Shown: one piece after another, positions 1 through 64,000 of the stretch
Position numbering within the stretch: position 1 is the stretch's first letter
Layout of the letters: each line of letters opens with the position of its first letter
Source of the DNA: a virus
IMG/VR virus record: IMGVR_UViG_3300025132_007932
Span: 1 to 64,000 of that record
DNA length: 64,000 bases
Reading direction: 5' to 3' (one strand)
Notes under the pieces: generated by a model
Seen by the model: only the letters and a program-made list of their open reading frames with translations
Databases searched by the model: none
What the model was told of the DNA's origin: nothing
Position numbers and translations under genes: made by a program

Positions 1-56
1 TATTAAAAAGAGTAGGGGAAACCTGCACAATCGTCATGTGTTATGCACCGATAGTG

Positions 57-68
57 GTATACGTATAC
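57..68. repeat. 12-bp perfect palindrome
   Basis: GTATACGTATAC reads the same on both strands. It sits about 60 bp before the first TGACA pair. It could be a protein-binding site or chance; A+T-rich DNA makes short palindromes fairly common. Confidence 0.4.
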
Positions 69-126
69 AGTTATGTATTATATGATGGTATATGTAATAA
101 GAGTGTTAATGATTGTGCTAAATGAT

Positions 127-217
127 TTGACAGTTTCTTGACAGGTGTGCGGGGGTGGTCCCCCCTACCCCCCTACTCCCCGGGATGTATGTCCCAGTAA
201 CTGACATATCCCTGACA
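127..217. promoter_or_regulatory. Two pairs of TGACA hexamers, each spaced 11 bp
   Basis: TTGACA occurs at 127-132 and 138-143, and CTGACA at 201-206 and 212-217. In both pairs the repeats are exactly 11 bp apart, about one helical turn, so a bound protein would see them on the same face. The two pairs flank the G/C tract. No -10 box lies at the right distance from either TTGACA, so these look more like operator or iteron sites than -35 boxes. Function is inference. Confidence 0.35.
151..181. repeat. G/C homopolymer tract with hairpin
   Basis: A run of five G (151-155) is followed by C runs at 160-165, 168-173 and 178-181. GGGGG and CCCCC can form a 5-bp hairpin with a 4-nt loop. On the minus strand there are three long G runs, one short of a classical intramolecular G-quadruplex. 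No T run follows, so it is not a standard intrinsic terminator. Confidence 0.5.
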
Positions 218-280
218 AGCCGGCTAAGGTCGTTTTCAATACCGCTGAGAATTTTTGAGATATAGGAGACCAAGTAAATT

Positions 281-400
281 ATGAAAAAAAGTAAATACAA
301 ATACACGTGTTGGCATTGCGCGACAGGTATGGTAATAAAGCTGCCGGCAGTCTGTCCGGAGTGTGAGCGTATATTGACCGAAGAGGTAAAAAGAAAATAG
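281..400 (+). CDS. Small zinc-ribbon protein (39 aa)
   Basis: The gene starts at an ATG with an upstream TAGGAGAC ribosome-binding site and ends in TAG. The 39-aa product carries a CWHC motif at residues 10-13 and a CPEC motif at about residues 25-28. Two CxxC knuckles about 11 residues apart are the layout of a minimal zinc ribbon. It is Lys-rich at both ends. A zinc-binding, possibly nucleic-acid-binding, role is inferred from the cysteines alone; no specific family is recognised. Confidence 0.65.
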   Translation: MKKSKYKYTCWHCATGMVIKLPAVCPECERILTEEVKRK

Positions 401-418
401 ACGTCAGCTAATTAGTAG

Positions 419-679
419 GTGGGACTACTAGAGGACGTGAAAGACTTTTTCGAGATACCGCCTAAACATAATTTGAAAGTTGGCGACTTAGTAACGTGCA
501 CGTGCCATGGCGGAGTCGCAATTGTCCTAGCGTTATATGACAGTCCCAGGGATTTAACCGATCCTAAAATGAATATGGCAAAATTATGGTGGATTAGAAG
601 GGCGTATCCGAATATGGAACGTGTATGGATGCATACTATAAAGCGCCTAAGACCATATGGTCAATTGACGAAAGATTAA
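419..679 (+). CDS. Small GDLV-type protein
   Basis: An 86-aa protein of unknown function starting at GTG with no clear Shine-Dalgarno sequence. Residues 21-38 read KVGDLVTCTCHGGVAIVL, the 'GDLV ... GIVL' beta-strand pattern that recurs in several small proteins of this window and suggests a compact SH3-like barrel. The C-terminal part is basic and aromatic (KLWWIRRAYPNMERVW). It opens a run of small genes at the left end. Confidence 0.6.
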   Translation: MGLLEDVKDFFEIPPKHNLKVGDLVTCTCHGGVAIVLALYDSPRDLTDPKMNMAKLWWIRRAYPNMERVWMHTIKRLRPYGQLTKD

Positions 680-735
680 TCCCGTGCGCGGAAACGAGTC
701 CGGGCATATTTCTGGATATTGTGCATATATAATAT

Positions 736-969
736 GTGACCGGTTCTACTGACTATATATACCAAATTGGCGACTTAGTGACGTTCATAGGGTACAAGTA
801 CTCACCAGATTATGTGTATGTTACCAGACGTGAAGAAACGTTGGGTATTGTCCTCGGTACAGTACCAGGATATTTGTCAGATATCATGTACGAAATTTAT
901 TGGTTCAAGCGGAATAAAGTAGAACCAGCTGTGGTAAATAATTTAAAGCTGGTTCATCGTGCATCTTAA
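736..969 (+). CDS. Small GDLV-type protein
   Basis: A 77-aa protein of unknown function with a GTG start. It has the pattern QIGDLVTFIGYKY near residue 10 and ETLGIVLGTVPG around residues 34-45, then MYEIYWF, as expected for an SH3-like small barrel. No Shine-Dalgarno is visible. A TATAAT hexamer lies at 728-733 but is too close to the start codon to be its promoter. It belongs to the dispersed paralogue set described in the findings. Confidence 0.6.
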   Translation: MTGSTDYIYQIGDLVTFIGYKYSPDYVYVTRREETLGIVLGTVPGYLSDIMYEIYWFKRNKVEPAVVNNLKLVHRAS

Positions 970-1005
970 AGATTTTTCGTACTATTTATAGAGGGAGTTG
1001 AAAGT

Positions 1006-1272
1006 ATGCTGTCTAAAAGTGATATTGAAACAATCTTGTTAGAGGAACTTTCTTCTACCGATAAGAGCGAAATAAAAACCTTAATTGCGAAAGAGCTTGA
1101 TAGGACACTTAAGAAGGAACTGAAAAAAGCCTTAGAAGAAGAACTAGAAAAAGCTTTGGGCTCTAAGGAAACAAAAGATAGTATTGCCGATATCACAAAA
1201 AAGGTAATGAAGAAGCTTTATAAGGATCTTTCTCTGCAACACCCTTATATTATCGATCGAATTAAAGTATAA
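1006..1272 (+). CDS. Conserved-looking helical phage protein
   Basis: An 88-aa protein with a good ribosome-binding site (GAGGGAG) before the ATG. It is almost entirely charged helix: repeated KELDRTLKKELKKALEEELEKAL in residues 26-48, cut by charged positions every 3-4 residues, then a C-terminal KKVMKKLYKDLSLQHPYI. Similar helical proteins ending in a 'KKLYK.L' motif are common in T4-like marine phages (recalled, not searched). It probably oligomerises through a coiled coil. Function unknown. Confidence 0.65.
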   Translation: MLSKSDIETILLEELSSTDKSEIKTLIAKELDRTLKKELKKALEEELEKALGSKETKDSIADITKKVMKKLYKDLSLQHPYIIDRIKV

Positions 1273-1305
1273 TTAGAAAGCTTTTAAATGTGCTAATTAC
1301 GGCAT

Positions 1306-1563
1306 ATGTCCGAGTTATTACACAAACTAACTTTGAAAGCTGGAGACATCGTCGTTGATAAAACCACCGGGGACGTGGGATTGTTGCTTTTTCGCTACGA
1401 CGTGTTACATGATATATACGAGGATGATGAGGTGAAAATATGGGCTTGGGACATTTTATGGTCTGGTCCTGCGACTGATGCAACCAACCGTCGGTCGCCT
1501 TACACTGAATCTGGCTTAATAAACCTTATCGTTGCGGGTGTATTTTTGCATTATGCAACTTAA
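1306..1563 (+). CDS. Small GDLV-type protein
   Basis: An 85-aa protein with an ATG start and no clear Shine-Dalgarno. The core AGDIVVDKTTGDVGLLLFRYD near residues 12-32 matches the beta-hairpin pattern of the other GDLV proteins, followed by VKIWAWDILW where the relatives have a Trp-rich strand. Function unknown; a small SH3-like fold is inferred. Confidence 0.55.
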   Translation: MSELLHKLTLKAGDIVVDKTTGDVGLLLFRYDVLHDIYEDDEVKIWAWDILWSGPATDATNRRSPYTESGLINLIVAGVFLHYAT

Positions 1564-1579
1564 CTTTAGATGAAAAATT

Positions 1580-1849
1580 TTGGAAAAAAATTTGAGTAAA
1601 AAATTTCGCGATTTAGACGGGGAAGTTTGCAACAATGGACCGCATATAGAATTTGCCCACAAGGTCGGTGACCTTGTCAAGGTTCGAACCACAAACTATA
1701 GGGGCGATACTGAATTTAAATATGGTTTTATTGTTGGGGAGCAAGAAATAGAGCAACTGTCAATGTTCCCTATGCTGCCGGTTTATGTTTTTGATTATTC
1801 TGAAATACAAATGCACTATCCCTTGAGCTTGGAAATAATTTCTTCTTAG
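1580..1849 (+). CDS. Small GDLV-type protein, start uncertain
   Basis: About 89 aa. The only in-frame starts are TTG codons at 1580 and 1592, neither with a strong ribosome-binding site, so the N-terminus is uncertain. The core KVGDLVKVRTTNYRGDT and YGFIVGEQEIEQL fits the GDLV pattern, followed by PVYVFDYSEIQ. Function unknown. Confidence 0.5.
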   Translation: MEKNLSKKFRDLDGEVCNNGPHIEFAHKVGDLVKVRTTNYRGDTEFKYGFIVGEQEIEQLSMFPMLPVYVFDYSEIQMHYPLSLEIISS

Positions 1850-1871
1850 CGCGATCGTCCATAGTTACAAT

Positions 1872-2069
1872 GTGGAAAAAATATTTCATAAGATAGGCCG
1901 GATGCTGTTTATTGTAAGCGTTGTGGCCTTTTTTATCAACATATTTCTTCTTGTTTTTGCTAGCACTATTTTGACCGGTGAGGCCTCTTTCGAGCTTTCT
2001 TGTCTTTCTATTATTAACATGATGCTGTTAAGTTTTGTTTTATTAAGGGAGCCAAATCATAAATCGTAA
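1872..2069 (+). CDS. Small membrane protein
   Basis: A 65-aa protein starting at GTG. Two hydrophobic segments, about residues 11-31 and 43-57, separated by a short loop containing TGEASFE, predict a two-helix inner-membrane protein. The N-terminus is basic (KIFHKIGR) and the tail is KS-rich. It immediately precedes the VWA lipoprotein gene, so an envelope role is plausible but unproven. Confidence 0.5.
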   Translation: MEKIFHKIGRMLFIVSVVAFFINIFLLVFASTILTGEASFELSCLSIINMMLLSFVLLREPNHKS

Positions 2070-2082
2070 TAGTTATTAGTGG

Positions 2083-3135
2083 ATGGCGCACAAATTTTTA
2101 TATATCTTGCTATGTTTTTTGACCGTATTGGGCTGCAGTCCCGATTATAGTATTGTTACCGGTAAAACAGAGACCATCATAAAAACTGAAACCGTGGTAG
2201 AAACAGAAACGGTAACCGAAGAGGTTGAGATACCTGTTTATATAGAAGTCGAAGTTCCGGTATATATTGACACCGGGTTTGATGATCCTGGTTTAGTGTG
2301 GGTTGACTCTTTTACTCAACCAAATACTGTAGATGGTATTGACATTTTATGGGTTATTGATACTTCCGGCTCAATGCATAGATTTGATGCTCAGTTAATG
2401 GCCGGTATAGGTGTAATGTTGGGAGCATTGCCTCCCACTAGTTGGCGATTGGCTATGATATCAAATGATCCAATGCGTGCAGTTGCTGAAAATCAGTTTC
2501 CTTTAGTTCCGGGTGATGATGTTGTCGACGCCGAAGCAATGTATAGTGCGATGGGTCGGGGAGGTATGGAAAAGGGTTTTGATGCCGTATATGAGTATAT
2601 TATTAATAATTCATATTCTGGCACTTGGATGAGACCAGATGCGGGGCTTTTAGTGGTCTTTGTCTCCGATGAACAGGAGCAAAGTGACGATCACTTTTCT
2701 GATGAATATGATTTTATTAGTTGGTATGGTGGGCTTCGTGGTGGATCTGTATTTCTTGCTAGTATTGTAAATCAAGAACCAACCGAGTCATTATGTGACA
2801 GTTGGGTTAGTCCAATAGACGTGGGAACAAGATATATGGATGCCACAAATGCGTTTGCTGGCAATATTATCGATATTTGTGCAGACGATTGGACAGCCGG
2901 AGTTGCTGATGCTGCGGCTTCTATTGAGCCTCACGAAAAATGGGAACTTAAGCATCAGGCCATAACAGATTCTGTCAGAGTTTTTATGAACAGCGCACTA
3001 GTAGAACCTGGAATATCAACCTGGTCTTATTCGGAAACGGATAACACGGTTTATTTCCACACTATCCCGCCAGGAAGTACATTAGTAGAGATTGGATATA
3101 GGTATTACGAAGAGGAGGATGACACCGGTGCTTAA
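2083..3135 (+). CDS. VWA-domain lipoprotein
   Basis: A 350-aa exported lipoprotein. Residues 1-18 form a signal peptide ending in the lipobox VLGC with Cys18 as lipidation site. Residues 29-64 are low-complexity repeats of TET and then PVYI units, likely a stalk. A von Willebrand factor A domain follows, with the MIDAS motif DTSGS at 93-97 and a later Asp in FVSDEQ. VWA domains bind ligands through a metal ion. A phage-encoded, membrane-anchored VWA protein would sit in the host envelope. The 3' end overlaps the next gene, a secreted protease, which suggests co-translation and possibly a joint role. Target unknown. Confidence 0.75.
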   Translation: MAHKFLYILLCFLTVLGCSPDYSIVTGKTETIIKTETVVETETVTEEVEIPVYIEVEVPVYIDTGFDDPGLVWVDSFTQPNTVDGIDILWVIDTSGSMHRFDAQLMAGIGVMLGALPPTSWRLAMISNDPMRAVAENQFPLVPGDDVVDAEAMYSAMGRGGMEKGFDAVYEYIINNSYSGTWMRPDAGLLVVFVSDEQEQSDDHFSDEYDFISWYGGLRGGSVFLASIVNQEPTESLCDSWVSPIDVGTRYMDATNAFAGNIIDICADDWTAGVADAAASIEPHEKWELKHQAITDSVRVFMNSALVEPGISTWSYSETDNTVYFHTIPPGSTLVEIGYRYYEEEDDTGA

Positions 3136-3862
3136 ATTATTTACAATCATTTTATTTTTATTAACAGGGGTATCGCATGCAAACGTGTCTGATTACGCAC
3201 CTTCTTTGCCTGTAGATCACATCGAAACGATAAATAGTTCAGTTGAAAAGAGAGTACGGTCAGCTGCTGTAAGAGTTACAGAACCTTTTTCTGGGGGCCA
3301 CGGATCTGGTTCCTACATAAAATACAAAGATGTTAATTTGGTATTTACAGCACAACATGTTGCAGATGGTATTTTAGGAGTAAAATATTTAGTTATACAC
3401 AAACAAGAGTCACATATAGGTACGCTCATATATTCAGACAAAGCAAATGATATAGCTATACTATATTTAGGAACACCGTTCAGAACAATTGAACCAATGA
3501 AATATGAACCTCTAGACAAAGTTGCCAGCGTTGGAACAAATATAATATATTCAGGATACCCTTCATCTCACAAACTTATGTCATTTAGTGGTAGAGTTGC
3601 TGGCTACGCTGATGGGCCGGGTATTGGTAATCATATAATACTTCAAACATACGGCTGGTTTGGGTGTTCGGGTTCTGTAATTTATGATACAAAAGGGCGC
3701 CAAGTGGGTATATTATATGGCGTAGACGTTGAGTACTATCCAGATATGCAAGTTCAAGAAAACATGATTTGGGTGGCGCCAATAACAAAAGTCAATATAG
3801 ACAGGGCCCTTAGAAATTTTTGTAGGGGGTATCAAGGAAAAGATCCCAAAGCTTGTAAATGA
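3128..3862 (+). CDS. Secreted trypsin-like serine protease
   Basis: A 244-aa protein if translation starts at GTG 3128, chosen because AGGAGG (3113-3118) lies 9 nt upstream; the ATG at 3119 abuts that site and is too close. Residues 1-18 are a cleavable signal peptide ending in SHA. The chymotrypsin-like triad is visible: His77 in FTAQH, Asp108 in ANDIA and Ser181 in GCSGS, with normal spacing. The product should act in the periplasm or outside the cell. It overlaps the VWA lipoprotein gene by 8 nt and the Nudix gene by 4 nt, so all three are probably co-translated. Substrate unknown; candidates are host envelope proteins or superinfection receptors. Confidence 0.8.
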   Translation: MLKLFTIILFLLTGVSHANVSDYAPSLPVDHIETINSSVEKRVRSAAVRVTEPFSGGHGSGSYIKYKDVNLVFTAQHVADGILGVKYLVIHKQESHIGTLIYSDKANDIAILYLGTPFRTIEPMKYEPLDKVASVGTNIIYSGYPSSHKLMSFSGRVAGYADGPGIGNHIILQTYGWFGCSGSVIYDTKGRQVGILYGVDVEYYPDMQVQENMIWVAPITKVNIDRALRNFCRGYQGKDPKACK

Positions 3863-4308
3863 AATATAAGTGGAATAAGTTTCTCACGGAAGGTGAGAAG
3901 AAAACAGTAGGAATTGTTGTTTGTCTTAATGATAAGCAACAATTTTTGATTTTAAGGCGTTCTAATATTGATGACAGAGCTGGTTCTTGGACAATACCAG
4001 GTGGACATATCGACGATAAAGATAATTCAATAGAAGCCGGCGCCGTTAGAGAGCTTGAAGAAGAGGCCGGCCTGTCTTGTAAATTAAGTGATTTAAAATA
4101 TCTCGGAGAGCCAAAGAAGGGAAAACACTATTTTTTGACTCAAAAGTGGGCTGGAGAAGTAAATGTCGATATCCCAAATCCAGAGACAGGTGAAATAGAG
4201 CATGATGCATACAAGTGGCTAACGATTAATGATATAAAAGACATAGAAGATACTGAAATTCCGATCTATTTATTGGAGAAAGCTTTGGAAATGTCTAAAA
4301 ATGAATGA
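3859..4308 (+). CDS. Nudix hydrolase
   Basis: A 149-aa Nudix protein, hydrolysing a nucleoside diphosphate linked to another group. The Nudix box is seen as GGHIDD then RELEEEAGL (about residues 48-72); the usual Glu eight residues before the Arg is Asn here, with an acidic stretch just before it, so the loop is slightly altered. Length is normal. The C-terminus overlaps the next ORF by 8 nt. Substrate cannot be told from sequence; phage Nudix enzymes can act on NAD, ADP-ribose, dinucleoside polyphosphates or RNA caps. Confidence 0.8.
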   Translation: MKYKWNKFLTEGEKKTVGIVVCLNDKQQFLILRRSNIDDRAGSWTIPGGHIDDKDNSIEAGAVRELEEEAGLSCKLSDLKYLGEPKKGKHYFLTQKWAGEVNVDIPNPETGEIEHDAYKWLTINDIKDIEDTEIPIYLLEKALEMSKNE

Positions 4309-5347
4309 TTTATATGATAATCTTGACGAAAAAAAGAAAAAAGCCGGCTCTGAGTCAAGCAAAGAGTCTTCCCTAAGAGATTGGTTTGGAAGAAAGGGAG
4401 CTAAAGGCTCCAAAAAAGGCTGGGTTGACTGCAACGCACCCGACGGCAGCGGTGGCTATAAGTCTTGTGGTCGAGGATCCGGCGAAAGTCGTAAAAAATA
4501 TCCCGCTTGTCGGCCGACACCTGGTGCCTGTAAAGAAAGAGGCAGAGGAAAGTCGTGGGGAAAAAAAGGAAAATCTAAAAAAAATGAGGAATTACAAATG
4601 AATTTAGAAAAAATTGTTCGTGAAGAACTTGAAGCAGTTTTTCTAGAGTCTCACTCGAAAGAAGATGAGAAAGAACTTAAAAAAATATCTAAAGAACTCC
4701 ACGGAGCTTCGAAAATGCATAAAGGGCAGGCAGACAGAATTGATAAAATTCTTGATAGCACTGAAGATGACGACTTAAAAGAAGAAAATGAAGTCGACGA
4801 AGGTATGAACTGTGGCTGTGGAAACGACCCTTGTAAAACTTATGGCAAGAATAATGAAAAAATTATTGTTACAATTAAAGAAGAATTAGAGGCTGTTCTT
4901 GACGAGAAGAAAAAGAAGAAAGCCAAGAAAGATGCTTGCTATAATAAAGTAAAATCACGCTATAAAGTGTGGCCTAGCGCATATGCCTCTGGTGCTTTAG
5001 TAAAATGTCGCAAGGTTGGCGCCGCGAATTGGGGTAATTCTAAGAAAGAGTCTCTACAAATCATGATTGAAGATGAATTAACTCAAGTTTTAGATGAAGA
5101 AAAGAAAAAACCTTGCAAACCCTCCAAAGGAAAGCGTTTTGCTAAGCGCGTAGACGGTAAATGTCGCTCATATGGGCAGAAAGGACAAGCAAAAGGCGGT
5201 GGAGACCGTATTAGACCTGGTACTGCAAAGGGCGATGCTTACTGCGCACGATCTGCAAAGATTAAAAAGTGTAAAAATCCCCCTTGTGCTAACGCATTAT
5301 CCCGCAAAAAGTGGAAATGCCGCGGCTCCAAGTCAATGAAAGAGTAA
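4301..5347 (+). CDS. Modular Cys/Lys-rich multi-domain protein
   Basis: A 348-aa protein made of at least three small basic Cys-containing modules: residues about 25-80 (WFGRKGAKGSKKGWVDC ... ACRPTPGACK), about 200-245 (ACYNKVKSRYKVWPSAYASG, a type I recall as DUF5872) and about 270-345 (KGKRFAKRVDGKCRSYG ... CKNPPCANAL). Helical linkers with a common pattern precede modules: IVREELEAVF, IKEELEAVLDE and IEDELTQVLDE. The linkers end in LxE, the T4 prohead-protease cleavage pattern, so the protein may be a processed virion polyprotein (inference). An internal ATG at 4598 has a GAGGA site. Net charge is strongly positive, which suits DNA binding. Confidence 0.65.
   Translation: MNDLYDNLDEKKKKAGSESSKESSLRDWFGRKGAKGSKKGWVDCNAPDGSGGYKSCGRGSGESRKKYPACRPTPGACKERGRGKSWGKKGKSKKNEELQMNLEKIVREELEAVFLESHSKEDEKELKKISKELHGASKMHKGQADRIDKILDSTEDDDLKEENEVDEGMNCGCGNDPCKTYGKNNEKIIVTIKEELEAVLDEKKKKKAKKDACYNKVKSRYKVWPSAYASGALVKCRKVGAANWGNSKKESLQIMIEDELTQVLDEEKKKPCKPSKGKRFAKRVDGKCRSYGQKGQAKGGGDRIRPGTAKGDAYCARSAKIKKCKNPPCANALSRKKWKCRGSKSMKE
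4585..4600 (+). promoter_or_regulatory. Possible internal ribosome-binding site and start
   Basis: GAGGA followed 7 nt later by an in-frame ATG (4598) lies inside the modular protein. Starting there would give a product beginning MNLEKIVREELEAV, exactly at a linker helix and without the first Cys module. Linker positions and the start coincide, which argues for real use, but it could also be chance in a Glu/Lys-rich coding region. Confidence 0.35.
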
Positions 5348-5351
5348 ATAA

Positions 5352-7784
5352 ATGCTAAATGATGAGCAAATTCTATTAAAAACAGCCAATCTTCTGGATA
5401 CTTTGCAAGAAAAGTGCTGGGATGGATATAAACAAGTCGGAATGAAGAAGAAAAGTGGCAAAAATGTGCCAAATTGTGTCCCTGTTAATGAAAAAGTGCT
5501 CCGAGAAGTAACCGAAGACGAGATGCGAGTGCTTGAAGACGTGTTGGACGACCTAAATCCAGCAAATTTACCCTTAAATGACCTTTTTAGCAACAAAATG
5601 CGCGTTGTTATACCGTTTCCGACCACTGATCCAAGTTCAGATCTTGGAAAGTTCTCAGAATTCTTCAGATCTCAAGAGTATGATGTAGATTGGGAGAAAG
5701 GGATGGTGTATGCCGAGCGTGATCTGCGCACATCAGACGATTTTCTTGATACTTTAATGGGTGGATCTGAACCAAAGAAGAAAACTAAGAAGATTCAGAT
5801 GAAAATCGGCAAGCTTTTCTCCAAATTGGCTGATTTAAGCAAAAGAAAAGACGAAATATACCAAAAAGTCTATAAACACATGGATAATGCCAACTATAAG
5901 CTAGCAGATGGTGGACCAGTTAACACACCACGAAGAGTTACCGGAAAAATGCTGAAAGCAGCGCTCGATGAAAAAGAATACGAGAATTTTCAGAGAATTA
6001 ACACTCAAATTAACTTATATGTCGTAAATCCGGGTGTCGCAGGCCCAGCAGGCTATGATTTAACCGATTTAGCCACTAAATACGGCGAATATTGGAAAAA
6101 GAACGCTGGATTCATCAAAAAAGAGATAAATAGCCTTGATAATGACAAATATTCCATTATTATCACTCGACATCCAATAGATGTACTCAGAATGAGTGAT
6201 TTTGACACAATTACTTCTTGTCATTCTCCAGCTAGTCGTCAAAATGCCTATCAATCCTACTATAAATGCGCTGTAGCCGAGGCTCAGGGCCATGGAGCCG
6301 TAGCATACGTGGTTGAGACAGAAGACCTTCTGAGCGCCACTGATACGGGTAATATTGATAGTGCAGAGCAAGAAATTCAAGAAGGCGAGATATTTGCTGA
6401 CGATAAACGTCCATTTAGCGGTGATATTGAGCCAATTTCTCGCACACGCATCCGTCATGTTAGATATTATGAAGGTGACGAGCCTCCAAAGCGTTGGGAT
6501 GATGGACAAGACGTTGGAATGCCCGAAAAGCGCGTCTATGGTGTCGATATTCCCGGTTTAACTAATAGAGTTACTGATTGGGCGAGATCAAACCAAGAAG
6601 AAGTCATAGCAAATATGCCTAAAAATGATAATGGCATTATTGATCTTAATAAATTTATGATTTTTGGTGGCTCTTACGAAGATACTGCAAATGCTGCTGG
6701 TCGTGAAAGATTAATGAGACAGTTATTGGGTGCACAAGCTCTCGTTAGCGGCAATATGAAACAAAACACAGACACTGAAGATGATCTGGATGCTAATTTA
6801 GTTGGCGACATTATCGCACAATACGAAGGGCAGTGCGAAGAGATAATGAATGAGTACAATAATAGGATGGCTCAAACATATTCTGACTATGAAGTTGGAG
6901 ATGATGGTGGTGAGGGTGCTTATATCAGACCCTTCGCAGCATTTATTGCGAAGTGGCCGGTTGATGAGTGGAAAAGACTACCCGGTAATCAAGAAGAAGT
7001 TGTGTGGAACTCTGTCGATGAGGTGATTGCGATATATGGTGATATATTTGAAGACTCCAACAACTATACACCTGTTATTCGTCGTGTTCGCGAAGAAATA
7101 CACTTGACTATGAAGATTAACTTTGAGCATCCTGACATTTATGGTAACGGTTATATGGCAATGCCAGAAGAATACAGAGACGCGCTTGAAAACATTGATG
7201 TAATAATCGACGACAGAAGAGATGCTTTTGAGGCTGTTCTCACTGATTACTTCAAGCGTGAAGGACAAATGGAAGGTGGTACATATATGAATCTTGCTAT
7301 GTCCATCGAAGACGGAGCACTTACCTCATATGAATGGGATCTAGAAACTGATGGAGAATACTCTGAATCATATGAATCGTCTGCACGATATACACACTAC
7401 TATGATCCAGAAGACTTAGGATTGGGGATTGAGGTGCTAAAACAGATTGTTGATTCTCGCGACTTTAGAATTGAATTGAGAAAACAACTTTTAGAAGCGC
7501 CAAGAAAAGAAATAAATACTCAATATTATTTATCTATGAATGCAATAACAGTAGACCAGAGCGGAGAGGTCGCATTTACCGCTGTATTCACGATTAACGC
7601 TGATGAGCCTGACCTTATGGCTGAGTTGTTTCAAGAGCTTGTAGAGGGTGAAATGGACGATGAAGATAACCTTAATGTGATATTTAATAGAGTATTAGCT
7701 CAGTTTGTTAATTCTCGCCGGCCATCGCATATGCAAACAAACGAAAACCTCGTAAAAACGTGGAAAGGATTTCTAAACTCATGA
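5352..7784 (+). CDS. Large protein, likely virion-associated (810 aa)
   Basis: An 810-aa acidic protein of unknown function. Its N-terminus has CWDGYKQVGMKKKSG and VPNCVP, a Cys-flanked motif I recall from T4-like marine phage proteins, and it follows another basic Cys-module protein. No enzyme motif is recognised; the middle is mixed alpha/beta with many acidic stretches. The C-terminus reads ENLVKTWKGFL, which resembles the LLENWRKFI leader of the genes at 8.7-10.4 kb but sits at the opposite end. The gene ends in an ATGA overlap with the next. An internal virion role is an inference from context. Confidence 0.55.
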   Translation: MLNDEQILLKTANLLDTLQEKCWDGYKQVGMKKKSGKNVPNCVPVNEKVLREVTEDEMRVLEDVLDDLNPANLPLNDLFSNKMRVVIPFPTTDPSSDLGKFSEFFRSQEYDVDWEKGMVYAERDLRTSDDFLDTLMGGSEPKKKTKKIQMKIGKLFSKLADLSKRKDEIYQKVYKHMDNANYKLADGGPVNTPRRVTGKMLKAALDEKEYENFQRINTQINLYVVNPGVAGPAGYDLTDLATKYGEYWKKNAGFIKKEINSLDNDKYSIIITRHPIDVLRMSDFDTITSCHSPASRQNAYQSYYKCAVAEAQGHGAVAYVVETEDLLSATDTGNIDSAEQEIQEGEIFADDKRPFSGDIEPISRTRIRHVRYYEGDEPPKRWDDGQDVGMPEKRVYGVDIPGLTNRVTDWARSNQEEVIANMPKNDNGIIDLNKFMIFGGSYEDTANAAGRERLMRQLLGAQALVSGNMKQNTDTEDDLDANLVGDIIAQYEGQCEEIMNEYNNRMAQTYSDYEVGDDGGEGAYIRPFAAFIAKWPVDEWKRLPGNQEEVVWNSVDEVIAIYGDIFEDSNNYTPVIRRVREEIHLTMKINFEHPDIYGNGYMAMPEEYRDALENIDVIIDDRRDAFEAVLTDYFKREGQMEGGTYMNLAMSIEDGALTSYEWDLETDGEYSESYESSARYTHYYDPEDLGLGIEVLKQIVDSRDFRIELRKQLLEAPRKEINTQYYLSMNAITVDQSGEVAFTAVFTINADEPDLMAELFQELVEGEMDDEDNLNVIFNRVLAQFVNSRRPSHMQTNENLVKTWKGFLNS

Positions 7785-8023
7785 GCAAGTATTTGCAAGA
7801 TCCCGAGTATCTTTTTAGTATTGTTACAATGCTTGTAAAAAAGAACGGCGGCAAAATCACAATCACAGAAGAAGAAATGAAAAACGTATCTAAAGGAGAT
7901 TTAATTGGAATGTATTATGAGCCTGAGACAGGAAATCTAATACTCAAAGAGGTTGAGCCTGAAGATATGTTAAAAGCTACTTCAATGGTAAGAGATGATG
8001 TTGACAGAGACTATGATAATTAA
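7781..8023 (+). CDS. Small hypothetical protein
   Basis: An 80-aa protein starting at the ATG inside the ATGA overlap with the preceding gene, an arrangement typical of translational coupling. It has a mixed fold with KITITEEEMKNVSKGD and MYYEPETGNLILK, a likely beta-hairpin. No family recognised. An upstream in-frame ATG at 7760 would overlap the neighbour further and has no better ribosome-binding site. Confidence 0.6.
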   Translation: MSKYLQDPEYLFSIVTMLVKKNGGKITITEEEMKNVSKGDLIGMYYEPETGNLILKEVEPEDMLKATSMVRDDVDRDYDN

Positions 8024-8146
8024 ATGGAGCTAATTATAATCGGATTTGCTTGCTTAAGTCTAGCTGCTTTTATAAGTACCAAAGATTTACCGGATGATAA
8101 ACCGGCAGAGGCAGAATCTGTACAAATAAAGGAGGAGTCAGAATGA
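8024..8146 (+). CDS. 40-aa membrane micropeptide
   Basis: A short gene starting at the ATG directly after the previous stop and ending in an ATGA overlap with the next gene. The product is a hydrophobic N-terminus (ELIIIGFACLSLAAFIS) followed by an acidic, disordered tail (KEESE). One transmembrane helix is likely; a lipobox-like GFAC is present but lacks a basic n-region. The tight packing on both sides supports it as real. Confidence 0.5.
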   Translation: MELIIIGFACLSLAAFISTKDLPDDKPAEAESVQIKEESE

Positions 8147-8385
8147 AATACATTTTAATATTTTTACTATCGAGTGTTGCATATGCAAACGACGAGGAGG
8201 AGCCTCGCGTTGTTTATAAACAAAAAACTGAAATTGATTTTGAAAGTGTAGAGGTACAAGGAGAATTGGTCAAACCACAAGGATCTTTGTTGTTGGAAAG
8301 AAAAAGAGCACAATTTAATTCAATGGTCTGGATAAGATCTGACTTTGACGATGAGATGGACAAAACTGTTCAAGAGGTTAAATAA
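8143..8385 (+). CDS. Small exported protein
   Basis: An 80-aa protein with a strong ribosome-binding site (GGAGGAGT) and a signal peptide MKYILIFLLSSVAYA with an AYA cleavage site. The mature part is about 65 residues, charged, with no cysteines. It should be periplasmic. It lies between a membrane micropeptide and an HExxH protein in an overlapping gene chain. Function unknown. Confidence 0.6.
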   Translation: MKYILIFLLSSVAYANDEEEPRVVYKQKTEIDFESVEVQGELVKPQGSLLLERKRAQFNSMVWIRSDFDDEMDKTVQEVK

Positions 8386-8738
8386 TGTTTCCTTTATTTT
8401 TTGAAAACAGTAAAATTCCAGTATGGTTATCTAAGCTGGCTCCAATTGAAATAAATGCGCTAAGTTTTTTTATTTTTGTTTTCTCGCGAGGAGAATTAGA
8501 TGAAAGAGTAAGAAGACATGAAACGATTCACTACAAACAGCAAGTTGAAATGTTGTTTATTTTTCAATGGATTATGTATGCTTATTTTCATTTAAACGGG
8601 CTGCTTTCGGGACTTAGCGGTTCTGACGCTTACTATGTTAATCCTTTTGAGCTTGAGGCATATGATAATGACGAAAAAGAAAACTATTTAAATGAAAGAA
8701 AAGCATATGCTTGGATAAAATACTGGAAAGAAATGTGA
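8385..8738 (+). CDS. Small HExxH metallopeptidase-like protein
   Basis: A 117-aa protein with HETIH at residues 45-49, the zinc-binding and catalytic motif of metallopeptidases, within RRHETIHYKQQVEML. A third ligand is probably one of the acidic residues in NPFELEAYDND, about 50 residues on. The segment after the motif (LFIFQWIMYAYFHL) is membrane-like. Similar proteins occur in T4-like marine phages (recalled). Its stop overlaps the start of the first leader-bearing gene. Substrate unknown. Confidence 0.65.
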   Translation: MFPLFFENSKIPVWLSKLAPIEINALSFFIFVFSRGELDERVRRHETIHYKQQVEMLFIFQWIMYAYFHLNGLLSGLSGSDAYYVNPFELEAYDNDEKENYLNERKAYAWIKYWKEM

Positions 8739-9760
8739 AACTAATACTTGAAAATTGGCGCCAATATGTAGCTGAGAGCGAACAAGCATCTCACTATGGT
8801 GATTTGTATTTGTTTGAAAATGATACAGTCACTAAAACATCTTTTTATGATGCTCTCAATACTTTATCTGAATCAAATGGCGCCGTCGATACATTTTTAG
8901 AAAACTGGGAAAAATCTGTTGACCACCAATTACAAAATTTAAATGAACAAGAATTTAGTCCACTTTTTAAATTAGCAACCCAAGCTTGGATGATACAAAA
9001 CAAATTTAAAGAGAAAGCGGCCGAAAAGGTTATTGCTGTCAGCAAAAAGATTAATGATTTTTCTGAAAAGAATCCAAAGACTGTAAAGGTAGCCAAAGTA
9101 GTTGTGGGTGGATTACTTGCTGCGGCCGCTGTTTATTATATTTATAAAGTTGTTGATAAGGGCGGTGATGCATCCGATGTTATGGAGTTGGCCCAGTCAT
9201 TACAACCAGAAGATCCCGATTTAGCTCGGGAAGTAGCTGAATGTGCACAAGAGTTTAGTCCAGAAAAGATAGCAGAGTTCGCGCAAGAGCAACAAGGTGT
9301 TGTTGATAAAGTAGCAGACACACTTTCGGCCGCTGGTGAACCTGCGCTAGATCAAATGGGGCAAGCAGCAGAAGCAGTTTCTGATGATATGACACAAGAA
9401 GTGTCTGGTTTAGATCGTTGGGCGGAGATGTTTGATTCTGGTGAGTTTGGGAAAGCAACAGATGCGCCCGAACTGACAGATAAAGAAGCTAGAGATACTT
9501 GGGATCAGCTCACGGGCCAAAAAGATTTTGCTAATGATCCATCATATAAGCCGGGTGGTGGAGATAAAGGATTAGACGATTGGGCCAAAATTTGGGATAA
9601 AGAATATGGCCCAGGGGAAGATCCAGTAGCTAGACCCTCAAGAGTTCCACAAACCCCAGACGAGGCGGCTGCATGGGAAGATCTTATTGCACAAGACCGG
9701 GCTGATAGCATGCCTAAAACAAAGCCTAGAAAATGGCCATTTAAGAAGTTTAGTAAATGA
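8735..9760 (+). CDS. Leader-bearing membrane protein, candidate capsid cargo 1
   Basis: A 341-aa protein starting at GTG 8735, chosen because the downstream leader KLILENWRQYVAE then begins at residue 2, exactly as in the next two genes; it overlaps the preceding stop. The leader resembles the T4 internal-protein capsid-targeting sequence, with a VxE cut site after residue 14. Residues about 110-132 (VVVGGLLAAAAVYYIYKVV) form one transmembrane helix. The rest is acidic, helical and disordered with a basic C-terminal tail. If packaged, it could be delivered with the DNA and insert into the membrane (inference). Confidence 0.65.
   Translation: MKLILENWRQYVAESEQASHYGDLYLFENDTVTKTSFYDALNTLSESNGAVDTFLENWEKSVDHQLQNLNEQEFSPLFKLATQAWMIQNKFKEKAAEKVIAVSKKINDFSEKNPKTVKVAKVVVGGLLAAAAVYYIYKVVDKGGDASDVMELAQSLQPEDPDLAREVAECAQEFSPEKIAEFAQEQQGVVDKVADTLSAAGEPALDQMGQAAEAVSDDMTQEVSGLDRWAEMFDSGEFGKATDAPELTDKEARDTWDQLTGQKDFANDPSYKPGGGDKGLDDWAKIWDKEYGPGEDPVARPSRVPQTPDEAAAWEDLIAQDRADSMPKTKPRKWPFKKFSK
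8736..8761 (+). repeat. Leader repeat copy 1
   Basis: DNA encoding the start of the leader. It matches copies 2 and 3 (9758 and 10447) except for three positions, while the genes beyond the leader are unrelated in sequence. The gene start is a GTG whose last two bases begin the repeat. Confidence 0.7.
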
Positions 9761-10449
9761 AACTCCTACTTGAAAATTGGCGAGGGTATTTAAGCGAGCA
9801 GAGGTCTGCCGAAAATCTTGTAGAAGAAATTTGGGCAGGTAATTATGTTACTGAAATACTCATAATAGAAGAGCAACAGAGATTGCTTGACGAGAGTATT
9901 GGATCGTTTTTTAGTAATTCTTTTAACTCAGTAAAAAAACAGATACAAAGTTTCAACGATTGGAAGGATAACCAGTTGATGTCCTTTGTTGACGCGTCAC
10001 TAAAAAAATTACAAAGCTTTTTTTCCAGCATGCGAACAATTGCAGTAAAAACAAAAAACAATATTCTTTTAAAACTATTTCCAAAATATAGATCCAGGCA
10101 AATAGTTCAAGCTTTTGGAGTGTTGAGAAGTCCAAAATACTTAAAAGCTGGTGCGGCGATATTAGCGATAGTTTTGCAAAAACTAGTTGAACTTGGAGCT
10201 AAAGCTATATTAGATACCATGTCTGGGGGAGTTGCTAGTGCAGCAAAAATTGCTGCCTTTGTACAACAAAATTTAGAAAAAATAAAGCTATTAATTCAAA
10301 CAGTTGTTACTGCGTTGGATCCGAGCGGTATTTTATCAATGTTAAAGGATGTGGCAGAATCTCAAGGCTGGTTACAAACTTTGATTGATTTAAGAAGTGA
10401 TTTAAAAAACCCTTTCAAGGGTTTTGAAAAAGGCATTGCTAGCGCGTGA
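9757..10449 (+). CDS. Leader-bearing helical protein, candidate capsid cargo 2
   Basis: A 230-aa protein starting at an ATG that overlaps the preceding TGA. The leader LLLENWRGYLSE gives an LxE cut after residue 14. The body is basic and helical, with an amphipathic/hydrophobic segment at about residues 128-160 (LKAGAAILAIVLQKLVEL and following) that could insert in a membrane. No enzyme motif is seen. Sharing the leader and tight coupling with its neighbours suggests co-packaging. Function unknown. Confidence 0.65.
   Translation: MKLLLENWRGYLSEQRSAENLVEEIWAGNYVTEILIIEEQQRLLDESIGSFFSNSFNSVKKQIQSFNDWKDNQLMSFVDASLKKLQSFFSSMRTIAVKTKNNILLKLFPKYRSRQIVQAFGVLRSPKYLKAGAAILAIVLQKLVELGAKAILDTMSGGVASAAKIAAFVQQNLEKIKLLIQTVVTALDPSGILSMLKDVAESQGWLQTLIDLRSDLKNPFKGFEKGIASA
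9758..9783 (+). repeat. Leader repeat copy 2
   Basis: A 26-bp stretch identical to 10447-10472, encoding most of the leader peptide. Identity at DNA level, including synonymous positions, points to recent duplication or gene conversion of the leader. Confidence 0.85.
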
Positions 10450-11132
10450 AACTCCTACTTGAAAATTGGCGAAAGTTTATCGCGGAAAATTATGAGCCCG
10501 TAACTACTCTGCGTATTTTTGATTTTGATGAGACAATAGCACACACCGAATCAGAAACACGTGTCACGGCGCCGGATGGTTCAACTGCCACATTGCGAGA
10601 TCAAAAAGAATTTGAGGAATACATGAACGCAGCTGCAGAAAAAGAAGGTATAGATTCTTTCGATGCAGTTGATGGATTAATTAATGCTGGATACAAGATA
10701 GACCTCAGTGACTTTTCTATTGTAAAAAATCCTCTTGAGATTAAATTAGTCACGGACGTACTAAGAAACTTTTCAGAAAATTCTAGAACCTATATTTTAA
10801 CAGCTCGAAGAGGCAAGTCTCTTGGACCAATTTTAGACTACCTTGATGAAATAGGAATTGATTCATCTAAAATTAGACCGATTGCAACCGCAGGAGAATC
10901 GAAGGGCGATGTTATGGTAAAAATGTTAAGTAATAAAATTATGCCTGATGGAAAATCAAACATCAATCGTATTGAATATTACGAAGATTCTCAAAAAAAT
11001 ATTGATGATGTGCTGACAAAAGTTTGCGATAATCCCGAAATAAATGACGTTAAACCATTAGATTTTGAGTTGGTCATAAACAAAGTCATTAATAATGGTG
11101 GTCAGTATACTGTTGAGAAGATTAAATGCTAG
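10446..11132 (+). CDS. Leader-bearing HAD-family phosphatase, candidate capsid cargo 3
   Basis: A 228-aa protein starting at GTG 10446, overlapping the previous stop. Residues 2-14 (KLLLENWRKFIAE) match the other leaders and end in FIAE, as T4 internal-protein leaders do. The HAD nucleophile motif I is DFDET at 26-30 (Asp26 nucleophile, Asp28 acid/base), only 12 residues past the predicted cut. Motif II is the Thr/Ser of ILTARRG near residue 118 and motif III/IV acidic residues in EYYEDSQ. A phosphatase or phosphotransferase acting on a small molecule, nucleotide or polynucleotide end is likely. An enzyme inside a phage head would be unusual. Confidence 0.7.
   Translation: MKLLLENWRKFIAENYEPVTTLRIFDFDETIAHTESETRVTAPDGSTATLRDQKEFEEYMNAAAEKEGIDSFDAVDGLINAGYKIDLSDFSIVKNPLEIKLVTDVLRNFSENSRTYILTARRGKSLGPILDYLDEIGIDSSKIRPIATAGESKGDVMVKMLSNKIMPDGKSNINRIEYYEDSQKNIDDVLTKVCDNPEINDVKPLDFELVINKVINNGGQYTVEKIKC
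10447..10472 (+). repeat. Leader repeat copy 3
   Basis: Identical over 26 bp to 9758-9783. See copy 2. Confidence 0.85.
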
Positions 11133-11167
11133 TCTGATAACTAATTAAGAGAGTTGGAGGGCGAATT

Positions 11168-11491
11168 ATGGCACCTAGTGAAAATGGATGGAATGAATAC
11201 TCTAGACTTGTTTTAGAGCAACTTGAATCATTATCAATCGGCATTGATGCATTGAGAGATGAGCTACAAGATATAAAGCAAGAAATGACTTTAATGAAAG
11301 CAAAAGAAGATCGTGTTATTGATTTAAAAAATTGGAAAGAACGTATTGATGAGGTCGCATCGCCGCCGCAACTTAAAAACGCTTTAAAAGAAATAGAAGA
11401 TTTGAAAATATTCAAAACAAAAGCGATAACTATTTTTATGATAGCACAAGCTTTAACTGGCTTTATTTTAGCTTATGCTCATATAATTTAA
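11168..11491 (+). CDS. Coiled-coil protein with C-terminal membrane anchor
   Basis: A 107-aa protein with a good ribosome-binding site (TTGGAGGG). Residues about 10-80 are a heptad-like helix (LEQLESLSIGIDALRDEL ... LKNWKERIDEV), and residues 88-105 a transmembrane helix. The layout matches small phage proteins with a coiled coil plus C-terminal anchor, like XhlA-type or spanin/holin-accessory proteins. Topology: cytosolic coiled coil, C-terminus in the membrane. Function not certain. Confidence 0.65.
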   Translation: MAPSENGWNEYSRLVLEQLESLSIGIDALRDELQDIKQEMTLMKAKEDRVIDLKNWKERIDEVASPPQLKNALKEIEDLKIFKTKAITIFMIAQALTGFILAYAHII

Positions 11492-11492
11492 T

Positions 11493-11521
11493 TTGCATTT
11501 TTTTGTAAAATATGTTATAAG
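11493..11521 (+). promoter_or_regulatory. sigma70-type promoter
   Basis: TTGCAT (11493-11498), 17-nt spacer, TATAAG (11516-11521). The predicted transcription start is around 11528, essentially on the ATG of the next gene (11527). No Shine-Dalgarno precedes that gene, so its mRNA may be leaderless. Confidence 0.55.
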
Positions 11522-11526
11522 TTATT

Positions 11527-11802
11527 ATGAAAAATTATAAAATAGGAGATTTAGTAGGATTTAAATGGCCCGGTCACAATAAACATTTGCGGGTGGGAAT
11601 AATTTTGCAAAATTCTAAGAAAAAGTTTATTGTTAAGTGGTTCTGGTATGATAAAAACTTCTATTTGGAGAACCAGTTTAGTGAAGCCAAAAAATTGAAT
11701 AAAAAATATATCACCAGTATTGTTGAATATACTAAAAAAAGTGACGATATTTGCATAGAAATATTGAGTGATGCAAATTCTAGTTACTTATATGGCACCT
11801 AA
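11527..11802 (+). CDS. Small GDLV-type protein
   Basis: A 91-aa basic protein. KIGDLVGFKWPGHNKHLRVG then IILQNSKKKFIVKWFWYD is the clearest version of the GDLV core here: strand, loop, 'VGIIL' strand, Trp-rich strand. No ribosome-binding site is visible and the predicted promoter start coincides with the ATG. Function unknown; SH3-like barrel inferred. Confidence 0.6.
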   Translation: MKNYKIGDLVGFKWPGHNKHLRVGIILQNSKKKFIVKWFWYDKNFYLENQFSEAKKLNKKYITSIVEYTKKSDDICIEILSDANSSYLYGT

Positions 11803-12082
11803 ACCGTTAGACATAGATGAAATTAAAAGAATAATTAGGCAAATTTCTGGTAAGCTAGAACCAGATGATGGCCCATTGATTGTTCCCTGTATAATTGTAG
11901 GAAAAGGACATATTTGGTGCTATAATCCGAGAAACAGAGATATGGTAAGAATTCTCAGAGGAACGAAAGTGTTTATTGTTGACAGCAGGGTTGATTCAGA
12001 AAATAGAGTCATGATCTATGCAGAGACTGGAGAGATTGCCTTAATTGAACAAGATGAACTTTTAGTGTTAGGATTTAATTAA
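11792..12082 (+). CDS. Small beta-rich protein
   Basis: A 96-aa protein beginning MAPKPLDIDEIKR. The start at 11792 keeps overlap with the previous gene small; an in-frame ATG at 11768 is the alternative. The body is beta-rich (IVPCIIVGKGHIWCYN, MIYAETGEIALIEQDELLVL), resembling an SH3/OB-like barrel and possibly a distant relative of the GDLV set. Function unknown. Confidence 0.55.
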   Translation: MAPKPLDIDEIKRIIRQISGKLEPDDGPLIVPCIIVGKGHIWCYNPRNRDMVRILRGTKVFIVDSRVDSENRVMIYAETGEIALIEQDELLVLGFN

Positions 12083-12222
12083 TGTTATTTGCTTTTGATA
12101 ATATTTGGAAAACTATTTTAATTTTGGGTGGCGCCTGGGCTATTTATGGGTTGTGTGGATATGAATTCACGGTAATTACTTTATTGGCTGCCTTGTTATC
12201 CCGTGCACTTGTTTGTCGCTAG
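12082..12222 (+). CDS. 46-aa membrane micropeptide
   Basis: A short gene starting at an ATG that shares a base with the preceding TAA. The product is two hydrophobic stretches, ILILGGAWAIYGLCG and VITLLAALLS, around a YEFT turn, ending RALVCR. A two-helix membrane peptide is likely. An AGGA site lies 8 nt before the start. Function unknown. Confidence 0.5.
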   Translation: MLFAFDNIWKTILILGGAWAIYGLCGYEFTVITLLAALLSRALVCR

Positions 12223-12235
12223 CTTTAATTATAAT

Positions 12236-12499
12236 ATGGAAAAAGAATTAAGTTTTGGAGAATTAGCCGCTCAAGATCTAAATCCCGGAGATATTGTCGA
12301 ATGGCAAACTTGGGACAGTAGAGACAGCGCTTGGGAATCAAATTACGGAATAATTATTGAGATAAAAAACCAGATCAAATCTAATCGCATGATTTCGGTT
12401 TCAAAAGTTATGCCACTAAGCGGACCAAAAATTGAATTAGAGTTTTTTACAATGAGTTTAAAGCTTGTTTCTAAGTCAGATAAAAGTCATCTGACGTAA
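12236..12499 (+). CDS. Small GDLV-type protein
   Basis: An 87-aa acidic protein; the ATG at 12236 is preferred over one at 12203, which would overlap the micropeptide. The core LNPGDIVEWQTWDSRDSAW then NYGIIIEIKNQI matches the GDLV pattern with the aromatic strand placed earlier. No Shine-Dalgarno. Function unknown. Confidence 0.55.
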   Translation: MEKELSFGELAAQDLNPGDIVEWQTWDSRDSAWESNYGIIIEIKNQIKSNRMISVSKVMPLSGPKIELEFFTMSLKLVSKSDKSHLT

Positions 12500-12541
12500 A
12501 TGAACATTCAATACTATTTATTGCATTGACTTGGAATTCAT

Positions 12542-13657
12542 ATGATTGATACATTGATGCCATTAATAAAACAGTTTATGCCTTTTGCAAAAAAACGTAT
12601 GGGATTTGCGGATCCTCCCAGATTGTTTTTAAAAGGAGATTCCAATAATGCTAAAAATCCTTTGGGAAAAACAGCTTTTTACGATCCGGAGCAAAAGTCA
12701 ATTACGGTATATACTACTGGCCGGCATCCAAAAGACGTTATGAGGTCCTTATCTCACGAATTAGTTCATCACAAACAGAATTGTGATGGCAAATTCGAAA
12801 ACGTTGGAGAAATGGGCGAGGGATACGCTCAGAGTGATGAACATTTGAGAGAAATGGAGCGCGAAGCTTACGAAATAGGCAATATGTGCTTTCGTGATTG
12901 GGAAGACAGCATAAAGAGTACTATTTACTTTGAACATCTACAAAAGGGAGAAAAAAAGATGTCTATAAAAGATTGGAAAAATAACGAATTAAACAAACTT
13001 CTTAACGAAGCTTGGGGTTTTAAATTTAACACCCTACAAGAATTTGAAGAATTTGACGGCGCTGGAGAAGTGCAGGAGGAAGCCGAAGTTCAAGAAGAAG
13101 CTGAAAAGCCGGACTACATTGATATTGATGGTGACGGCGACAAGGAAGAGTCAATGAAAAAGGCTGCGGCAGACAAGAAAGAGAAGAAAGGTGTGGATGA
13201 AGGTGCTTTTTCACCAAACCACTACTGTGTACACCATGGTGGTGTGGAAAGAAACGGCCAGATTGAAATGGCAGAAGCAGTCGGACACAACTATGATCAA
13301 GAGCTTGGAAAAGTCACGCACTATGATATGAAGTTTGAAGACGGAACAATTTCGGAAGGGGTACCCTACGATAGCATTCAAGTCACTAACGCTTCATTAG
13401 CAGAAGCCCACAGCCACTCTATGGCAAAAAGAGATGATGACGAGGATGATAAGGAAGATCTTGATGAATCACCTTCGCACCCTGCGGAAGATAGGGAAGG
13501 TGCACGTGCAACCGGTCGTAGAATAAAGAAAGGAACTGGTGAGCGCGTAGAGGAAATTATCAGCAATTCTAACTTGAGTGACAAGCAAATCAAGGAAGCT
13601 TTGATGAAGGCTATTAAAATAGTTAAGGAAAGAAAAGCAAATGGGCAGGAAAAGTAA
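12542..13657 (+). CDS. Zinc metalloprotease-like fusion protein
   Basis: A 371-aa protein in two parts. Residues 1-139 hold the zinc motif HELVH (72-76) in SLSHELVHHKQ, with acidic and aromatic residues in GEGY ... EREAYEIG as likely third ligand region. Residues about 140-371 are a separate acidic region with LLNEAWGF, an IDIDGDGDKE stretch and a domain around NHYCVHHGGVERNG. Large Glu-rich linkers separate them. An internal start at 12959 could make the C-terminal part alone. Similar proteins exist in T4-like marine phages (recalled). Substrate unknown. Confidence 0.65.
   Translation: MIDTLMPLIKQFMPFAKKRMGFADPPRLFLKGDSNNAKNPLGKTAFYDPEQKSITVYTTGRHPKDVMRSLSHELVHHKQNCDGKFENVGEMGEGYAQSDEHLREMEREAYEIGNMCFRDWEDSIKSTIYFEHLQKGEKKMSIKDWKNNELNKLLNEAWGFKFNTLQEFEEFDGAGEVQEEAEVQEEAEKPDYIDIDGDGDKEESMKKAAADKKEKKGVDEGAFSPNHYCVHHGGVERNGQIEMAEAVGHNYDQELGKVTHYDMKFEDGTISEGVPYDSIQVTNASLAEAHSHSMAKRDDDEDDKEDLDESPSHPAEDREGARATGRRIKKGTGERVEEIISNSNLSDKQIKEALMKAIKIVKERKANGQEK
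12944..12961 (+). promoter_or_regulatory. Possible internal ribosome-binding site and start
   Basis: AAGGGAG (12944-12950) is followed 8 nt later by an in-frame ATG (12959). It lies at the junction between the HExxH part and the C-terminal part, and would yield a 232-aa protein beginning MSIKDWKNNELNKLLNEA. Its quality exceeds that of the main start at 12542. Confidence 0.45.
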
Positions 13658-13743
13658 AAGTTGAGACTCGAATCGAACTCAAAAAACTTAAACAAAAATT
13701 TATTTTGGACTTATTATGGCTTCAACAAATGGAGGGCGCACAA

Positions 13744-13995
13744 GTGTCTTTAGAAAAAAACTGGCAAGATTTTCTCTATGAGAGTTTAGATGAAAAGACT
13801 ATTTTTACTTATATTCAAGGTCTCGAAGAAATTATTTCCAATCTCAAACCACGAACCGTGACTGAGAAAAGAAGAATGTCTTTAGCTAAACAACACTTAA
13901 GAGAAGTGAAGAGATATGCTAGGCGTATGCAAGGCGATATGCGAGTCTTACAAGAAAAACTTAGTATTCTAGAAGAGTCTAAGGGAGACGAGTAA
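13744..13995 (+). CDS. Leader-like small helical protein
   Basis: An 83-aa protein. The GTG at 13744 is chosen because GGAGGG lies 7 nt upstream, and it gives an N-terminus SLEKNWQDFLYE that echoes the LLLENWRKFIAE leader, with an LxE site ending at residue 13. The rest is helical and basic (RRMSLAKQHLREVKRYARRM). An upstream ATG at 13705 has no ribosome-binding site. The start codon of the next gene overlaps its stop. A head-internal role is an inference from the leader. Confidence 0.6.
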   Translation: MSLEKNWQDFLYESLDEKTIFTYIQGLEEIISNLKPRTVTEKRRMSLAKQHLREVKRYARRMQGDMRVLQEKLSILEESKGDE

Positions 13996-16007
13996 TGGGC
14001 GGTGCAGCAGGCCACATGAATCACCCTTTTGATTTAGGGTGGGTTAACAGCGGTAATGATTTGATAGATTTTTTTGGAAGAGCAAAAACGTTTGTTGAAA
14101 AAAAAGGTGCTGGCGCCGTAAAAATTGACGGCGTCAATGTGTCTTTCAAAGTTGTTGGAGACGAAGAAACAAAACAATTTGCAGTAGATAGAGGGTCTTT
14201 GAAGCCAATCGACATTGAAGGTATAACAATGGCCCGAGTTGATGACAGATTTCCGGAAGGACACGGAATGCGGCCGGCAATTAGAACGCTACTAACAATT
14301 TTAAATACAGCTCTTCCATCAATAAAAAATGAATTACAAGAATTGGGGATGCTTGATAATCCTTCAATGTTTCTAAATACCGAGTATGTTGCCGGTACAA
14401 CGAATGTAACTCAATATGATGAAAACTTCTTAGCTATCCATGGACTAAATCAATTTTATCACAAGGTTCACAGTCGAACAGGTCAAGAGAGACCTGGAGC
14501 AGAACGCCCAGAAGGAGTAAAAGCTCCAAGCGTTGAAGTTCCTTTTGATCCGCTAGTGATGGAAAAACTAATTTCGAAATTAAATGTAGTCGCAAATGAA
14601 TACGGATTTGAAGTATATGGTTCTGTACCAACAGAGAGGCTACAAGATTCAGACATAGATTTTGAACGTACCCTTAGTGAACCATTGACAATAAGAGTGT
14701 CAGATGACCGTGAGATTACCAAATCATTAAGAGAATGGCTATCAGAGGCCTCTAATCCGCGTTATAAGAGCGTTAAGCTCAAAAATGGTAAGAAGACCCA
14801 CCCACTACATAAAGAGCTTTACAAAGCGATTCTAGACGGTTCTGTGCCAATTGTGGAATTAATCGAAGATTCTGATGCAGAAGCTGCAATATATGGTGCT
14901 ATCATGATGCACGCAACTCGTATGTTAGGAAATGATGTTCTCAAAGGATTAACCAGTCCAATGGGTAATGTGATGGACCACGAAGGCGTTGTTTTGCGTG
15001 ATGAAAAATTATTTGGCCCAAATCCAGTAAAAATTACCGGTGAGTTTATTCTCGGTGGAATGGGATCCGCTTTCCAAGCGGACACGTCACTAAACGAAGA
15101 GGACGATGAAATAGAGATAGAGGACGAGGATGCTGATCCTGTTGGCCCTTCAAAAGTTATTGCTGTTGTTCCTGGTGCATTCAAGCCACCTCACAAGGGA
15201 CACCTTGCGATGGTTGAAGAATATGCCTCGCAAGCAGATGAAGTTACTGTATTGATATCTGCCCCACTAAAATCTTCTCGCAAATTACCAAATGGTCGCG
15301 AGATAACGAGTGGTGATTCCAAAAGAGTGTGGGAGTTGCTAACTAGACAGCTTCCAAACGTAGATGTGCAAGTATCTGGGCATGCATCACCTATTACAGC
15401 CACATACGAATTCATAGGAAAGGATGGTCCGGTTGAGCCCGGTACAGAAGTAATACTTGGAGTTAGCACCAAGGGAGGGGACGCAGCAAGGTTTAAAGAA
15501 GCTGCTAAATATGTCAAGGATGGAGTTCTGTTGCGTGATTTATCTAGCGCTGCTGTACAACCAGTTGCACATTCTTCCCAATATATGGGATTATTAAATG
15601 TGTCTCCTCTGAAAGATGATATGCCAAGTGTTAAATCAGGCAAGAACCCTTTAGCATTCCACGCCTCTGATATGAGATATCTTCTCGGTAAAGCCGATGA
15701 AGATGAGGAAGCGATTGAGTTGCTTGAAGACTTTGTTGGCGAAGCCAACATATTTGATTTGCTCTCAATATTTGATATTGATAGTGGAATGAATGAAATC
15801 TCTTCAATGGCATCCGGCGCCGTCCAGGGCGCTATGGTCGGTTCTGATGGAACTTCTTGGAATTCAGACGCGACAAAGAAATTTAATAAAAAACAAAAAG
15901 AAATAAGCAAGCTTACTGGCAAGAATCTTGCTATAAAAGAAAATGTTGACATAAGCACGATAGATGATGTTATGAGACTAATTATGGAAAAAGGAATTAT
16001 GAGATGA
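13995..16007 (+). CDS. Ligase-like nucleotidyltransferase fused to HxGH nucleotidylyltransferase
   Basis: A 670-aa two-domain protein. Residues 1-360 carry motifs of the covalent nucleotidyltransferase (DNA/RNA ligase) superfamily: KIDG at 43-46 (Lys43 as AMP acceptor), DRGS at 65-68, NTEYV near 128-132, HEGVVLR at 329-335 and VKITGEF at 345-351. A Glu/Asp-rich linker (366-381) leads to a second domain with AFKPPHKGH (HKGH at 400-403), the signature of cytidylyltransferase-like adenylyl/cytidylyl transferases. Nucleic acid end-joining and NAD or nucleotide metabolism are both possible. Each domain is recognised by motif only; the fused substrate is unknown. Confidence 0.7.
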   Translation: MGGAAGHMNHPFDLGWVNSGNDLIDFFGRAKTFVEKKGAGAVKIDGVNVSFKVVGDEETKQFAVDRGSLKPIDIEGITMARVDDRFPEGHGMRPAIRTLLTILNTALPSIKNELQELGMLDNPSMFLNTEYVAGTTNVTQYDENFLAIHGLNQFYHKVHSRTGQERPGAERPEGVKAPSVEVPFDPLVMEKLISKLNVVANEYGFEVYGSVPTERLQDSDIDFERTLSEPLTIRVSDDREITKSLREWLSEASNPRYKSVKLKNGKKTHPLHKELYKAILDGSVPIVELIEDSDAEAAIYGAIMMHATRMLGNDVLKGLTSPMGNVMDHEGVVLRDEKLFGPNPVKITGEFILGGMGSAFQADTSLNEEDDEIEIEDEDADPVGPSKVIAVVPGAFKPPHKGHLAMVEEYASQADEVTVLISAPLKSSRKLPNGREITSGDSKRVWELLTRQLPNVDVQVSGHASPITATYEFIGKDGPVEPGTEVILGVSTKGGDAARFKEAAKYVKDGVLLRDLSSAAVQPVAHSSQYMGLLNVSPLKDDMPSVKSGKNPLAFHASDMRYLLGKADEDEEAIELLEDFVGEANIFDLLSIFDIDSGMNEISSMASGAVQGAMVGSDGTSWNSDATKKFNKKQKEISKLTGKNLAIKENVDISTIDDVMRLIMEKGIMR

Positions 16008-16801
16008 ATCAAAAAGAAGAAGAAATCCTCAGAGAAAATATAAGACATATGATCAGACATGTCAAGCAAAAAAGAACAGACGAAGAAAAAGATCTTCGTG
16101 AGGTTATTCGCTCGTTTATTGATATTGAACTTAAGACATTAAAAGAGGCGCAAACCCCAGACAACAGCCCAACCCCAAACAAATCAACTGGAATTAACGT
16201 TTTAGAAGATCTCCTTAAGAAGATTATACCAGTTTTGGAAACAGATTACAAGCTTTTAACAACAAGTTCTTCTCAAAGACAATCTTTTAGATCACACGTG
16301 ATTCAGGCTGTGGTCAATACATTGACGCCGGCAATCACCAATAATGAAGCCGATGACGAGGCTGACCAATTGCAGGAAATTGATGAATTCATAGATATGG
16401 ATGAAGAAATCGAAATTGACGTTGGTGGTGAAGGTGGTGATGATGGTAAGTTTATCGATATTAGAACAGACGCAGAAAAATCAGCTGATGATGAACAGGA
16501 AGAAGAGGACCCTGTAGATTCTTTTGGAATCGAAGGTGAAGATGAGACCGGTCGCAATATGGCTTACCAAAGCTTTAAGAAAATTGAAACTAGCGTTATT
16601 GATTCTTATGAGCTTCTTTCAAATGAAGAAGATCAGGAGCTTTTTTATGATTATCTGATTGCAAATCTAAAACTTTACTTTGATAAGTTTGAAACAGAAT
16701 TAGCCGATCAAGTAGATGAGCCTACAAATCAGGCTTACGATATGGCAAAATCAGATCCTGGGCCAGATCAAGAAGAAGCTGCTCCGGAATTAGAATTCTA
16801 A
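16004..16801 (+). CDS. Acidic hypothetical protein
   Basis: A 265-aa protein overlapping the previous stop (ATGA). N-terminal 45 residues are a basic helix (ENIRHMIRHVKQKR), the middle is extremely acidic (DMDEEIEIDVGGEGGDDG and further Asp/Glu runs), and the C-terminus is helical. This distribution suits a scaffold, prohead-core or disordered adaptor protein. No family recognised. Confidence 0.55.
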   Translation: MNQKEEEILRENIRHMIRHVKQKRTDEEKDLREVIRSFIDIELKTLKEAQTPDNSPTPNKSTGINVLEDLLKKIIPVLETDYKLLTTSSSQRQSFRSHVIQAVVNTLTPAITNNEADDEADQLQEIDEFIDMDEEIEIDVGGEGGDDGKFIDIRTDAEKSADDEQEEEDPVDSFGIEGEDETGRNMAYQSFKKIETSVIDSYELLSNEEDQELFYDYLIANLKLYFDKFETELADQVDEPTNQAYDMAKSDPGPDQEEAAPELEF

Positions 16802-16817
16802 ATAAAAGAGAGGTTTA

Positions 16818-17345
16818 ATGGAATATTCATATACAGAATGGATAAAATATATAATAAATTTTGGTTTGAGCGATACGCCGGCTGATTGTATGGAGGCTGT
16901 TGAAACATGTTTAAGTTTCATTTTCTTAGGATTGCGACCAAGAGTAGACTTGGAAGATGATGATAGCAGGTGGATGAGTCTTGCAGAAACAAAGATTGCA
17001 ATTACAAGTTTTGATCCGACACCAATAGTAAGCGATAATCCAGCTTTTGTACCCAAGGTACCGGAGGAAGATAGGGCTCTAAAGGCAAAAGATATTGCTG
17101 CAGCACAAGCATTGCTTTTTGGCAAAATGTGCAAGCAATTTATTCTCTACTCTCACAAAAATTGGCTTCATACTATTGAAGAAGTTGCATTCCCGGCAGT
17201 ATTCTCCTCTGCTTCGGAACACACACACAAAGATCCCGATGGAGATACACACCCCGGATCCGGAGTCTTTTCAAAAGATGTTTCTGGGCCACCGCGGACA
17301 TCTTGGCCTACCAATGATTTGGAAGACATAGTTTCAGACTTCTAA
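16818..17345 (+). CDS. Hypothetical protein
   Basis: A 175-aa protein with a good ribosome-binding site (GAGAGG). Mixed helical N-terminus (YTEWIKYIINFGLSD) and a C-terminal region rich in His, Asp and Pro (HTHKDPDGDTHPG). No recognised motif. It closes the cluster before a new promoter. Confidence 0.55.
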   Translation: MEYSYTEWIKYIINFGLSDTPADCMEAVETCLSFIFLGLRPRVDLEDDDSRWMSLAETKIAITSFDPTPIVSDNPAFVPKVPEEDRALKAKDIAAAQALLFGKMCKQFILYSHKNWLHTIEEVAFPAVFSSASEHTHKDPDGDTHPGSGVFSKDVSGPPRTSWPTNDLEDIVSDF

Positions 17346-17369
17346 TCCAAATAAATTTTTACATAAAAC

Positions 17370-17398
17370 TTGACAAATTTAAAATTTACTATTATACT
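17370..17398 (+). promoter_or_regulatory. Strong sigma70-type promoter
   Basis: TTGACA (17370-17375), 17-nt spacer, TATACT (17393-17398) in an A+T-rich intergenic gap. Predicted transcription start is near 17405, just ahead of the Fis-like gene at 17415. Near-consensus form suggests use by host RNA polymerase early in infection. Confidence 0.75.
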
Positions 17399-17414
17399 AA
17401 AGTTGTGACTGCGA

Positions 17415-17750
17415 ATGAAAGCTACTACAGTTAATAAAAGTGTAATAAAGTTACTAAAGAATAAAAACTTAATAAATGATGAATTATTAACATGTATGAA
17501 CTCTCTTACAATTGAAGATTTAATCGCAATAAAGTTTGAACTTTCAGCAAACAATATTAATAACAGACTTTATGGATTTGACATTTGGAGAAATTCAGGA
17601 TACATTATTAAAGAAGCTCTTTTAAAATTTGCAATATCAACAACTAATTCAAAAAAAGATGCAGCTAGATTTTTAGGATTAACGTATTCTGAATTCAAAA
17701 GAGTTTTATCTACTTACAAAGTAAAAGATTACTTTTTAGACGATATTTGA
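17415..17750 (+). CDS. Fis-like helix-turn-helix protein
   Basis: A 111-aa protein. The N-terminal half is helical (LIAIKFELSANNINNRLYG); the C-terminal half, about residues 72-105, reads as a Fis-type helix-turn-helix (KDAARFLGLTYSEFKRVL). It lies directly downstream of a strong promoter, so it is probably expressed early. Similar proteins occur in T4-like marine phages (recalled). A DNA-binding regulator role is inferred. Confidence 0.6.
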   Translation: MKATTVNKSVIKLLKNKNLINDELLTCMNSLTIEDLIAIKFELSANNINNRLYGFDIWRNSGYIIKEALLKFAISTTNSKKDAARFLGLTYSEFKRVLSTYKVKDYFLDDI

Positions 17751-17767
17751 AAACTAAAACCATTCGG

Positions 17768-17775
17768 TATAAATA
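17768..17775 (+). promoter_or_regulatory. T4-type late promoter box
   Basis: TATAAATA matches the T4 late promoter -10 element read by gp55-type sigma, and a gp55-like gene is in this window (47693). It lies in the gap before the thioredoxin lipoprotein gene. A single 8-bp match in A+T-rich DNA can arise by chance. Confidence 0.45.
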
Positions 17776-17923
17776 TACTAAGGTAACGGTGGCTCCATAC
17801 CTATTATGAGCCTCCACACCAGTGAGGTAAAAACAAAACAACTATAGGTCAGCTGTGGTGAGCAAAAGATCCACAACCGGATGTAATTTTTTCAAAAAAA
17901 GCCTATTTATTTGTGAGGTGAAT
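17776..17923 (+). other. Long structured 5' leader of the thioredoxin gene
   Basis: About 150 nt with no gene. An imperfect hairpin pairs GGTGGCTC (around 17788) with GAGCC and CCAC (around 17808-17818), and GTGG/CCAC blocks recur further down. It could be an untranslated regulatory leader. I do not recognise a riboswitch class. Confidence 0.35.
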
Positions 17924-18559
17924 ATGAAAAAACTGTTTTTTATGATCGGCGCAGTGCTAGCTATAACTATAATAGGTTGTGCACCGGCAAAATTAGAAAC
18001 AAATATAAAAGATAAAGATACAGGAAATGTTATAGAGCCACCGCCGGATCCGATCGGCGTTGTACCAGCAGATGACTGCCAGCAGATTGATATAGGTGAC
18101 AAAGCCTGCAATTTTATATTGAAAGATCAAAATGGAAATACCTGGCAGTTATACGATCATATTGGTGATGTTATTGTGCTCGACTTTTCCTCAGTCTGGT
18201 GTTATCCCTGCAAACTAGCTGCAGCAGAGACTCAAGCGCTCCAAAACGCATATGCAGACGAAGGAGTACAGGTTGTCACAGTTTTGATTGATGGCCCAGA
18301 TCCGGGAATAGAACCAACAGAATATGACGTACAGCAGTGGGCAGCTCTAGGTGGTATCACTACAGCTCCAGTACTACAGGGTAGTCGAGAAAAAATGCTG
18401 GATCCACAAGATGGTTCTGTTGCAGAGCCAGGAGTGACTGGCTATCTTTTGAATGCATATCCGACATATATCTATATCGGTAGAGATATGAAGTTTTATA
18501 CTGGACATGTTGGTTTTAGTGAAGAATATATAAAACAAAAAATTGAGGAAGGTTTATAA
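17924..18559 (+). CDS. Thioredoxin-fold lipoprotein
   Basis: A 211-aa exported lipoprotein starting at ATG 17924 (GAGGTG site 4 nt upstream). Signal peptide ends in lipobox IIGC (Cys near residue 19). The thioredoxin fold has the redox motif WCYPC and the cis-Pro region NAYPTYIYIG, as in TlpA/ResA-like proteins. It should reduce or rearrange disulfides in the periplasm. A phage might use it to mature exported Cys-containing proteins or to alter host envelope redox (inference). It overlaps the next start by one base. Confidence 0.8.
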   Translation: MKKLFFMIGAVLAITIIGCAPAKLETNIKDKDTGNVIEPPPDPIGVVPADDCQQIDIGDKACNFILKDQNGNTWQLYDHIGDVIVLDFSSVWCYPCKLAAAETQALQNAYADEGVQVVTVLIDGPDPGIEPTEYDVQQWAALGGITTAPVLQGSREKMLDPQDGSVAEPGVTGYLLNAYPTYIYIGRDMKFYTGHVGFSEEYIKQKIEEGL

Positions 18560-18768
18560 TGTGGAAAATTTATAAATGGAATGGCCACTATATTCAAGGC
18601 GATTTTGTTAGTAAGCACACTAGTGAAGATGCTGCATTGAAAAAAGCAGCTAAAGAAATAGATTTCACTTTTGCAGAAAAGGTGAAAAGAGGAAAAGAAA
18701 CTTTAATTTGGCTAGATGGTACAGACCATACGCCAGTTGGGGTTATTGTTAAAAAATCTCGGGGGTGA
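18559..18768 (+). CDS. Small hypothetical protein ending inside the tmRNA
   Basis: A 69-aa basic protein, starting ATGTGG at the previous TAA. Composition WKIYKWNGHYIQGDF and PVGVIVKKSRG suggests a small beta-rich fold. Its last codons and TGA stop (18766-18768) lie within the first 8 nt of the tmRNA. Function unknown. Confidence 0.6.
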   Translation: MWKIYKWNGHYIQGDFVSKHTSEDAALKKAAKEIDFTFAEKVKRGKETLIWLDGTDHTPVGVIVKKSRG

Positions 18769-19096
18769 TTTAGGCTTCGACGTGGTATTGAATGAGTCGA
18801 GTGCAAGCAGGTTAGACACGGCCTTAACAGTTCAAATAATTTAGTTGCAAATAACAACTTACACTTCGAACAGCGCTTAGCCGCTTAATAGGGAGGCCGA
18901 TTAGAGCCTTCTATCCAATCTAGTCAAAACAACAGACAAGTTGTAAAAATCAAAAAACTTATCGCAACAGGATGGTAAGCGATATTTTAAAACCATCTAT
19001 CTTTGTCAGTTTATGATATAGAAACTGAATAAGCTTGTGAATGACTTAACTTTGGATTTATTACGGACGCGGGTTCGACTCCCGCCGCCTCCACCA
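18761..19096 (+). ncRNA. ssrA: Phage transfer-messenger RNA
   Basis: A one-piece tmRNA of about 336 nt. The 5' GGGGGTG pairs with CGCCTCC (19086-19092) as a 7-bp acceptor stem with two G-U wobbles, followed by A and encoded CCA (19094-19096). GGCTTCGACG (18773-18782) is the conserved D-like region and 19069-19085 is a perfect T arm with TTCGACT loop. The tag reading frame begins at GCA 18847 and ends in tandem stops TAA TAG (18886-18891), giving ANNNLHFEQRLAA, ending in the LAA recognised by ClpXP. It would free stalled ribosomes and tag truncated proteins. Phage tmRNAs are known but rare. Confidence 0.95.
18847..18891 (+). other. tmRNA proteolysis-tag reading frame
   Basis: Thirteen codons GCA to GCT followed by TAA and TAG. 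The tag is ANNNLHFEQRLAA; with the alanine carried by the tmRNA itself the added peptide is 14 residues. The region before it (TTTAGTT) resembles the usual resume-site context. Confidence 0.9.
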
Positions 19097-19110
19097 TTTA
19101 AAGGAATAAT

Positions 19111-19311
19111 ATGTTTAGTTGGTTTAAAAGAAAAGAAGAAATAAAGCCCATAGATACAATACGAGATACCCAAGACGAAATAGAGGAGTCTTTATGGGAA
19201 ATCAAAGATGAATATGATTTAGCTACAGAAGAAATTGATATCATGGTAGAATCTAAAAGAAGAAATTTTCAGCATATGCATGAAATGATATTTAAGAAAA
19301 ATAAGGAATAA
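19111..19311 (+). CDS. Small acidic helical protein
   Basis: A 66-aa protein with an AAGGAAT ribosome-binding site, 14 nt after the tmRNA. Starts MFSWFKRKEE, then a charged helix (DTQDEIEESLWEIKDEYD). The MxSW start resembles that of the two SAP-like proteins that follow. Function unknown. Confidence 0.6.
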   Translation: MFSWFKRKEEIKPIDTIRDTQDEIEESLWEIKDEYDLATEEIDIMVESKRRNFQHMHEMIFKKNKE

Positions 19312-19314
19312 AAT

Positions 19315-19569
19315 ATGAGTTGGTTATTAGATAAAATAAAAAGTATTTTTCACGCTGCTAGTTGTGGAACAGGTTGTAGTGTCCACGAACAAGACACAGA
19401 AGAGTCTGAACCTAATCGAGTATCGGAACCGTGTCCGACTGACGAAGAGCTGGCATCGATGAGAATGCCAGAGTTACGTGAATTAGCAGCATCCAGAGAT
19501 CTTGCTAATGGAGATTACAAGGGTATGGATAGAAGAAAAATAACAAAATTAATTAAAAAATCTTACTAA
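19315..19569 (+). CDS. SAP-like small protein
   Basis: An 84-aa protein. Residues about 50-82 (MPELRELAASRDLANGDY then MDRRKITKLIKK) match the SAP / Rho-N helix-extended loop-helix pattern used to bind DNA or RNA. The N-terminal half has the Cys pattern CGTGC. It shares the MSW start and SAP-like C-terminus with the next gene, so the two are probably tandem duplicates. Confidence 0.65.
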   Translation: MSWLLDKIKSIFHAASCGTGCSVHEQDTEESEPNRVSEPCPTDEELASMRMPELRELAASRDLANGDYKGMDRRKITKLIKKSY

Positions 19570-19592
19570 AATAAACTAGACAAGGAGAAAAT

Positions 19593-19823
19593 ATGAGTTG
19601 GATATCAGGAATGTTAAAGGAATTAAATGGCCTTAAACATAAGATTTTAGAAATAGATGAAGATAGCACAGAGTCAAACGAATCTTCGACAAAAGAGGAT
19701 ATTGATTTTCAATCTCTTAGGGTAGTAGATTTAAGGGCTCTTTGTTCAGAAAGAAACATAACTGGGACCTCAAAATTTAATAAAGCTCAGCTTATCGAAG
19801 TACTCCAGAAAAATAATTTATAA
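19593..19823 (+). CDS. SAP-like small protein, tandem copy
   Basis: A 76-aa protein with an AAGGAGA ribosome-binding site. LRVVDLRALCSERN then SKFNKAQLIEVLQK at about residues 42-73 is a clear SAP-type motif; the N-terminus MSWISGMLKEL is amphipathic. Likely nucleic-acid-binding. It lacks the Cys-rich part of its neighbour. Confidence 0.65.
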   Translation: MSWISGMLKELNGLKHKILEIDEDSTESNESSTKEDIDFQSLRVVDLRALCSERNITGTSKFNKAQLIEVLQKNNL

Positions 19824-19896
19824 ATTTAATGTCTTTAATCATATAATATGGGTATGTAATAATAGGGACAAAAAAACAATTTTCTGGAGATTATGT

Positions 19897-20253
19897 ATGC
19901 TAAAAGCTATATTTTTTACACTGCTTTTCACTGGTTGTGCTAAATCAATTGGACCGGGCATACCAAACATGCATGATTTCTCAGGGTATCCTGGAGCTGC
20001 ATTTAATTCAACTAACAGTCCTTGTATAGATGGACTGATGGTTAATCTAGGCAAGAGTTGCGCCACGCTCGTTGAATTTCAGGGAGAGGGCGTCATTACA
20101 GCAGTACAATGCCACCAAGCAAAAAATAAAAAAAGCCCTTGGGATAAATTTACATTTTACATAGTAACTGACCACCACATAGGCAAGCCTCCCCAAACAA
20201 TAGAATTTTGTGCAGACCCCGTATCAGTCATTTATATGAGGGAGCGTTTATAG
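19897..20253 (+). CDS. Small lipoprotein
   Basis: A 118-aa protein with signal peptide MLKAIFFTLLFTGC (lipobox FTGC, Cys14) and GGAG ribosome-binding site. The mature part has several cysteines (SPCIDG, KSCATL, VQCHQ, EFCADP) that could form disulfides, which would suit the thioredoxin lipoprotein nearby. No family recognised. Confidence 0.65.
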   Translation: MLKAIFFTLLFTGCAKSIGPGIPNMHDFSGYPGAAFNSTNSPCIDGLMVNLGKSCATLVEFQGEGVITAVQCHQAKNKKSPWDKFTFYIVTDHHIGKPPQTIEFCADPVSVIYMRERL

Positions 20254-20261
20254 TATAAGAA

Positions 20262-20726
20262 ATGGAAATAAAGGTGGCTTTTTTCAAGGGTGATGGCAAT
20301 TGGCACAACCATATTGTCAGGTGGTGGACTAAAAGTCCTTATAGTCATGCTGAATTAGTATTGCCGGACGGAAAAACCTGGATTAGTATAAGCCCATTTT
20401 TAACTTCGAAAGTTTCCAAAAGAAACAAACCCACATACGATAAAGCAAAGTGGGATCTTATAAACGTAAAGATAACATCCGAGCAGCTTGACACCATAAT
20501 GGAGTTCTATAAACAAACAGAAGGATGTGGATATGACTGGGCTGGTATGCTTCTTTCACAATTCCTGCCATTTAGCGTAAAAAGAAAGAGCTGTTGGTAT
20601 TGTAGCGAATGGATAGCATACGCTCTTAGGATAGCATGTGTTATTGATTGGAAAACCATTAAAATATATGATAGATGTGATTTATCGCCACAAGTACTTT
20701 ACAATATTGTGACTAAATCTAGCTAA
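20262..20726 (+). CDS. Permuted NlpC/P60-like papain-fold protein
   Basis: A 154-aa protein. SHAELVL (about residues 28-34) provides the catalytic His and CSEWIAYAL (about 109-117) the Cys, in the reversed order typical of the YiiX-type permuted NlpC/P60 group. Such enzymes hydrolyse peptide, amide or ester bonds; peptidoglycan or lipid substrates are possible. No signal peptide, so it is cytosolic or virion-borne unless exported by another route. Confidence 0.65.
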   Translation: MEIKVAFFKGDGNWHNHIVRWWTKSPYSHAELVLPDGKTWISISPFLTSKVSKRNKPTYDKAKWDLINVKITSEQLDTIMEFYKQTEGCGYDWAGMLLSQFLPFSVKRKSCWYCSEWIAYALRIACVIDWKTIKIYDRCDLSPQVLYNIVTKSS

Positions 20727-20777
20727 CAATACAATTTCTTCCTAAAACTATTTATATAATAGGAGGCTTTGTTTGGC

Positions 20778-21023
20778 GTGGATATAAGCGATATACTTCT
20801 TATAGCAATCGTATACTTTTTTGGTATGGCTAGCAGCTATGCCTATTGGGTGCGTAAAAAAAATAAAAAAATTAATTTGCAAATATCAAATAAAGATGTT
20901 ATGATAAAAAAAGTAATATCCGACAATGATATTAGAAAAAATGTCATCGACGAGCTATCAAGACAAAAGCTTGTTTTTTCTGAAAAAGAAAACCGTTGGA
21001 TAAGACTTAGACAAATTAATTAG
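20778..21023 (+). CDS. Small membrane protein with basic tail
   Basis: An 81-aa protein. AGGAGG at 20761-20766 serves either GTG 20778 (11 nt away) or TTG 20769 (2 nt, too close), so GTG is preferred. One transmembrane segment (ISDILLIAIVYFFGMASSYAYW) is followed by a Lys/Arg-rich cytosolic helix. Function unknown. Confidence 0.55.
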   Translation: MDISDILLIAIVYFFGMASSYAYWVRKKNKKINLQISNKDVMIKKVISDNDIRKNVIDELSRQKLVFSEKENRWIRLRQIN

Positions 21024-21031
21024 AGGAAAAG

Positions 21032-21124
21032 ATGAGCCGAAAAGAGCCACATCGTAAATTTAGAAGACGTAGGAAAATGGGTTCAAAAAGAAGAAAGAAC
21101 CGTAGGAATAACAGGAAGCGATAA
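21032..21124 (+). CDS. 30-aa Arg/Lys-rich micropeptide
   Basis: A short gene with a strong AGAGGAAAAG site before ATG. Of 30 residues about 18 are Arg or Lys, as in EPHRKFRRRRKMGSKRRKN. It fits between two real genes with almost no spare DNA. A nucleic-acid- or ribosome-binding peptide is plausible; the composition also recalls some ribosomal proteins. No family recognised. Confidence 0.6.
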   Translation: MSRKEPHRKFRRRRKMGSKRRKNRRNNRKR

Positions 21125-21129
21125 TATAA

Positions 21130-21642
21130 ATGGTAATACACAAAGATATGTATGATAAATCAGTTGAAGCTGGAAAAAGCCCGACAGTGATGGTTAGTGG
21201 AGGCTTTGACCCGGTACATGTTGGTCATATTAGAATGATCAGAGAAGCTGCAAAATATGGCGATGTAATTATAATTGCAAATTCTGATGAATGGTTATTT
21301 CGCAAAAAAGGATTTAATTTTATGGATTTTGAATCCCGTCGTGAAATATTAGATTCTATTAAAGGAGTAATTCTTGTAGATTCAGTTGATGATTCAGATG
21401 GAACTGTATGTGAGGCAATAAAAAGACATAAACCAACATATTTTGCCAATGGTGGAGACAGAGGTAAAAGCAATACCCCAGAACAAAATGTTTGCGAAAA
21501 TCTTGGTGTCGAATTGCTGTGGGGAGTAGGCGGCGAAGAAAAGGTAGCCGCATCTTCTGAATTAGTTGAAAGAGCAAAACAAAATTCATCAAAAGATGAA
21601 AAGCCGCCGGTCAGATATAGCGACAAAGAATCACAAAGATAG
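21130..21642 (+). CDS. Cytidylyltransferase-like nucleotidyltransferase
   Basis: A 170-aa protein. SGGFDPVHVGH (HVGH at 30-33) is the nucleotide-binding signature of the cytidylyltransferase/RfaE2-like group, followed by a Rossmann-like core and a GGDRGK motif. It transfers a nucleotide to a phosphorylated sugar or alcohol. It is distinct from the second such gene in the sugar cluster (45842). The substrate is not known. The C-terminal 20 residues are charged and disordered. Confidence 0.7.
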   Translation: MVIHKDMYDKSVEAGKSPTVMVSGGFDPVHVGHIRMIREAAKYGDVIIIANSDEWLFRKKGFNFMDFESRREILDSIKGVILVDSVDDSDGTVCEAIKRHKPTYFANGGDRGKSNTPEQNVCENLGVELLWGVGGEEKVAASSELVERAKQNSSKDEKPPVRYSDKESQR

Positions 21643-21667
21643 TATTACCGAGACAATTAGCATAGTT

Positions 21668-22186
21668 ATGTTTATGAAGGGAATAAAAGCATTGAAGCTA
21701 GATTCTTCTTTTCGTCCTATCGATGTTATTGATGCGGTCGAGGCGCTTGTTCTTTGTTTGGTAGGAAAGGCAAACGCAATCGAAAACCATCAAAAGGAAA
21801 TAAATTCCATTTCGGATAGTTTTAAACTGCCGGCAGTAATTGTATTGAAAAGATACATAAAATTTAGATTTACCACCGTTCCCTGCAATAGGGAAAATAT
21901 TCTTTGGCGAGATAAAAACCAGTGCCAATACTGTGCAAATTTTTTTAAAAGTGAAAAGCTAACTTTAGATCATGTGTTACCAAAATCTAGAGGGGGCAAA
22001 AACACTTGGACAAATCTGGTTGCATCTTGCAAAAAGTGCAATCAAAAAAAAGGAAATCGAACAAATGAAGAGTCTGGAATGCACCCGATTAGAAAGCCTA
22101 TTTGCCCTAAAGATAGTATTTTGAGAAGGTTAAAGAAAGAACAGATAAGTCCGATTTGGAAAAACTATTTATGGGATTTTAATTGA
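21668..22186 (+). CDS. HNH endonuclease
   Basis: A 172-aa protein if translation begins at 21668 (26 nt after the previous stop); no strong ribosome-binding site is present and 21674 is also possible. The C-terminal half carries CQYC, DHVLPKSRGG and CKKCNQKKGN, the Zn-stabilised HNH fold with catalytic His in DHV. Could be a phage DNA-processing nuclease or a free-standing homing-type gene; the N-terminal half is unrecognised. Confidence 0.75.
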   Translation: MFMKGIKALKLDSSFRPIDVIDAVEALVLCLVGKANAIENHQKEINSISDSFKLPAVIVLKRYIKFRFTTVPCNRENILWRDKNQCQYCANFFKSEKLTLDHVLPKSRGGKNTWTNLVASCKKCNQKKGNRTNEESGMHPIRKPICPKDSILRRLKKEQISPIWKNYLWDFN

Positions 22187-22235
22187 AATGATAAGAAACA
22201 TATGGTATTATTTATTTAAGAAAAAGGAGCAACCA

Positions 22236-22439
22236 ATGCCAAAACAAAAAGAAGATAACAACAACACAGAACTGGAAAAAACAATAAAGAATCATTCAGA
22301 AAAAATTTCCAGACTTAACCAGAGAATATCAGATATTAGTGATCAAATTGCATTGCTGAAAAGCGATTTGAATGGTTTTAAGAAAGGTGTTGCTAGAGAT
22401 ATGAGAAGTATTATTGACACTATAAATAACAAGGAGTAA
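22236..22439 (+). CDS. Coiled-coil protein
   Basis: A 67-aa protein. ATG 22236 is preferred because AAGGAG lies 6 nt upstream; an in-frame ATG at 22188 lacks a site. Residues 10-60 are a continuous coiled coil (LEKTIKNHSEKISRLNQR). Function unknown. Confidence 0.6.
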   Translation: MPKQKEDNNNTELEKTIKNHSEKISRLNQRISDISDQIALLKSDLNGFKKGVARDMRSIIDTINNKE

Positions 22440-22442
22440 TAG

Positions 22443-22784
22443 ATGCAATTTTATCCACAACATTATTACGGCTTTGCCGTTAACAACGATGTAGCTGAAA
22501 GACTACAATTAAATGAAGCTTTTAATGAATACGAAATGACTTATGACGAGATGCCGTTTTTTGAAAGCTTTGAGAGTAAATTTGGTGTAGAACCGTACAA
22601 GTTCGCAGATACGACATATGAAAAAGGCGGATATGTACAGGGCCTTAGTGGCTTTGATTGGGATAGAACATATGTTTGTTTCGATCCTTCACAGGCCTCC
22701 GGAACAAAGTGGGAAAAAATGATCAATGCGCTATCCAATGTGGATATTGATGTTGAAGAGGGCCACTGGTCTCAATTAGGTTAA
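22443..22784 (+). CDS. Hypothetical acidic protein
   Basis: A 113-aa protein with an AAGGAGT ribosome-binding site. Rich in aromatic and acidic residues (YEMTYDEMPFFESFESK). No motif recognised. It precedes the hairpin-controlled Cys-rich peptide. Confidence 0.55.
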   Translation: MQFYPQHYYGFAVNNDVAERLQLNEAFNEYEMTYDEMPFFESFESKFGVEPYKFADTTYEKGGYVQGLSGFDWDRTYVCFDPSQASGTKWEKMINALSNVDIDVEEGHWSQLG

Positions 22785-22791
22785 TATTAAT

Positions 22792-22825
22792 AATGACCCT
22801 TCTATTTAATCTGGGAGGGTTCATT
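22792..22825 (+). promoter_or_regulatory. Hairpin over the ribosome-binding site of the Cys-rich peptide
   Basis: AATGACCCT (22792-22800) pairs with AGGGTTCATT (22816-22825) apart from one bulged T, leaving a 15-nt loop. The 3' arm contains part of the GGGAGGG ribosome-binding site and touches the ATG. Folding would block translation; melting or factor binding would open it. No T run follows, so it is not a terminator. Confidence 0.5.
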
Positions 22826-22888
22826 ATGGAAAATTGTGATAAATGCGGATGTTCGTGTCCTTGCGAATGCGAATGTTGCTGCAAATAA
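22826..22888 (+). CDS. 20-aa Cys-rich micropeptide
   Basis: A tiny gene with a strong GGGAGGG site. The 20-residue product has nine cysteines, in CGCSCPCECECCC. Such density is seen in metallothioneins, which bind Zn, Cu or Cd through thiolates. It could alternatively be a redox-active or structural peptide. Too short for homology searching, but start, site and stop are all clear and the preceding hairpin fits control of this gene. Confidence 0.6.
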   Translation: MENCDKCGCSCPCECECCCK

Positions 22889-22892
22889 AAAG

Positions 22893-22989
22893 CGCTGTTC
22901 TGCTCGCATTATAAGCAGGACGTGGCTGCCGATCGTCACGTAGGCAGAGGTTGGTGACTTACCTAGTCCATGGCAGAAAAGTCGCATAT
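22893..22989 (+). ncRNA. Putative structured RNA upstream of tRNA-Asn
   Basis: No gene fits here. Hairpins: GTTCTGCT (22897-22904) with AGCAGGAC (22914-22921); CTGCC (22926-22930) with GGCAG (22943-22947) or, alternatively, with GGCAG at 22972-22976; GTCAC (22935-22939) with GTGAC (22954-22958). Mutually exclusive pairings hint at a switch or pseudoknot. No T-loop signature, so it is not a tRNA. Confidence 0.35.
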
Positions 22990-23066
22990 TGGGGTGAAGC
23001 GCCATAGGCAGGTGCACCGGGTTGTTACCCCGGCCGTTGTTGGTTCGAATCCAACTGCCCCAGCCA
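22990..23066 (+). tRNA. tRNA-Asn (anticodon GTT)
   Basis: Acceptor stem TGGGGTG with TGCCCCA (one G-U), discriminator G and encoded CCA at 23064-23066. D-arm GCGC/GTGC, anticodon stem CCGGG/CCCGG with loop TTGTTAC (anticodon GTT, 23024-23026), T arm GTTGG/CCAAC with loop TTCGAAT. All four arms fold. The encoded CCA and the Asn identity suit a phage supporting AAC/AAT-rich coding. Confidence 0.9.
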
Positions 23067-23094
23067 TTTTTTATTTTAAGCCATAGTTACCTAT

Positions 23095-23244
23095 GTGGAA
23101 ACAGCGGCAGAATTAATAATATTAGCTATGAGTATGTTCTTGGCGGCCTTCTTTTGTTTGAAAGCGTTGGTTATACCTGATTCAGCCATAAAAGCTATAG
23201 ACAAAATTTATGAAGTCGAAGAAAAGATATACCAAGAACGATAG
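23095..23244 (+). CDS. 49-aa membrane micropeptide (tentative)
   Basis: A possible gene starting at GTG with no ribosome-binding site and overlapping the next gene by 35 nt. Product has a hydrophobic helix (LIILAMSMFLAAFFCLKALVI) and a charged tail (KIYEVEEKIYQER). It fills the gap after the tRNA. Weak start context keeps this tentative. Confidence 0.35.
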   Translation: METAAELIILAMSMFLAAFFCLKALVIPDSAIKAIDKIYEVEEKIYQER

Positions 23245-23488
23245 AGTTTTGGTTAAATCATTTGCTGGTCCAAACGTTTCTGTTATTTTGAAAAAAAGAT
23301 ATATTGTAAGCGAATCGGTCCACAAACTTGGGGTCGATGGCTGGGAAGCTCAAATTATTTCTCAAAAAGAAATTGAAAAACTTCGCAAATGTGGTGTACC
23401 ATACAAAAAAGGAGAAAGACCAATGGTGTGGGTTTTTGATTGGGAAATAATCAAAAAAGTAAAGAGTTCAAAACGACCCAAGAACTAA
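23210..23488 (+). CDS. Small basic protein
   Basis: A 92-aa Lys-rich protein. KKRYTKNDRVLVKSFAGP and VWVFDWEIIKKVK bracket a beta-rich core, possibly a divergent member of the SH3-like set. No clear ribosome-binding site. Function unknown. Confidence 0.55.
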   Translation: MKSKKRYTKNDRVLVKSFAGPNVSVILKKRYIVSESVHKLGVDGWEAQIISQKEIEKLRKCGVPYKKGERPMVWVFDWEIIKKVKSSKRPKN

Positions 23489-23509
23489 TTAAAGGTACCA
23501 GAGTCAAAT

Positions 23510-24844
23510 ATGGCGACAAAGAAAAATTACGTTTTAGATACTAGTGTTTGCTTAACGGACGCAGAAGCAATTTACAAGTTTGAAAATCATGATATATTTA
23601 TACCTCTAAAAGTTTTAGAAGAGATAGACAATCATAAGAAGAGACAAGACTCAGTTGGAGTAAATGCTAGAAAAATAATCCGAAGTCTTGATGAGTTGAG
23701 AGAAAAAGGAACACTTCAGGGCGGCGTTAGATTAGGTAAAGGCAAGGGGATATTAACTGTAATGTCCTATGAGTGCCTTAAAAATTCAGTGTTCCCATCC
23801 GACTTGGATATGCGCATACCAGATCACGCAATCATAGCTACTGCTATGGCTGTTCGTGAATCAGAACCGAAAAGAAAAACAACCGTAGTTTCACGCGATA
23901 TTAATATGCGTGTAATATGTGATTCTTTGGGTTTAAAGTCAGAAGACTATGACAACGAAAAAGCCGTTGTATCATCTGATCAACTATATGCTGGATTTGT
24001 TGAACATCTGGTAGATGACCAAAAAATTGACTTATTCTATAATGGTCATGATGTGTATATCGATAACGATGAGGTCACCGATATTTGGCACCCAAATCAA
24101 TATGTAATGTTAGTTTCAAACGCAAACCAAAAGAAAACAGCAATTGCGAGGTTTGAGAGCCATTTCCAGCCGCTTAGAAAAATTTATCATGATAAGCTGC
24201 CTGATTGGAAAATAAATTCAAGGAACAAAGAGCAAGCCTTCGCAATTGATATGCTGATGGATCCAAACATTAAAATTATTACATTGGTTGGGCGTGCCGG
24301 CTCAGGAAAAACATTATGTGCAATTGCAGCAGGCCTTCAACAAACAATCGGCTTAAGAGAGAATCATTATTCTAGGATGATTGTATCTCGACCAGTAGAG
24401 CCAATGGGTAAAGATATTGGCTTTCTCCCCGGTACGATGGAAGAAAAAATGATGCCTTGGCTTATGCCTATCCAAGATAACCTAAAATTTCTTATGGGTA
24501 ACGATAAAAATGCGTTACAGATGTATATGGAAAAAGGAAAAATTGAGCTTGAAGCATTAACTTATATTCGTGGTCGCTCAATAGCAAATGCATTTATTAT
24601 CATTGACGAAGCTCAAAATTTGACAATGCACGAAGTTAAAACAATAATTACGAGAATAGGCGAAGGAACTAAAATTGTTCTAACTGGAGATATTGAGCAA
24701 ATAGATAATGCATATGTGAATGAAACATCAAACGGCCTCGCACACGCTGTGGAAAAATTTAAAGAATTTCCAATTGCTGGACATGTTACATTTACCAAGG
24801 GCGAAAGAAGCGACGTAGCTACATTAGCGTCAAAAGTATTATAG
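23510..24844 (+). CDS. phoH: PIN-PhoH (PhoH2-like) ATPase
   Basis: A 444-aa protein. The N-terminal PIN domain (about residues 1-150) has acidic residues at VLDTSV, DHAIIATA and VSRDIN, the usual RNase metal site. The C-terminal PhoH P-loop ATPase has Walker A GRAGSGKT (about 262-269) and Walker B FIIIDEAQN (about 361-368). PhoH2-type proteins are RNA helicase/RNase fusions; phoH is widespread in marine phages and its role there is unsettled. Standard length. Confidence 0.9.
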   Translation: MATKKNYVLDTSVCLTDAEAIYKFENHDIFIPLKVLEEIDNHKKRQDSVGVNARKIIRSLDELREKGTLQGGVRLGKGKGILTVMSYECLKNSVFPSDLDMRIPDHAIIATAMAVRESEPKRKTTVVSRDINMRVICDSLGLKSEDYDNEKAVVSSDQLYAGFVEHLVDDQKIDLFYNGHDVYIDNDEVTDIWHPNQYVMLVSNANQKKTAIARFESHFQPLRKIYHDKLPDWKINSRNKEQAFAIDMLMDPNIKIITLVGRAGSGKTLCAIAAGLQQTIGLRENHYSRMIVSRPVEPMGKDIGFLPGTMEEKMMPWLMPIQDNLKFLMGNDKNALQMYMEKGKIELEALTYIRGRSIANAFIIIDEAQNLTMHEVKTIITRIGEGTKIVLTGDIEQIDNAYVNETSNGLAHAVEKFKEFPIAGHVTFTKGERSDVATLASKVL

Positions 24845-24849
24845 TTTAT

Positions 24850-24878
24850 TTGACACAGTAAATAATAAATGTTATAGT
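24850..24878 (+). promoter_or_regulatory. sigma70-type promoter
   Basis: TTGACA (24850-24855), 17-nt spacer, TATAGT (24873-24878), in the gap after phoH. Predicted start near 24885, followed by AAGGAG and ATG 24899. Confidence 0.75.
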
Positions 24879-24898
24879 GTTATAACAAAGGAGACATT

Positions 24899-25201
24899 AT
24901 GAGTGATATCAATAAAGAAGAAACCAAGACTGAAGAAGATCTTCATACAAACCCAATGTTAGCAATGAGAGTAGAAAAGGATTCTGAGCTAAAGGACTAC
25001 CTGGTACAGTATGTTGGCACTAAGCTCGATAACGAGGAAGTCACGGTTAACATGATTGCAGAAGTATTGGCAAGTGATTTTCCAGAATTTACATTCGCAT
25101 TTGCAGAAGAAAACTTTTTACGTGGATATCAACTAGGATTGGACGATGCTGAAAGCTTATATAGAACAGACGCAGAAGAAACTGCAACAGAAACAAACTG
25201 A
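24899..25201 (+). CDS. Hypothetical acidic protein
   Basis: A 100-aa acidic helical protein with an AAGGAGA ribosome-binding site, first gene after a strong promoter. Resembles a conserved small protein of T4-like marine phages (recalled). Its end overlaps the next gene. Function unknown. Confidence 0.6.
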   Translation: MSDINKEETKTEEDLHTNPMLAMRVEKDSELKDYLVQYVGTKLDNEEVTVNMIAEVLASDFPEFTFAFAEENFLRGYQLGLDDAESLYRTDAEETATETN

Positions 25202-25841
25202 TTTTTATACCCCATACGGGCTACACGTATACTTCAAAGAACCTATGAATAGCCCAATAAATGTTGAGGCGGTAATAAATAGGGTAGAAGATATAGTACC
25301 CCAACATTTGAGAAGTGAAGTGGAGATGGTCATAATTGGATGGTTTGAAGAATTTGAAAAAAGGTCAATTAATGCTTTTTACAAAGACGGCGCCCTTTAC
25401 ATATCAAATGTTCAAGATGATGAAGAAGACATGTTTGATGATGTCGTTCACGAAATAGCACACTCTATAGAGTCTACTTATGGATATGAAATTTATGGAG
25501 ATCAGAAAATAAAAGATGAGTTCTTAAGAAAAAGAAAGCATCTGCACGATATACTTTGGTCCACCGGATTTAAGGCTCCTCTGTCAACGTTTATGGACTC
25601 AGAATATAACCAAGATTTTGATGATTTTTTGTATAAAACAGTTGGATACGATCAATTATCAGAACTTGTAAGAGGGTTGTTTATAAGTCCATACGCAGCC
25701 ACATCAGTTGAAGAATATTTTGCAACAGGATTTACAGAGTTTTACCTAGACTCTAATCACAACTTCTTAAATAAAGTAAGCCCACAATTGTATAATAAGC
25801 TTGCGATGCTACAAAAACCAGAAGAACTTGACAACGCATAA
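25146..25841 (+). CDS. HExxH metallopeptidase-like protein
   Basis: A 231-aa protein starting at ATG 25146, inside the previous gene, with AGGATTGG upstream. VVHEIAHSIE contains HEIAH at 102-106; likely third ligand is Glu in VEEYFATGFTEFYL about 90 residues on, as in gluzincin-type enzymes. The C-terminal part is helical. Zn protease activity is inferred. Not recognised as a named family. Confidence 0.6.
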   Translation: MLKAYIEQTQKKLQQKQTDFYTPYGLHVYFKEPMNSPINVEAVINRVEDIVPQHLRSEVEMVIIGWFEEFEKRSINAFYKDGALYISNVQDDEEDMFDDVVHEIAHSIESTYGYEIYGDQKIKDEFLRKRKHLHDILWSTGFKAPLSTFMDSEYNQDFDDFLYKTVGYDQLSELVRGLFISPYAATSVEEYFATGFTEFYLDSNHNFLNKVSPQLYNKLAMLQKPEELDNA

Positions 25842-25856
25842 AATAGAGGTTATAAT
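25828..25856 (+). promoter_or_regulatory. Perfect-consensus sigma70 promoter
   Basis: TTGACA (25828-25833), 17-nt spacer, TATAAT (25851-25856): both hexamers match E. coli consensus. It overlaps the end of the metallopeptidase gene. Predicted start near 25863, 16 nt before the GTG of the nuclease gene, which begins a chain of about 25 tightly packed genes. Confidence 0.85.
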
Positions 25857-25878
25857 ATAACTTAACTATGGAGAAGTT

Positions 25879-26649
25879 GTGTCACATATATCATATTCAG
25901 AACTAAAAGACTGGCATTTTTGCGCATTCTATCATAAGCTTACACGCGTTGATGGCATCGATGGTTTTAAGGGAAACGCATACACAGCATTTGGAACCGC
26001 AATGCACTCGGTATGTGAAAAAAAGCTTTTAAAAGAAGATATTGAAAGCGACTTCTTTGTTAAAGAGCTGAAGAAGAATATAACTGAATTACCTAAAGAT
26101 GTGGATATCGATCAACGTCTTGTGCTTGACATGATAGGCCAAGGCAAAAGAATTATTCCTGAAATTGAAGACGCGTTAAATGACTATTTCGAGGAATTTG
26201 AAGTTCTTGCGGTAGAAATGCCGCTTATGGAAGACATCGATGGCCATCCAAACTATAAATTCAAAGGTTTTATTGATGCAGTTGTTGCAACCCCCGACGG
26301 AAAAGTTCATATTTTTGATTGGAAAACTTGCTCCTGGGGATGGAATGTGCAAAAGAAAAATGACAAAATGGTTACATATCAGCTTACATTGTACAAGAAG
26401 TACTTTTGTCAAAAAATGAATATTGATCCAAAAAACGTAGAAACCCACTTCGCACTACTTAAGAGAACAGCCAAAAAAAATCAGGTTGAATTTTTTAGAG
26501 TTACGAGTGGTCCAAGAAAAACAGAAAATGCTCTTAAACTTTTGAACACTGCACTGTACAATATAAAAAATCAACGCTATATTAAAAACCGCCTGTCGTG
26601 CACGGGCGGTTACGGCTGTAAGTTTTACAAGACAGAGCACTGTCCATGA
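25879..26649 (+). CDS. Iron-sulfur PD-(D/E)XK nuclease (Cas4/RecB-like)
   Basis: A 256-aa protein with GTG start after GGAG. Catalytic residues fit the RecB-type PD-(D/E)XK fold: His43 in GTAMH, Asp133 in GFIDAV, DWK at 147-149, and QxxxY at 168-172. Four cysteines, Cys15 plus Cys241, Cys247 and Cys255, match the N-terminal-one/C-terminal-three arrangement of 4Fe-4S clusters in Cas4/AddB nucleases. A single-strand DNA exonuclease role in recombination or host-DNA degradation is likely. It leads the sugar cluster transcript. Confidence 0.8.
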   Translation: MSHISYSELKDWHFCAFYHKLTRVDGIDGFKGNAYTAFGTAMHSVCEKKLLKEDIESDFFVKELKKNITELPKDVDIDQRLVLDMIGQGKRIIPEIEDALNDYFEEFEVLAVEMPLMEDIDGHPNYKFKGFIDAVVATPDGKVHIFDWKTCSWGWNVQKKNDKMVTYQLTLYKKYFCQKMNIDPKNVETHFALLKRTAKKNQVEFFRVTSGPRKTENALKLLNTALYNIKNQRYIKNRLSCTGGYGCKFYKTEHCP

Positions 26650-26656
26650 GGAATAA

Positions 26657-27937
26657 ATGAAAAAAAAGATATTAGTATTATCTGACCACCCCCTTTCGCC
26701 ATCCGGGGTAGGTACACAAACAAAGTATATGATAGAGTCCTTGCTGAGAACAGGAAGATATCAATTTATATGCTTGGGTGGCGCAATAAAACACGAAGAC
26801 TATACCCCGCAAAGAATTCAACCATATGAAGAGGATTGGGTAATTTATCCAGTAGATGGATACGGAAGCCACGAAATAATAAGATCTGTTTTGGCCAAAG
26901 AGAAGCCAGACATGCTTTGGTTTATGACCGATCCACGTTTTTATACTTGGCTGTGGGAAATCGAAAACGAGGTTAGAAATAATGTCCCTATGGTATATTA
27001 TCATGTATGGGATAACTTCCCAGCCCCACACTTTAATGCGGAATATTACAATTCAAACGATGAAGTAGTTTGTATATCAAAGGTAACTCACGAAATTGTA
27101 AAGACTGTGGCGCCAGATGTTAACAGCACTTATTTACCACATGCTGTAAATGATAATATTTTTTACAAAATGAAAACTGCCGAACAATTAGAAAAAGTAA
27201 AGGAAGTGAGGCAAAGAATTATAGGTTCCACTGTTAATTTAAAAAATCCAAATAAAAAGATTTTCTTTTGGAATAACAGAAATGCTAGAAGAAAACAAAG
27301 TGGAACATTGGTGTGGTGGTTCAAAGAATTTTTAGATGAGGTTGGTCACGATCAAGCAACCCTGCTGATGCACACAGACGCTCAAGATCCGCACGGACAA
27401 GATTTGCCACATATAATAAATCATTTAGGTATTGGTGATGGACAAGTTTTGCTTTCAACTACTAAAGTAAATCCGGAGGATTTGGCAGTAATGTATAATG
27501 CTGCAGATTTCACAATAAACATTGCAGACGCAGAAGGGTTCGGTCTTGGAACGCTAGAATCTCTTTCTTGTGGAAGTCCTATTATTGTTACTATGACAGG
27601 CGGCCTTCAAGAACAAGTAACTGATGGAAAGAACTGGTTTGGGTGGGGTATTCAACCGGCCTCAAAAGCCGTCATTGGTTCACTTCAGGTTCCCTACATC
27701 TATGAAGATAGAATCTCTAAAGAAGATTTCATTAATAGTTTGAAAAAAGCAATGAAGTTAAGTCCCGCGAAGTACAAGAAAATGTCTGAAATGGGAATAG
27801 CTCACGTCACCAAAAATTATAACTTTGAAAAGTATGAAAAAAGATGGGTTGAATTGATGGATAATATAATTGAGAAACACGGCTCTTGGGAAAATAGAAA
27901 AGGCCATAAGCGCTGGCACTTGATGGAGGTAGCATGA
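26657..27937 (+). CDS. Glycosyltransferase, GT4-like
   Basis: A 426-aa protein with the GT-B layout: N-terminal LSDHPLSPSGVGTQTKYM (glycine-rich acceptor loop) and C-terminal ADAEGFGLGTLESLSCG with the E-x7-E donor motif. It transfers a nucleotide-activated sugar to an acceptor in the cytosol. It overlaps the next glycosyltransferase by 4 nt. Donor and acceptor cannot be told from sequence. Confidence 0.8.
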   Translation: MKKKILVLSDHPLSPSGVGTQTKYMIESLLRTGRYQFICLGGAIKHEDYTPQRIQPYEEDWVIYPVDGYGSHEIIRSVLAKEKPDMLWFMTDPRFYTWLWEIENEVRNNVPMVYYHVWDNFPAPHFNAEYYNSNDEVVCISKVTHEIVKTVAPDVNSTYLPHAVNDNIFYKMKTAEQLEKVKEVRQRIIGSTVNLKNPNKKIFFWNNRNARRKQSGTLVWWFKEFLDEVGHDQATLLMHTDAQDPHGQDLPHIINHLGIGDGQVLLSTTKVNPEDLAVMYNAADFTINIADAEGFGLGTLESLSCGSPIIVTMTGGLQEQVTDGKNWFGWGIQPASKAVIGSLQVPYIYEDRISKEDFINSLKKAMKLSPAKYKKMSEMGIAHVTKNYNFEKYEKRWVELMDNIIEKHGSWENRKGHKRWHLMEVA

Positions 27938-29196
27938 AGAAAAAGCTAATTTTTAAAGCACCAGTATTGACTAGATCTGGATATGGAGAACAGTCAAGGT
28001 TTGCTTTACGGGCCCTACGCTCCAGAGAAGATCTATTTGATATATACATTCAACCATTATCCTGGGGAGCAACTTCCTGGATAAATACAGAAAGCCCAGA
28101 GAGAGAGTGGATTGATAATTGTATAGAAAAAACTGTTGCCTACATTCAACAAGGTGGACAATTCGATATATCCTTTCAAGTTACAATTCCAAACGAATGG
28201 GAAAAAATCGCACCTATTAATATAGGATACACAGCGGGCATTGAAACAACAAAAGTCGCCCACCATTGGCTTGAAAAATCACACGAAGTTGATAAAATTA
28301 TTGTTGTCTCGAACCACGCTAAAAATGTATATCAAGACACCGTTTATCAGGCTGTCCACAATGAAACAGGCCAAACGCTAGAATTGCGATTAGAGAAACC
28401 AATTGTTACAGTAAACTACCCGGCTAAAAAATTTGAAAATCTACCAAACTTAGATATTGAAATGGAATACGATATTAATTTCCTTTGTGTATCTCAGTGG
28501 GGGCCTAGAAAAAATGTACCAAATACGGTTAAATGGTTTGTTGAGGAATTTATCAACGATGAGGTTGGTCTTGTTGTAAAAACAAATTTAGCAAAAAACT
28601 GCCTTATTGATAGAAACAAGGTAAAGCAACAACTTGATGGACTGCTTTCTGAGTATCCAGAAAGAAAGTGTAAAGTTTATCTTCTTCACGGAGATATGGA
28701 AGATGAAGAAATGCATTCTTTATATACTCACCCTCAAATGTCTGCATTAGTTCATTTAGCCCACGGAGAAGGATTTGGCTTACCGCTGTTTGAATCAGCA
28801 TATAGTGGACTACCGGTTGTTGCAACGGGTTGGTCAGGGCAATTAGATTTTTTGGTGGATGAATCCGGCGAAGATAGATTCTATAACGTTGCATTTGATT
28901 TAAACCATGTTCCAGACCAAGTTGTTTGGGAAGGAGTTTTGATTAAAGAATCAATGTGGGCTTACGCAAGAGAACAATCAGCAAAACAAAAAATGAGACA
29001 GTGCTACGACGATTTACACAACAAAGTAGAGGGTAGTATTGCTTGTGGTGCTTGTGATTTTGCAGCAGAAGTACAAGAAAGATTTAATGAAGACAAACAG
29101 TTTGCAGCGATGGTTGCACCGGTTCTAGAGTTTGTAGAAACAGAAGAAGAAAAAGAATGGCGTGGTATACTGGATCAAGTCGTAGAATATGAATAA
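27934..29196 (+). CDS. Glycosyltransferase, GT4-like
   Basis: A 420-aa GT-B enzyme. N-terminal TRSGYGEQSRFALRALRS, C-terminal LAHGEGFGLPLFESAYSG (E-x7-E type). The middle holds VSQWGPRKNV, a family-typical strand. ATGA-coupled to its neighbour upstream and overlapping the next gene by 8 nt. Related to but clearly distinct from the preceding enzyme. Confidence 0.8.
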   Translation: MKKKLIFKAPVLTRSGYGEQSRFALRALRSREDLFDIYIQPLSWGATSWINTESPEREWIDNCIEKTVAYIQQGGQFDISFQVTIPNEWEKIAPINIGYTAGIETTKVAHHWLEKSHEVDKIIVVSNHAKNVYQDTVYQAVHNETGQTLELRLEKPIVTVNYPAKKFENLPNLDIEMEYDINFLCVSQWGPRKNVPNTVKWFVEEFINDEVGLVVKTNLAKNCLIDRNKVKQQLDGLLSEYPERKCKVYLLHGDMEDEEMHSLYTHPQMSALVHLAHGEGFGLPLFESAYSGLPVVATGWSGQLDFLVDESGEDRFYNVAFDLNHVPDQVVWEGVLIKESMWAYAREQSAKQKMRQCYDDLHNKVEGSIACGACDFAAEVQERFNEDKQFAAMVAPVLEFVETEEEKEWRGILDQVVEYE

Positions 29197-30835
29197 TAGA
29201 GTTATATTTGTCTCCGATTATTTCATTGAAGAAATAACCGGAGGCGCCGAATTTTGCAACGATGCCTTAATGAATTCATTATCGCATCGTTACTCGTTTG
29301 AGAAAAAGAAATCACAAACGATTACGCCACAATATATAAAAGAAAATTCTGATTGTTTTTTTATTATTGCAAACTTCTTTCTTTTGTCTGAGGAGACGAA
29401 GAGAGAGCTGGCAAATGTAACTTATGTCATATTTGAGCATGATCACAAATACATAAAATCAAACAACCCGTCCCTATACAAGAATTTTCTAGCACCAGAA
29501 AGTCAGCTACAGAACCAGAATTTCTTTGAAAAGGCCTTTGCAGTAATATGCCAAAGCAAGAAACATTCAGAAGTGGTACAGAAAAACTTGCTTTTAGACA
29601 ATGTAGTTAATTCAGCCGGTAACATATGGACCAGCGAGCAGATGAAAGTTCTAGAAAGCAACTTAAATGCGACAAAGACGGTTGAATTTGCGGTTTTGAA
29701 CTCTCAAAACAGAAATAAAGGCATGCCAGCTGCTATAGAGTTTTGTAACAACAATAGGTTACCATTTAAGTATTTAAACTCGGCACCATTTCCGCAGTAT
29801 ATAGAAAATATGTCCAAGATAGAACATTTAGTGTTCTTCCCACAATGGCTTGAGTCATATAGTAGGTTGGCTATTGAAGCTAGAATACTTGGTTGTAAGC
29901 TGGTAACAAACAACCTCCTCGGCGCCGCAAGTGAAGAATATTTCAAACTTAAGGGCCCTCAACTGCTGAATAAGATAAAAGAAAACAACAAAACTATTGT
30001 TAATCGATGGATAAATCTAATTGACAATAAAGAGATAGATTTTATAGAGCCGATTAAATTACCAAAAGTTACCATTTTTTGTCCGATTTACAATGCAGAA
30101 AAATACATCGAAAACTATCTAAATGATATATCGAGCCAAACCGTGTTTGACTGTTGTGAGTTGATAATAATAAATGCCAATTCACCACAAAACGAAGATA
30201 AATACATTGAAGAATTTATGAAAAAACATAACAATGTAGTTTACAAAAAACTAGATTATAGAGCCAGTGTTATGGAAACAGAAAATATGGCACTTGAAAT
30301 AGCAACTGGTGAGTATTTTGCACAAACATGCGTTGATGATGCACACGCTAAAGATTATATAGAAACACTAGCGAAACATTTATATTTTACAGATGATGTC
30401 GACTTGGTGTATTCTGATTGCTACCAGACCCCAAATGCGCTAGAAACTTATGAAAACAATTCTTCAAGAGGTAAAACATATGAACATTCTAAAAACGAAT
30501 TTTCGAAGGAAAATATGATCAAGTGTTTACCAGGGCCAATGCCGATGTGGAGAAAATCTGTACATAAAAAAGTGGGATATTTTAATGAAGATATGAAATA
30601 TGCCGGAGATTGGGAGATGTTTTTGAGGATGGTAGAGGCAGGATCTAAATTTAAAAAGATTGACAGACCACTGGGATTGTATTATTATAATTCAGAAGGT
30701 CTATCAACTTCCTCGGAGCACGCAGTTGAAAGAGGAAAAGAAGAGGCTGAAGTATTTTTCAAATATAAAGAAGTATTTGGAGAAAGAAACTTCAAAACAT
30801 ACGAAAATTATTTTAAACAATTTATTGAGGCATAA
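29189..30835 (+). CDS. Two-domain glycosyltransferase
   Basis: A 548-aa protein. Residues about 1-270 resemble a degenerate GT-B domain (HLVFFPQWLESYSRLAIEARI). Residues about 290-548 are a GT2 (GT-A) domain: VTIFCPIYNAEKYIENYL, the DXD-like VDDAH, and GDWEMFLRM near the end. Two catalytic domains in one chain could add two sugars in sequence. The N-terminal domain lacks a clear acceptor loop and may be inactive. Confidence 0.75.
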   Translation: MNNRVIFVSDYFIEEITGGAEFCNDALMNSLSHRYSFEKKKSQTITPQYIKENSDCFFIIANFFLLSEETKRELANVTYVIFEHDHKYIKSNNPSLYKNFLAPESQLQNQNFFEKAFAVICQSKKHSEVVQKNLLLDNVVNSAGNIWTSEQMKVLESNLNATKTVEFAVLNSQNRNKGMPAAIEFCNNNRLPFKYLNSAPFPQYIENMSKIEHLVFFPQWLESYSRLAIEARILGCKLVTNNLLGAASEEYFKLKGPQLLNKIKENNKTIVNRWINLIDNKEIDFIEPIKLPKVTIFCPIYNAEKYIENYLNDISSQTVFDCCELIIINANSPQNEDKYIEEFMKKHNNVVYKKLDYRASVMETENMALEIATGEYFAQTCVDDAHAKDYIETLAKHLYFTDDVDLVYSDCYQTPNALETYENNSSRGKTYEHSKNEFSKENMIKCLPGPMPMWRKSVHKKVGYFNEDMKYAGDWEMFLRMVEAGSKFKKIDRPLGLYYYNSEGLSTSSEHAVERGKEEAEVFFKYKEVFGERNFKTYENYFKQFIEA

Positions 30836-31246
30836 ATGAGCGAAAGAAAGTATTTACCGACATTGTCGGAATTAGTAGATAGGTTATCTATCGTACAACT
30901 AAAAGAAGTGTTTATCACAGAACACAAATCTGAGTATGCGCAGGAGATATCTGATATTTTACACGATATTGATTTGACGTTAGAAGAGAATAATGTTATA
31001 ATGGATGCGAGAGCAATACGCGCCATTGTTGTTTTATCTCAAATGAATTTGCATATTTGGCATAACGAAACCAATTATCGCAAAGGAATTAAAGATGGAA
31101 ACAACCTTGAATTAACCCACGGGCTTAATGGTATACGAAACACATCTAAAAATAGAATTCAAGAATTGGCCGGCGGACGAAAAGACTATAAAATCGATTG
31201 TCTCGCGGCAGATTTCAAAGATTGGGAGATTAGCTGGGATGAGTGA
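30836..31246 (+). CDS. Hypothetical protein of glycosylation clusters
   Basis: A 136-aa protein directly after the glycosyltransferase stop. Helical, with LSELVDRLSIVQLKEVF and LTHGLNGIRNTSKNRI. I recall similar proteins next to glycosyltransferases in marine phages. Function unknown; possibly an accessory or sugar-nucleotide enzyme. Confidence 0.5.
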   Translation: MSERKYLPTLSELVDRLSIVQLKEVFITEHKSEYAQEISDILHDIDLTLEENNVIMDARAIRAIVVLSQMNLHIWHNETNYRKGIKDGNNLELTHGLNGIRNTSKNRIQELAGGRKDYKIDCLAADFKDWEISWDE

Positions 31247-31547
31247 CGAAGAATTAATGACGTTCGAGCAATACTATCAGTATTATCTCACACTTCATCA
31301 GAACAAGTGGACTCGACGGATGCACGTTTTAGGTCAAATGGCAACCGTAGCGTTCTTGTGGTTTGTTATTAGTACTAAAATGTGGCTACTTTTATTGGTA
31401 GCACCATTTGTGGTTTATCCTTTTGCTTGGACTGGACATTACGTATTTGAAAAAAATGAGCCAGCCGCTTTTTCTAGGCCGATATGGGCCAAAGCTTGCG
31501 ACTGGGTAATGCTAAAAGATATATTAACAGGAAAGATAAAGCTATGA
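31239..31547 (+). CDS. DUF962/Mpo1-like membrane protein
   Basis: A 102-aa protein. ATG 31239 keeps the overlap with the previous gene to 8 nt. LTLHQNKWTRRMHVLGQM (two His) and FAWTGHYVFEKNEPA match the DUF962/Mpo1 pattern; Mpo1 of yeast is an iron-dependent dioxygenase in 2-hydroxy fatty acid oxidation. Two hydrophobic segments predict membrane location. Role in the phage is unclear; lipid modification is one possibility. Confidence 0.65.
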   Translation: MSDEELMTFEQYYQYYLTLHQNKWTRRMHVLGQMATVAFLWFVISTKMWLLLLVAPFVVYPFAWTGHYVFEKNEPAAFSRPIWAKACDWVMLKDILTGKIKL

Positions 31548-32473
31548 ATATTTTAATTACAGGCGGCGCCGGCTACATCGGTAGCGAATTGACACAGTAT
31601 CTTTTAGATGATGGGCACAAGGTTGTTGCATATGATAATTTAATGTACGATCCTACATCCTTACTGAGATATACAAACAATTCTGATTTCTCTTTTGTAA
31701 AGGGCGATGTTAGGGATTTAAATCTATTAAAGAAACATACAGATAAAGCTGATATTATTATTCCCCTAGCCGCCTTGGTCGGATTTCCTTTGTGCGACAA
31801 AGATGTCCGCGGCGCCCACGAAATCAACCATGAGGTAAATGCTTGGATTGCAAAAAACAAATCAGTGGATCAGTTAGTTATCTATCCATGCACCAACTCT
31901 GGATACGGAACAAGTGCTGATGGCTCTGTGGTCACTGAAGAGTCACCCTTGAACCCCGTATCACTATACGGCAGAACAAAAGTAGCAGGTGAGCGTGAAT
32001 ATAGAAACGTTGAAAATCATGTTACTTTCAGGCTAGCTACAGTATTCGGCCCGGGCTCTAGAATGAGGACCGACCTGCTGGTTAATAACTTTGTTCTCAA
32101 GGCATTAAGGGAGCGAGTTTTGGTTCTTTATGAATGTGAGTTTATGAGAAACTACGGACACCTTCAAGATGTTTGCCGCGCCTTTAGATGGGTTATTAAC
32201 AATTGGGAGGTTGTAAAGAATGACACCTACAATATGGGTAACGACGCGCTCAATATGAATAAGCTTCAATTAGCCCAAAAGATCCAAGAGCATCTTCCGC
32301 TGGAGATCATTAAAGCAGAGTTTACCACAGATCCAGATACCCGTGATTATACAGTTAGTAGTCAAAAGTTCTATGATACTGGCTTTGAGTGTAAGTACGA
32401 CTTAGACGATGGAATTAAACAGCTTATCACGGCATACAGTATTATTGAATCGCCGTGGTATGCGAATTATTAA
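31544..32473 (+). CDS. NAD-dependent sugar epimerase/dehydratase
   Basis: A 309-aa extended SDR protein. ILITGGAGYIGSEL is the NAD-binding GxxGxxG, and SLYGRTKVAGER supplies the YxxxK catalytic pair with the upstream Thr/Ser. Acts on a nucleotide-diphosphate sugar (4-epimerisation, dehydration or reduction). ATG 31544 overlaps the previous TGA. Confidence 0.8.
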   Translation: MNILITGGAGYIGSELTQYLLDDGHKVVAYDNLMYDPTSLLRYTNNSDFSFVKGDVRDLNLLKKHTDKADIIIPLAALVGFPLCDKDVRGAHEINHEVNAWIAKNKSVDQLVIYPCTNSGYGTSADGSVVTEESPLNPVSLYGRTKVAGEREYRNVENHVTFRLATVFGPGSRMRTDLLVNNFVLKALRERVLVLYECEFMRNYGHLQDVCRAFRWVINNWEVVKNDTYNMGNDALNMNKLQLAQKIQEHLPLEIIKAEFTTDPDTRDYTVSSQKFYDTGFECKYDLDDGIKQLITAYSIIESPWYANY

Positions 32474-32477
32474 AGTT

Positions 32478-33989
32478 ATGAGCAAGCAATTAGACGTATT
32501 ATTTGTGCACCCTAACGGCGCCCCAATTATTTATCAAGAGCTGAGTAAAACATATTCGGCTATCGAGCCGCCAATCTGGGCTGCTTTGCTAGCTAACAAT
32601 GCACGCAAGAATGGTTGGTCAGCTAGAATTTTAGACTGTGAGGCTGAGCGTCTTAATGCCATGGCATCGGCTGATACAATCAACGATTACAACCCAAGAT
32701 TGGTAGCAATTGTTATTTACGGCCAGCAGCCCTCTGCTTCCACCCAAAATATGATTGGCACCAACGCCCTTCTTGCTGAGTTAAAAGGGCGCTACGGCCA
32801 TCTTAAGACAGTTTTAATTGGTCTTCACCCATCTGCTGTTTCTCGCGGAACAATGCAAGATGAACAATCAGACTTTGTCTGTCAAGGTGAGGGCCCTCAT
32901 ACGATTAGTGGGCTTCTAACTGTTAATATGGATGATACAAGCCAGTTAGCAAACGTGCCTGGTTTGTGGTACCGCGACGATGGAAACATTGTTTGTACCA
33001 AGCCCGCCCCGCTAATAAGTCAAGAAGAATTGCCTTCTGAACTTCCTGGTATGGCTTGGGATCTTCTGCCTATGAGTAAATACCGTACGGCAAATTGGCA
33101 TGCAATGACAAATGGCGACGATAGGATGCCCTTTGCATCTCTTTATACAAGTCTTGGTTGTCCATTTAAATGTAGTTTTTGTTGTATCAATGCCCCATTT
33201 GGAAATAACAATTTAGAAAATTGGGACTACGGCCGAAACAAGTTTAGATATTGGGATCCTGAATATATTATTAAAGAGTTTGAACAGCTTCATAATATGG
33301 GAATAAGAAATGTAAAATTAGCTGATGAGATGTTTGTTTTATATAAAAATCATTTTATGAAACTTTGTGAATTAATTACTGAAAGAGGTTATGACTTCAA
33401 TATCTGGGCGTACGCTAGGATTGATACGGTAAGAGAAGAGTATTTAGAAACTCTCAAAAAAGCAGGTGTTAATTGGCTTGCGTTGGGTATTGAATCTGGA
33501 AACTCTGTTGTTCGTAAGGACGTAGTAAAAGGTAGATTTACTGAAGTAAATATTATAGATTTAGTTAAGAAAATTCAAGATCATGATATTAACGTAATTG
33601 GCAACTATATTTTTGGCCTTCCGGAAGACGATCATAGTAGTATGCAAGATACATTAGATATGTCTATTGATTTAAATTGCGAATTCGCAAACTTCTATTC
33701 CGCCATGGCCTACCCTGGTTCAAAATTGTATTTGGATGCATTGAAAGAAGATTGGCAGTTGCCAGAAACATACGTAGGATACTCACAACATTCTTATGAA
33801 ACAAAACCGCTGCCAACTAAGCATATATCGGCAGCAGAAGTTCTGAAATTTCGTGATGAAGCATTTTTAAAATACTATAAAAACCCAACATATCTTGATA
33901 TGATAGAAGATAAGTTTGGCAAAAGAACTCGTCTTGGTATCGAAGACATGACTAAGATTAAATTAAAAAGAAAAATCTTAGGAGATTAA
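32478..33989 (+). CDS. B12-binding radical SAM enzyme
   Basis: A 503-aa protein. The N-terminal third is a cobalamin-binding-type domain (LFVHPNGAPI ... VLIGLHPSA); the radical SAM cluster motif is CPFKCSFC (Cys228, 232, 235). Family members of this shape methylate or rearrange unactivated carbons. In this context a sugar methyltransferase is the likeliest role (inference). Start 32478 follows the previous stop; 32460 is an alternative. Confidence 0.8.
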   Translation: MSKQLDVLFVHPNGAPIIYQELSKTYSAIEPPIWAALLANNARKNGWSARILDCEAERLNAMASADTINDYNPRLVAIVIYGQQPSASTQNMIGTNALLAELKGRYGHLKTVLIGLHPSAVSRGTMQDEQSDFVCQGEGPHTISGLLTVNMDDTSQLANVPGLWYRDDGNIVCTKPAPLISQEELPSELPGMAWDLLPMSKYRTANWHAMTNGDDRMPFASLYTSLGCPFKCSFCCINAPFGNNNLENWDYGRNKFRYWDPEYIIKEFEQLHNMGIRNVKLADEMFVLYKNHFMKLCELITERGYDFNIWAYARIDTVREEYLETLKKAGVNWLALGIESGNSVVRKDVVKGRFTEVNIIDLVKKIQDHDINVIGNYIFGLPEDDHSSMQDTLDMSIDLNCEFANFYSAMAYPGSKLYLDALKEDWQLPETYVGYSQHSYETKPLPTKHISAAEVLKFRDEAFLKYYKNPTYLDMIEDKFGKRTRLGIEDMTKIKLKRKILGD

Positions 33990-34211
33990 ATGCAAAATAA
34001 AAAATTTAATTCTGGAGATTTGGTTCGCTGGTATGAATCATATGCTGACGATCTTTCCATGACTAAAGATAGTGGCTTGGGTATTGTCTTGGATGAGAAA
34101 AGTTATATACTCCACGGCGGAGATTTAAAGCATACAAATTATAGAGTGTATCGAAATAAGCACCAAGATATATTGGCTTTTGTATCAGAAGATTTGGTTA
34201 AAATAAAATAG
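33990..34211 (+). CDS. Small GDLV-type protein
   Basis: A 73-aa protein immediately after the radical SAM stop, with AGGAGAT as ribosome-binding site. FNSGDLVRWYESYADDL then GLGIVLDEKSY is a textbook GDLV core. The only such protein inside the sugar cluster. Function unknown. Confidence 0.6.
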   Translation: MQNKKFNSGDLVRWYESYADDLSMTKDSGLGIVLDEKSYILHGGDLKHTNYRVYRNKHQDILAFVSEDLVKIK

Positions 34212-34219
34212 GAGAGAAA

Positions 34220-34831
34220 ATGCTTTCAAAAGAAGAACTAATAAAATTTGAGACAGAAATGGCTGCCTGCTTTGATGCAGCTATGATCCGTGCGCCCGTG
34301 CACCTTTATAACGGAAATGAAGAGCAGATTATCAAAGTATTTAAGGACAACAACATAGGACCCGAAGACTGGGTTCTTTGTTCTTGGAGAAGCCACTATC
34401 AGTGCCTCTTGAAAGGAGTGCCACCAGAGGAATTGAAAGCAGCAATTTTACAAGGTCGCTCAATTTCTCTTTGTTTTTCAAAGTATAGAGTGCTCTCATC
34501 TGGTATTGTCACCGGTGTTTTGCCTATTGCTACTGGCATTGCGATGGATATCAAGCGTCAGGGTGGTAAAAACAAGGTCTATTGCTTTATGGGAGAGATG
34601 ACATCTGAAACAGGTGTGGCTCATGAATGCATCAAGTATGCCAGAAACCATAAACTTCCAATTCACTTTATTGTTGAGGACAACGGAAAGTCAGTGTGTA
34701 CTGATACTCGTGCTACTTGGGCAATGGAAAAGCTTACTTATGAAGATGTAAATGATGAATACATCACATACTACAAATATAACTTAGACAAATACCCGCA
34801 CGCTGGTGCTGGAAAGAGAGTGCAATTCTAA
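34220..34831 (+). CDS. TPP-dependent E1 alpha-like subunit
   Basis: A 203-aa protein related to the E1 alpha (TPP-binding) subunit of pyruvate/acetoin dehydrogenases. The TPP/Mg loop reads MGEMTSETGVAHECIKYA, where the usual GDG is GEM, and ends VEDN in place of NN. It is shorter than typical E1 alpha (about 320-400 aa). No E2 lipoyl partner is nearby. It abuts the beta-like gene, so the two likely form a heteromer that makes or transfers a ketol/acyl unit. Confidence 0.65.
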   Translation: MLSKEELIKFETEMAACFDAAMIRAPVHLYNGNEEQIIKVFKDNNIGPEDWVLCSWRSHYQCLLKGVPPEELKAAILQGRSISLCFSKYRVLSSGIVTGVLPIATGIAMDIKRQGGKNKVYCFMGEMTSETGVAHECIKYARNHKLPIHFIVEDNGKSVCTDTRATWAMEKLTYEDVNDEYITYYKYNLDKYPHAGAGKRVQF

Positions 34832-35370
34832 TGGGAGCTTATTTCGACGAATTAAAAAGAGCAATGACTTACTTAGGCGAACAACAAGACACCTTGTTCA
34901 TAGGCCAAGCCGTTGCTTATAAAGGCACAGCAATGACCAACACTTTATCAGATGTAGACCGACAAAAGTTGATTGAAATGCCGGTCGATGAAGAGATGCA
35001 AATGGGAATGACCACGGGACTAGCAGTCAATGGAACAGTACCAGTTAGCATCTACCCGAGATGGAACTTTCTTTTGTGTGCAGTAAATCAATTAGTAAAC
35101 CATCTCGATAGAATGAAGGAGTTTTCTCACGGAGAATATGTGCCGAAAGCAATCATTCGTGTTGGGATTGGCTCTGTTCGACCTTTAAATCCTCAAGTGC
35201 AGCACACTGGCGATTTTACACAAGTTTTTAGAGGAATGTTGCGAAACACCGAGGTTATTAGATGTGATGAGCCAGAAGATATTTTCCCTGCATACTACAA
35301 GGCATACAACAGAACCGATGGTAAAAGCACAATTATTGTAGAATACGGAGACTATTATGGAGAAAAATAA
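34831..35370 (+). CDS. TPP-dependent E1 beta-like subunit, short
   Basis: A 179-aa protein matching the N-terminal (pyrimidine-binding) domain of E1 beta, with MPVDEEMQMGMTTGLAVNG holding the Glu that activates TPP. The C-terminal transketolase-C domain of the usual roughly 320-aa subunit is absent. Overlaps the alpha-like stop by one base. A minimal TPP enzyme for a branched or extended sugar is one hypothesis. Confidence 0.65.
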   Translation: MGAYFDELKRAMTYLGEQQDTLFIGQAVAYKGTAMTNTLSDVDRQKLIEMPVDEEMQMGMTTGLAVNGTVPVSIYPRWNFLLCAVNQLVNHLDRMKEFSHGEYVPKAIIRVGIGSVRPLNPQVQHTGDFTQVFRGMLRNTEVIRCDEPEDIFPAYYKAYNRTDGKSTIIVEYGDYYGEK

Positions 35371-36316
35371 CCCAAAAGTCCTATTTGTAACCGAGAAGTG
35401 GTGTGACGCAGACCCAGCGAAAGGGTTGACAAACAACTATCACAACTTATTCAAGACATTTTCTACAGTTCTCCCAGATGCAAAGTTTAGTATCATACAC
35501 TTGGATGAATATTCAGCGGTTAAAAAGAAGCATATAGATGGATTCTTGCCGATTCTTGTCGATAGGCTTGAGCCAGATGTTGTTGTCTTCTCTCTTTTGG
35601 GAAAATCTCACTTAAACCCCACAGAGAGCAGCTATGAGCATATTAAATCCAAAGGCTGTAAGACAGTTTTTATGTGGCCTGATATGTTTGAGGGCTGGGG
35701 AATTCCACAGATAGAAGAATTTAATGATGCAGGCTTTGCTGATTTACATGTTTGTTGGGGCTCAGAAAGAAATCTTTCTCAGGAATATGATAATCTGATT
35801 TGGCTATGGGCCCCGCAAGATGAAACAATGTATTATCCAGTCGAAGATTCTGAGAAGACAATTAATGTTAGTTTTCTGGGATCTCCACGCTATGCCGAGA
35901 GACAAAGATACTTGACACACTTATTGACTAGTGGAACTGAAGTTAACATTGGCGGCGGTCAGAGAGAAGAAGGATTACCAGCGATTAAATATGCAGAATT
36001 GATGAGAAGTTCAAGGATTAATTTAAATTTTCCCGAAGGGCCTGAAGGTAACGACCAGTGTAAGGGAAGAGTTTGGGAAATTTTAGCCACAAAGTCTCTT
36101 CTGCTTGAAAGAGCGAATGAGGCAACTAAGAGCTTTCTGGTACCGGGCGAGCACTACGTTGAGTTTAAAGACGAAAATGATTTAATAGATAAAATAAACT
36201 ATTATCTCGACAACCCAGAAGAAAGAAGTTATATTGCACAAAACGGATATAACATTTACAAAGAAAAATACAATGCAAGAGTATTCTGGAATACGATTAT
36301 GGAGAAATTAGGATGA
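35357..36316 (+). CDS. Glycosyltransferase, CgeB/GT-B-like
   Basis: A 319-aa protein. VSFLGSPRYAERQRYL and INLNFPEGPEGNDQCKGRVW are typical of the C-terminal domain of CgeB-type/GT1 glycosyltransferases, and the end has the usual VLPGEHYVEFKD-like strand. Overlaps the E1 beta gene by 14 nt. Donor unknown. Confidence 0.7.
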   Translation: MEKNNPKVLFVTEKWCDADPAKGLTNNYHNLFKTFSTVLPDAKFSIIHLDEYSAVKKKHIDGFLPILVDRLEPDVVVFSLLGKSHLNPTESSYEHIKSKGCKTVFMWPDMFEGWGIPQIEEFNDAGFADLHVCWGSERNLSQEYDNLIWLWAPQDETMYYPVEDSEKTINVSFLGSPRYAERQRYLTHLLTSGTEVNIGGGQREEGLPAIKYAELMRSSRINLNFPEGPEGNDQCKGRVWEILATKSLLLERANEATKSFLVPGEHYVEFKDENDLIDKINYYLDNPEERSYIAQNGYNIYKEKYNARVFWNTIMEKLG

Positions 36317-37143
36317 GTTATAAATATGATGTTTCAATATTGATGCCGGCAATTAGAACACACCAATGGTTGATGATGTATGGTAGCCTTTTTAACGCCT
36401 GCAAAGAACACACTTGGGAATTAGTCTTGGTTAGTCCGTTCGATTTGCCACCGGAAATGCAGCACTTTGACAATGTAAAGCTAATCAAGGATTATGGAGC
36501 CCCAACCAGAGCCGCACAAATAGGTGCCTTGCAATGTGAGGGTGAATATATGTATCACTGCGTTGATGATGCAATCTTTTTACCAGACGCAATAGATACC
36601 GCTGTCAATATTTTAAGAACTCACGGCACTAGAAAAGATGTGGTCAATATGAGATATCGTGAGGGAGCCATGTATTCGGGCCAAACATTGCCAATGGGCT
36701 TTTGGACTGCTCACTTTCACGGAGAACTACAGCTTCCAGGTATACCCAGAGACTATAAAATTTCTCTACATCATTTTATGAGAATGGATTATTTTAAGGA
36801 GCTTGGCGGTTGGGACTGTTCTTATGAATATATTAACCACCCTCTGCATGATCTTATGTTTAGAGTTCAAGCCGACGGTGGCCGCCTCTTTGATTCTCCC
36901 ACAGATGCAACGACGTGCAATCACTACGTTAATAAGTCAGTAGACCACGCACCAATCTATGATGCACAAACATTTTCAGATAAGCCCAGGTTTGATGCGA
37001 TCTACACACAACCTGGAAACCCAGCATCGACAAGAATTAAAATTGATTTAGATAACTGGCAACAAACGCCACCAATCTGGAAGAGGCGTTTTGAGTTTAA
37101 AGATGGTAAGCTTCCACAAAGCTATAAGGAGCTTGGATATTAA
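36313..37143 (+). CDS. GT2-like glycosyltransferase, paralogue A
   Basis: A 276-aa GT-A protein. SILMPAIRTHQWLMMY opens the fold; VDDA at about residue 82 is the DXD-like metal site; GGWDCSYEYINHPLHDLM contains the catalytic region. It ends with the shared motif WKRRF. Two other genes, 39914 and 40702, are clear paralogues. Confidence 0.75.
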   Translation: MSYKYDVSILMPAIRTHQWLMMYGSLFNACKEHTWELVLVSPFDLPPEMQHFDNVKLIKDYGAPTRAAQIGALQCEGEYMYHCVDDAIFLPDAIDTAVNILRTHGTRKDVVNMRYREGAMYSGQTLPMGFWTAHFHGELQLPGIPRDYKISLHHFMRMDYFKELGGWDCSYEYINHPLHDLMFRVQADGGRLFDSPTDATTCNHYVNKSVDHAPIYDAQTFSDKPRFDAIYTQPGNPASTRIKIDLDNWQQTPPIWKRRFEFKDGKLPQSYKELGY

Positions 37144-37928
37144 TGGATATAGGTGTTGTAGGGGTTGGAGTAGTTGGAGGAGCCTGTAAATTTGGTTTTG
37201 AATTATTAGGGCACGATGTGTCGGTTCATGATATTAGGTTAGATACAACGCTAACTGATGTAATGGATTCGGAGGTTGTATACATCTGCGTTCCAACCCC
37301 CCGAGCAGATGACGGCTCCTGTGACATTAGCATCGTGCGGGAAGTAATATTAGAGCTAAAAGAACGCGGATATACCGGAATAGTGGCGATAAAATCAACA
37401 GTTGTTCCTGGAACAACAGAATCCCTCAGAGAAGAGACTGGGTTGAATGTTTGTTTTGTCCCAGAGTTTTTGAGAGAGCGCTGCGCAATAACTGATTTTA
37501 CTGAAAATCACGATGTCTGCATTATAGGATGCAGTGACGATGAAACATATGAGTTATTGAAGGCTTGTCACGGCTCGTTGCCAGAAAAGTTCGTCAGATT
37601 GACACACGCCGAAGCGGAGTTTTGTAAGTATTTCAACAATGTATACAATGCAATGTTGATTATTTTTGCTAACAGCTTCTACGAAGCGTGTAAAATTAGT
37701 GGAGTAAATTATACCAATGTTAAGAATGCAGTTGTTAATCGCAAACATATTCACGGAAACTACCTTGAATGTAATGATAATTTCAGAGGTTTTGGTGGCA
37801 TGTGTTTACCTAAAGATGTGTCCGCTATGGCCAAGTTAATGGAAAATAGCGATGTAGATTTTTTTGAAGATCTTTTAGATGAAAATAGCAAATATAAAGT
37901 AACTGTTTTCAAGGGTATGCGAAAATGA
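37143..37928 (+). CDS. Truncated UDP-glucose/GDP-mannose dehydrogenase
   Basis: A 261-aa protein. VVGVGVVGGACK binds NAD and GFGGMCLPKD (Cys221) holds the catalytic cysteine; Lys162 in EFCKYFNN is also in place. Typical enzymes are about 390-430 aa; the C-terminal nucleotide-sugar-binding domain is absent. It could be a stand-alone catalytic half, a partner-dependent enzyme or a decayed gene. The frame is intact and tightly packed, which favours function. Confidence 0.7.
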   Translation: MDIGVVGVGVVGGACKFGFELLGHDVSVHDIRLDTTLTDVMDSEVVYICVPTPRADDGSCDISIVREVILELKERGYTGIVAIKSTVVPGTTESLREETGLNVCFVPEFLRERCAITDFTENHDVCIIGCSDDETYELLKACHGSLPEKFVRLTHAEAEFCKYFNNVYNAMLIIFANSFYEACKISGVNYTNVKNAVVNRKHIHGNYLECNDNFRGFGGMCLPKDVSAMAKLMENSDVDFFEDLLDENSKYKVTVFKGMRK

Positions 37929-38908
37929 TATCGAACAAGTACGGAATTATCTTTATACACCCTCCAAAGACCGGAGGTACGTCTGTACATACAGCGCTAC
38001 ATCGCGATCTTGACCAAGAATGTATGATGGCCACTGGAAAAGATTATAAGAATTTTTTTAAAAGCGATAAAAGGTACGGCACCCCCGATCTTCCCGCAGT
38101 AGAATACGAAGATGAAGTAACCCACGTGGCGCCCTCTGATGTAGATTTTCCTTGGTGGAAACATTGGGTCCAGCTTCAAAGAGACGAAGATGCCTATTTT
38201 ATGAAAACTGTTCATGCAATTGAAAAACGTTTTGAATTAGAAGGTCTAAATTTGAATACATACCCAGGGGCAATCAACAACGCATTTGGTACATCTGGAT
38301 GGCAAGGTAATATAAAACATTTTCCCTTTTACGTTTGGCATCAGCTTATGACCGATCCAAGGTTTGCAGCATATAAAAGCTTTAATAAATCTTACACACC
38401 CGTTGCAACAGTTAGAAATCCTTACAAAAGAGAATTTTCAGTGTTCTTATATTCAAAAAATAAATTTTTGCAAAATGAATCTAAAGGGCTTAGAAAAAAA
38501 GACATATCAGCATTAATTCAAAGAGAGTGGTACCATTGGACACGCAGGTGGCAGAGTCTTGGTGAAGAAACATCCCTCTTTATTAATCCTCCATCCAATC
38601 CAGACACCTACATATCCAGCCAAACTTCATATCTACTTGCAGAGGAGCAGGAACCCGGCGCCGGCGTTCCATTGGTATCATCATTTATTCGAGCAGAAAC
38701 GCTTGAACAAGATTATAATGATTTTTGTGATTTAGTGGGAATTAAAGTAAAGGGTCCTGTACCACACCTCTTGAGTAATAGCAGTAACTGGAAACAATAT
38801 CTGCCAGAAAATATTGTAGACTGGTACACGGATAAAAATATTGAAGATATCCACAGAATCAGAAAGGAAGATTTTGAACTCTTAGGATATAAAAAGGAGA
38901 ACAGATGA
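37925..38908 (+). CDS. Sulfotransferase-like protein
   Basis: A 327-aa protein. FIHPPKTGGTS (residues 10-20) is the 5'-phosphosulfate-binding loop and TVRNPYKREFSVFL the 3'-phosphate-binding motif, as in the Sulfotransfer_2 family. It would move sulfate from PAPS to a sugar or protein. Phage sulfotransferases are unusual. Acceptor is probably a cluster-made glycan (inference). Confidence 0.75.
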   Translation: MISNKYGIIFIHPPKTGGTSVHTALHRDLDQECMMATGKDYKNFFKSDKRYGTPDLPAVEYEDEVTHVAPSDVDFPWWKHWVQLQRDEDAYFMKTVHAIEKRFELEGLNLNTYPGAINNAFGTSGWQGNIKHFPFYVWHQLMTDPRFAAYKSFNKSYTPVATVRNPYKREFSVFLYSKNKFLQNESKGLRKKDISALIQREWYHWTRRWQSLGEETSLFINPPSNPDTYISSQTSYLLAEEQEPGAGVPLVSSFIRAETLEQDYNDFCDLVGIKVKGPVPHLLSNSSNWKQYLPENIVDWYTDKNIEDIHRIRKEDFELLGYKKENR

Positions 38909-39921
38909 GTAAAGTATTAATCACAGGCAGCCAAGGGTTCATAGGCTCATACCTTTGTGCTGAATTTTTAGATAAGGGATACAAAGTTATTGGTATTGAT
39001 AACTTTTCTAAATACGGCCCTATCACACGACCACACGATAGTCATCCAAATTTCGAATTGATTGAGATGGATGTAATTGATTTGGATCCAGAGAATTTAC
39101 CAGACCAGCTTTTGGACGTTGAATACATTATTGCTGGTGCTGCAATGATTGGAGGCATCACATATTTTCATAAATATGCTTATGATTTATTGGCAACAAA
39201 TGAAAGGATTATGGCGTCGACTTACGACGTCGCAATCAAGCTACATCAGCTTGGAGTCTTGAAAAGAATCCTTGTGGCATCAAGCAGTATGGTGTTTGAG
39301 AACACGGAAGTATATCCTACACCCGAAGAAAATGTCATAGTATGCGCACCACCACTTAGCACCTATGGTTTCCAAAAGCTGGCTGTTGAATATTTTGCAA
39401 AAGGCGCCTTCGAGCAGTACGGAGTGCCTTACACTATCATCCGTCCATTTAATTGTGTTGGTGTAGGTGAAGAAGACGCTATCGGAGAACATGAAGTAAA
39501 GTCTGGTAATATTAAATTAATGATGAGCCATGTTCTCCCGGACATCATCAACAAGATTTTAAAAGGTCAGGACCCGCTCCACGTTCTCGGTACTGGCGAA
39601 CAAATTCGTTGCTACACAAACGGAAAAGACATTGCAAGAGGCGTTAGAATGTGCCTCGAAAGCGAAGCGGCTGTCAATGAAGACTTCAATATATCTACGC
39701 CGGTTGCCACGTCTGTCATTGAATTGGCACAATTGGTCTGGAACATTTTGAATCCGGACAAAGAGTTTTCAATTGTATCGGACGAAGCCTACGAATATGA
39801 CGTCCAGAGGCGAATTCCTAATGTCACCAAGGCAAAAAAGTTGATTGGTTTTGAAGCGGAAATAGGTTTGGAAGAATCTGTCCGAGAAGTAATCGAATAT
39901 ATGAGGCAACAAAGTGAGTAA
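38905..39921 (+). CDS. NAD-dependent sugar epimerase/dehydratase
   Basis: A 338-aa extended SDR protein: LITGSQGFIGSYL nucleotide loop, ASSSM and STYGFQKLAVE (YxxxK) catalytic residues. Resembles UDP-glucose/UDP-glucuronate epimerase-type enzymes more than GDP-mannose ones. It could pair with the truncated dehydrogenase to change a uronic acid (speculative). Confidence 0.75.
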   Translation: MSKVLITGSQGFIGSYLCAEFLDKGYKVIGIDNFSKYGPITRPHDSHPNFELIEMDVIDLDPENLPDQLLDVEYIIAGAAMIGGITYFHKYAYDLLATNERIMASTYDVAIKLHQLGVLKRILVASSSMVFENTEVYPTPEENVIVCAPPLSTYGFQKLAVEYFAKGAFEQYGVPYTIIRPFNCVGVGEEDAIGEHEVKSGNIKLMMSHVLPDIINKILKGQDPLHVLGTGEQIRCYTNGKDIARGVRMCLESEAAVNEDFNISTPVATSVIELAQLVWNILNPDKEFSIVSDEAYEYDVQRRIPNVTKAKKLIGFEAEIGLEESVREVIEYMRQQSE

Positions 39922-40702
39922 ACCAGAAGTATCTTTAATTCTGCCTAGCATCAGGACCGAGAGATTACCAAAATTATATGAAACAATTCTAAAATCTACA
40001 AAGAGAGATTTTGAATTAGTAATCTGCGGGCCAAACCCCCTACCAGAAGAACTAAAAGAGAAGAGAAATGTCAAATACGTAAAAGATTATGGCTCACCAG
40101 TACGTGCGTCTAATATAGCTGCGTCATTATGTGAGGGTAAAGTTTACACCTGGTTAGCAGATGATTGTTTGTTTTTTGATGATTCACTTGACAAATGCTT
40201 AGATATGTTTTATGATATGGGTACGGCTAAGAACAATGTTCTTGTTGCAAAATATTTCGAAGGACAAGAGGGAAGCACGGAAAGACAAACATTACAGCCA
40301 GACAGTTACTTTAGAGTAAACAGCACACCCGCGGGTTCTCCACACATACCAAATGAGTGGTGGTTATTCAATATTGGATTTATGTATGCTGATTTCTTTA
40401 ATTCTCTTGGAGGTTGGGATTGTAGCTATGAAGGCACTTGGGCCTCTCACGCTGATATGGCAATCCGCGCTCAATACTTGGGAGCAAATGTGAAGATGGC
40501 CGACGTTCCGCTTTTTGTCTGTGATCATATGCCCGGAGGCACCGGTGATCATATGCCTATATTTATTTGTCAACATCAGCATGATGAACCTCTGCTACAA
40601 GAAAAATACAGAGATCCAAATTGGACATTGAATGTTAGACCAAAACTTAAATTAGAAAATTGGAAAGAAGCCCCCGCGGTTTGGAAAAGGAGATTTGAAT
40701 AA
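39914..40702 (+). CDS. GT2-like glycosyltransferase, paralogue B
   Basis: A 262-aa protein, GTG start overlapping the previous gene by 8 nt. SLILPSIRTERLPKLY, ADDC metal motif near residue 83, GGWDCSYEGTWASHADM, and terminal VWKRRF align with paralogues A and C. Confidence 0.75.
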   Translation: MSKPEVSLILPSIRTERLPKLYETILKSTKRDFELVICGPNPLPEELKEKRNVKYVKDYGSPVRASNIAASLCEGKVYTWLADDCLFFDDSLDKCLDMFYDMGTAKNNVLVAKYFEGQEGSTERQTLQPDSYFRVNSTPAGSPHIPNEWWLFNIGFMYADFFNSLGGWDCSYEGTWASHADMAIRAQYLGANVKMADVPLFVCDHMPGGTGDHMPIFICQHQHDEPLLQEKYRDPNWTLNVRPKLKLENWKEAPAVWKRRFE

Positions 40703-41481
40703 TGAACTACGATTTGTCAATATGTTTACCCGCACACAGAACACACTTGTGGGAAAGATTATATGAATCTGCAATTGAGGCTATCGGAGATGAGTACACT
40801 TGGGAATTAATTATGGTAGGCCCAAATGACCCCCCAGAGTCTCTAGCCAAAAAAGATAATTTCAAGTTCTTCAAAGATTTTGGACACCCATCACGTTGTG
40901 CACAAATTGCCACTTCGTTAGCAGAGGGCGAACTTATGATGTGGGGTTCTGATGATGGTTATTTTCTTAAAGACTCAATCAAAGAATGCCTAGATATGAG
41001 AAAGCAAAAGGGCCTGGGTCAGAGAGACATTATAATAATAAAGTATGCAGAAGGTAGAGGAATCAGTGGTCAATGTCCAGAGGATAGTTACTGGACTGCT
41101 TGGACCCACCCAGATCTTCGTCTTCCTGGTGTGCCGCAAGATTATAAAATTACGCTATTGGCAATGTATGACTTAAGATACTTTAGGTATTTAGGCGGCT
41201 TCGATTGTTCTTTTGAACATTTAAACATGAACACTCACGATCTTTCATTTAGAGCACAGAGAGACGGCGCAAGAATACATTTCTCTCCAAATTTGGTGCT
41301 AACCTGTGACTGGAATCCGAATGAAGGAGATCACGTACCGGTGCAAGCTGCATATGAAGAAAATGACGGCCCACTATTTCACGCACTCTACAGTATACCC
41401 AGACCTCAAAGAATAAGAATTGATTATTTTAATTGGTATAGATCTAGCAGGATCTGGAAGAGGAGATTCGGCGATGGCTAA
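40702..41481 (+). CDS. GT2-like glycosyltransferase, paralogue C
   Basis: A 259-aa protein with SICLPAHRTHLWERLY, SDDG metal motif, GGFDCSFEHLNMNTHDLS and IWKRRF near its end. Directly follows B and overlaps the next gene by 8 nt. The three paralogues probably arose by duplication and add related sugars. Confidence 0.75.
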   Translation: MNYDLSICLPAHRTHLWERLYESAIEAIGDEYTWELIMVGPNDPPESLAKKDNFKFFKDFGHPSRCAQIATSLAEGELMMWGSDDGYFLKDSIKECLDMRKQKGLGQRDIIIIKYAEGRGISGQCPEDSYWTAWTHPDLRLPGVPQDYKITLLAMYDLRYFRYLGGFDCSFEHLNMNTHDLSFRAQRDGARIHFSPNLVLTCDWNPNEGDHVPVQAAYEENDGPLFHALYSIPRPQRIRIDYFNWYRSSRIWKRRFGDG

Positions 41482-42406
41482 AACTGTATTGGTTACTGGA
41501 GGCCGCGGCCTTGTGGGTTCTGCAATTAAAGCACTGAAGAACGACTATAAAGATCTAAGCTTTATATTCACAGGTCGTCAAGCTCATGATCTAACTTGTG
41601 AAAGCGATGTAAAAGCTTTGTTTGAAGAAGTAAAGCCAGACTATGTTATCCACACAGCAGCAAGAGTGGGGGGTATCGGAAGAAATCTCGCAACTCCCGC
41701 ACAACAGTATTACGCCAATATACTTATGAATGCTTTTGTTATTCATTACGCCCAGTTAAGCGGTGTAGAAAAGCTTCTAGCCTTCTCATCAGTGTGTGCC
41801 TTCCCTGCAGGTGCAGAAAGCCTTCACGAAGACATTCTGCACGATGGTGAGCCATATCCTGCGCATTACTCATATGCGTATTCAAAGAGGATGGTAGATG
41901 TCCAAATAAAAGCATATAATCAACAATATGGAGTAAATTATTGTTCTGTTATTCCTGGGAATATTTTTGGCGAAAACGATAATTTCAATTTAGAAGATGG
42001 TCATGTTGTTCCTTCGCTCGTACATAAGTGTTATAAAGCCAAAAAAGAGGGCACCGCTCTGCAAGTATGGGGAGATGGAACACCCTACAGAGAGTTTTTG
42101 TACGCAAAAGATGTCGCACGTGCTTGTGTTGATTTACTGCAATTAGATGGGGAACTTCCACAAAGAGTAATTGTGTCTGGAGAGCGAGAAACACAAATTA
42201 AGGATTTAGTAAAATTGGTCTGCGATGCTTTCGACTATCATAATGTGGAATGGTTAACAGAAAAGCCAAATGGACAATTAAGAAGGCCAACAAATAAAGA
42301 AATATTTGCAAACACACTACCAGATTTTCAATACACTAGCTTGGAAAAAGCTATGAAAAACACAGTAAAGTGGTTTGAGAAAAATTACCCCAACGTGAGA
42401 TTATGA
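41474..42406 (+). CDS. GDP-fucose/GDP-colitose synthase-like reductase-epimerase
   Basis: A 310-aa SDR protein resembling Fcl (WcaG) and ColC. VLVTGGRGLVGSA binds NADP, FSSVCAFP and SYAYSKRMVD (YxxxK) are catalytic. It takes a GDP-4-keto-deoxy-sugar and epimerises and reduces it. With a ColD-like gene in the same operon the colitose step is favoured over fucose. Start 41474 avoids a long overlap; the prior gene ends at 41481. Confidence 0.75.
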   Translation: MAKTVLVTGGRGLVGSAIKALKNDYKDLSFIFTGRQAHDLTCESDVKALFEEVKPDYVIHTAARVGGIGRNLATPAQQYYANILMNAFVIHYAQLSGVEKLLAFSSVCAFPAGAESLHEDILHDGEPYPAHYSYAYSKRMVDVQIKAYNQQYGVNYCSVIPGNIFGENDNFNLEDGHVVPSLVHKCYKAKKEGTALQVWGDGTPYREFLYAKDVARACVDLLQLDGELPQRVIVSGERETQIKDLVKLVCDAFDYHNVEWLTEKPNGQLRRPTNKEIFANTLPDFQYTSLEKAMKNTVKWFEKNYPNVRL

Positions 42407-43374
42407 AAACAGCATTAATTACAGGAATCAATGGTCAAGATGGTTCATACTTGGCTGAGTTTTTATTAGAAAAAGGCTACAATGTACACGGCATTGTAAG
42501 AAGAAACTCGATACCAGAAAACCAAACAGCCAGAATTCAACATATTTATGATGAAATTAAAAACAATATATATCACGCAGATGTCTGTGATATGTCCTCT
42601 TTGTTATCTGTAATAAACGACGTCGAACCCGATGAGATTTACAATTTAGCAGCACAAAGTCATGTTAGAATTAGCTTTGATCAGCCGATATATACGTTAA
42701 ACTCTATTGGCACGGGCACCTTGAATTTACTTGAGGTTGTTCAACTAACTGGTTGTGAAGCAAAGATTTATCAAGCAAGCTCTTCTGAGATGTTTGGGAA
42801 CTCAATTGACCCAGATGGTTTTCAAAGAGAATCGACACCGATGAATCCAGTAAGTCCTTATGCTTGCGCAAAATTATTGGCTTACAATCTTATCAAATGT
42901 TATCGAGAGTCTTATGATATGTTTGCTTCGAATGGAATTTTGTTTAATCATGAGTCTCCCCGCCGCGGAGGTAATTTTGTAACAAACAAGGTTGTAATGG
43001 GGGCCGTAAGAATAAAGAAGGGGTTGCAAAAAGAACTGGTTTTAGGAAACTTAGATAGCACCCGTGATTGGGGTCACGCCAAAGATTATGTAAAAATTAT
43101 GTGGCAGATTCTACAACTAGAAGAACCCGACGATTATGTTTGTGCGACAGGTGTATCTCATTCTGTTAGAGAGCTGTGTGAATATACATTTAGTCAACTG
43201 GGGATGGATTATCGAGACTACGTGGTCCAAGACGAGAAGTTCTTTAGACCCACAGAATTGGTTGACCTAAAAGGTGATCCCGCAAAATTAGGAAATGTTA
43301 TTGATTTAAACTTTGAGTATACTTTTGATAAAATGATAGACGAAATGATCGAACACTGGATGGAGAGGTTGTAA
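42403..43374 (+). CDS. gmd: GDP-mannose 4,6-dehydratase
   Basis: A 323-aa enzyme with ALITGINGQDGSYLAEFL (NADP loop characteristic of Gmd), SSSEMFG and SPYACAKLLAYN (YxxxK), and LFNHESPRRGGNFV. It converts GDP-D-mannose to GDP-4-keto-6-deoxy-mannose, the shared precursor of GDP-fucose and GDP-colitose. Length slightly shorter than the 370-aa bacterial enzyme. ATGA-coupled to its neighbours. Confidence 0.9.
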   Translation: MKTALITGINGQDGSYLAEFLLEKGYNVHGIVRRNSIPENQTARIQHIYDEIKNNIYHADVCDMSSLLSVINDVEPDEIYNLAAQSHVRISFDQPIYTLNSIGTGTLNLLEVVQLTGCEAKIYQASSSEMFGNSIDPDGFQRESTPMNPVSPYACAKLLAYNLIKCYRESYDMFASNGILFNHESPRRGGNFVTNKVVMGAVRIKKGLQKELVLGNLDSTRDWGHAKDYVKIMWQILQLEEPDDYVCATGVSHSVRELCEYTFSQLGMDYRDYVVQDEKFFRPTELVDLKGDPAKLGNVIDLNFEYTFDKMIDEMIEHWMERL

Positions 43375-43925
43375 TGGTAAAGTTAAATTTAGGATGCGGT
43401 GATAGAAAAATGCACGGGTTTGTGAATGTCGACGCTAGAACAGACACCAATCCTGATGTTGTTTGTGATGTGACTCTTATAAATCAAAAATTCAAAGACG
43501 TGGATTTAATTTATGCGTGTCACGTTTTGGAGCACTTCCCTACCAAATCATTTGAATATCAAAAAAGAACTTGGCAAGACGTTTTAGATAATTGGTACGC
43601 TACGTTAAAAAAAGGTGGCGTACTAAGATTGGCGGTACCAGATATAAAGGCAGCGTGTGAGTACTATCTTATGACAAATGATTTTAAATCCGTACAGGCG
43701 CTTTTTTATGGTGGCCAAAAATATGACTTTGATTTTCATTATCATGCCTGGAGTGAAGACACGCTTACTGAAGCTCTTTTAAATACAGGATTTGAAAAAG
43801 TAGAGAGATACGATTGGTCAAAGACCGAACATTTTTATGTTGATGATTATAGTCAATCATACCTTCCACATATGGATAAAAAAAATGGCAAACTAATGAG
43901 TTTGAACATACAAGCAATTAAATAA
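43374..43925 (+). CDS. SAM-dependent methyltransferase
   Basis: A 183-aa class I methyltransferase: LNLGCGDRKMHGFVNVDA (SAM motif I and acidic residue), and LEHFPTKSF with GGVLRLAVPD later. Such proteins methylate sugars or other small molecules. Sits between Gmd and the dehydratase, so a sugar O-methylation is likely (inference). Confidence 0.75.
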   Translation: MVKLNLGCGDRKMHGFVNVDARTDTNPDVVCDVTLINQKFKDVDLIYACHVLEHFPTKSFEYQKRTWQDVLDNWYATLKKGGVLRLAVPDIKAACEYYLMTNDFKSVQALFYGGQKYDFDFHYHAWSEDTLTEALLNTGFEKVERYDWSKTEHFYVDDYSQSYLPHMDKKNGKLMSLNIQAIK

Positions 43926-43935
43926 AGGAAAAAAT

Positions 43936-45105
43936 ATGAATATTAAATACCCTCTTGCAAAAGAAACTATTAATGATGAAGATGTTAACGCACTGTGCGA
44001 TTGGCTCAAAAGTTATCCTCGACTAACAAAGGGCCAATTGACCTGGGATGTGGAAGCAGATTGGGCTTCATACATCGGTACTGATTATGCAGTGTTTAAT
44101 AACTCTGGCTCTTCTGCAAACCTGTTGATGGTAGCAGCCGCAAAGCAGTGCGGAAGAATACCAAATAACAAGATTGTAGTCCCGTCAGTGGGATGGGTTA
44201 CCACAATCTCTCCAGCAATGCAGCTTGGGCTCGAACCAATTATGTGTGGGGCAGATCCTGAAACATTTGGAATAGATTTAGATCAATTAGAAGAGATATG
44301 TGAAAGAGATAATCCAGACGCTGTTATATTTGTGCAGGTCCTAGGTGTACCTCACCATGCAGAAAGACTCTTAGCTCTTAAAGAAAAATACGGCTTTATT
44401 TTACTTGAAGATGCCTGTGCTGCATTGGGTGCCTCGTATGAAGATGGTAGTAAAGTTGGCACTGTTGGCGATATGTCCACATTTTCTTTTTACTTTGGTC
44501 ACCAATTGTCCACTATCGAAGGTGGAATGGTAAATACTGATGACAAAGAGCTTTACGATATGCTTTTGATGCTTCGAAGTCATGGTTGGGCAAAAGATTT
44601 AGACAAAGAGACTTACGACAAGATGATGGCTGATCACGGAATTGATGATTTCCACTCCCCATTTACGTTTTTTATTCCAGGGTACAATCTAAGATCAACG
44701 GATCTGCAGGCGTTTCTCGGTATCAGGCAAGTAAAGAAGGCAGATTGGGCTGCCGAGCAAAGAAATAAAAATCATTGCTTGTACGCCAAGAAATTAGAGG
44801 GAGTCGTAGAATTCCAACAGTGGGGTGAAAATGTCCCAGTATCTATTTCATTTGGGGCCTTAGCAGACAGTACGGAGCACCGCAAAGAAATTGTTACACG
44901 CCTTGTAGAAAACGGAATTGAGACTAGAATCTTTAGTGCGGGTAATCTCGGTCGTCATCCATTCTGGACAGATCTGTATCCGGAATTTGTCGATGAAGTA
45001 AGTGATAAAATTCACTCTCGCGGCTTCTTTTTGCCGAATTATCCTGAATTAACTGAACAAGAAATAAACTTTATTTGTAATGTTGTAAAGGGTGTAACTA
45101 TCTAA
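43936..45105 (+). CDS. ColD-type GDP-4-keto-6-deoxymannose 3-dehydratase
   Basis: A 389-aa PLP-dependent protein of the DegT/DnrJ/EryC1 fold. The motif TFSFYFGHQLSTIEGG places His189 where aminotransferases have the PLP-binding Lys. The same His change defines ColD (catalytic His188 in the E. coli enzyme) and RfbH-like 3-dehydratases. The length also matches ColD. With Gmd upstream it should make GDP-4-keto-3,6-dideoxymannose. Asp159, in LLEDACAALG, is the usual PLP nitrogen contact. Only the substrate assignment is inferred. Confidence 0.75.
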   Translation: MNIKYPLAKETINDEDVNALCDWLKSYPRLTKGQLTWDVEADWASYIGTDYAVFNNSGSSANLLMVAAAKQCGRIPNNKIVVPSVGWVTTISPAMQLGLEPIMCGADPETFGIDLDQLEEICERDNPDAVIFVQVLGVPHHAERLLALKEKYGFILLEDACAALGASYEDGSKVGTVGDMSTFSFYFGHQLSTIEGGMVNTDDKELYDMLLMLRSHGWAKDLDKETYDKMMADHGIDDFHSPFTFFIPGYNLRSTDLQAFLGIRQVKKADWAAEQRNKNHCLYAKKLEGVVEFQQWGENVPVSISFGALADSTEHRKEIVTRLVENGIETRIFSAGNLGRHPFWTDLYPEFVDEVSDKIHSRGFFLPNYPELTEQEINFICNVVKGVTI

Positions 45106-45845
45106 TGCGTATTCTGGTTGTCGGAGAGAGTTGCAGGGATGTGTATCAGTACGGAGATTGCGTACGTCTGTGTCCAGAAGCCCCTGTTCCTGTATTCAAG
45201 GCAACCGATAAGAAAACAGAAAATCCAGGCATGGCTTTAAATGTATGGAGAAATATATTAAAAATGCATAGCGATGCCAAGGTAGATATAAAAACTAATG
45301 ATAACTGGTCTGACATAAGAAAGACTAGATTCGTAGATAATAGAACAAACTATATCATCGTGAGGATTGATGAAAACGAAGAGATGTACGGTAGATTTGA
45401 AATAGATTCAGTGGACTATGGTGAGTACGATGCGGTTGTTATCTCGGACTATAATAAAGGCTTTCTATCTGAAGACGATATAAGGGCGATATCAGAAAAA
45501 CATCCTGTGACATTTCTAGATACTAAAAAGATTCTTGGAAACTGGTGTAAAAAAATAAAATTTATAAAAATAAATGAGTTTGAATACGAAAGAACAAAAC
45601 ACAAACTAACTCCCGAATTGATTGACAAAATGATAATCACCCTTGGGCCAAAAGGTGCCAGACACAGGGATGTTGAGTTTCCAGTTCCAAAGGTGGAAAT
45701 TAAGGACACCTCCGGCGCCGGCGATACCTTTATCGCTTCTTTAGCGGCCAATTATGTTAAATTTAAAGATATATTTAAGGCCATTGAAAGTGCTAATGAT
45801 AGTGCAACAAAGGTTGTACAAAAGAAGGGTGTAAGCACTGTATGA
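45105..45845 (+). CDS. PfkB/HldE kinase-domain-like protein
   Basis: A 246-aa ribokinase-fold protein, similar to the kinase half of HldE/RfaE. NxxE in KINEFE (Asn157, Glu160) binds Mg, and DTSGAGDTF with catalytic Asp207 completes the site. Shorter than the usual 310-330 aa. It may phosphorylate a heptose 7-phosphate, or another sugar. Overlaps the next gene by 4 nt. Confidence 0.7.
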   Translation: MRILVVGESCRDVYQYGDCVRLCPEAPVPVFKATDKKTENPGMALNVWRNILKMHSDAKVDIKTNDNWSDIRKTRFVDNRTNYIIVRIDENEEMYGRFEIDSVDYGEYDAVVISDYNKGFLSEDDIRAISEKHPVTFLDTKKILGNWCKKIKFIKINEFEYERTKHKLTPELIDKMIITLGPKGARHRDVEFPVPKVEIKDTSGAGDTFIASLAANYVKFKDIFKAIESANDSATKVVQKKGVSTV

Positions 45846-46234
45846 ACAAAGTAGTATGGACTAATGGTTGTTTTGATGTATTGCACCGCGGCCATGTAGA
45901 AATGCTTAATTATGCAAAATCATTGGGCGATTATCTTATTGTTGGTATTGATTCTGATGAGAAAGTTTCTAAAGACAAGGGCCCAACTCGACCACATAAT
46001 AATTCAACGGATAGAAAATTTTTGTTAAAATCTCTAAAATCAGTTGATGAGGTGGTAATATTTAAATCTGCTGATCATCTTGAGACAATTATAAAAAGTA
46101 TATCGCCACATTTTATGGTTATTGGTTCTGATTGGAAAGGGAAATCAGTTGTTGGTGGGGAATTTTGTGGCGAATTGAAGTTTTTCGATCGAATTGGCGA
46201 CTACTCAACAACTAAAATTTTGGAGACAAATTAA
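45842..46234 (+). CDS. HldE C-domain-like nucleotidyltransferase
   Basis: A 130-aa protein with NGCFDVLHRGH (HRGH at 15-18) and STDRK, the signature of RfaE2/glycerol-3-phosphate cytidylyltransferases. It would activate the sugar phosphate made by the preceding kinase by adding a nucleotide. Confidence 0.75.
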   Translation: MNKVVWTNGCFDVLHRGHVEMLNYAKSLGDYLIVGIDSDEKVSKDKGPTRPHNNSTDRKFLLKSLKSVDEVVIFKSADHLETIIKSISPHFMVIGSDWKGKSVVGGEFCGELKFFDRIGDYSTTKILETN

Positions 46235-46569
46235 TGACATATGTTTTTGATATAGATGGGACACTTTGTACAAAGGTCAAAGACGGCGACTACTCCACAG
46301 CAGAGCCAATAATAGACAGAATAGATACTGTAAACCACCTATACGAACAGGGAAACACTATTATTATGCAGACCGCCAGAGGAATGGGCCGTCATGATAA
46401 TAACCCACAAAGAGCAATTGAAGATTTTTATGCATTAACTGCAAAACAACTTAAAAGCTGGGGCGTGAAATACCACATGTTATTTCTCGGTAAACCTGCC
46501 GGCGATATATATGTCGATGACAAAGGAATGAGAGATGAAAACTTCTTTAGAAATGAATTTCGTCCCTAA
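46234..46569 (+). CDS. HAD-family phosphatase
   Basis: A 111-aa protein with DIDGT at 6-10 (HAD motif I) and VDDKGMRD as the acidic motif IV. Length and place after a kinase and nucleotidyltransferase suggest the phosphatase step of a GmhB-like heptose route. Overlaps the next gene by 35 nt. Confidence 0.65.
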   Translation: MTYVFDIDGTLCTKVKDGDYSTAEPIIDRIDTVNHLYEQGNTIIMQTARGMGRHDNNPQRAIEDFYALTAKQLKSWGVKYHMLFLGKPAGDIYVDDKGMRDENFFRNEFRP

Positions 46570-46894
46570 AGGATGGGGATTTGAAAAATGGATTGTCAAC
46601 AATGAGGAATATTGTGGCAAATTATTGTATTTTGTTAAGGGCAAGAAATGCTCTTGGCATTATCATAAACTGAAGGATGAAGTGTTTTATATACAATCCG
46701 GAAAAATTCTGGTAAAATATTCAGATAATGACGATTTAGAAACAGCAAAAGAATTAGTACTTGGTAGGGGGGATAATTTTCACGTATACCGAGGCTTACG
46801 ACACAGAATGATTGCGCTTGAAGATACGGAGCTTTTTGAATTTTCAACGCAACACTTTGATAGCGACAGCTATAGATTAGAAAAAGGAGATTAA
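46535..46894 (+). CDS. Cupin-fold protein
   Basis: A 119-aa single-domain cupin. WHYHKLKDEVFYIQSG and FHVYRGLRHRMIAL contain the His/Glu metal ligands of the two cupin motifs. Resembles mannose-6-phosphate isomerase type II and sugar-isomerase cupins, so it probably acts on sugar phosphates. AAGGA precedes ATG 46535. Confidence 0.65.
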   Translation: MKTSLEMNFVPKGWGFEKWIVNNEEYCGKLLYFVKGKKCSWHYHKLKDEVFYIQSGKILVKYSDNDDLETAKELVLGRGDNFHVYRGLRHRMIALEDTELFEFSTQHFDSDSYRLEKGD

Positions 46895-46896
46895 AA

Positions 46897-47124
46897 ATGA
46901 ATAAAAACGAAGCAGAAGGACATAAACTATCGAACCAGGCTCTTGGTGCTATAATGATGGCGCTTCAAGAGTCTCTTTTAAATGAGCTTGACATCGTGCC
47001 CATTTTAAAAGGATTTGAACTTTTGGAAACAGAAGATGGGTTGGTGGTGACAAATCCGCCAACTGTTCGTGTTACTAATGAACAGAAGATCACTAATGAA
47101 GATTTAAAAAATATGGTAAAATAA
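46897..47124 (+). CDS. Hypothetical protein
   Basis: A 75-aa protein of unknown function with KLSNQALGAIMMALQESLL helix and a beta-rich end (GLVVTNPPTVRV). Good GGAGAT site. Similar small proteins precede late genes in T4-like marine phages (recalled). Confidence 0.55.
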   Translation: MNKNEAEGHKLSNQALGAIMMALQESLLNELDIVPILKGFELLETEDGLVVTNPPTVRVTNEQKITNEDLKNMVK

Positions 47125-47396
47125 TGCCACGTTACAAGTACAGCTGTAAGGCTTGTGAAAATACTGTAAACGTGTTTCATACACTAGAGGAAATCTACAC
47201 TGATTGTGAAGAGTGTGAAACTACGGGCTCTATGGAGAGAATATTGTCTAACGTACATATTTTCAAGGTAGGAACAAAAAACAGTAACCAAGGGTCAAAA
47301 GTTGGAGAGATAACGAAAAAATATATTGAGGAAAACAGAGAGTTGTTAAAAAAAGAAAAAGAAGATTTAAGGAACAAAACACATGAGCCGACTTGA
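47124..47396 (+). CDS. FmdB-like zinc-ribbon protein
   Basis: A 90-aa protein. MPRYKYSCKACENTV and DCEECETTGSMERI hold two CxxC knuckles of the FmdB/regulatory zinc-ribbon type. The tail is a Glu/Lys helix. The TAATG overlap couples it to its upstream gene. Possible transcription or nucleic-acid role. Confidence 0.7.
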   Translation: MPRYKYSCKACENTVNVFHTLEEIYTDCEECETTGSMERILSNVHIFKVGTKNSNQGSKVGEITKKYIEENRELLKKEKEDLRNKTHEPT

Positions 47397-47727
47397 AATA
47401 GTTTTGTCGGCGATAACCACAATTTCTATACTTTTGAATATTGGATTAGTTTTATATTCTAGAGGTGTTGTTGTTAGGTTGTTATCTGTTTCTGAAGAAC
47501 TCGGAGATCTACAGGACATGATTAATGCATTTGCTGCGCACCTGCAGTCAGTGTATGAATTAGATTCTTTTTATGGAGATGAGACACTTAGGTCACTATT
47601 AAATCATGCTATATCTTTTAATGAACAATTAGAAACTTTTGAATACATCTATTCTTTAACGGCTCCAGAAACTGAAGAAGGAGCAGAAACGGATGACACA
47701 GAAGAATCCGCAGAAGAAGAGACGTAA
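47383..47727 (+). CDS. Membrane-anchored phage protein
   Basis: A 114-aa protein. N-terminal transmembrane helix (IVLSAITTISILLNIGLVLY), then FAAHLQSVYELDSFYGDE and FNEQLETFEYIYSL, and an acidic tail. I recall this pattern from T4-like marine phages as a conserved but uncharacterised protein near gp55. Function unknown. Confidence 0.6.
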   Translation: MSRLEIVLSAITTISILLNIGLVLYSRGVVVRLLSVSEELGDLQDMINAFAAHLQSVYELDSFYGDETLRSLLNHAISFNEQLETFEYIYSLTAPETEEGAETDDTEESAEEET

Positions 47728-48394
47728 GAAGAATCATTACTTCACAAAAGATCACGAAAACGCAATAATTCAATACACCAAAAGCAACTGTATTCGGGAA
47801 AGAACAGAGCTTTACGTTAACTGGATAGAACCAGCATTTAACGAGATGGTTGATAAGATAGTTTTTACTTATAAATTTACTAATTTGCCAAACATCGATT
47901 ATCTAAGAGATGAGTGCAAAATTTGGCTGATGACGGTTGTTGACAAGTTTGATGCCTCCAAGGGCTCAAAAGCCTTTTCGTATTTTAGTGTTATAACAAA
48001 AAACTGGTTTATACATAAAGTCAAGAGACAACAGAAAAGAAACAAGAGAGAAATTGATTATGACAACCTATCAAAAAGTTACGAGGAAAAATATCTATCC
48101 ACGGACGAATCTTACATAACAGAAAGAGAGGAATTGGAATTTTGGAATTCCTTCTATAAAGAATTAAAATCTTGGGATTCTTCCCAGATGAAAGACAACG
48201 ATTTAAAGGTCTATAAAGCTATAAATATTCTATTCGAATCAAAAGAAGATATCGAAATTTTTAATAAAAAAGCTATTTACCTATATCTTCGAGAGATAAC
48301 TGGTCTCAATACAAAGCAAATTGTAAATTCTCTAAAAAAATTTAGAAAAAAATATTACAATTTTAAAAGCGACTGGGAGAAAGGTGGATTATGA
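47693..48394 (+). CDS. T4 gp55-like late sigma factor
   Basis: A 233-aa protein. FDASKGSKAFSYFSVITKN then WFIHKVKRQQKRNKRE fits the sigma region 2 core of gp55, which directs host RNA polymerase to TATAAATA late promoters through the sliding clamp. A basic N-terminus (KKRRKK) and helical end are present. It overlaps the preceding gene by 35 nt. One matching promoter is at 17768. Confidence 0.8.
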   Translation: MTQKNPQKKRRKKNHYFTKDHENAIIQYTKSNCIRERTELYVNWIEPAFNEMVDKIVFTYKFTNLPNIDYLRDECKIWLMTVVDKFDASKGSKAFSYFSVITKNWFIHKVKRQQKRNKREIDYDNLSKSYEEKYLSTDESYITEREELEFWNSFYKELKSWDSSQMKDNDLKVYKAINILFESKEDIEIFNKKAIYLYLREITGLNTKQIVNSLKKFRKKYYNFKSDWEKGGL

Positions 48395-48687
48395 GCAATA
48401 ACAAAGATTTAGATTTATTGATGGATGAGGCGTTGATCAATATAAGAAGCGATCGAAAGGCCGCCCGAGAATTTTTAAATGAAATTGCTAATCAAATTGC
48501 AAACGACGCTGATCAGAATAAATATCTTAGCCCAGTAGCGGCAAAGCATATTGAGACAATGCAACGTTCTAACGAACAACTTGTAAAACTTATAAGTCTT
48601 AGGCACAAGAATACAAATAATTCAGTGGAATTATCAGAAGATGATAAGAACAGTTTATTTGATTTGATACAGGGGGAAGCTAACTAA
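48391..48687 (+). CDS. Hypothetical helical protein
   Basis: A 98-aa protein, ATGA-coupled to the sigma gene. Helical with KAAREFLNEIANQIAND and HIETMQRSNEQLVKLISL. Position between late sigma and baseplate genes suggests a late-gene accessory role. Function unknown. Confidence 0.55.
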   Translation: MSNNKDLDLLMDEALINIRSDRKAAREFLNEIANQIANDADQNKYLSPVAAKHIETMQRSNEQLVKLISLRHKNTNNSVELSEDDKNSLFDLIQGEAN

Positions 48688-48688
48688 A

Positions 48689-49978
48689 ATGTCTTACGGT
48701 ATTGATTTTGATGATTTGACTGGAATGGACATCATGGCTAAGGCCTTTGGTGATTCGATGAAAAGCAACCATCTTCAAGATCGAGTTGCAACCTACAAGC
48801 TAGTTCAAGTTTTAACAGATCCGGTGCCCTTAGACGCCCGCGCCGCAGCCGCAATAGAGGGAAGAATACCAAACCCAGCGGAGGGCGCGGGAGCAATAGG
48901 AAAATTTCAATTTTATGGAAGAATAAGGGACCGCCGAGCGCCTGTGCAGCCGGCCGATCCTTGTAACCCAACTTACGCAACTAATACAAAATTAAATAAT
49001 CAATTAGTTGGTGGTCATATACTTTTTGTAACCGAAGAAGGTCTCAGGCCTAAAAAGTTTGGGTATGTGACTGCTCAAGTGCCAATTAGACTAATCGGTG
49101 GCGAAGAAGTTCCCAATGGTTTTGGAACAGTAATAGCTATTACGCCGAACGCGTCCATAACTCCGTCAGATTATACGCCAGGAGGAGCTTGTCCAGATAT
49201 ACAGCAGATAACCGCAAATGGTGGTGTTGGTAATGCCGGCGGCCCAGCGTGCCCGGGAAGTGGCCCAACACCGGCACTAGATCCAGGTCCAATGACCGCA
49301 ATCTATCAAGGCGCTTACGGCCCAGGAGCCGGCGCCGTTGTTGAAAACGGAAATTACCCACAAAATATATTAAAAAAAGTATCAACAGAACATAGCACAG
49401 CACCAATTAAATTACTGGCAGATGTTGTTGATGACTTCAATCGTTTAGCTAAAGCATTTCACGATGAGTTTGGCGAACCATTACGCCCAACTGGCGGGTT
49501 TAGATGTTATAGTGGCGGAACATATTGCCAAGTAGAGTTAAAATGTAGGAAAGGTGTTGAAGCGTCAGTTCCTGGCCAGTCTCAACATGGTTGGGGTTTG
49601 GCATTTGATTACGACACCAAAGGCGGTTTTAATAGCAAGTTTTATAAATGGATGACATCCAATTCACATAAATATAACTGGGTACATCCAGCTTGGGCAA
49701 AACCCAATGGTTCAAAGCCAGAAGCATGGCATATGGAACACAGAAATACGAACACTTTAATTACCGCAAGAAAAAAAGCGGGCCTACGTCCAAGACCCTC
49801 TGCTGCCACTGCAAAAGCTACTACACCAGACAAATATCAAATGGGAACAACTCGTACCGATGAAGGCCTAGGCGAAGATGGTCCAGGACCAGTCGGTGGC
49901 GGTGAGTGGGTAGAAGGCAAGAATTTTGTTTGGGTCAATAAGTCAAAAGGCCAGTGGAAAGAAATACCTGTAACATAA
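48689..49978 (+). CDS. Baseplate hub-like protein with M15 peptidase domain
   Basis: A 429-aa protein. N-terminal half is beta-rich (FQFYGRIRDRRAPV ... GYVTAQVPIRLIGG), like an OB-type gp5 domain. C-terminal half is a peptidase M15 (VanY-type) fold: His300 and Asp307 in QHGWGLAFDY, and EAWHMEH with His351. It would cleave peptidoglycan peptides as the tail spike penetrates. Position just before tail genes fits gp5; T4 gp5 has a lysozyme instead. Confidence 0.7.
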   Translation: MSYGIDFDDLTGMDIMAKAFGDSMKSNHLQDRVATYKLVQVLTDPVPLDARAAAAIEGRIPNPAEGAGAIGKFQFYGRIRDRRAPVQPADPCNPTYATNTKLNNQLVGGHILFVTEEGLRPKKFGYVTAQVPIRLIGGEEVPNGFGTVIAITPNASITPSDYTPGGACPDIQQITANGGVGNAGGPACPGSGPTPALDPGPMTAIYQGAYGPGAGAVVENGNYPQNILKKVSTEHSTAPIKLLADVVDDFNRLAKAFHDEFGEPLRPTGGFRCYSGGTYCQVELKCRKGVEASVPGQSQHGWGLAFDYDTKGGFNSKFYKWMTSNSHKYNWVHPAWAKPNGSKPEAWHMEHRNTNTLITARKKAGLRPRPSAATAKATTPDKYQMGTTRTDEGLGEDGPGPVGGGEWVEGKNFVWVNKSKGQWKEIPVT

Positions 49979-49987
49979 GAAGGATTT

Positions 49988-51028
49988 ATGAGAAAAAAGA
50001 CAAAACTTATAGATGATAAGTTTATTAATAAAAGTCGTAAAGAGTTTATAGATAACGCGGCTAAAAATTTTGAAGGAGTTGCCGACAAAGACTGGCCAAA
50101 TCAAATGCCATTCCAAAGCGGTCTTTATAACTCTGATGTCCCAGAGCCGTTGCTAGAGTTTAAGTTAGCCCCAGGCGCTTCTCTAATAGACTCGCAGGGA
50201 ATCAGAAACGGTAAACACAATGCGTTTATCATACTTGGTTCTGATCGACCAGATTCTTTAAAGTCTGGCTATGGAGGCAAAGGGGCTAACAGAGCAAACA
50301 CAATTGATTTAGTTGTTGGCAGAATGTCTTGTGCGAGAAATGGAAAAGGACCAAAAGACGGTTCACATGTAGACAATATGTTTGGATGTGATGCTGCCCG
50401 AGTGTATATTAGTCAGCTGACAGATATAGATAACAATTTTGGGTTAGCATCCGGCAAAATCGGTAGCGCTATGGCTCGCTCTGGGATAGGAATCAAAGCC
50501 GACGGCGTTAGGATTATTGGTAGAGAAGGCGTAAAAATTGTCACTGGTAAATGCGACGGATGTAAATATGGATTTATGAAAGGAGAGCAAAACTCTCTAG
50601 GAGGCAAAATTGTTAGGCCCGCCCCGGGAATTGAGTTTCTGGCTGGTAATAATACCGGTACGAGAAAGGTCTGGGGAGGATTTAGAAAGCCAGGATTTGA
50701 GTATATCCCCTATATGCAGCCGGTCCCCTTGGGCTTCCAAACCAGAGATGCATTTAGGGAACTTAGTTTTTTAGTAGATAAGCTTTGGGCTGCAGTTTTT
50801 AATTTTATGTTTATTCAGGGTATTTATAACTCTATAATTGGAATTACTTCCTGGCCATTCGACTCAGCATCACATGGTATAGGCGCCTCATTTGCAGCCG
50901 CTATGTTTATACCTTGGGTTGCGGAACCGCTCTATAGTATGAGAACTCAAAAGTTAGAGTGGGAAGTCAACTACTTACAGCCGTTTGGTTACAAATATAT
51001 CTGCAGTAGAAACGTTAGAACAACGTAA
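49988..51028 (+). CDS. Virion structural protein, hub-adjacent
   Basis: A 346-aa protein with an AAGGATT site. N-terminal charged helix, then glycine-rich beta segments (GSGYGGKGAN-like, ARSGIGIKADGVRIIGREGVK) that could be beta-helix. Two hydrophobic C-terminal segments (AVFNFMFIQGIYN and AAMFIPWVAEPLY). Placed between the M15 hub and the giant protein. Not recognised as a T4 gene. Confidence 0.6.
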   Translation: MRKKTKLIDDKFINKSRKEFIDNAAKNFEGVADKDWPNQMPFQSGLYNSDVPEPLLEFKLAPGASLIDSQGIRNGKHNAFIILGSDRPDSLKSGYGGKGANRANTIDLVVGRMSCARNGKGPKDGSHVDNMFGCDAARVYISQLTDIDNNFGLASGKIGSAMARSGIGIKADGVRIIGREGVKIVTGKCDGCKYGFMKGEQNSLGGKIVRPAPGIEFLAGNNTGTRKVWGGFRKPGFEYIPYMQPVPLGFQTRDAFRELSFLVDKLWAAVFNFMFIQGIYNSIIGITSWPFDSASHGIGASFAAAMFIPWVAEPLYSMRTQKLEWEVNYLQPFGYKYICSRNVRTT

Positions 51029-51045
51029 TTATAAGAGAGGTTAAT

Positions 51046-54000
51046 ATGGCAGAATCTACATTCTTACCTTATCAAGATAGCAACAATGATGGTATACATA
51101 ATGATTGTCCAGTAGACATAGTACTGGAGCCGAATGTTTGTCCGGATTGCGCTCCTAATCCAAAAGCTTTGGTACCAAGATGGAAAAAAAGAGGCATTAC
51201 TGAGCCTTTTTTAAACGAAAAAAGTTGTAAGTTTCAGGTAACAAAGGTAACCCCACACACAGAAATTGTAGATCGTTCTACTATAATAGCTTATGAAAAC
51301 AACGGCAATGAAGTTCCAGCCGACATACAAGATACGCAGTTAAATAAAAAATTTGAAGAGTATCTTGATGAAGTAATTGATACGTTTTTAACAGAATACG
51401 ACAAACTGGTTACAACTCCAAACATTGAAACCTTGCGTGAGGCGATAGAGTTTACTGCATTTGATTTAGATCCTCGCCCACACTCAAAATTAAAGTTATT
51501 ATATTCTGTTCCTTTCACTGTTTTGAATAATTTAGAAGAAGACGAGGAAGAAGAAGAAACAGAAGAGCCAAAATTAGACGATATTACTGTAAAGTATAAT
51601 GCAACTGATATGGCAATTAAACTAATAAGAGTAAGAAAAGGCTTAGGTTTATACAATAGGTACCTGAAAGTTTATAGAGCTATCGAAGGTGGTAATATAT
51701 GGTACGAAGAAACTGGCTCTCTTTTCAACTTAGAAGTTTACGGAGATATAGGATTTTTCCCTGATTGTGAAATGGCGGATCTATTAACACAACTAGATTC
51801 GTTTCTAAACCAAAAAGGGTATAATATTCCCGGCGCTGGCGTAGCAGGATATTTTGCAAAAAAAGTTACGAAGCTACAATTTACATTCACAGGAAAGAGA
51901 AAATTAAAGAAGCTTCGCGCTTGGACCGCTGGATGCCCACATACACCCAAAACATGGGGCCCCAAAAAACTTAAATCTCTCAACAATAGATCCGCCTGGA
52001 AAAACCCAACAGCAGTTGGCTATCTAATTAAATTATTTGAAATGGAAAGGGATCTGACCGCTCGTAGGCCAAAGCCATGGCTGGAGTTTTTAGAAGAGCA
52101 CACTTATCCAAAAATTTACTCAACCGATTCAACAATAGACGAAGACGAAGATCCAGAAAGCCCTTCGAAAAAATCCAAGAAAAAGAAAAAAACTGCACTT
52201 AGCTGTGTTGGTGACAGCTTGATGGGTGAAGCAAAACAACTCGGCCAAGATATTATGGATGAAGTCTTTAGTATCGGTGACGCTATCGCATATCAATTCC
52301 ACAAAAATCTTTGTAGAGAAAACTTATCTGAAGTCATCGATGACTGGGCTGATACAATTGGAGAAAATGGAAACTTTGGCGATGTTGCCTCAATGGGAGC
52401 AGAGCAAGCTTACAAAGAACTCATAGCTAGTGACGATGTGTTTGTTAGAATGTGCGCTAATTTTATTGGCTCCTCGATTGGTGTTGGAGGAAGTCCCGTA
52501 GGAAGCTTGGACGATGTTTGGTACCACGGGTTCGATGAGATTAAAATTTGTGGATTGTTCGATTTAATTTTGGACATGCTTAAATGTCTCTTAAACGGTC
52601 TCACTCTTGAAGAAGCACTGGCCGGAATGATCAGATCTGCATTAAATGCTATGGGTGTTGAGAACTTCGGTTCATTGTTTGTCGGATTGCCACCAGAAAA
52701 ACAAGCAGAGCTTGACGCTTTGGTTCAAAGAAAATTAAACAGCGGCGATATTTTTGCTGCAGGCTCTGATCTTCAAAAACTCAGTGATGCAATCGAAGGC
52801 GGTGGTACCGGCTCAAGAAATGATCCTCAAAACCGAGGCCAGGTAACGTATACCAAGCCTTGGGAAAAGGAAGAAGTGGTACAAGCGGAAAGAGACAATA
52901 AGCGTACCGGTGGAGGAGATGCGGAAGTTCCGGGTGTTCCTAAGAACGAAAACGCAATCACTGGCCAAAGAAACGAAAGAACTCTTGCGCAACAATTTGG
53001 ATCAATATCAGAGAATGCCAATAATGAATTAAGCGACGATAATATTATGGAAGCTTATATCAAGGCTTTGATTGAGGTTTATTCTCAAGACCTTATGAGC
53101 TTGTTGGATGAACTTAATAAATTTCCCGGCGCTCAATTTGTAGCTAAAATATTTGCTACATTAGATTGTCCAATGCCTCCAATTTTCAATCCCGGATTAT
53201 TTGATTGGCTTAAAGATCTGACTTTGCCCTTCTGTCGAAACATGTCAGATTTGACATTTCCAAGATTTGAAAACCCGTTTGCTGAAATAGCCAACTTAAA
53301 AGATATTTTGTATCTACTTTGGCTTATTGCACTGTGGGTGATCCAGCAGCTTATTATGAAAATTATTATGATGATTTTGATTAGGCTTTGTGAATTATTC
53401 TCAGATATCATATGTAAAGCTTTGGCAACCGTTGGAAATCTGGCTGCATCCTTACCTGATATTATTAGTGGTAAGGAGACATTTGCCAGTGTTATCCGAG
53501 AGTCTATCTGCGGCCCAGATGCCTCAGACGAACAAGTTAACGATACAATTGTTGATATGATGGAGAGCCTTGGGGCTACGTCAATTTCACCAGACGGCGC
53601 GGCCGCAATGGGCAATAGAGAGAGATTGATCCAGTTTGCAGAGGATATATCTTCTGCAACCACACGCTCTGAATTAATGGAATCTTTCCTTGGGGAACCA
53701 AGCGATCAGGTTCTCAGTGTTGTCGATCAGCTGATTGATTTTGAATATCCAGAGCTTCGCGAAGGATTACCAAACAAAAGAGCAATTGGTTCTTTACTTG
53801 GCAATTGCGGTAATCTTATGCCGGCAGAATTTAAAGAAGATATGAGAAATTTCTTGGAGGGCCTGCCCCCTGATGATGAAATGCCGGCCAACCCGTCACT
53901 CTGTGCCACACCTGGGCAAATAGAGCAATTCAAAGAATTAAGATGTAGTCTTCTTGAAGGGAGAGCTACTAAAGAACAGTGTGACACTATGTTTGATGCC

Positions 54001-57000
54001 CTCAGAGGGAACGATCCAGATAACCCCGGGTTCTTATCTGACTTGGAAGATTTGACACAGATGATGCAAGACGGAATTCCAAAATATATGGAAGATATGA
54101 TGCCTCCGTTGGTTTCCGATCCTGGGTGTGATAATGGATTATTGCCGTTCGAGCCGGCAGAAATAACAGAATTATCTCAAAATGGATTTGGAGGAAGTTG
54201 GGAACAACTAAAGATAGCATATTCAACAGATATGCTTGGAAACGGAAATTTCCGAAATTCAGATTCAAACTGGGGATTGTTAAACATGGTTATGTCTGAT
54301 ACGATGGGTAATCCATTGTCGGTCCACCACAGGAAGGTTTTTGCGCAAGAAAACTACGTTGACTATTATATTGATACCACAGAATTGCCTGCCGCAGCAA
54401 ACCAAGAGCCGCTTTCAATTTTAGGTATACAAATTTTTGGTAGCCCTTTTGAAAAAGCGCCAAGCGTCGAACCAATTCAACAACAAAGAGGGGCTTACCC
54501 GCTTTATGTGGCAGAGCACCTATACATACAATTGAAGGATATTAGAAATCAAGTAAGCGGAGAAGGCGCCACTGATCCAAAGCACAATCTTGCAACGTTT
54601 AGATCAACAAACGCAAGTATGAGAGATAGACAGATCATTAAATCGTTTAAAGACCTGGGATTTGATGGCCCATATGGTCCTGATCCCGACCCTCTTTCTA
54701 TGCCTGATTTGGGTTATAATGTAACGTCCTTAATAAAAATGGATCCATCTAAATCAGGTGGAGGTTATGTTAGGTTTATTAGAAATGCAAGAAAAGCAGA
54801 TCCAGACATGACATTGTCATTCTTTGATAACGGCTATGGATTAAGAAGAGATTTAGCCGGCGCCCGGGCATCCCTGGCGCCAGAACTCAATCCGGAGACG
54901 CAAGCTCGACCATCTACAGGTAAAGGCGATACGATTCAAGGTTATACACTCGGCAGTGAGATAAATATATTCTTATCTGATATTGTCAACCCAAGACCAG
55001 TACCACCACCTCCCCCGGGCCCGGGTGAAGGAGCAGTGACTACCGACGACCCACCAGATCCAGTGCCCTTTAACCTGCCAACAGATAATATTAGATTGCA
55101 AATATTTGATTTAGTAAACTTGAATTCTGACGCCGCCGGCGCAGCAGCAGCAGGCGTTAAAGAAAGAGAGGCGGACCGTGAAGGAGATGATCTTAGTGAA
55201 GTTTCCCAACTTAAGAGCCTTAAGTATGAATTTATGGGAGTTGATGACAACCTAAAAGACGTCGACGCTTCCCAGTTCCCACAGTTCTATGACTCGTTTG
55301 TTTCAGAGCAAAGTCAAATACCACAAGCAAGATTACTTTCAGATTTAACGGGAATTCCAGTTGGAGAATGCGTAACGCTACACAATGATGTAATGAACTC
55401 AGTTTACAGAGCACTTTTAGATACAATTCTAGACACAGACGCTTCACTGGTTGAAAGCTTGGATGAACGGGAAGTCGGCGAAGGCCACCCTGGATACAAT
55501 GTGCCTCCGTCATTTATATATGGAGCAGAACTAGATGCAATAACCCCAGATATGTTCGATTATGTTGTCCCACAATCAATTAGGGATGATTCCGAATACA
55601 GAGATTCTGGGGATGAAAATCTTATGAAAGATCTTGAAATCAAAGACTATGATAAAGATGGAATCGAATTCGATTGGCGCTCCATCAGAAATGGAGATTT
55701 AGTCTTGGGAGTTAGTAGAGACGCCTTCAATAATGAAACAGCAGGTACCCCGGAATTAACTCGCGTTGTATATTTAGATCCCAAGAAGTTTGGAGGCAGA
55801 TATCTACGACCCAAGGTCACGGTCAAGCCACAAGTAAATATGGGGTGGATGGGCTTCGCTGATGCATTATTCCCTCAAATTAGCCCCTGCAAGCCACAGC
55901 GCACTGATATGGTCGATTTTGGAGACATTAGTGATACTATAAATGATGAGCTAATGTTCATCTCTCATGATCAAAGACTTAAAGAAAGTAAAGAGTGCGC
56001 CATAGAAAAGCCATTCAACAGGATTCTAGAGCGCTCAGGAAAGGCGGGAGTTCACGGAGTCATTAGAGCAGCTTGTAGAATCTTTGGTTCTACGTATATG
56101 ATTTTAGGTATGCCGGTGTTTAGTAAAATTGCACCAAGATTCCCAGATAATTTTAGTAACGTTTATGCTGCATATATTGTTGAAATAATGGAACAAGCGT
56201 GTAAAGATGCTCAAAATGGAGCTTGGTCTTGGTTTAATCCATTCAAGGACAACGATTTTTGGTATTCATTCCTTGAGCAAGCTGTGCAAACTTATGGGCG
56301 ACTAGTGGATGATGGAAAAATAGCAGATCCTCCCAAGTATATTTTAGACATCTTATGGGACTTAACACCGCGCGGATCACTTGGAGACATGAGCAGTGGT
56401 TTAGGCAACGGGCTCTCACTCAACTCTGCGCAAGTTTACTACGACTATCCTTGGAGAAGTGATTGGTGGGAATCGGTATTTTCTGGAGAAATAAGTATTT
56501 TCAAAAGTTTAAGCAAATACAGAAAAGAAACGGCTCTTGCAACTGTTGCCAAGTACGAAGAAGCTTGCAAGATTATTTTGCAAGAGTTCATAAGAAATGA
56601 ATTAAACTGGACTGGCGAAAACTTTATGAAGAACTTAAAGACCACTGGGCTTACTCCAAAGCACTATGATCTTGATTACTTCCTTTTAGAGCAGATGACT
56701 GCCGGCGGAATACCACCGAGAGATGTTCCCGGTAGAGAGTACACCGGTCCGTCTGGATCTAACAGGCCCGAAGCTGATGTTCCTGGTTTAGATTTAGAGT
56801 GGCCTGTTAAAGAAGTGTTATTAGGTGGAAGCAAAGTACAAGGCCAGGACTACTATACAAACGGTGGGGAATTGATGTATTTGGACGGCGGAAAAGAATA
56901 TGTCGGACCGTACCACATAGCTTTAGACTCTGAGGGCGAAGAAGTCTTCAAAGCCGGAGATGCATCGGCTCCAGTAGACAGCGCAAATCATGATCCAGAT

Positions 57001-58035
57001 CAGCCAACATTGAAAGTATTGGCCAATTCCACTGTCGTCCCGATTGGCTCTGTAGAGACTTGGACTGGCACCCGGCCGCTTAGCTTTACCGCTGACCAGC
57101 CATTCGCAATACAAATGTACACATCTATTAATGGCACCAAATATGCCCCGAGTGATGCAATTAGTCTTATAAGATCTCACCCGGATCAGTCACAATTAAT
57201 CTCGGAAGTTTATCCAGGTACGATGAAGAACCTTAAAGATGAAGAAGGTAATATAATTGGTATAGAAGGTGAACTGGGAGTTAGGCATGGTATAACATTC
57301 TGGATTGGCTCAGAGTCAACTGCAGCAGAAATCGTCTCAGTTGAAATAGATGCTCTAGACTATACACTAGATAGGGCGACAAAATTTGAAGGAAATAGTC
57401 CTATTTTGTGGTGCCTGCTGAGGAATCTAAAAAATCATAAAAAGTTTAAATTAATATCACACTATGTGTTTCCGTTAAACAAGGTTGCTGCGACATTGGC
57501 AATCTACTGCACTGAAAACTTTATTAATTCAATAGGTCAAATTTCTGTAGGAAATAATTCTACTTATGGATTCTTCTCGTTCAACAAGTATAGCCCTTGG
57601 GGATACGCAGATAAAGAATATACTGGTAAACCTGGCTCCCGCGCCAGCATAGACACAGAGCTTGTTGAATCAGGCAGTAGAAAGTATCTGAAAGTAGATT
57701 TCACACAAGAAGGAAATCCAGGCTGGGCTTCTTTTGCTGATCGAAACCCCGGTTTTTGGGCTGGCCTGTGGGTTAAGCACTGGGATAAGTGGGATAGAAT
57801 ATTGCTTAGAAAGTCGACTTCTAAATTGAAAATTTTATTTAACGCATATTATAACAATAGGAATTTTGGAGGTCCAAAAATGAAAGCACCGAAGGGATCA
57901 CAAATTTGGGCCCAAGGTCTTAGCGAGGCTCTTAAGCCGGCCCCAGGAGCGAGCTACAAGCCTGACTGGGCGAAGTTTGTTGGTAATGCTTGGAACGCAG
58001 AAGGTGGATTGTGCGACAAATTTGATTCAGATTAG
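51046..58035 (+). CDS. Giant 2329-aa virion protein
   Basis: A 2329-aa protein with AGAGAGG site, 17 nt after the previous gene. Multi-domain, mixed alpha/beta with acidic linkers, a Pro-rich hinge (PRPVPPPPPGPGEG) at about residues 1320-1333, and strongly hydrophobic stretches at about 755-785 (LLWLIALWVIQQLIMKI) and 500-535. Located between hub and gp25, where T4 has no such large gene, so it is probably a baseplate or tail component. The hydrophobic part might contact the host membrane at infection (inference). No frame breaks. Confidence 0.7.
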   Translation: MAESTFLPYQDSNNDGIHNDCPVDIVLEPNVCPDCAPNPKALVPRWKKRGITEPFLNEKSCKFQVTKVTPHTEIVDRSTIIAYENNGNEVPADIQDTQLNKKFEEYLDEVIDTFLTEYDKLVTTPNIETLREAIEFTAFDLDPRPHSKLKLLYSVPFTVLNNLEEDEEEEETEEPKLDDITVKYNATDMAIKLIRVRKGLGLYNRYLKVYRAIEGGNIWYEETGSLFNLEVYGDIGFFPDCEMADLLTQLDSFLNQKGYNIPGAGVAGYFAKKVTKLQFTFTGKRKLKKLRAWTAGCPHTPKTWGPKKLKSLNNRSAWKNPTAVGYLIKLFEMERDLTARRPKPWLEFLEEHTYPKIYSTDSTIDEDEDPESPSKKSKKKKKTALSCVGDSLMGEAKQLGQDIMDEVFSIGDAIAYQFHKNLCRENLSEVIDDWADTIGENGNFGDVASMGAEQAYKELIASDDVFVRMCANFIGSSIGVGGSPVGSLDDVWYHGFDEIKICGLFDLILDMLKCLLNGLTLEEALAGMIRSALNAMGVENFGSLFVGLPPEKQAELDALVQRKLNSGDIFAAGSDLQKLSDAIEGGGTGSRNDPQNRGQVTYTKPWEKEEVVQAERDNKRTGGGDAEVPGVPKNENAITGQRNERTLAQQFGSISENANNELSDDNIMEAYIKALIEVYSQDLMSLLDELNKFPGAQFVAKIFATLDCPMPPIFNPGLFDWLKDLTLPFCRNMSDLTFPRFENPFAEIANLKDILYLLWLIALWVIQQLIMKIIMMILIRLCELFSDIICKALATVGNLAASLPDIISGKETFASVIRESICGPDASDEQVNDTIVDMMESLGATSISPDGAAAMGNRERLIQFAEDISSATTRSELMESFLGEPSDQVLSVVDQLIDFEYPELREGLPNKRAIGSLLGNCGNLMPAEFKEDMRNFLEGLPPDDEMPANPSLCATPGQIEQFKELRCSLLEGRATKEQCDTMFDALRGNDPDNPGFLSDLEDLTQMMQDGIPKYMEDMMPPLVSDPGCDNGLLPFEPAEITELSQNGFGGSWEQLKIAYSTDMLGNGNFRNSDSNWGLLNMVMSDTMGNPLSVHHRKVFAQENYVDYYIDTTELPAAANQEPLSILGIQIFGSPFEKAPSVEPIQQQRGAYPLYVAEHLYIQLKDIRNQVSGEGATDPKHNLATFRSTNASMRDRQIIKSFKDLGFDGPYGPDPDPLSMPDLGYNVTSLIKMDPSKSGGGYVRFIRNARKADPDMTLSFFDNGYGLRRDLAGARASLAPELNPETQARPSTGKGDTIQGYTLGSEINIFLSDIVNPRPVPPPPPGPGEGAVTTDDPPDPVPFNLPTDNIRLQIFDLVNLNSDAAGAAAAGVKEREADREGDDLSEVSQLKSLKYEFMGVDDNLKDVDASQFPQFYDSFVSEQSQIPQARLLSDLTGIPVGECVTLHNDVMNSVYRALLDTILDTDASLVESLDEREVGEGHPGYNVPPSFIYGAELDAITPDMFDYVVPQSIRDDSEYRDSGDENLMKDLEIKDYDKDGIEFDWRSIRNGDLVLGVSRDAFNNETAGTPELTRVVYLDPKKFGGRYLRPKVTVKPQVNMGWMGFADALFPQISPCKPQRTDMVDFGDISDTINDELMFISHDQRLKESKECAIEKPFNRILERSGKAGVHGVIRAACRIFGSTYMILGMPVFSKIAPRFPDNFSNVYAAYIVEIMEQACKDAQNGAWSWFNPFKDNDFWYSFLEQAVQTYGRLVDDGKIADPPKYILDILWDLTPRGSLGDMSSGLGNGLSLNSAQVYYDYPWRSDWWESVFSGEISIFKSLSKYRKETALATVAKYEEACKIILQEFIRNELNWTGENFMKNLKTTGLTPKHYDLDYFLLEQMTAGGIPPRDVPGREYTGPSGSNRPEADVPGLDLEWPVKEVLLGGSKVQGQDYYTNGGELMYLDGGKEYVGPYHIALDSEGEEVFKAGDASAPVDSANHDPDQPTLKVLANSTVVPIGSVETWTGTRPLSFTADQPFAIQMYTSINGTKYAPSDAISLIRSHPDQSQLISEVYPGTMKNLKDEEGNIIGIEGELGVRHGITFWIGSESTAAEIVSVEIDALDYTLDRATKFEGNSPILWCLLRNLKNHKKFKLISHYVFPLNKVAATLAIYCTENFINSIGQISVGNNSTYGFFSFNKYSPWGYADKEYTGKPGSRASIDTELVESGSRKYLKVDFTQEGNPGWASFADRNPGFWAGLWVKHWDKWDRILLRKSTSKLKILFNAYYNNRNFGGPKMKAPKGSQIWAQGLSEALKPAPGASYKPDWAKFVGNAWNAEGGLCDKFDSD

Positions 58036-58067
58036 CAATGACGTCTAATTAAATAAGGAGGTAGTTT

Positions 58068-58436
58068 ATGGCTTCACTAGGTGTGGCATTACCATTGACT
58101 CTTGATTCGGGCGATGGATTTACAATGCTAAAAGATTTTAAAAAAACAATCAGGCAAAATTTAAAGATGTTAATACTGACAAACCCAGGGGAAAGAATAA
58201 TGGAACCCAATTTTGGAGTTGGTATGAGAACTTATTTATTTGAAAATTATCATGAGGATGTCACGACAAGGATAGAAACAAAAATCAAGCAACAAGTCGA
58301 GATTTATATGCCAAGCATCCGGATTAGAGCGGTCCAGTTTGATACTTCAAATATAGACTCAAACAAATTAGGTGTAACTATAAAGTATGAAGTACCGCAA
58401 ATTGCAGTAAGAGATTTGCTACAATTCACTATTTAA
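58068..58436 (+). CDS. Baseplate wedge protein gp25-like
   Basis: A 122-aa protein with AAGGAGG site. LKMLILTNPGERIMEPNFG and FENYHEDVTTRIE are hallmarks of gp25/GPW, a baseplate wedge subunit with similarity to the T6SS TssE. Correct length. Next to gp6, as in T4. Confidence 0.9.
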   Translation: MASLGVALPLTLDSGDGFTMLKDFKKTIRQNLKMLILTNPGERIMEPNFGVGMRTYLFENYHEDVTTRIETKIKQQVEIYMPSIRIRAVQFDTSNIDSNKLGVTIKYEVPQIAVRDLLQFTI

Positions 58437-58451
58437 AAAAGAGGATTTTTT

Positions 58452-60248
58452 ATGGCAGATCAACAAAAAAAGATTTTACCTATCAACTACACCAATAGGG
58501 ACTACGAAAGTATTCGAGACGATCTGCTGGAAATAGCAGAAAGATTTTACCCCGATACTTTTCAAGATTTTAGTGAGGCTTCCTTTGGTTCTCTGATGTT
58601 AGACGCGGTTGCTTATGTCGGTGATCAGTTATCATTTTATTTGGATTATAATATCAATGAGTCGTTTATGGATACCTCGTATCAATATAACAATATCTTA
58701 CGACACGGAAGGATCCTAGGCTATAAAAACACTGGACGACCCTCAACCTATGGCAAAGTGGCCCTTTACGTTCTTGTGCCGGCATCTCCAACCGGTATTG
58801 GCCCTGACACCAGATACACTCCGGTAATAAAAAGAGGAAGCACATTTTCAAGTGATACAGGCTTGGCGTTCATGCTCACAGAGAATGTAGACTTTAGCAG
58901 ACCTGGAACCGTTGTGGTTGTTGGTAAGGTAGACACCGACACCGGTGCCCCAACTCATTATGCCATCAAGGCCTATGGGCACGTTGTATCTGGAGAGATG
59001 GCATCAGAAAAAATTGAAACTGGGCCATTTGAAAGATTTAAAAGACTCAAGCTCGGCGGATCGAATATTTCAGAAATTATATCTGTGGTCGATGAAAACG
59101 GTGATGAGTATTACGAAGTTGACTATCTCTCACAAGACATTGTTTACAAAGAGATCCCTAATTTAAATTATCAAAATGATAACGTTGCATCAATACTTAA
59201 GCCGTTTCTTGTGAGCAGAAAATTTGTTCTCGAAAGAGATAGGTTTAGTGCATATCTACAGTTTGGGAGTGGTAAATCGGGAGAAACAAATGTTGTTGCA
59301 GATCCTCAAAGGGTCGCACTAGATATTTTTGGAAAAGATTATGTAACAGACACAACCTTCGATCCCTCTAGATTGACAAGAAATGAAAATCTTGGAATTG
59401 GCCCATCTAATACATCATTAACAGTGACTTACCGTGCAACAAATCCAACAAACTCTAATATCGGAGTAGCAGGAATAAACTCGTTATCGTCAGTAGATGT
59501 AGATTTTGCGGATAGATCAGTATTGGCTGCTAGCACTATGCAGGAAGTTTTGGATTCTATAGAGGTCTCAAATGAAACACCAATCGTTGGAGACGTATCA
59601 AATGCTTCCAGCGCGGAACTTAAAAGAAGAGTCTTCGATACTTTTGCAACTCAAAACAGGGCTGTAACCCAATCTGATTATGAAAATTTGGTTTACAGAA
59701 TGCCGGCAAAATTCGGCGCCATAAAAAGATGCTCAACTCAGAAGGATCCAAATTCTGCGAAAAGAAACCTAAACATGTATGTGATTTCAGTTGATGATTT
59801 TGGAAATTTAACGATGCCAAATAATACTATAAAAAATAACTTAAAAACTTGGCTAAATCGTCATAGAATGATAAATGACACTGTTGATATACTTGAGCCC
59901 TATCTTATTAACATCGGTATTGATTTTATTGTAAGGGCTGCTAGTAATGTTGATAAATTTGATTTATTAGAAAAGTGTGTACAAACTCTATCAAGAAAAT
60001 ATTCGGATCATTTTTACATTGGCGAACACCTCTATGTAAGTGATATTTATGCTGAATTAAAAAATGTAGAAGGAGTGTTAGACGTCGTAAAGGTAAAGAT
60101 AAATAACAGAACCGGTGCAGCGTATTCTAGTACAAAGATTGACATCAACAAAAATATGTCACCAGATGGAAACTATCTGATTGTACCGAAAAATGCAATT
60201 TTAGAATTAAAATATCCAGATGTTGACATTAAAGGAAAGATTAGATAA
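58452..60248 (+). CDS. Baseplate wedge protein gp6-like
   Basis: A 598-aa protein. NYTNRDYESIRDDLLEIAE and SFGSLMLDAVAYVGDQLSF, then LRHGRILGYK, mark the gp6/J-protein family of baseplate wedge. Length close to T4 gp6 (660 aa). The C-terminal part has TFATQNRAVTQSDYENLV, typical of the family. Start is after GAGGAT. Confidence 0.9.
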   Translation: MADQQKKILPINYTNRDYESIRDDLLEIAERFYPDTFQDFSEASFGSLMLDAVAYVGDQLSFYLDYNINESFMDTSYQYNNILRHGRILGYKNTGRPSTYGKVALYVLVPASPTGIGPDTRYTPVIKRGSTFSSDTGLAFMLTENVDFSRPGTVVVVGKVDTDTGAPTHYAIKAYGHVVSGEMASEKIETGPFERFKRLKLGGSNISEIISVVDENGDEYYEVDYLSQDIVYKEIPNLNYQNDNVASILKPFLVSRKFVLERDRFSAYLQFGSGKSGETNVVADPQRVALDIFGKDYVTDTTFDPSRLTRNENLGIGPSNTSLTVTYRATNPTNSNIGVAGINSLSSVDVDFADRSVLAASTMQEVLDSIEVSNETPIVGDVSNASSAELKRRVFDTFATQNRAVTQSDYENLVYRMPAKFGAIKRCSTQKDPNSAKRNLNMYVISVDDFGNLTMPNNTIKNNLKTWLNRHRMINDTVDILEPYLINIGIDFIVRAASNVDKFDLLEKCVQTLSRKYSDHFYIGEHLYVSDIYAELKNVEGVLDVVKVKINNRTGAAYSSTKIDINKNMSPDGNYLIVPKNAILELKYPDVDIKGKIR

Positions 60249-61882
60249 TGGCCATAAAAAAATATGTAGCCAACGCAGACACAACAATTACAAATGCATT
60301 CCAGCCAAATTTAAATACTAGGGCTACGGGAGCAAACGCCGGCGCATCTGATGTTTTAGAGACGTTTTCTATTTATGGAAGACAAGCATCTAGCTCGGCT
60401 GAGCTTTCAAGAATACTCATAAAATTTCCTATTGACCAGATAACCACGGATCGAAACAATGGCGTAATACCAGGTTCTGGGAGTGTTAGTTTTTACTTAC
60501 GCATGTTTAATGCAAAGCACTCAAAGACAGTTCCTTCTGGAAGCTACCTTATGGTTGCGGAGCCTTTGTCCCGAGATTGGCAAGAAGGCTTCGGCTTGGA
60601 CCTGGAAACTTACAAAGACAAAACCAACGGAAACGTTGGCTCTAATTGGATGAGCGCCAGCGCAACAACACCCTGGACAAAAACAGGCGGAGATTATATC
60701 ACAGCAGCCAATGCTGCATATCCTTGGAGATGGTTTAGTCAAAGAATGACAACCGGACTGGAAGACATTGAAATTGATATCACACAAATGGTGGAATTAT
60801 GGTCTGCCGGTACGGTAAATAACTACGGCTTTGGTGTGCATCTTACGGGCGCAGCAGAAGCCTACTATGACGTTGCGCAAGATGGAACATATGATGGCTG
60901 GAATCAAAACACTACGGGCTCCACAACGTCTTTTTATACTAAAAGATTTTTCGCAAGAGGAACCCAATACTTTTACAAAAAACCAGTTATTGAGGCACGA
61001 TGGAATTCTAGCAGAAAAGATGACAGAGGAGATATGTTTTACAGCAGCTCTCTTGCTGGAGTTAATGACAATTTAAATACAATCTTTCTCTACAACTACG
61101 TCCGCGGCAGGCTTTCAAACATTCCTTCCGTAAACAAAGGAGCAATTTACGTCAGCTTCTATTCCGGCTCTAATGACGACTCTAAGTCAAGTGGCCACAG
61201 CAAGGCAACCGGTACCGAAACAGGACGAGAAGACAGAATGGCGATTACACTACCAACAACATTGCCGTATACGCATGTTTCAGCTTTAAACCCGTACGTC
61301 GTAACTGGAGGTTGGATATCAACAGGGATTTATACGGCTTCGTTTGCAATAACAGGCGCCACTCCGCCATTAACAAAAATATTCGATGTGTGGCATGATG
61401 GCTCTGGTAAAAATCGTCCTTGGTCTGGTATAGAATTTGCAACGTCTTCGTTCCGGCCTTTAAATATGAGCGCTAGTGTTTCTGTAAACAAGCCGTTTTA
61501 TTTCTTAAACATCACAAACCTGAGAAACAGCTACGATGCTGCTGAAACCGCAAGATTCAACTTGTTTGTTAGGCCAAAATATTGGAATCCAACAGTTTAC
61601 ACGATTGCAAATGCAGATGTAGAGAACACATCACAAGCTAGCGCGTCATATATGGTGTACAGGGTATTAGATGGCCACGCCGCAGTTCCATATGGCACAG
61701 GATCAAATGGAGAAACAATGCTGTCGTATGATATGTCAGGAAATTATTTTGACTTTGATATGAGACTCTTGGAGCCTGGCTACACATATGCATTTAAATT
61801 TTCCTTCTATGATAATGATATCGGCAGTTGGACAGAACAAAAAGACTCTTTCAAGTTTAGAGTAGAAGACTATGAGTATTAA
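60248..61882 (+). CDS. Virion structural protein
   Basis: A 544-aa protein. The N-terminus (KYVANADTTITNAFQPNLNT) is a pattern I recall from tail/baseplate proteins of T4-like marine phages. Beta-rich with many Ser/Thr/Gly segments, suitable for a fibre or plate component. It overlaps the gp6 stop by one base. No catalytic motif. Confidence 0.65.
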   Translation: MAIKKYVANADTTITNAFQPNLNTRATGANAGASDVLETFSIYGRQASSSAELSRILIKFPIDQITTDRNNGVIPGSGSVSFYLRMFNAKHSKTVPSGSYLMVAEPLSRDWQEGFGLDLETYKDKTNGNVGSNWMSASATTPWTKTGGDYITAANAAYPWRWFSQRMTTGLEDIEIDITQMVELWSAGTVNNYGFGVHLTGAAEAYYDVAQDGTYDGWNQNTTGSTTSFYTKRFFARGTQYFYKKPVIEARWNSSRKDDRGDMFYSSSLAGVNDNLNTIFLYNYVRGRLSNIPSVNKGAIYVSFYSGSNDDSKSSGHSKATGTETGREDRMAITLPTTLPYTHVSALNPYVVTGGWISTGIYTASFAITGATPPLTKIFDVWHDGSGKNRPWSGIEFATSSFRPLNMSASVSVNKPFYFLNITNLRNSYDAAETARFNLFVRPKYWNPTVYTIANADVENTSQASASYMVYRVLDGHAAVPYGTGSNGETMLSYDMSGNYFDFDMRLLEPGYTYAFKFSFYDNDIGSWTEQKDSFKFRVEDYEY

Positions 61883-64000
61883 GAAACTTTTCGAATCAAC
61901 AGACAAATCAAAAAATTATTTAACAAGTAAAAATAGAAAAGACGCCTTTAAAAATGTCGAGTCTGGCAGAAATGTGTCTGCTCTGCGCGAAAAACAACAA
62001 ACGTTCGTCCCGCAGGTAGACTATTCAAACCCAGAAAATTTTGCTAGATATGGCTCAGCTTATTTGTATTACGAAAGCTCAATTGATCGAATTATCGATT
62101 ACTACCCTTATGATGGCTCTGATGCGGAAATAAATGAATATTACAACAAATCCTTAGATATAGAAAAATATGTCTTTAATAACTTGTATCCGCGCACCAA
62201 TGGTTATATTATTTTGTGTGCAGACGGATATGGAAGCTCCACTGCGGGTGTTGATGGATATGATGTTCCAGCAACTCAAGAACATATTACATTTTACGGC
62301 GGCCCCGGCACCGCATCGGCAACAACAAACAAGAAAGATCTGTTCAATAATCCAAAAGACAGTAAATTTCAGTATTCAAACGTATATGACACAGACATAT
62401 ACACAACTGAAGGATTGCCATCTGATTATGGATCCGGTTCTCGCGAATCAAACTTAAAGGCAGATTTTGAGCGCGGAGTCACTGTTGAGTTCTGGATGAA
62501 GTCTGGCTCTATGGCCCCAAGCGCGACAACAACTAGAAAGCAAGTCATCTTTGACATGTGGAACAATAACTCTTCTGCTAGTAGTGATTATGCAAGACTT
62601 AGAATAATGATGACAGGTACTGCGGGCGCAGGAGAATGGTTAACAGCCACAGGAGACTCCGACGCAGATACACCATTCTACATCACAGCTTTATCTGGCG
62701 CCGCTACTACCACCGCCCCAGAGACGATAAATATAAGCAGTATTAGCGGAAAAGGAATTAGTAATTACAAAATCGGTAAGAGCTTGGTGGCTGATAATGC
62801 TTGGCATCATTATGCATTTGTTTTGTACAATTCCGGCAGCGATGCAAAATTGAGTCTTTATGTTGATGGAAGACACAACGATACGAGAACCATAACAAGC
62901 GCAGCAATAGACAATTTAAATTCAAAGAACATGGTTGGGAGAATTGGCGCCCTTGTGACTGCTCCAGAAAAAAGCAATGCTGCTACTGGATCTGCAAAAC
63001 TAAACGCATCTTTAGACGAGTTCCGTTTCTGGAAAGTCCGTCGTTCTGCAGAAGAAATTGGAAGAAACTATTTTACACAAATCCGCGGAGGTGTCAACAC
63101 AGATATTTCCAATACAACACTTGGCTTGTATTATAAGTTTAATGAAGGTATAACTGGTGAGTCTGCAACCGACTCCGTTGTTCTTGACTATTCTGGTCGA
63201 GTAGTTAATGGGGTCTGGTCTGGGTATGGTTCAGACTCTAGAAACACAGGCTCTGCTATTATCTCGGCTAGCGCAGCGACTAGCGAGTATGAAGACCCGA
63301 TCATATACTCAAACCACCCACAAGTGGTGTCGTTAAAAGCTGACTTGCTCTACACTGGTTCATATCATGATGATCAAAACAACGCTTCAATGAAAAATAT
63401 GGTCCCTGGCTGGATTTTGGACGATGAAGACGGAGCAAGGGATACAAACTTAAACAAGGTATCCCACGTTATGGGCGCGTACTTTGATAAACTATATCTG
63501 CAGATTCAAGCAGTTCCTTCGTTTAGGAACTTGGAATATACCAGTGCTTCCTTCACGCCGCTTCCGTTTGCTCAACATCTTCCGCAGTCTTTAGGGCTCT
63601 ATAGTCCAGATTTGTTTATTGATTCGAATGTGGTTGAGAGATTTAAAAATAGAGATGAAAATTCAGTATTTGAGTCAGATCTTGCAGAAACAAAAAATCT
63701 AATTTACCTTAATCTTTATAACAACTTAGCAAATATATTTAAATCCAAAGGTACGGAAAAATCTATTAGAAACGTTTTCAGATGTATGAATATCGATGAC
63801 CGTTTGGTAAGATTTAACACATACTTCCGGAACCAAACCTACAAACTAGACAATACGATGCAACAAACGTTGGTTGAGAAATCTTTCTTGAACCTTCACG
63901 AAAGCAACAGTATCGGCGGCGTTGTATACCAGAGGTCAAGTTCGTACCCACACGAAGCCAACAACAGACACGATGGATCAGGGTTTGTAAGGGGTCATGA
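61872..64000 (+). CDS. LamG-domain virion protein (partial)
   Basis: Starts at ATG 61872, overlapping the previous gene by 11 nt, and runs to the end of the window without a stop (at least 709 aa). A LamG/concanavalin A-like jellyroll lies at about residues 195-400, shown by GVTVEFWMKSGS, NAWHHYAFVLYN, LYVDGRHN and LDEFRFWKVRRS. A helical region (NLIYLNLYNNLANIFKSKG) follows. Carbohydrate or host-surface binding is probable for such domains; the protein is likely in the baseplate/tail fibre network. Confidence 0.75.
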   Translation, partial: MSIKKLFESTDKSKNYLTSKNRKDAFKNVESGRNVSALREKQQTFVPQVDYSNPENFARYGSAYLYYESSIDRIIDYYPYDGSDAEINEYYNKSLDIEKYVFNNLYPRTNGYIILCADGYGSSTAGVDGYDVPATQEHITFYGGPGTASATTNKKDLFNNPKDSKFQYSNVYDTDIYTTEGLPSDYGSGSRESNLKADFERGVTVEFWMKSGSMAPSATTTRKQVIFDMWNNNSSASSDYARLRIMMTGTAGAGEWLTATGDSDADTPFYITALSGAATTTAPETINISSISGKGISNYKIGKSLVADNAWHHYAFVLYNSGSDAKLSLYVDGRHNDTRTITSAAIDNLNSKNMVGRIGALVTAPEKSNAATGSAKLNASLDEFRFWKVRRSAEEIGRNYFTQIRGGVNTDISNTTLGLYYKFNEGITGESATDSVVLDYSGRVVNGVWSGYGSDSRNTGSAIISASAATSEYEDPIIYSNHPQVVSLKADLLYTGSYHDDQNNASMKNMVPGWILDDEDGARDTNLNKVSHVMGAYFDKLYLQIQAVPSFRNLEYTSASFTPLPFAQHLPQSLGLYSPDLFIDSNVVERFKNRDENSVFESDLAETKNLIYLNLYNNLANIFKSKGTEKSIRNVFRCMNIDDRLVRFNTYFRNQTYKLDNTMQQTLVEKSFLNLHESNSIGGVVYQRSSSYPHEANNRHDGSGFVRGH

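Follow-up and report, generated by a model that had tools for sequence, protein, structure and literature searches.

A short N-terminal leader shared by unrelated phage proteins as a probable capsid-targeting signal

In a 64,000-nucleotide stretch of DNA from a large uncultured phage (IMG/VR record IMGVR_UViG_3300025132_007932, positions 1 to 64,000; hereafter the window), three tandem genes share an N-terminus that is likely a T4-like capsid-targeting leader on packaged, and probably injected, proteins. Most likely this tag directs its cargo to the virus head, from which the cargo would be delivered to the next cell infected. The leader stands on unrelated proteins, its conservation ends abruptly, homologous cargos differ in the leader they carry, and leader-bearing genes are associated with prohead genes; docking, cleavage, packaging and injection of the leader-bearing proteins are what we infer. 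What is new is the breadth of the cargo, the existence of two leaders that can replace one another, and a 27-nt block of leader DNA whose synonymous sites are conserved. To our knowledge, phage-injected proteins are known for only a few phages, since virion proteomics is needed to find them; a leader readable from sequence allows genomes to be scanned for delivered proteins, and gives 113 candidate cargo families in one phage group.

During head assembly, each protein would be docked into the prohead core by its leader, whose residues 2–14 probably form a short helix; a gp21-type protease would then cleave behind the [L/I/V]-x-E that ends at residue 14, or one residue further on. The freed cargo would remain in the head beside the DNA, probably to be injected at infection. 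As a portable module, the leader could be gained, lost and swapped by unrelated genes, which would make the cluster at 8.7–11.1 kb of the window a cargo locus comparable to the internal-protein loci that T-even phages have. T4 internal proteins inhibit restriction enzymes (PMC12373910), making the cargos described here candidate early counter-defence or host-takeover proteins.

Leader copies and cargo genes of the window

All features of the window described here lie on the + strand. The tandem type A leaders occupy 8735–8776 (copy 1, VKLILENWRQYVAE; GTG start, with an upstream TTG at 8711 possible), 9757–9798 (copy 2, MKLLLENWRGYLSE) and 10446–10487 (copy 3, VKLLLENWRKFIAE; GTG start), and are directly followed by SEQ, QRS and NYE, respectively. 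A shorter leader, VSLEKNWQDFLYE (13744–13782, followed by SLD), opens an 83-aa protein whose family keeps MSLxxxWxxFL(x)E in 26/26 members. A fifth, in the short form MKYKWNKFLTE (3859–3891, followed by GEK), lies on a NUDIX hydrolase gene (3859–4308) whose domain match starts at residue 15. The first-pass annotation had proposed a common leader on the genes at 8735, 9757 and 10446, their complete divergence beyond it, and a looser fourth copy at 13744, and all of this holds: MKLxLENWRxxxxE is read directly in the three tandem genes, their mature parts fall into unrelated families, and the shorter form is found at 13744. The copy on the NUDIX gene had escaped that annotation. The DNA identity it had noted between copies 2 and 3 is exactly 26 bp (9758–9783 versus 10447–10472), and copy 1 has 16 bp (TACTTGAAAATTGGCG) in common with both; positions 9757–9783 are the commonest 27-nt leader DNA. 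The start codons are backed by relatives, in which homologues have ATG at the same residue, and homologues of copy 1 at three loci (L008, L061 and L128) start MKLLLENWRQYLNE, MKLILENWRQYLNE and MKLLMENWRKFVAE. The five leaders end in VAE, LSE, IAE, LYE and LTE, V12 of copy 1 lying outside strict L/I. The core W[RKQN]x[FY][LIVM]xE occurs within the first 40 residues of five window genes, against a shuffled-protein mean of 0.015 and a maximum of 1 in any of 2000 shuffles. Beyond the window, a second leader type is found on two genes of the same record (record positions 92993 and 93364).

Cargo 1 (8777–9760) has a mature part of 327 aa with one hydrophobic segment (VVVGGLLAAAAVYYIYKVV) and no convincing match in Pfam or PHROG, while cargo 2 (9799–10449; mature part of 216 aa, with a homologue at locus L017) is basic, with a moderately hydrophobic segment. 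Of the membrane segments that had been assigned to both genes, that of 8735 is plausible (19-residue hydropathy 1.89) and that of 9757 weaker (1.73). Cargo 3 (10488–11132) appears to be a HAD-superfamily-like phosphatase with a DFDETIA motif, from a leader-bearing family of 39 members; across 34 homologues W8 and E14 of the leader are invariant, as are D26, D28, T30, T119 and D181. One HAD homologue, at L005 (MEPIFENWRKFVTQ), has lost E14. The original description of cargo 3 as a HAD phosphatase is moderately supported, by the conserved DxDxT and an AlphaFold model with pLDDT 88.9; the Foldseek matches to HAD enzymes (Ceg4, P4 and MDP-1) are weak, at E of about 0.002–0.02 amid many methyltransferases, a Pfam search gave no match, and no homologues were found in named phages.

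Two further genes of the window lack an N-terminal leader. The product of the first (4301–5347) is 71% identical to a protein that, in a relative (L038:793-1896), is joined without a gap to a preceding type A leader. A homologue of the second (5352–7784), at L133:3448-5904, starts MQNFNNIWKNFLTEG, and both of these proteins end in leader-core-like tails, VKTWKGFL and VNTWKDFL, respectively.

The leader and prohead genes in related viruses

The search across relatives that the first-pass annotation had proposed found type A ahead of 113 unrelated mature families. With one member taken per family, W8 is invariant and M1, K2, E6 and E14 nearly so, and there is no consensus downstream. Core matches stand directly after the start codon in 307/324 cases. 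Cargo domains behind the type A leader include NUDIX, kinase, DUF192, 2H phosphoesterase and exonuclease; further candidate cargos are HAD and deoxyribonucleotidase-type phosphatases, an acetyltransferase, and many proteins without assigned function. It is highly improbable that the tandem genes are recent duplicates, diverged everywhere but at the start, as the 26 bp shared by copies 2 and 3 might suggest, since the mature parts belong to families as unrelated as these and since homologues of single cargos exist with another leader or none. The second leader, type B, reads MKITKxQLKQIIKEE, and it can take the place of type A: a cargo that is 95% identical in protein between two phages has leader A in the first and leader B in the second. 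More widely, homologous cargos across phages bear type A, type B or no leader, a comparison restricted to clear cases because many apparently leaderless homologues have degenerate leaders that the search pattern missed. In a single scan of 257 Gb of cellular genomes the pattern was matched twice, and neither match was a leader-bearing gene; both soon run into stops and were dismissed as chance.

Among loci picked by residues 1–9 only, conservation is 2.0 bits at residue 14, falling to 0.44 at residue 15 and then to about 0.15. Of 170 pattern-selected leaders, 150 have an [LIVM]xE motif whose E is residue 14 or 15, compared with 3.5% in the control, and 20 lack it. The residue after E14 is A, S or G in 23% (background 19%) and D or E in 35%, so that it is not the small residue seen at the capsid sites, and some leaders may be cut inefficiently or not at all. 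This difference from the capsid-protein sites, and the ability of a short helix with a Trp to bind many partners, would also suit an uncleaved docking tag for some other shared partner, such as a phage RNA polymerase or the membrane. We regard such a tag as unlikely, as L/I12 and E14 are conserved with conservation ending exactly there, and as leader-bearing genes are enriched by the prohead protease.

No prohead protease (S77) was detected in the 98-kb fragment to which the window belongs, a record without head genes, and its protease is therefore deduced from relatives: of those longer than 180 kb, 7/7 tested have one gp21-type (S77) prohead protease and a gp23-type capsid protein. Of the genes up to two positions away from the protease, 12/40 bear the leader, compared with 11/252 at other positions (P=8e-8), though in 3/10 genomes no protease-adjacent gene has it. 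Past the leader, these genes are essentially unrelated to each other, and their leaders preserve the peptide pattern although both residues and DNA differ. In the relatives' capsid proteins, where readable, LLRE|A, LLRE|S or LLKE|A is kept at the point where the predicted delta region ends. The interpretation first put forward from the window is supported in part: its capsid-targeting reading has independent support in the protease-adjacent leaders, the gp21-class site, the 113 families and the T4 residue spacing, with packaging, cleavage and injection as its predictions.

Leader DNA and cassette exchange

Synonymous sites in the 27 nt of leader DNA are conserved between unrelated genes and between phages. 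With each family weighted once, codon 3 is CTC in 50% versus 7%, codon 4 CTA in 62% versus 16%, codon 5 CTT in 87% versus 21% and codon 9 CGA in 52% versus 12%, codons 3–5 and 9 being far from both the background and other gene starts. Codon choice at residues 12–14 is near background, although protein conservation runs to residue 14. Orphan (“empty”) leader ORFs of 11 codons also occur directly ahead of other genes. These ORFs and the biased codons could indicate that what is conserved is the start of the gene as DNA or mRNA, for instance as the target of a translational regulator, the shared peptide being a by-product. That is very unlikely: the protein is conserved beyond the biased codons, the protease-adjacent leaders keep the peptide pattern with different DNA, and neither the window's record nor the genome G004 yielded an antisense partner for the leader DNA.

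The constancy of the 27 nt at synonymous sites suggests cassette exchange. Together with the orphan empty leaders and the varying leader status of cargos (type A, type B or none), it leads us to propose, tentatively and with more doubt than conviction, that the first 27 nt of a leader gene may be a recombination handle, leader and cargo forming an exchangeable cassette. If true, these phages would have an open-ended system of cassettes by which new effectors are added to the virion. Homogenisation of leaders within genomes was also considered and is not supported, as the within-locus codon excess (0.68 versus 0.59) is matched by control residues 10–14 (0.61 versus 0.55).

Comparison with known systems

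As in T4 IPI, IPII and IPIII, a short N-terminal leader with an L/I-x-E end stands on otherwise unrelated proteins; IPII and IPIII start MKTYQEFIAE, and their leader DNA is identical over the first 32 nt, which parallels the 26 bp shared by two genes here. The gp21-type protease and gp23-type capsid protein, here seen in relatives, are likewise T4-like. Targeting by the T4 leader depends mainly on residues 4 and 7, and processing on residues 8 and 10 (PMC9026906); Y4 and F7 (targeting) and I8 and E10 (processing) align with W8, Y/F11, L/I12 and E14 here, an alignment made by spacing that is no proof of common descent. In contrast to the 10 residues of T4, with Tyr at the targeting position, the present leader has 14, with Trp there. 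At least ten internal proteins have been reported in T-even phages (PMC12373910), compared with 113 cargo families here, and the present system further differs from the T4 internal proteins in having enzymes among its cargo, two interchangeable leaders, and a residue after E14 that is not preferentially small.

Enzymes as putative cargo recall T4 Alt, a packaged ADP-ribosyltransferase that is cleaved at its N-terminus. A C-terminal propeptide is removed from Alt as well (PMC5694885), and the leader-core-like tail of gene 5352 may be compared to it. Unlike Alt, no cargo here is provably an ADP-ribosyltransferase: several have YHGTS-like starts, but without a supporting Pfam match (the best being a weak KptA, 0.034), and with nothing from a PDB sequence search and an AlphaFold pLDDT of 36 these candidates were rejected. 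Head-protein propeptides of phiKZ and SPN3US are similarly processed after glutamate by a gp21 relative, as would be the case here, and two SPN3US proteins have an identical 15-residue start and are otherwise diverged (PMC5694885); most SPN3US propeptides, however, are long (several >100 residues) with the motif A-x-E, whereas those proposed here are short, with [L/I/V]-x-E.

Among named phages, Microcystis phage Mel-JY01, the nearest by baseplate, has the protease and capsid protein, and the type A leader was not seen in it. When capsid proteins are compared, the cultured Flavobacterium phage vB_FspM_immuto ranks first among named relatives (45% identity over 64%); the MKLLLENWR leader was not noticed in the about 130 of its 160 kb that were read. 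In immuto, different starts recur on unrelated genes (MKKSxLxxIIxEL-like; MENFDLKKFLVENKLT), so that the idea is directly testable in a cultured relative with leader families of its own; immuto's deoxyribonucleotidase is a homologue of a type A cargo.

Leader copies in the window and across viral loci

The window covers the first 64 kb of an IMG/VR record (linear, 98,424 bp) from a phage with baseplate and tail genes of a T4-like kind, the best named matches of whose baseplate wedge protein are from Microcystis phage Mel-JY01 and Flavobacterium phage immuto (~30% identity). Direct reading of the genes at 8735, 9757 and 10446 bore out the first-pass annotation, which had described a shared capsid-targeting-like leader on them (here type A, MKLxLENWRxxxxE, 14 residues); the 26 bp of DNA identity between copies 2 and 3 was confirmed, and the looser copy at 13744 is genuine, its MSLxxxWxxFL(x)E being kept by 26 of 26 family members in relatives. 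With a fifth copy, MKYKWNKFLTE, on a NUDIX gene at 3859, five window genes carry the leader core, against a mean of 0.015 in shuffled window proteins.

A scan of IMG/VR using a degenerate DNA pattern for residues 1–9 only found type A in at least 119 stretches, with up to five copies each. Among 2235 distinct reading frames, 307 core matches lay at the start codon and 17 elsewhere. The mature parts behind the leader (cargos) form 113 groups without BLAST relationship to one another; in an alignment of one member per group W8 is invariant, M1, K2, E6 and E14 are nearly so, and past E14 there is no consensus. When 257 Gb of bacterial and archaeal contigs were scanned once, only two pattern matches came up, by estimate about the number due to chance, and neither starts a leader-bearing gene.

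Most cargos had no informative match in Pfam or PHROGs. Pfam identified NUDIX (3e-20), DUF192 (4e-31), 2H-SAK phosphoesterase (1e-19), tRNA-ligase-type 2H (1e-6), protein kinase (1e-7) and RNase T-type exonuclease (9e-6) domains, and, more weakly, acetyltransferases; PHROGs added 5'-3' deoxyribonucleotidase and ParB-like cargos. The HAD-like protein at 10446, with homologues in 13 viral loci, keeps a DxDxT motif, and its structure model (pLDDT 88.9, the leader a helix of lower confidence) matched HAD enzymes in the PDB, weakly. An attempt to prove an ADP-ribosyltransferase cargo failed.

Leader boundary and the prohead protease

In sequences picked by residues 1–9 alone, the unselected residues 11, 12 and 14 are strongly conserved (3.4, 2.1 and 2.0 bits), information then falling to 0.44 bits at residue 15 and ~0.15 from 17 onward. 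Of 170 leaders, 150 have an [LIVM]xE whose glutamate is residue 14 or 15; at control positions 20–45 the figure is 3.5%. T4 gp21, the prohead protease, cuts its substrates after L/I-x-E; incorporation of the internal protein IPIII needs only residues 1–10, of which 4 and 7 mainly determine targeting, and 8 and 10 processing (PMC9026906). Counting backward from the glutamate, Y4, F7, I8 and E10 of MKTYQEFIAE, which database records give as the start of both IPII and IPIII, correspond to W8, Y/F11, L/I12 and E14 of type A.

A search for a prohead protease in the window's 98,424-bp record found none, and no portal, terminase or capsid genes were noticed among its reading frames, so protease and head genes were looked for in relatives. 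Each of the seven relatives above 180 kb that were tested has a single S77 protease gene together with a capsid protein of the gp23 type. The delta regions of the capsid proteins with readable N-termini are predicted, on the model of T4 gp23, to end at LLRE|ATAMN, LLRE|SSSMS and LLKE|ASTLG, and that of Mel-JY01 at LISE|ANRTG. Forty genes in ten relatives lie no more than two places from the protease, a limit set after the loci had been seen; 12 of them bear a leader (type A on 11, and on one type B, described below), against 11 of the 252 other genes of G004, the sole genome read throughout (P = 8e-8). Since these neighbours are essentially unrelated to one another past the leader, it is the leader, not the protein, that is conserved beside the protease; in T4 the same place is occupied by the prohead core genes 67, 68 and 22.

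The T4 mechanism is the most likely one for type A: the leader would dock the protein into the prohead core, a gp21-type protease would cut after E14, and the cargo would be packaged and injected. Cutting is the weakest of the four steps, because an acidic residue follows E14 in 35% and a small one in only 23%. At least ten internal proteins have been reported in T-even phages (PMC12373910); what is new here is how many cargos there are and that enzymes are among them, that two leaders can replace each other, that protease neighbours carry the same leader, and that conservation extends to the DNA.

Interchangeable leaders and conservation of leader DNA

The second leader, type B (MKITKxQLKQIIKEEL...), occurs in the same genomes as type A; G004 has it on five genes, the window's record on two. 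With residues 1–10 as the scan pattern, it was found in at least 120 stretches; residues 11–16 (IIKEEL), outside the pattern, are conserved, with weaker conservation to about residue 22. Loci L028 and L096 share a cargo (95% identical in protein) that stands behind type A in the first and behind a type B-like start in the second; their DNA begins to match at the codons of leader residues 13–14. To judge from the sequences, the two leaders are interchangeable. A small gene downstream of the protease (L158–L164), present in most relatives, starts MKKxDLKxxIKPLVKECIxEVLLEEG and resembles type B, of which it may be the source.

Window gene 4301 is leaderless, and its homologue in L038 (71% identical) has a leader fused directly ahead. 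The gene (4301–5347) appears modular, with Cys/Lys-rich basic blocks between stretches ending LxE-like (AVFLE, AVLDE, QVLDE), as if laid out as a precursor for cutting into pieces. A homologue of window gene 5352 also bears a leader, and the two proteins have a W-K-x-F-L tail in common; Alt, the packaged ADP-ribosyltransferase of T4, likewise loses a C-terminal propeptide (PMC5694885). The tail of gene 5352 (window 7740–7784, VKTWKGFLNS) and one at L002:14266–14308 (ITWKNYKNRKKKLA) resemble the leader core.

Counting each family once, type A codons 3, 4, 5 and 9 are CTC (50%), CTA (62%), CTT (87%) and CGA (52%), against 7, 16, 21 and 12% at other gene starts in these loci; usage at codon 12 is close to background. 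The same 24 nt follow ATG in one or more members of 27 families out of 108. Either recombination at this block spreads leader-plus-cargo cassettes, or the nucleotide sequence itself is selected. A test for homogenisation of leaders within genomes was negative, and neither the window's record nor G004 yielded an antisense partner; we therefore rate the cassette reading as possible. Six loci have an orphan 11-codon leader frame (MKLLLENWRG[I/M/L]-stop), of two apparent kinds, directly upstream of another gene (L005:7634, L055:2167 and L063:3537; also L122, L057 and L108), which looks like an empty leader slot.

A cultured relative and other window genes

Flavobacterium phage immuto, a cultured relative, has leader families of its own and one cargo type in common, and would permit a direct test. 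A third leader-like start, MENFDLKKFLVENKLT, was seen in immuto on apparently unrelated genes (L313:1803, L311:3806, L311:17631, L311:18632). Elsewhere in the window, ARAGORN calls a tmRNA gene at 18761–19096 (tag ANNNLHFEQRLAA); from translations, a gene for a secreted von Willebrand-type protein and then one for a trypsin-like protease lie at 2083–3862, and a long series of sugar-nucleotide, glycosyltransferase and epimerase-like genes at 26657–46894 suggests phage-encoded glycan synthesis.
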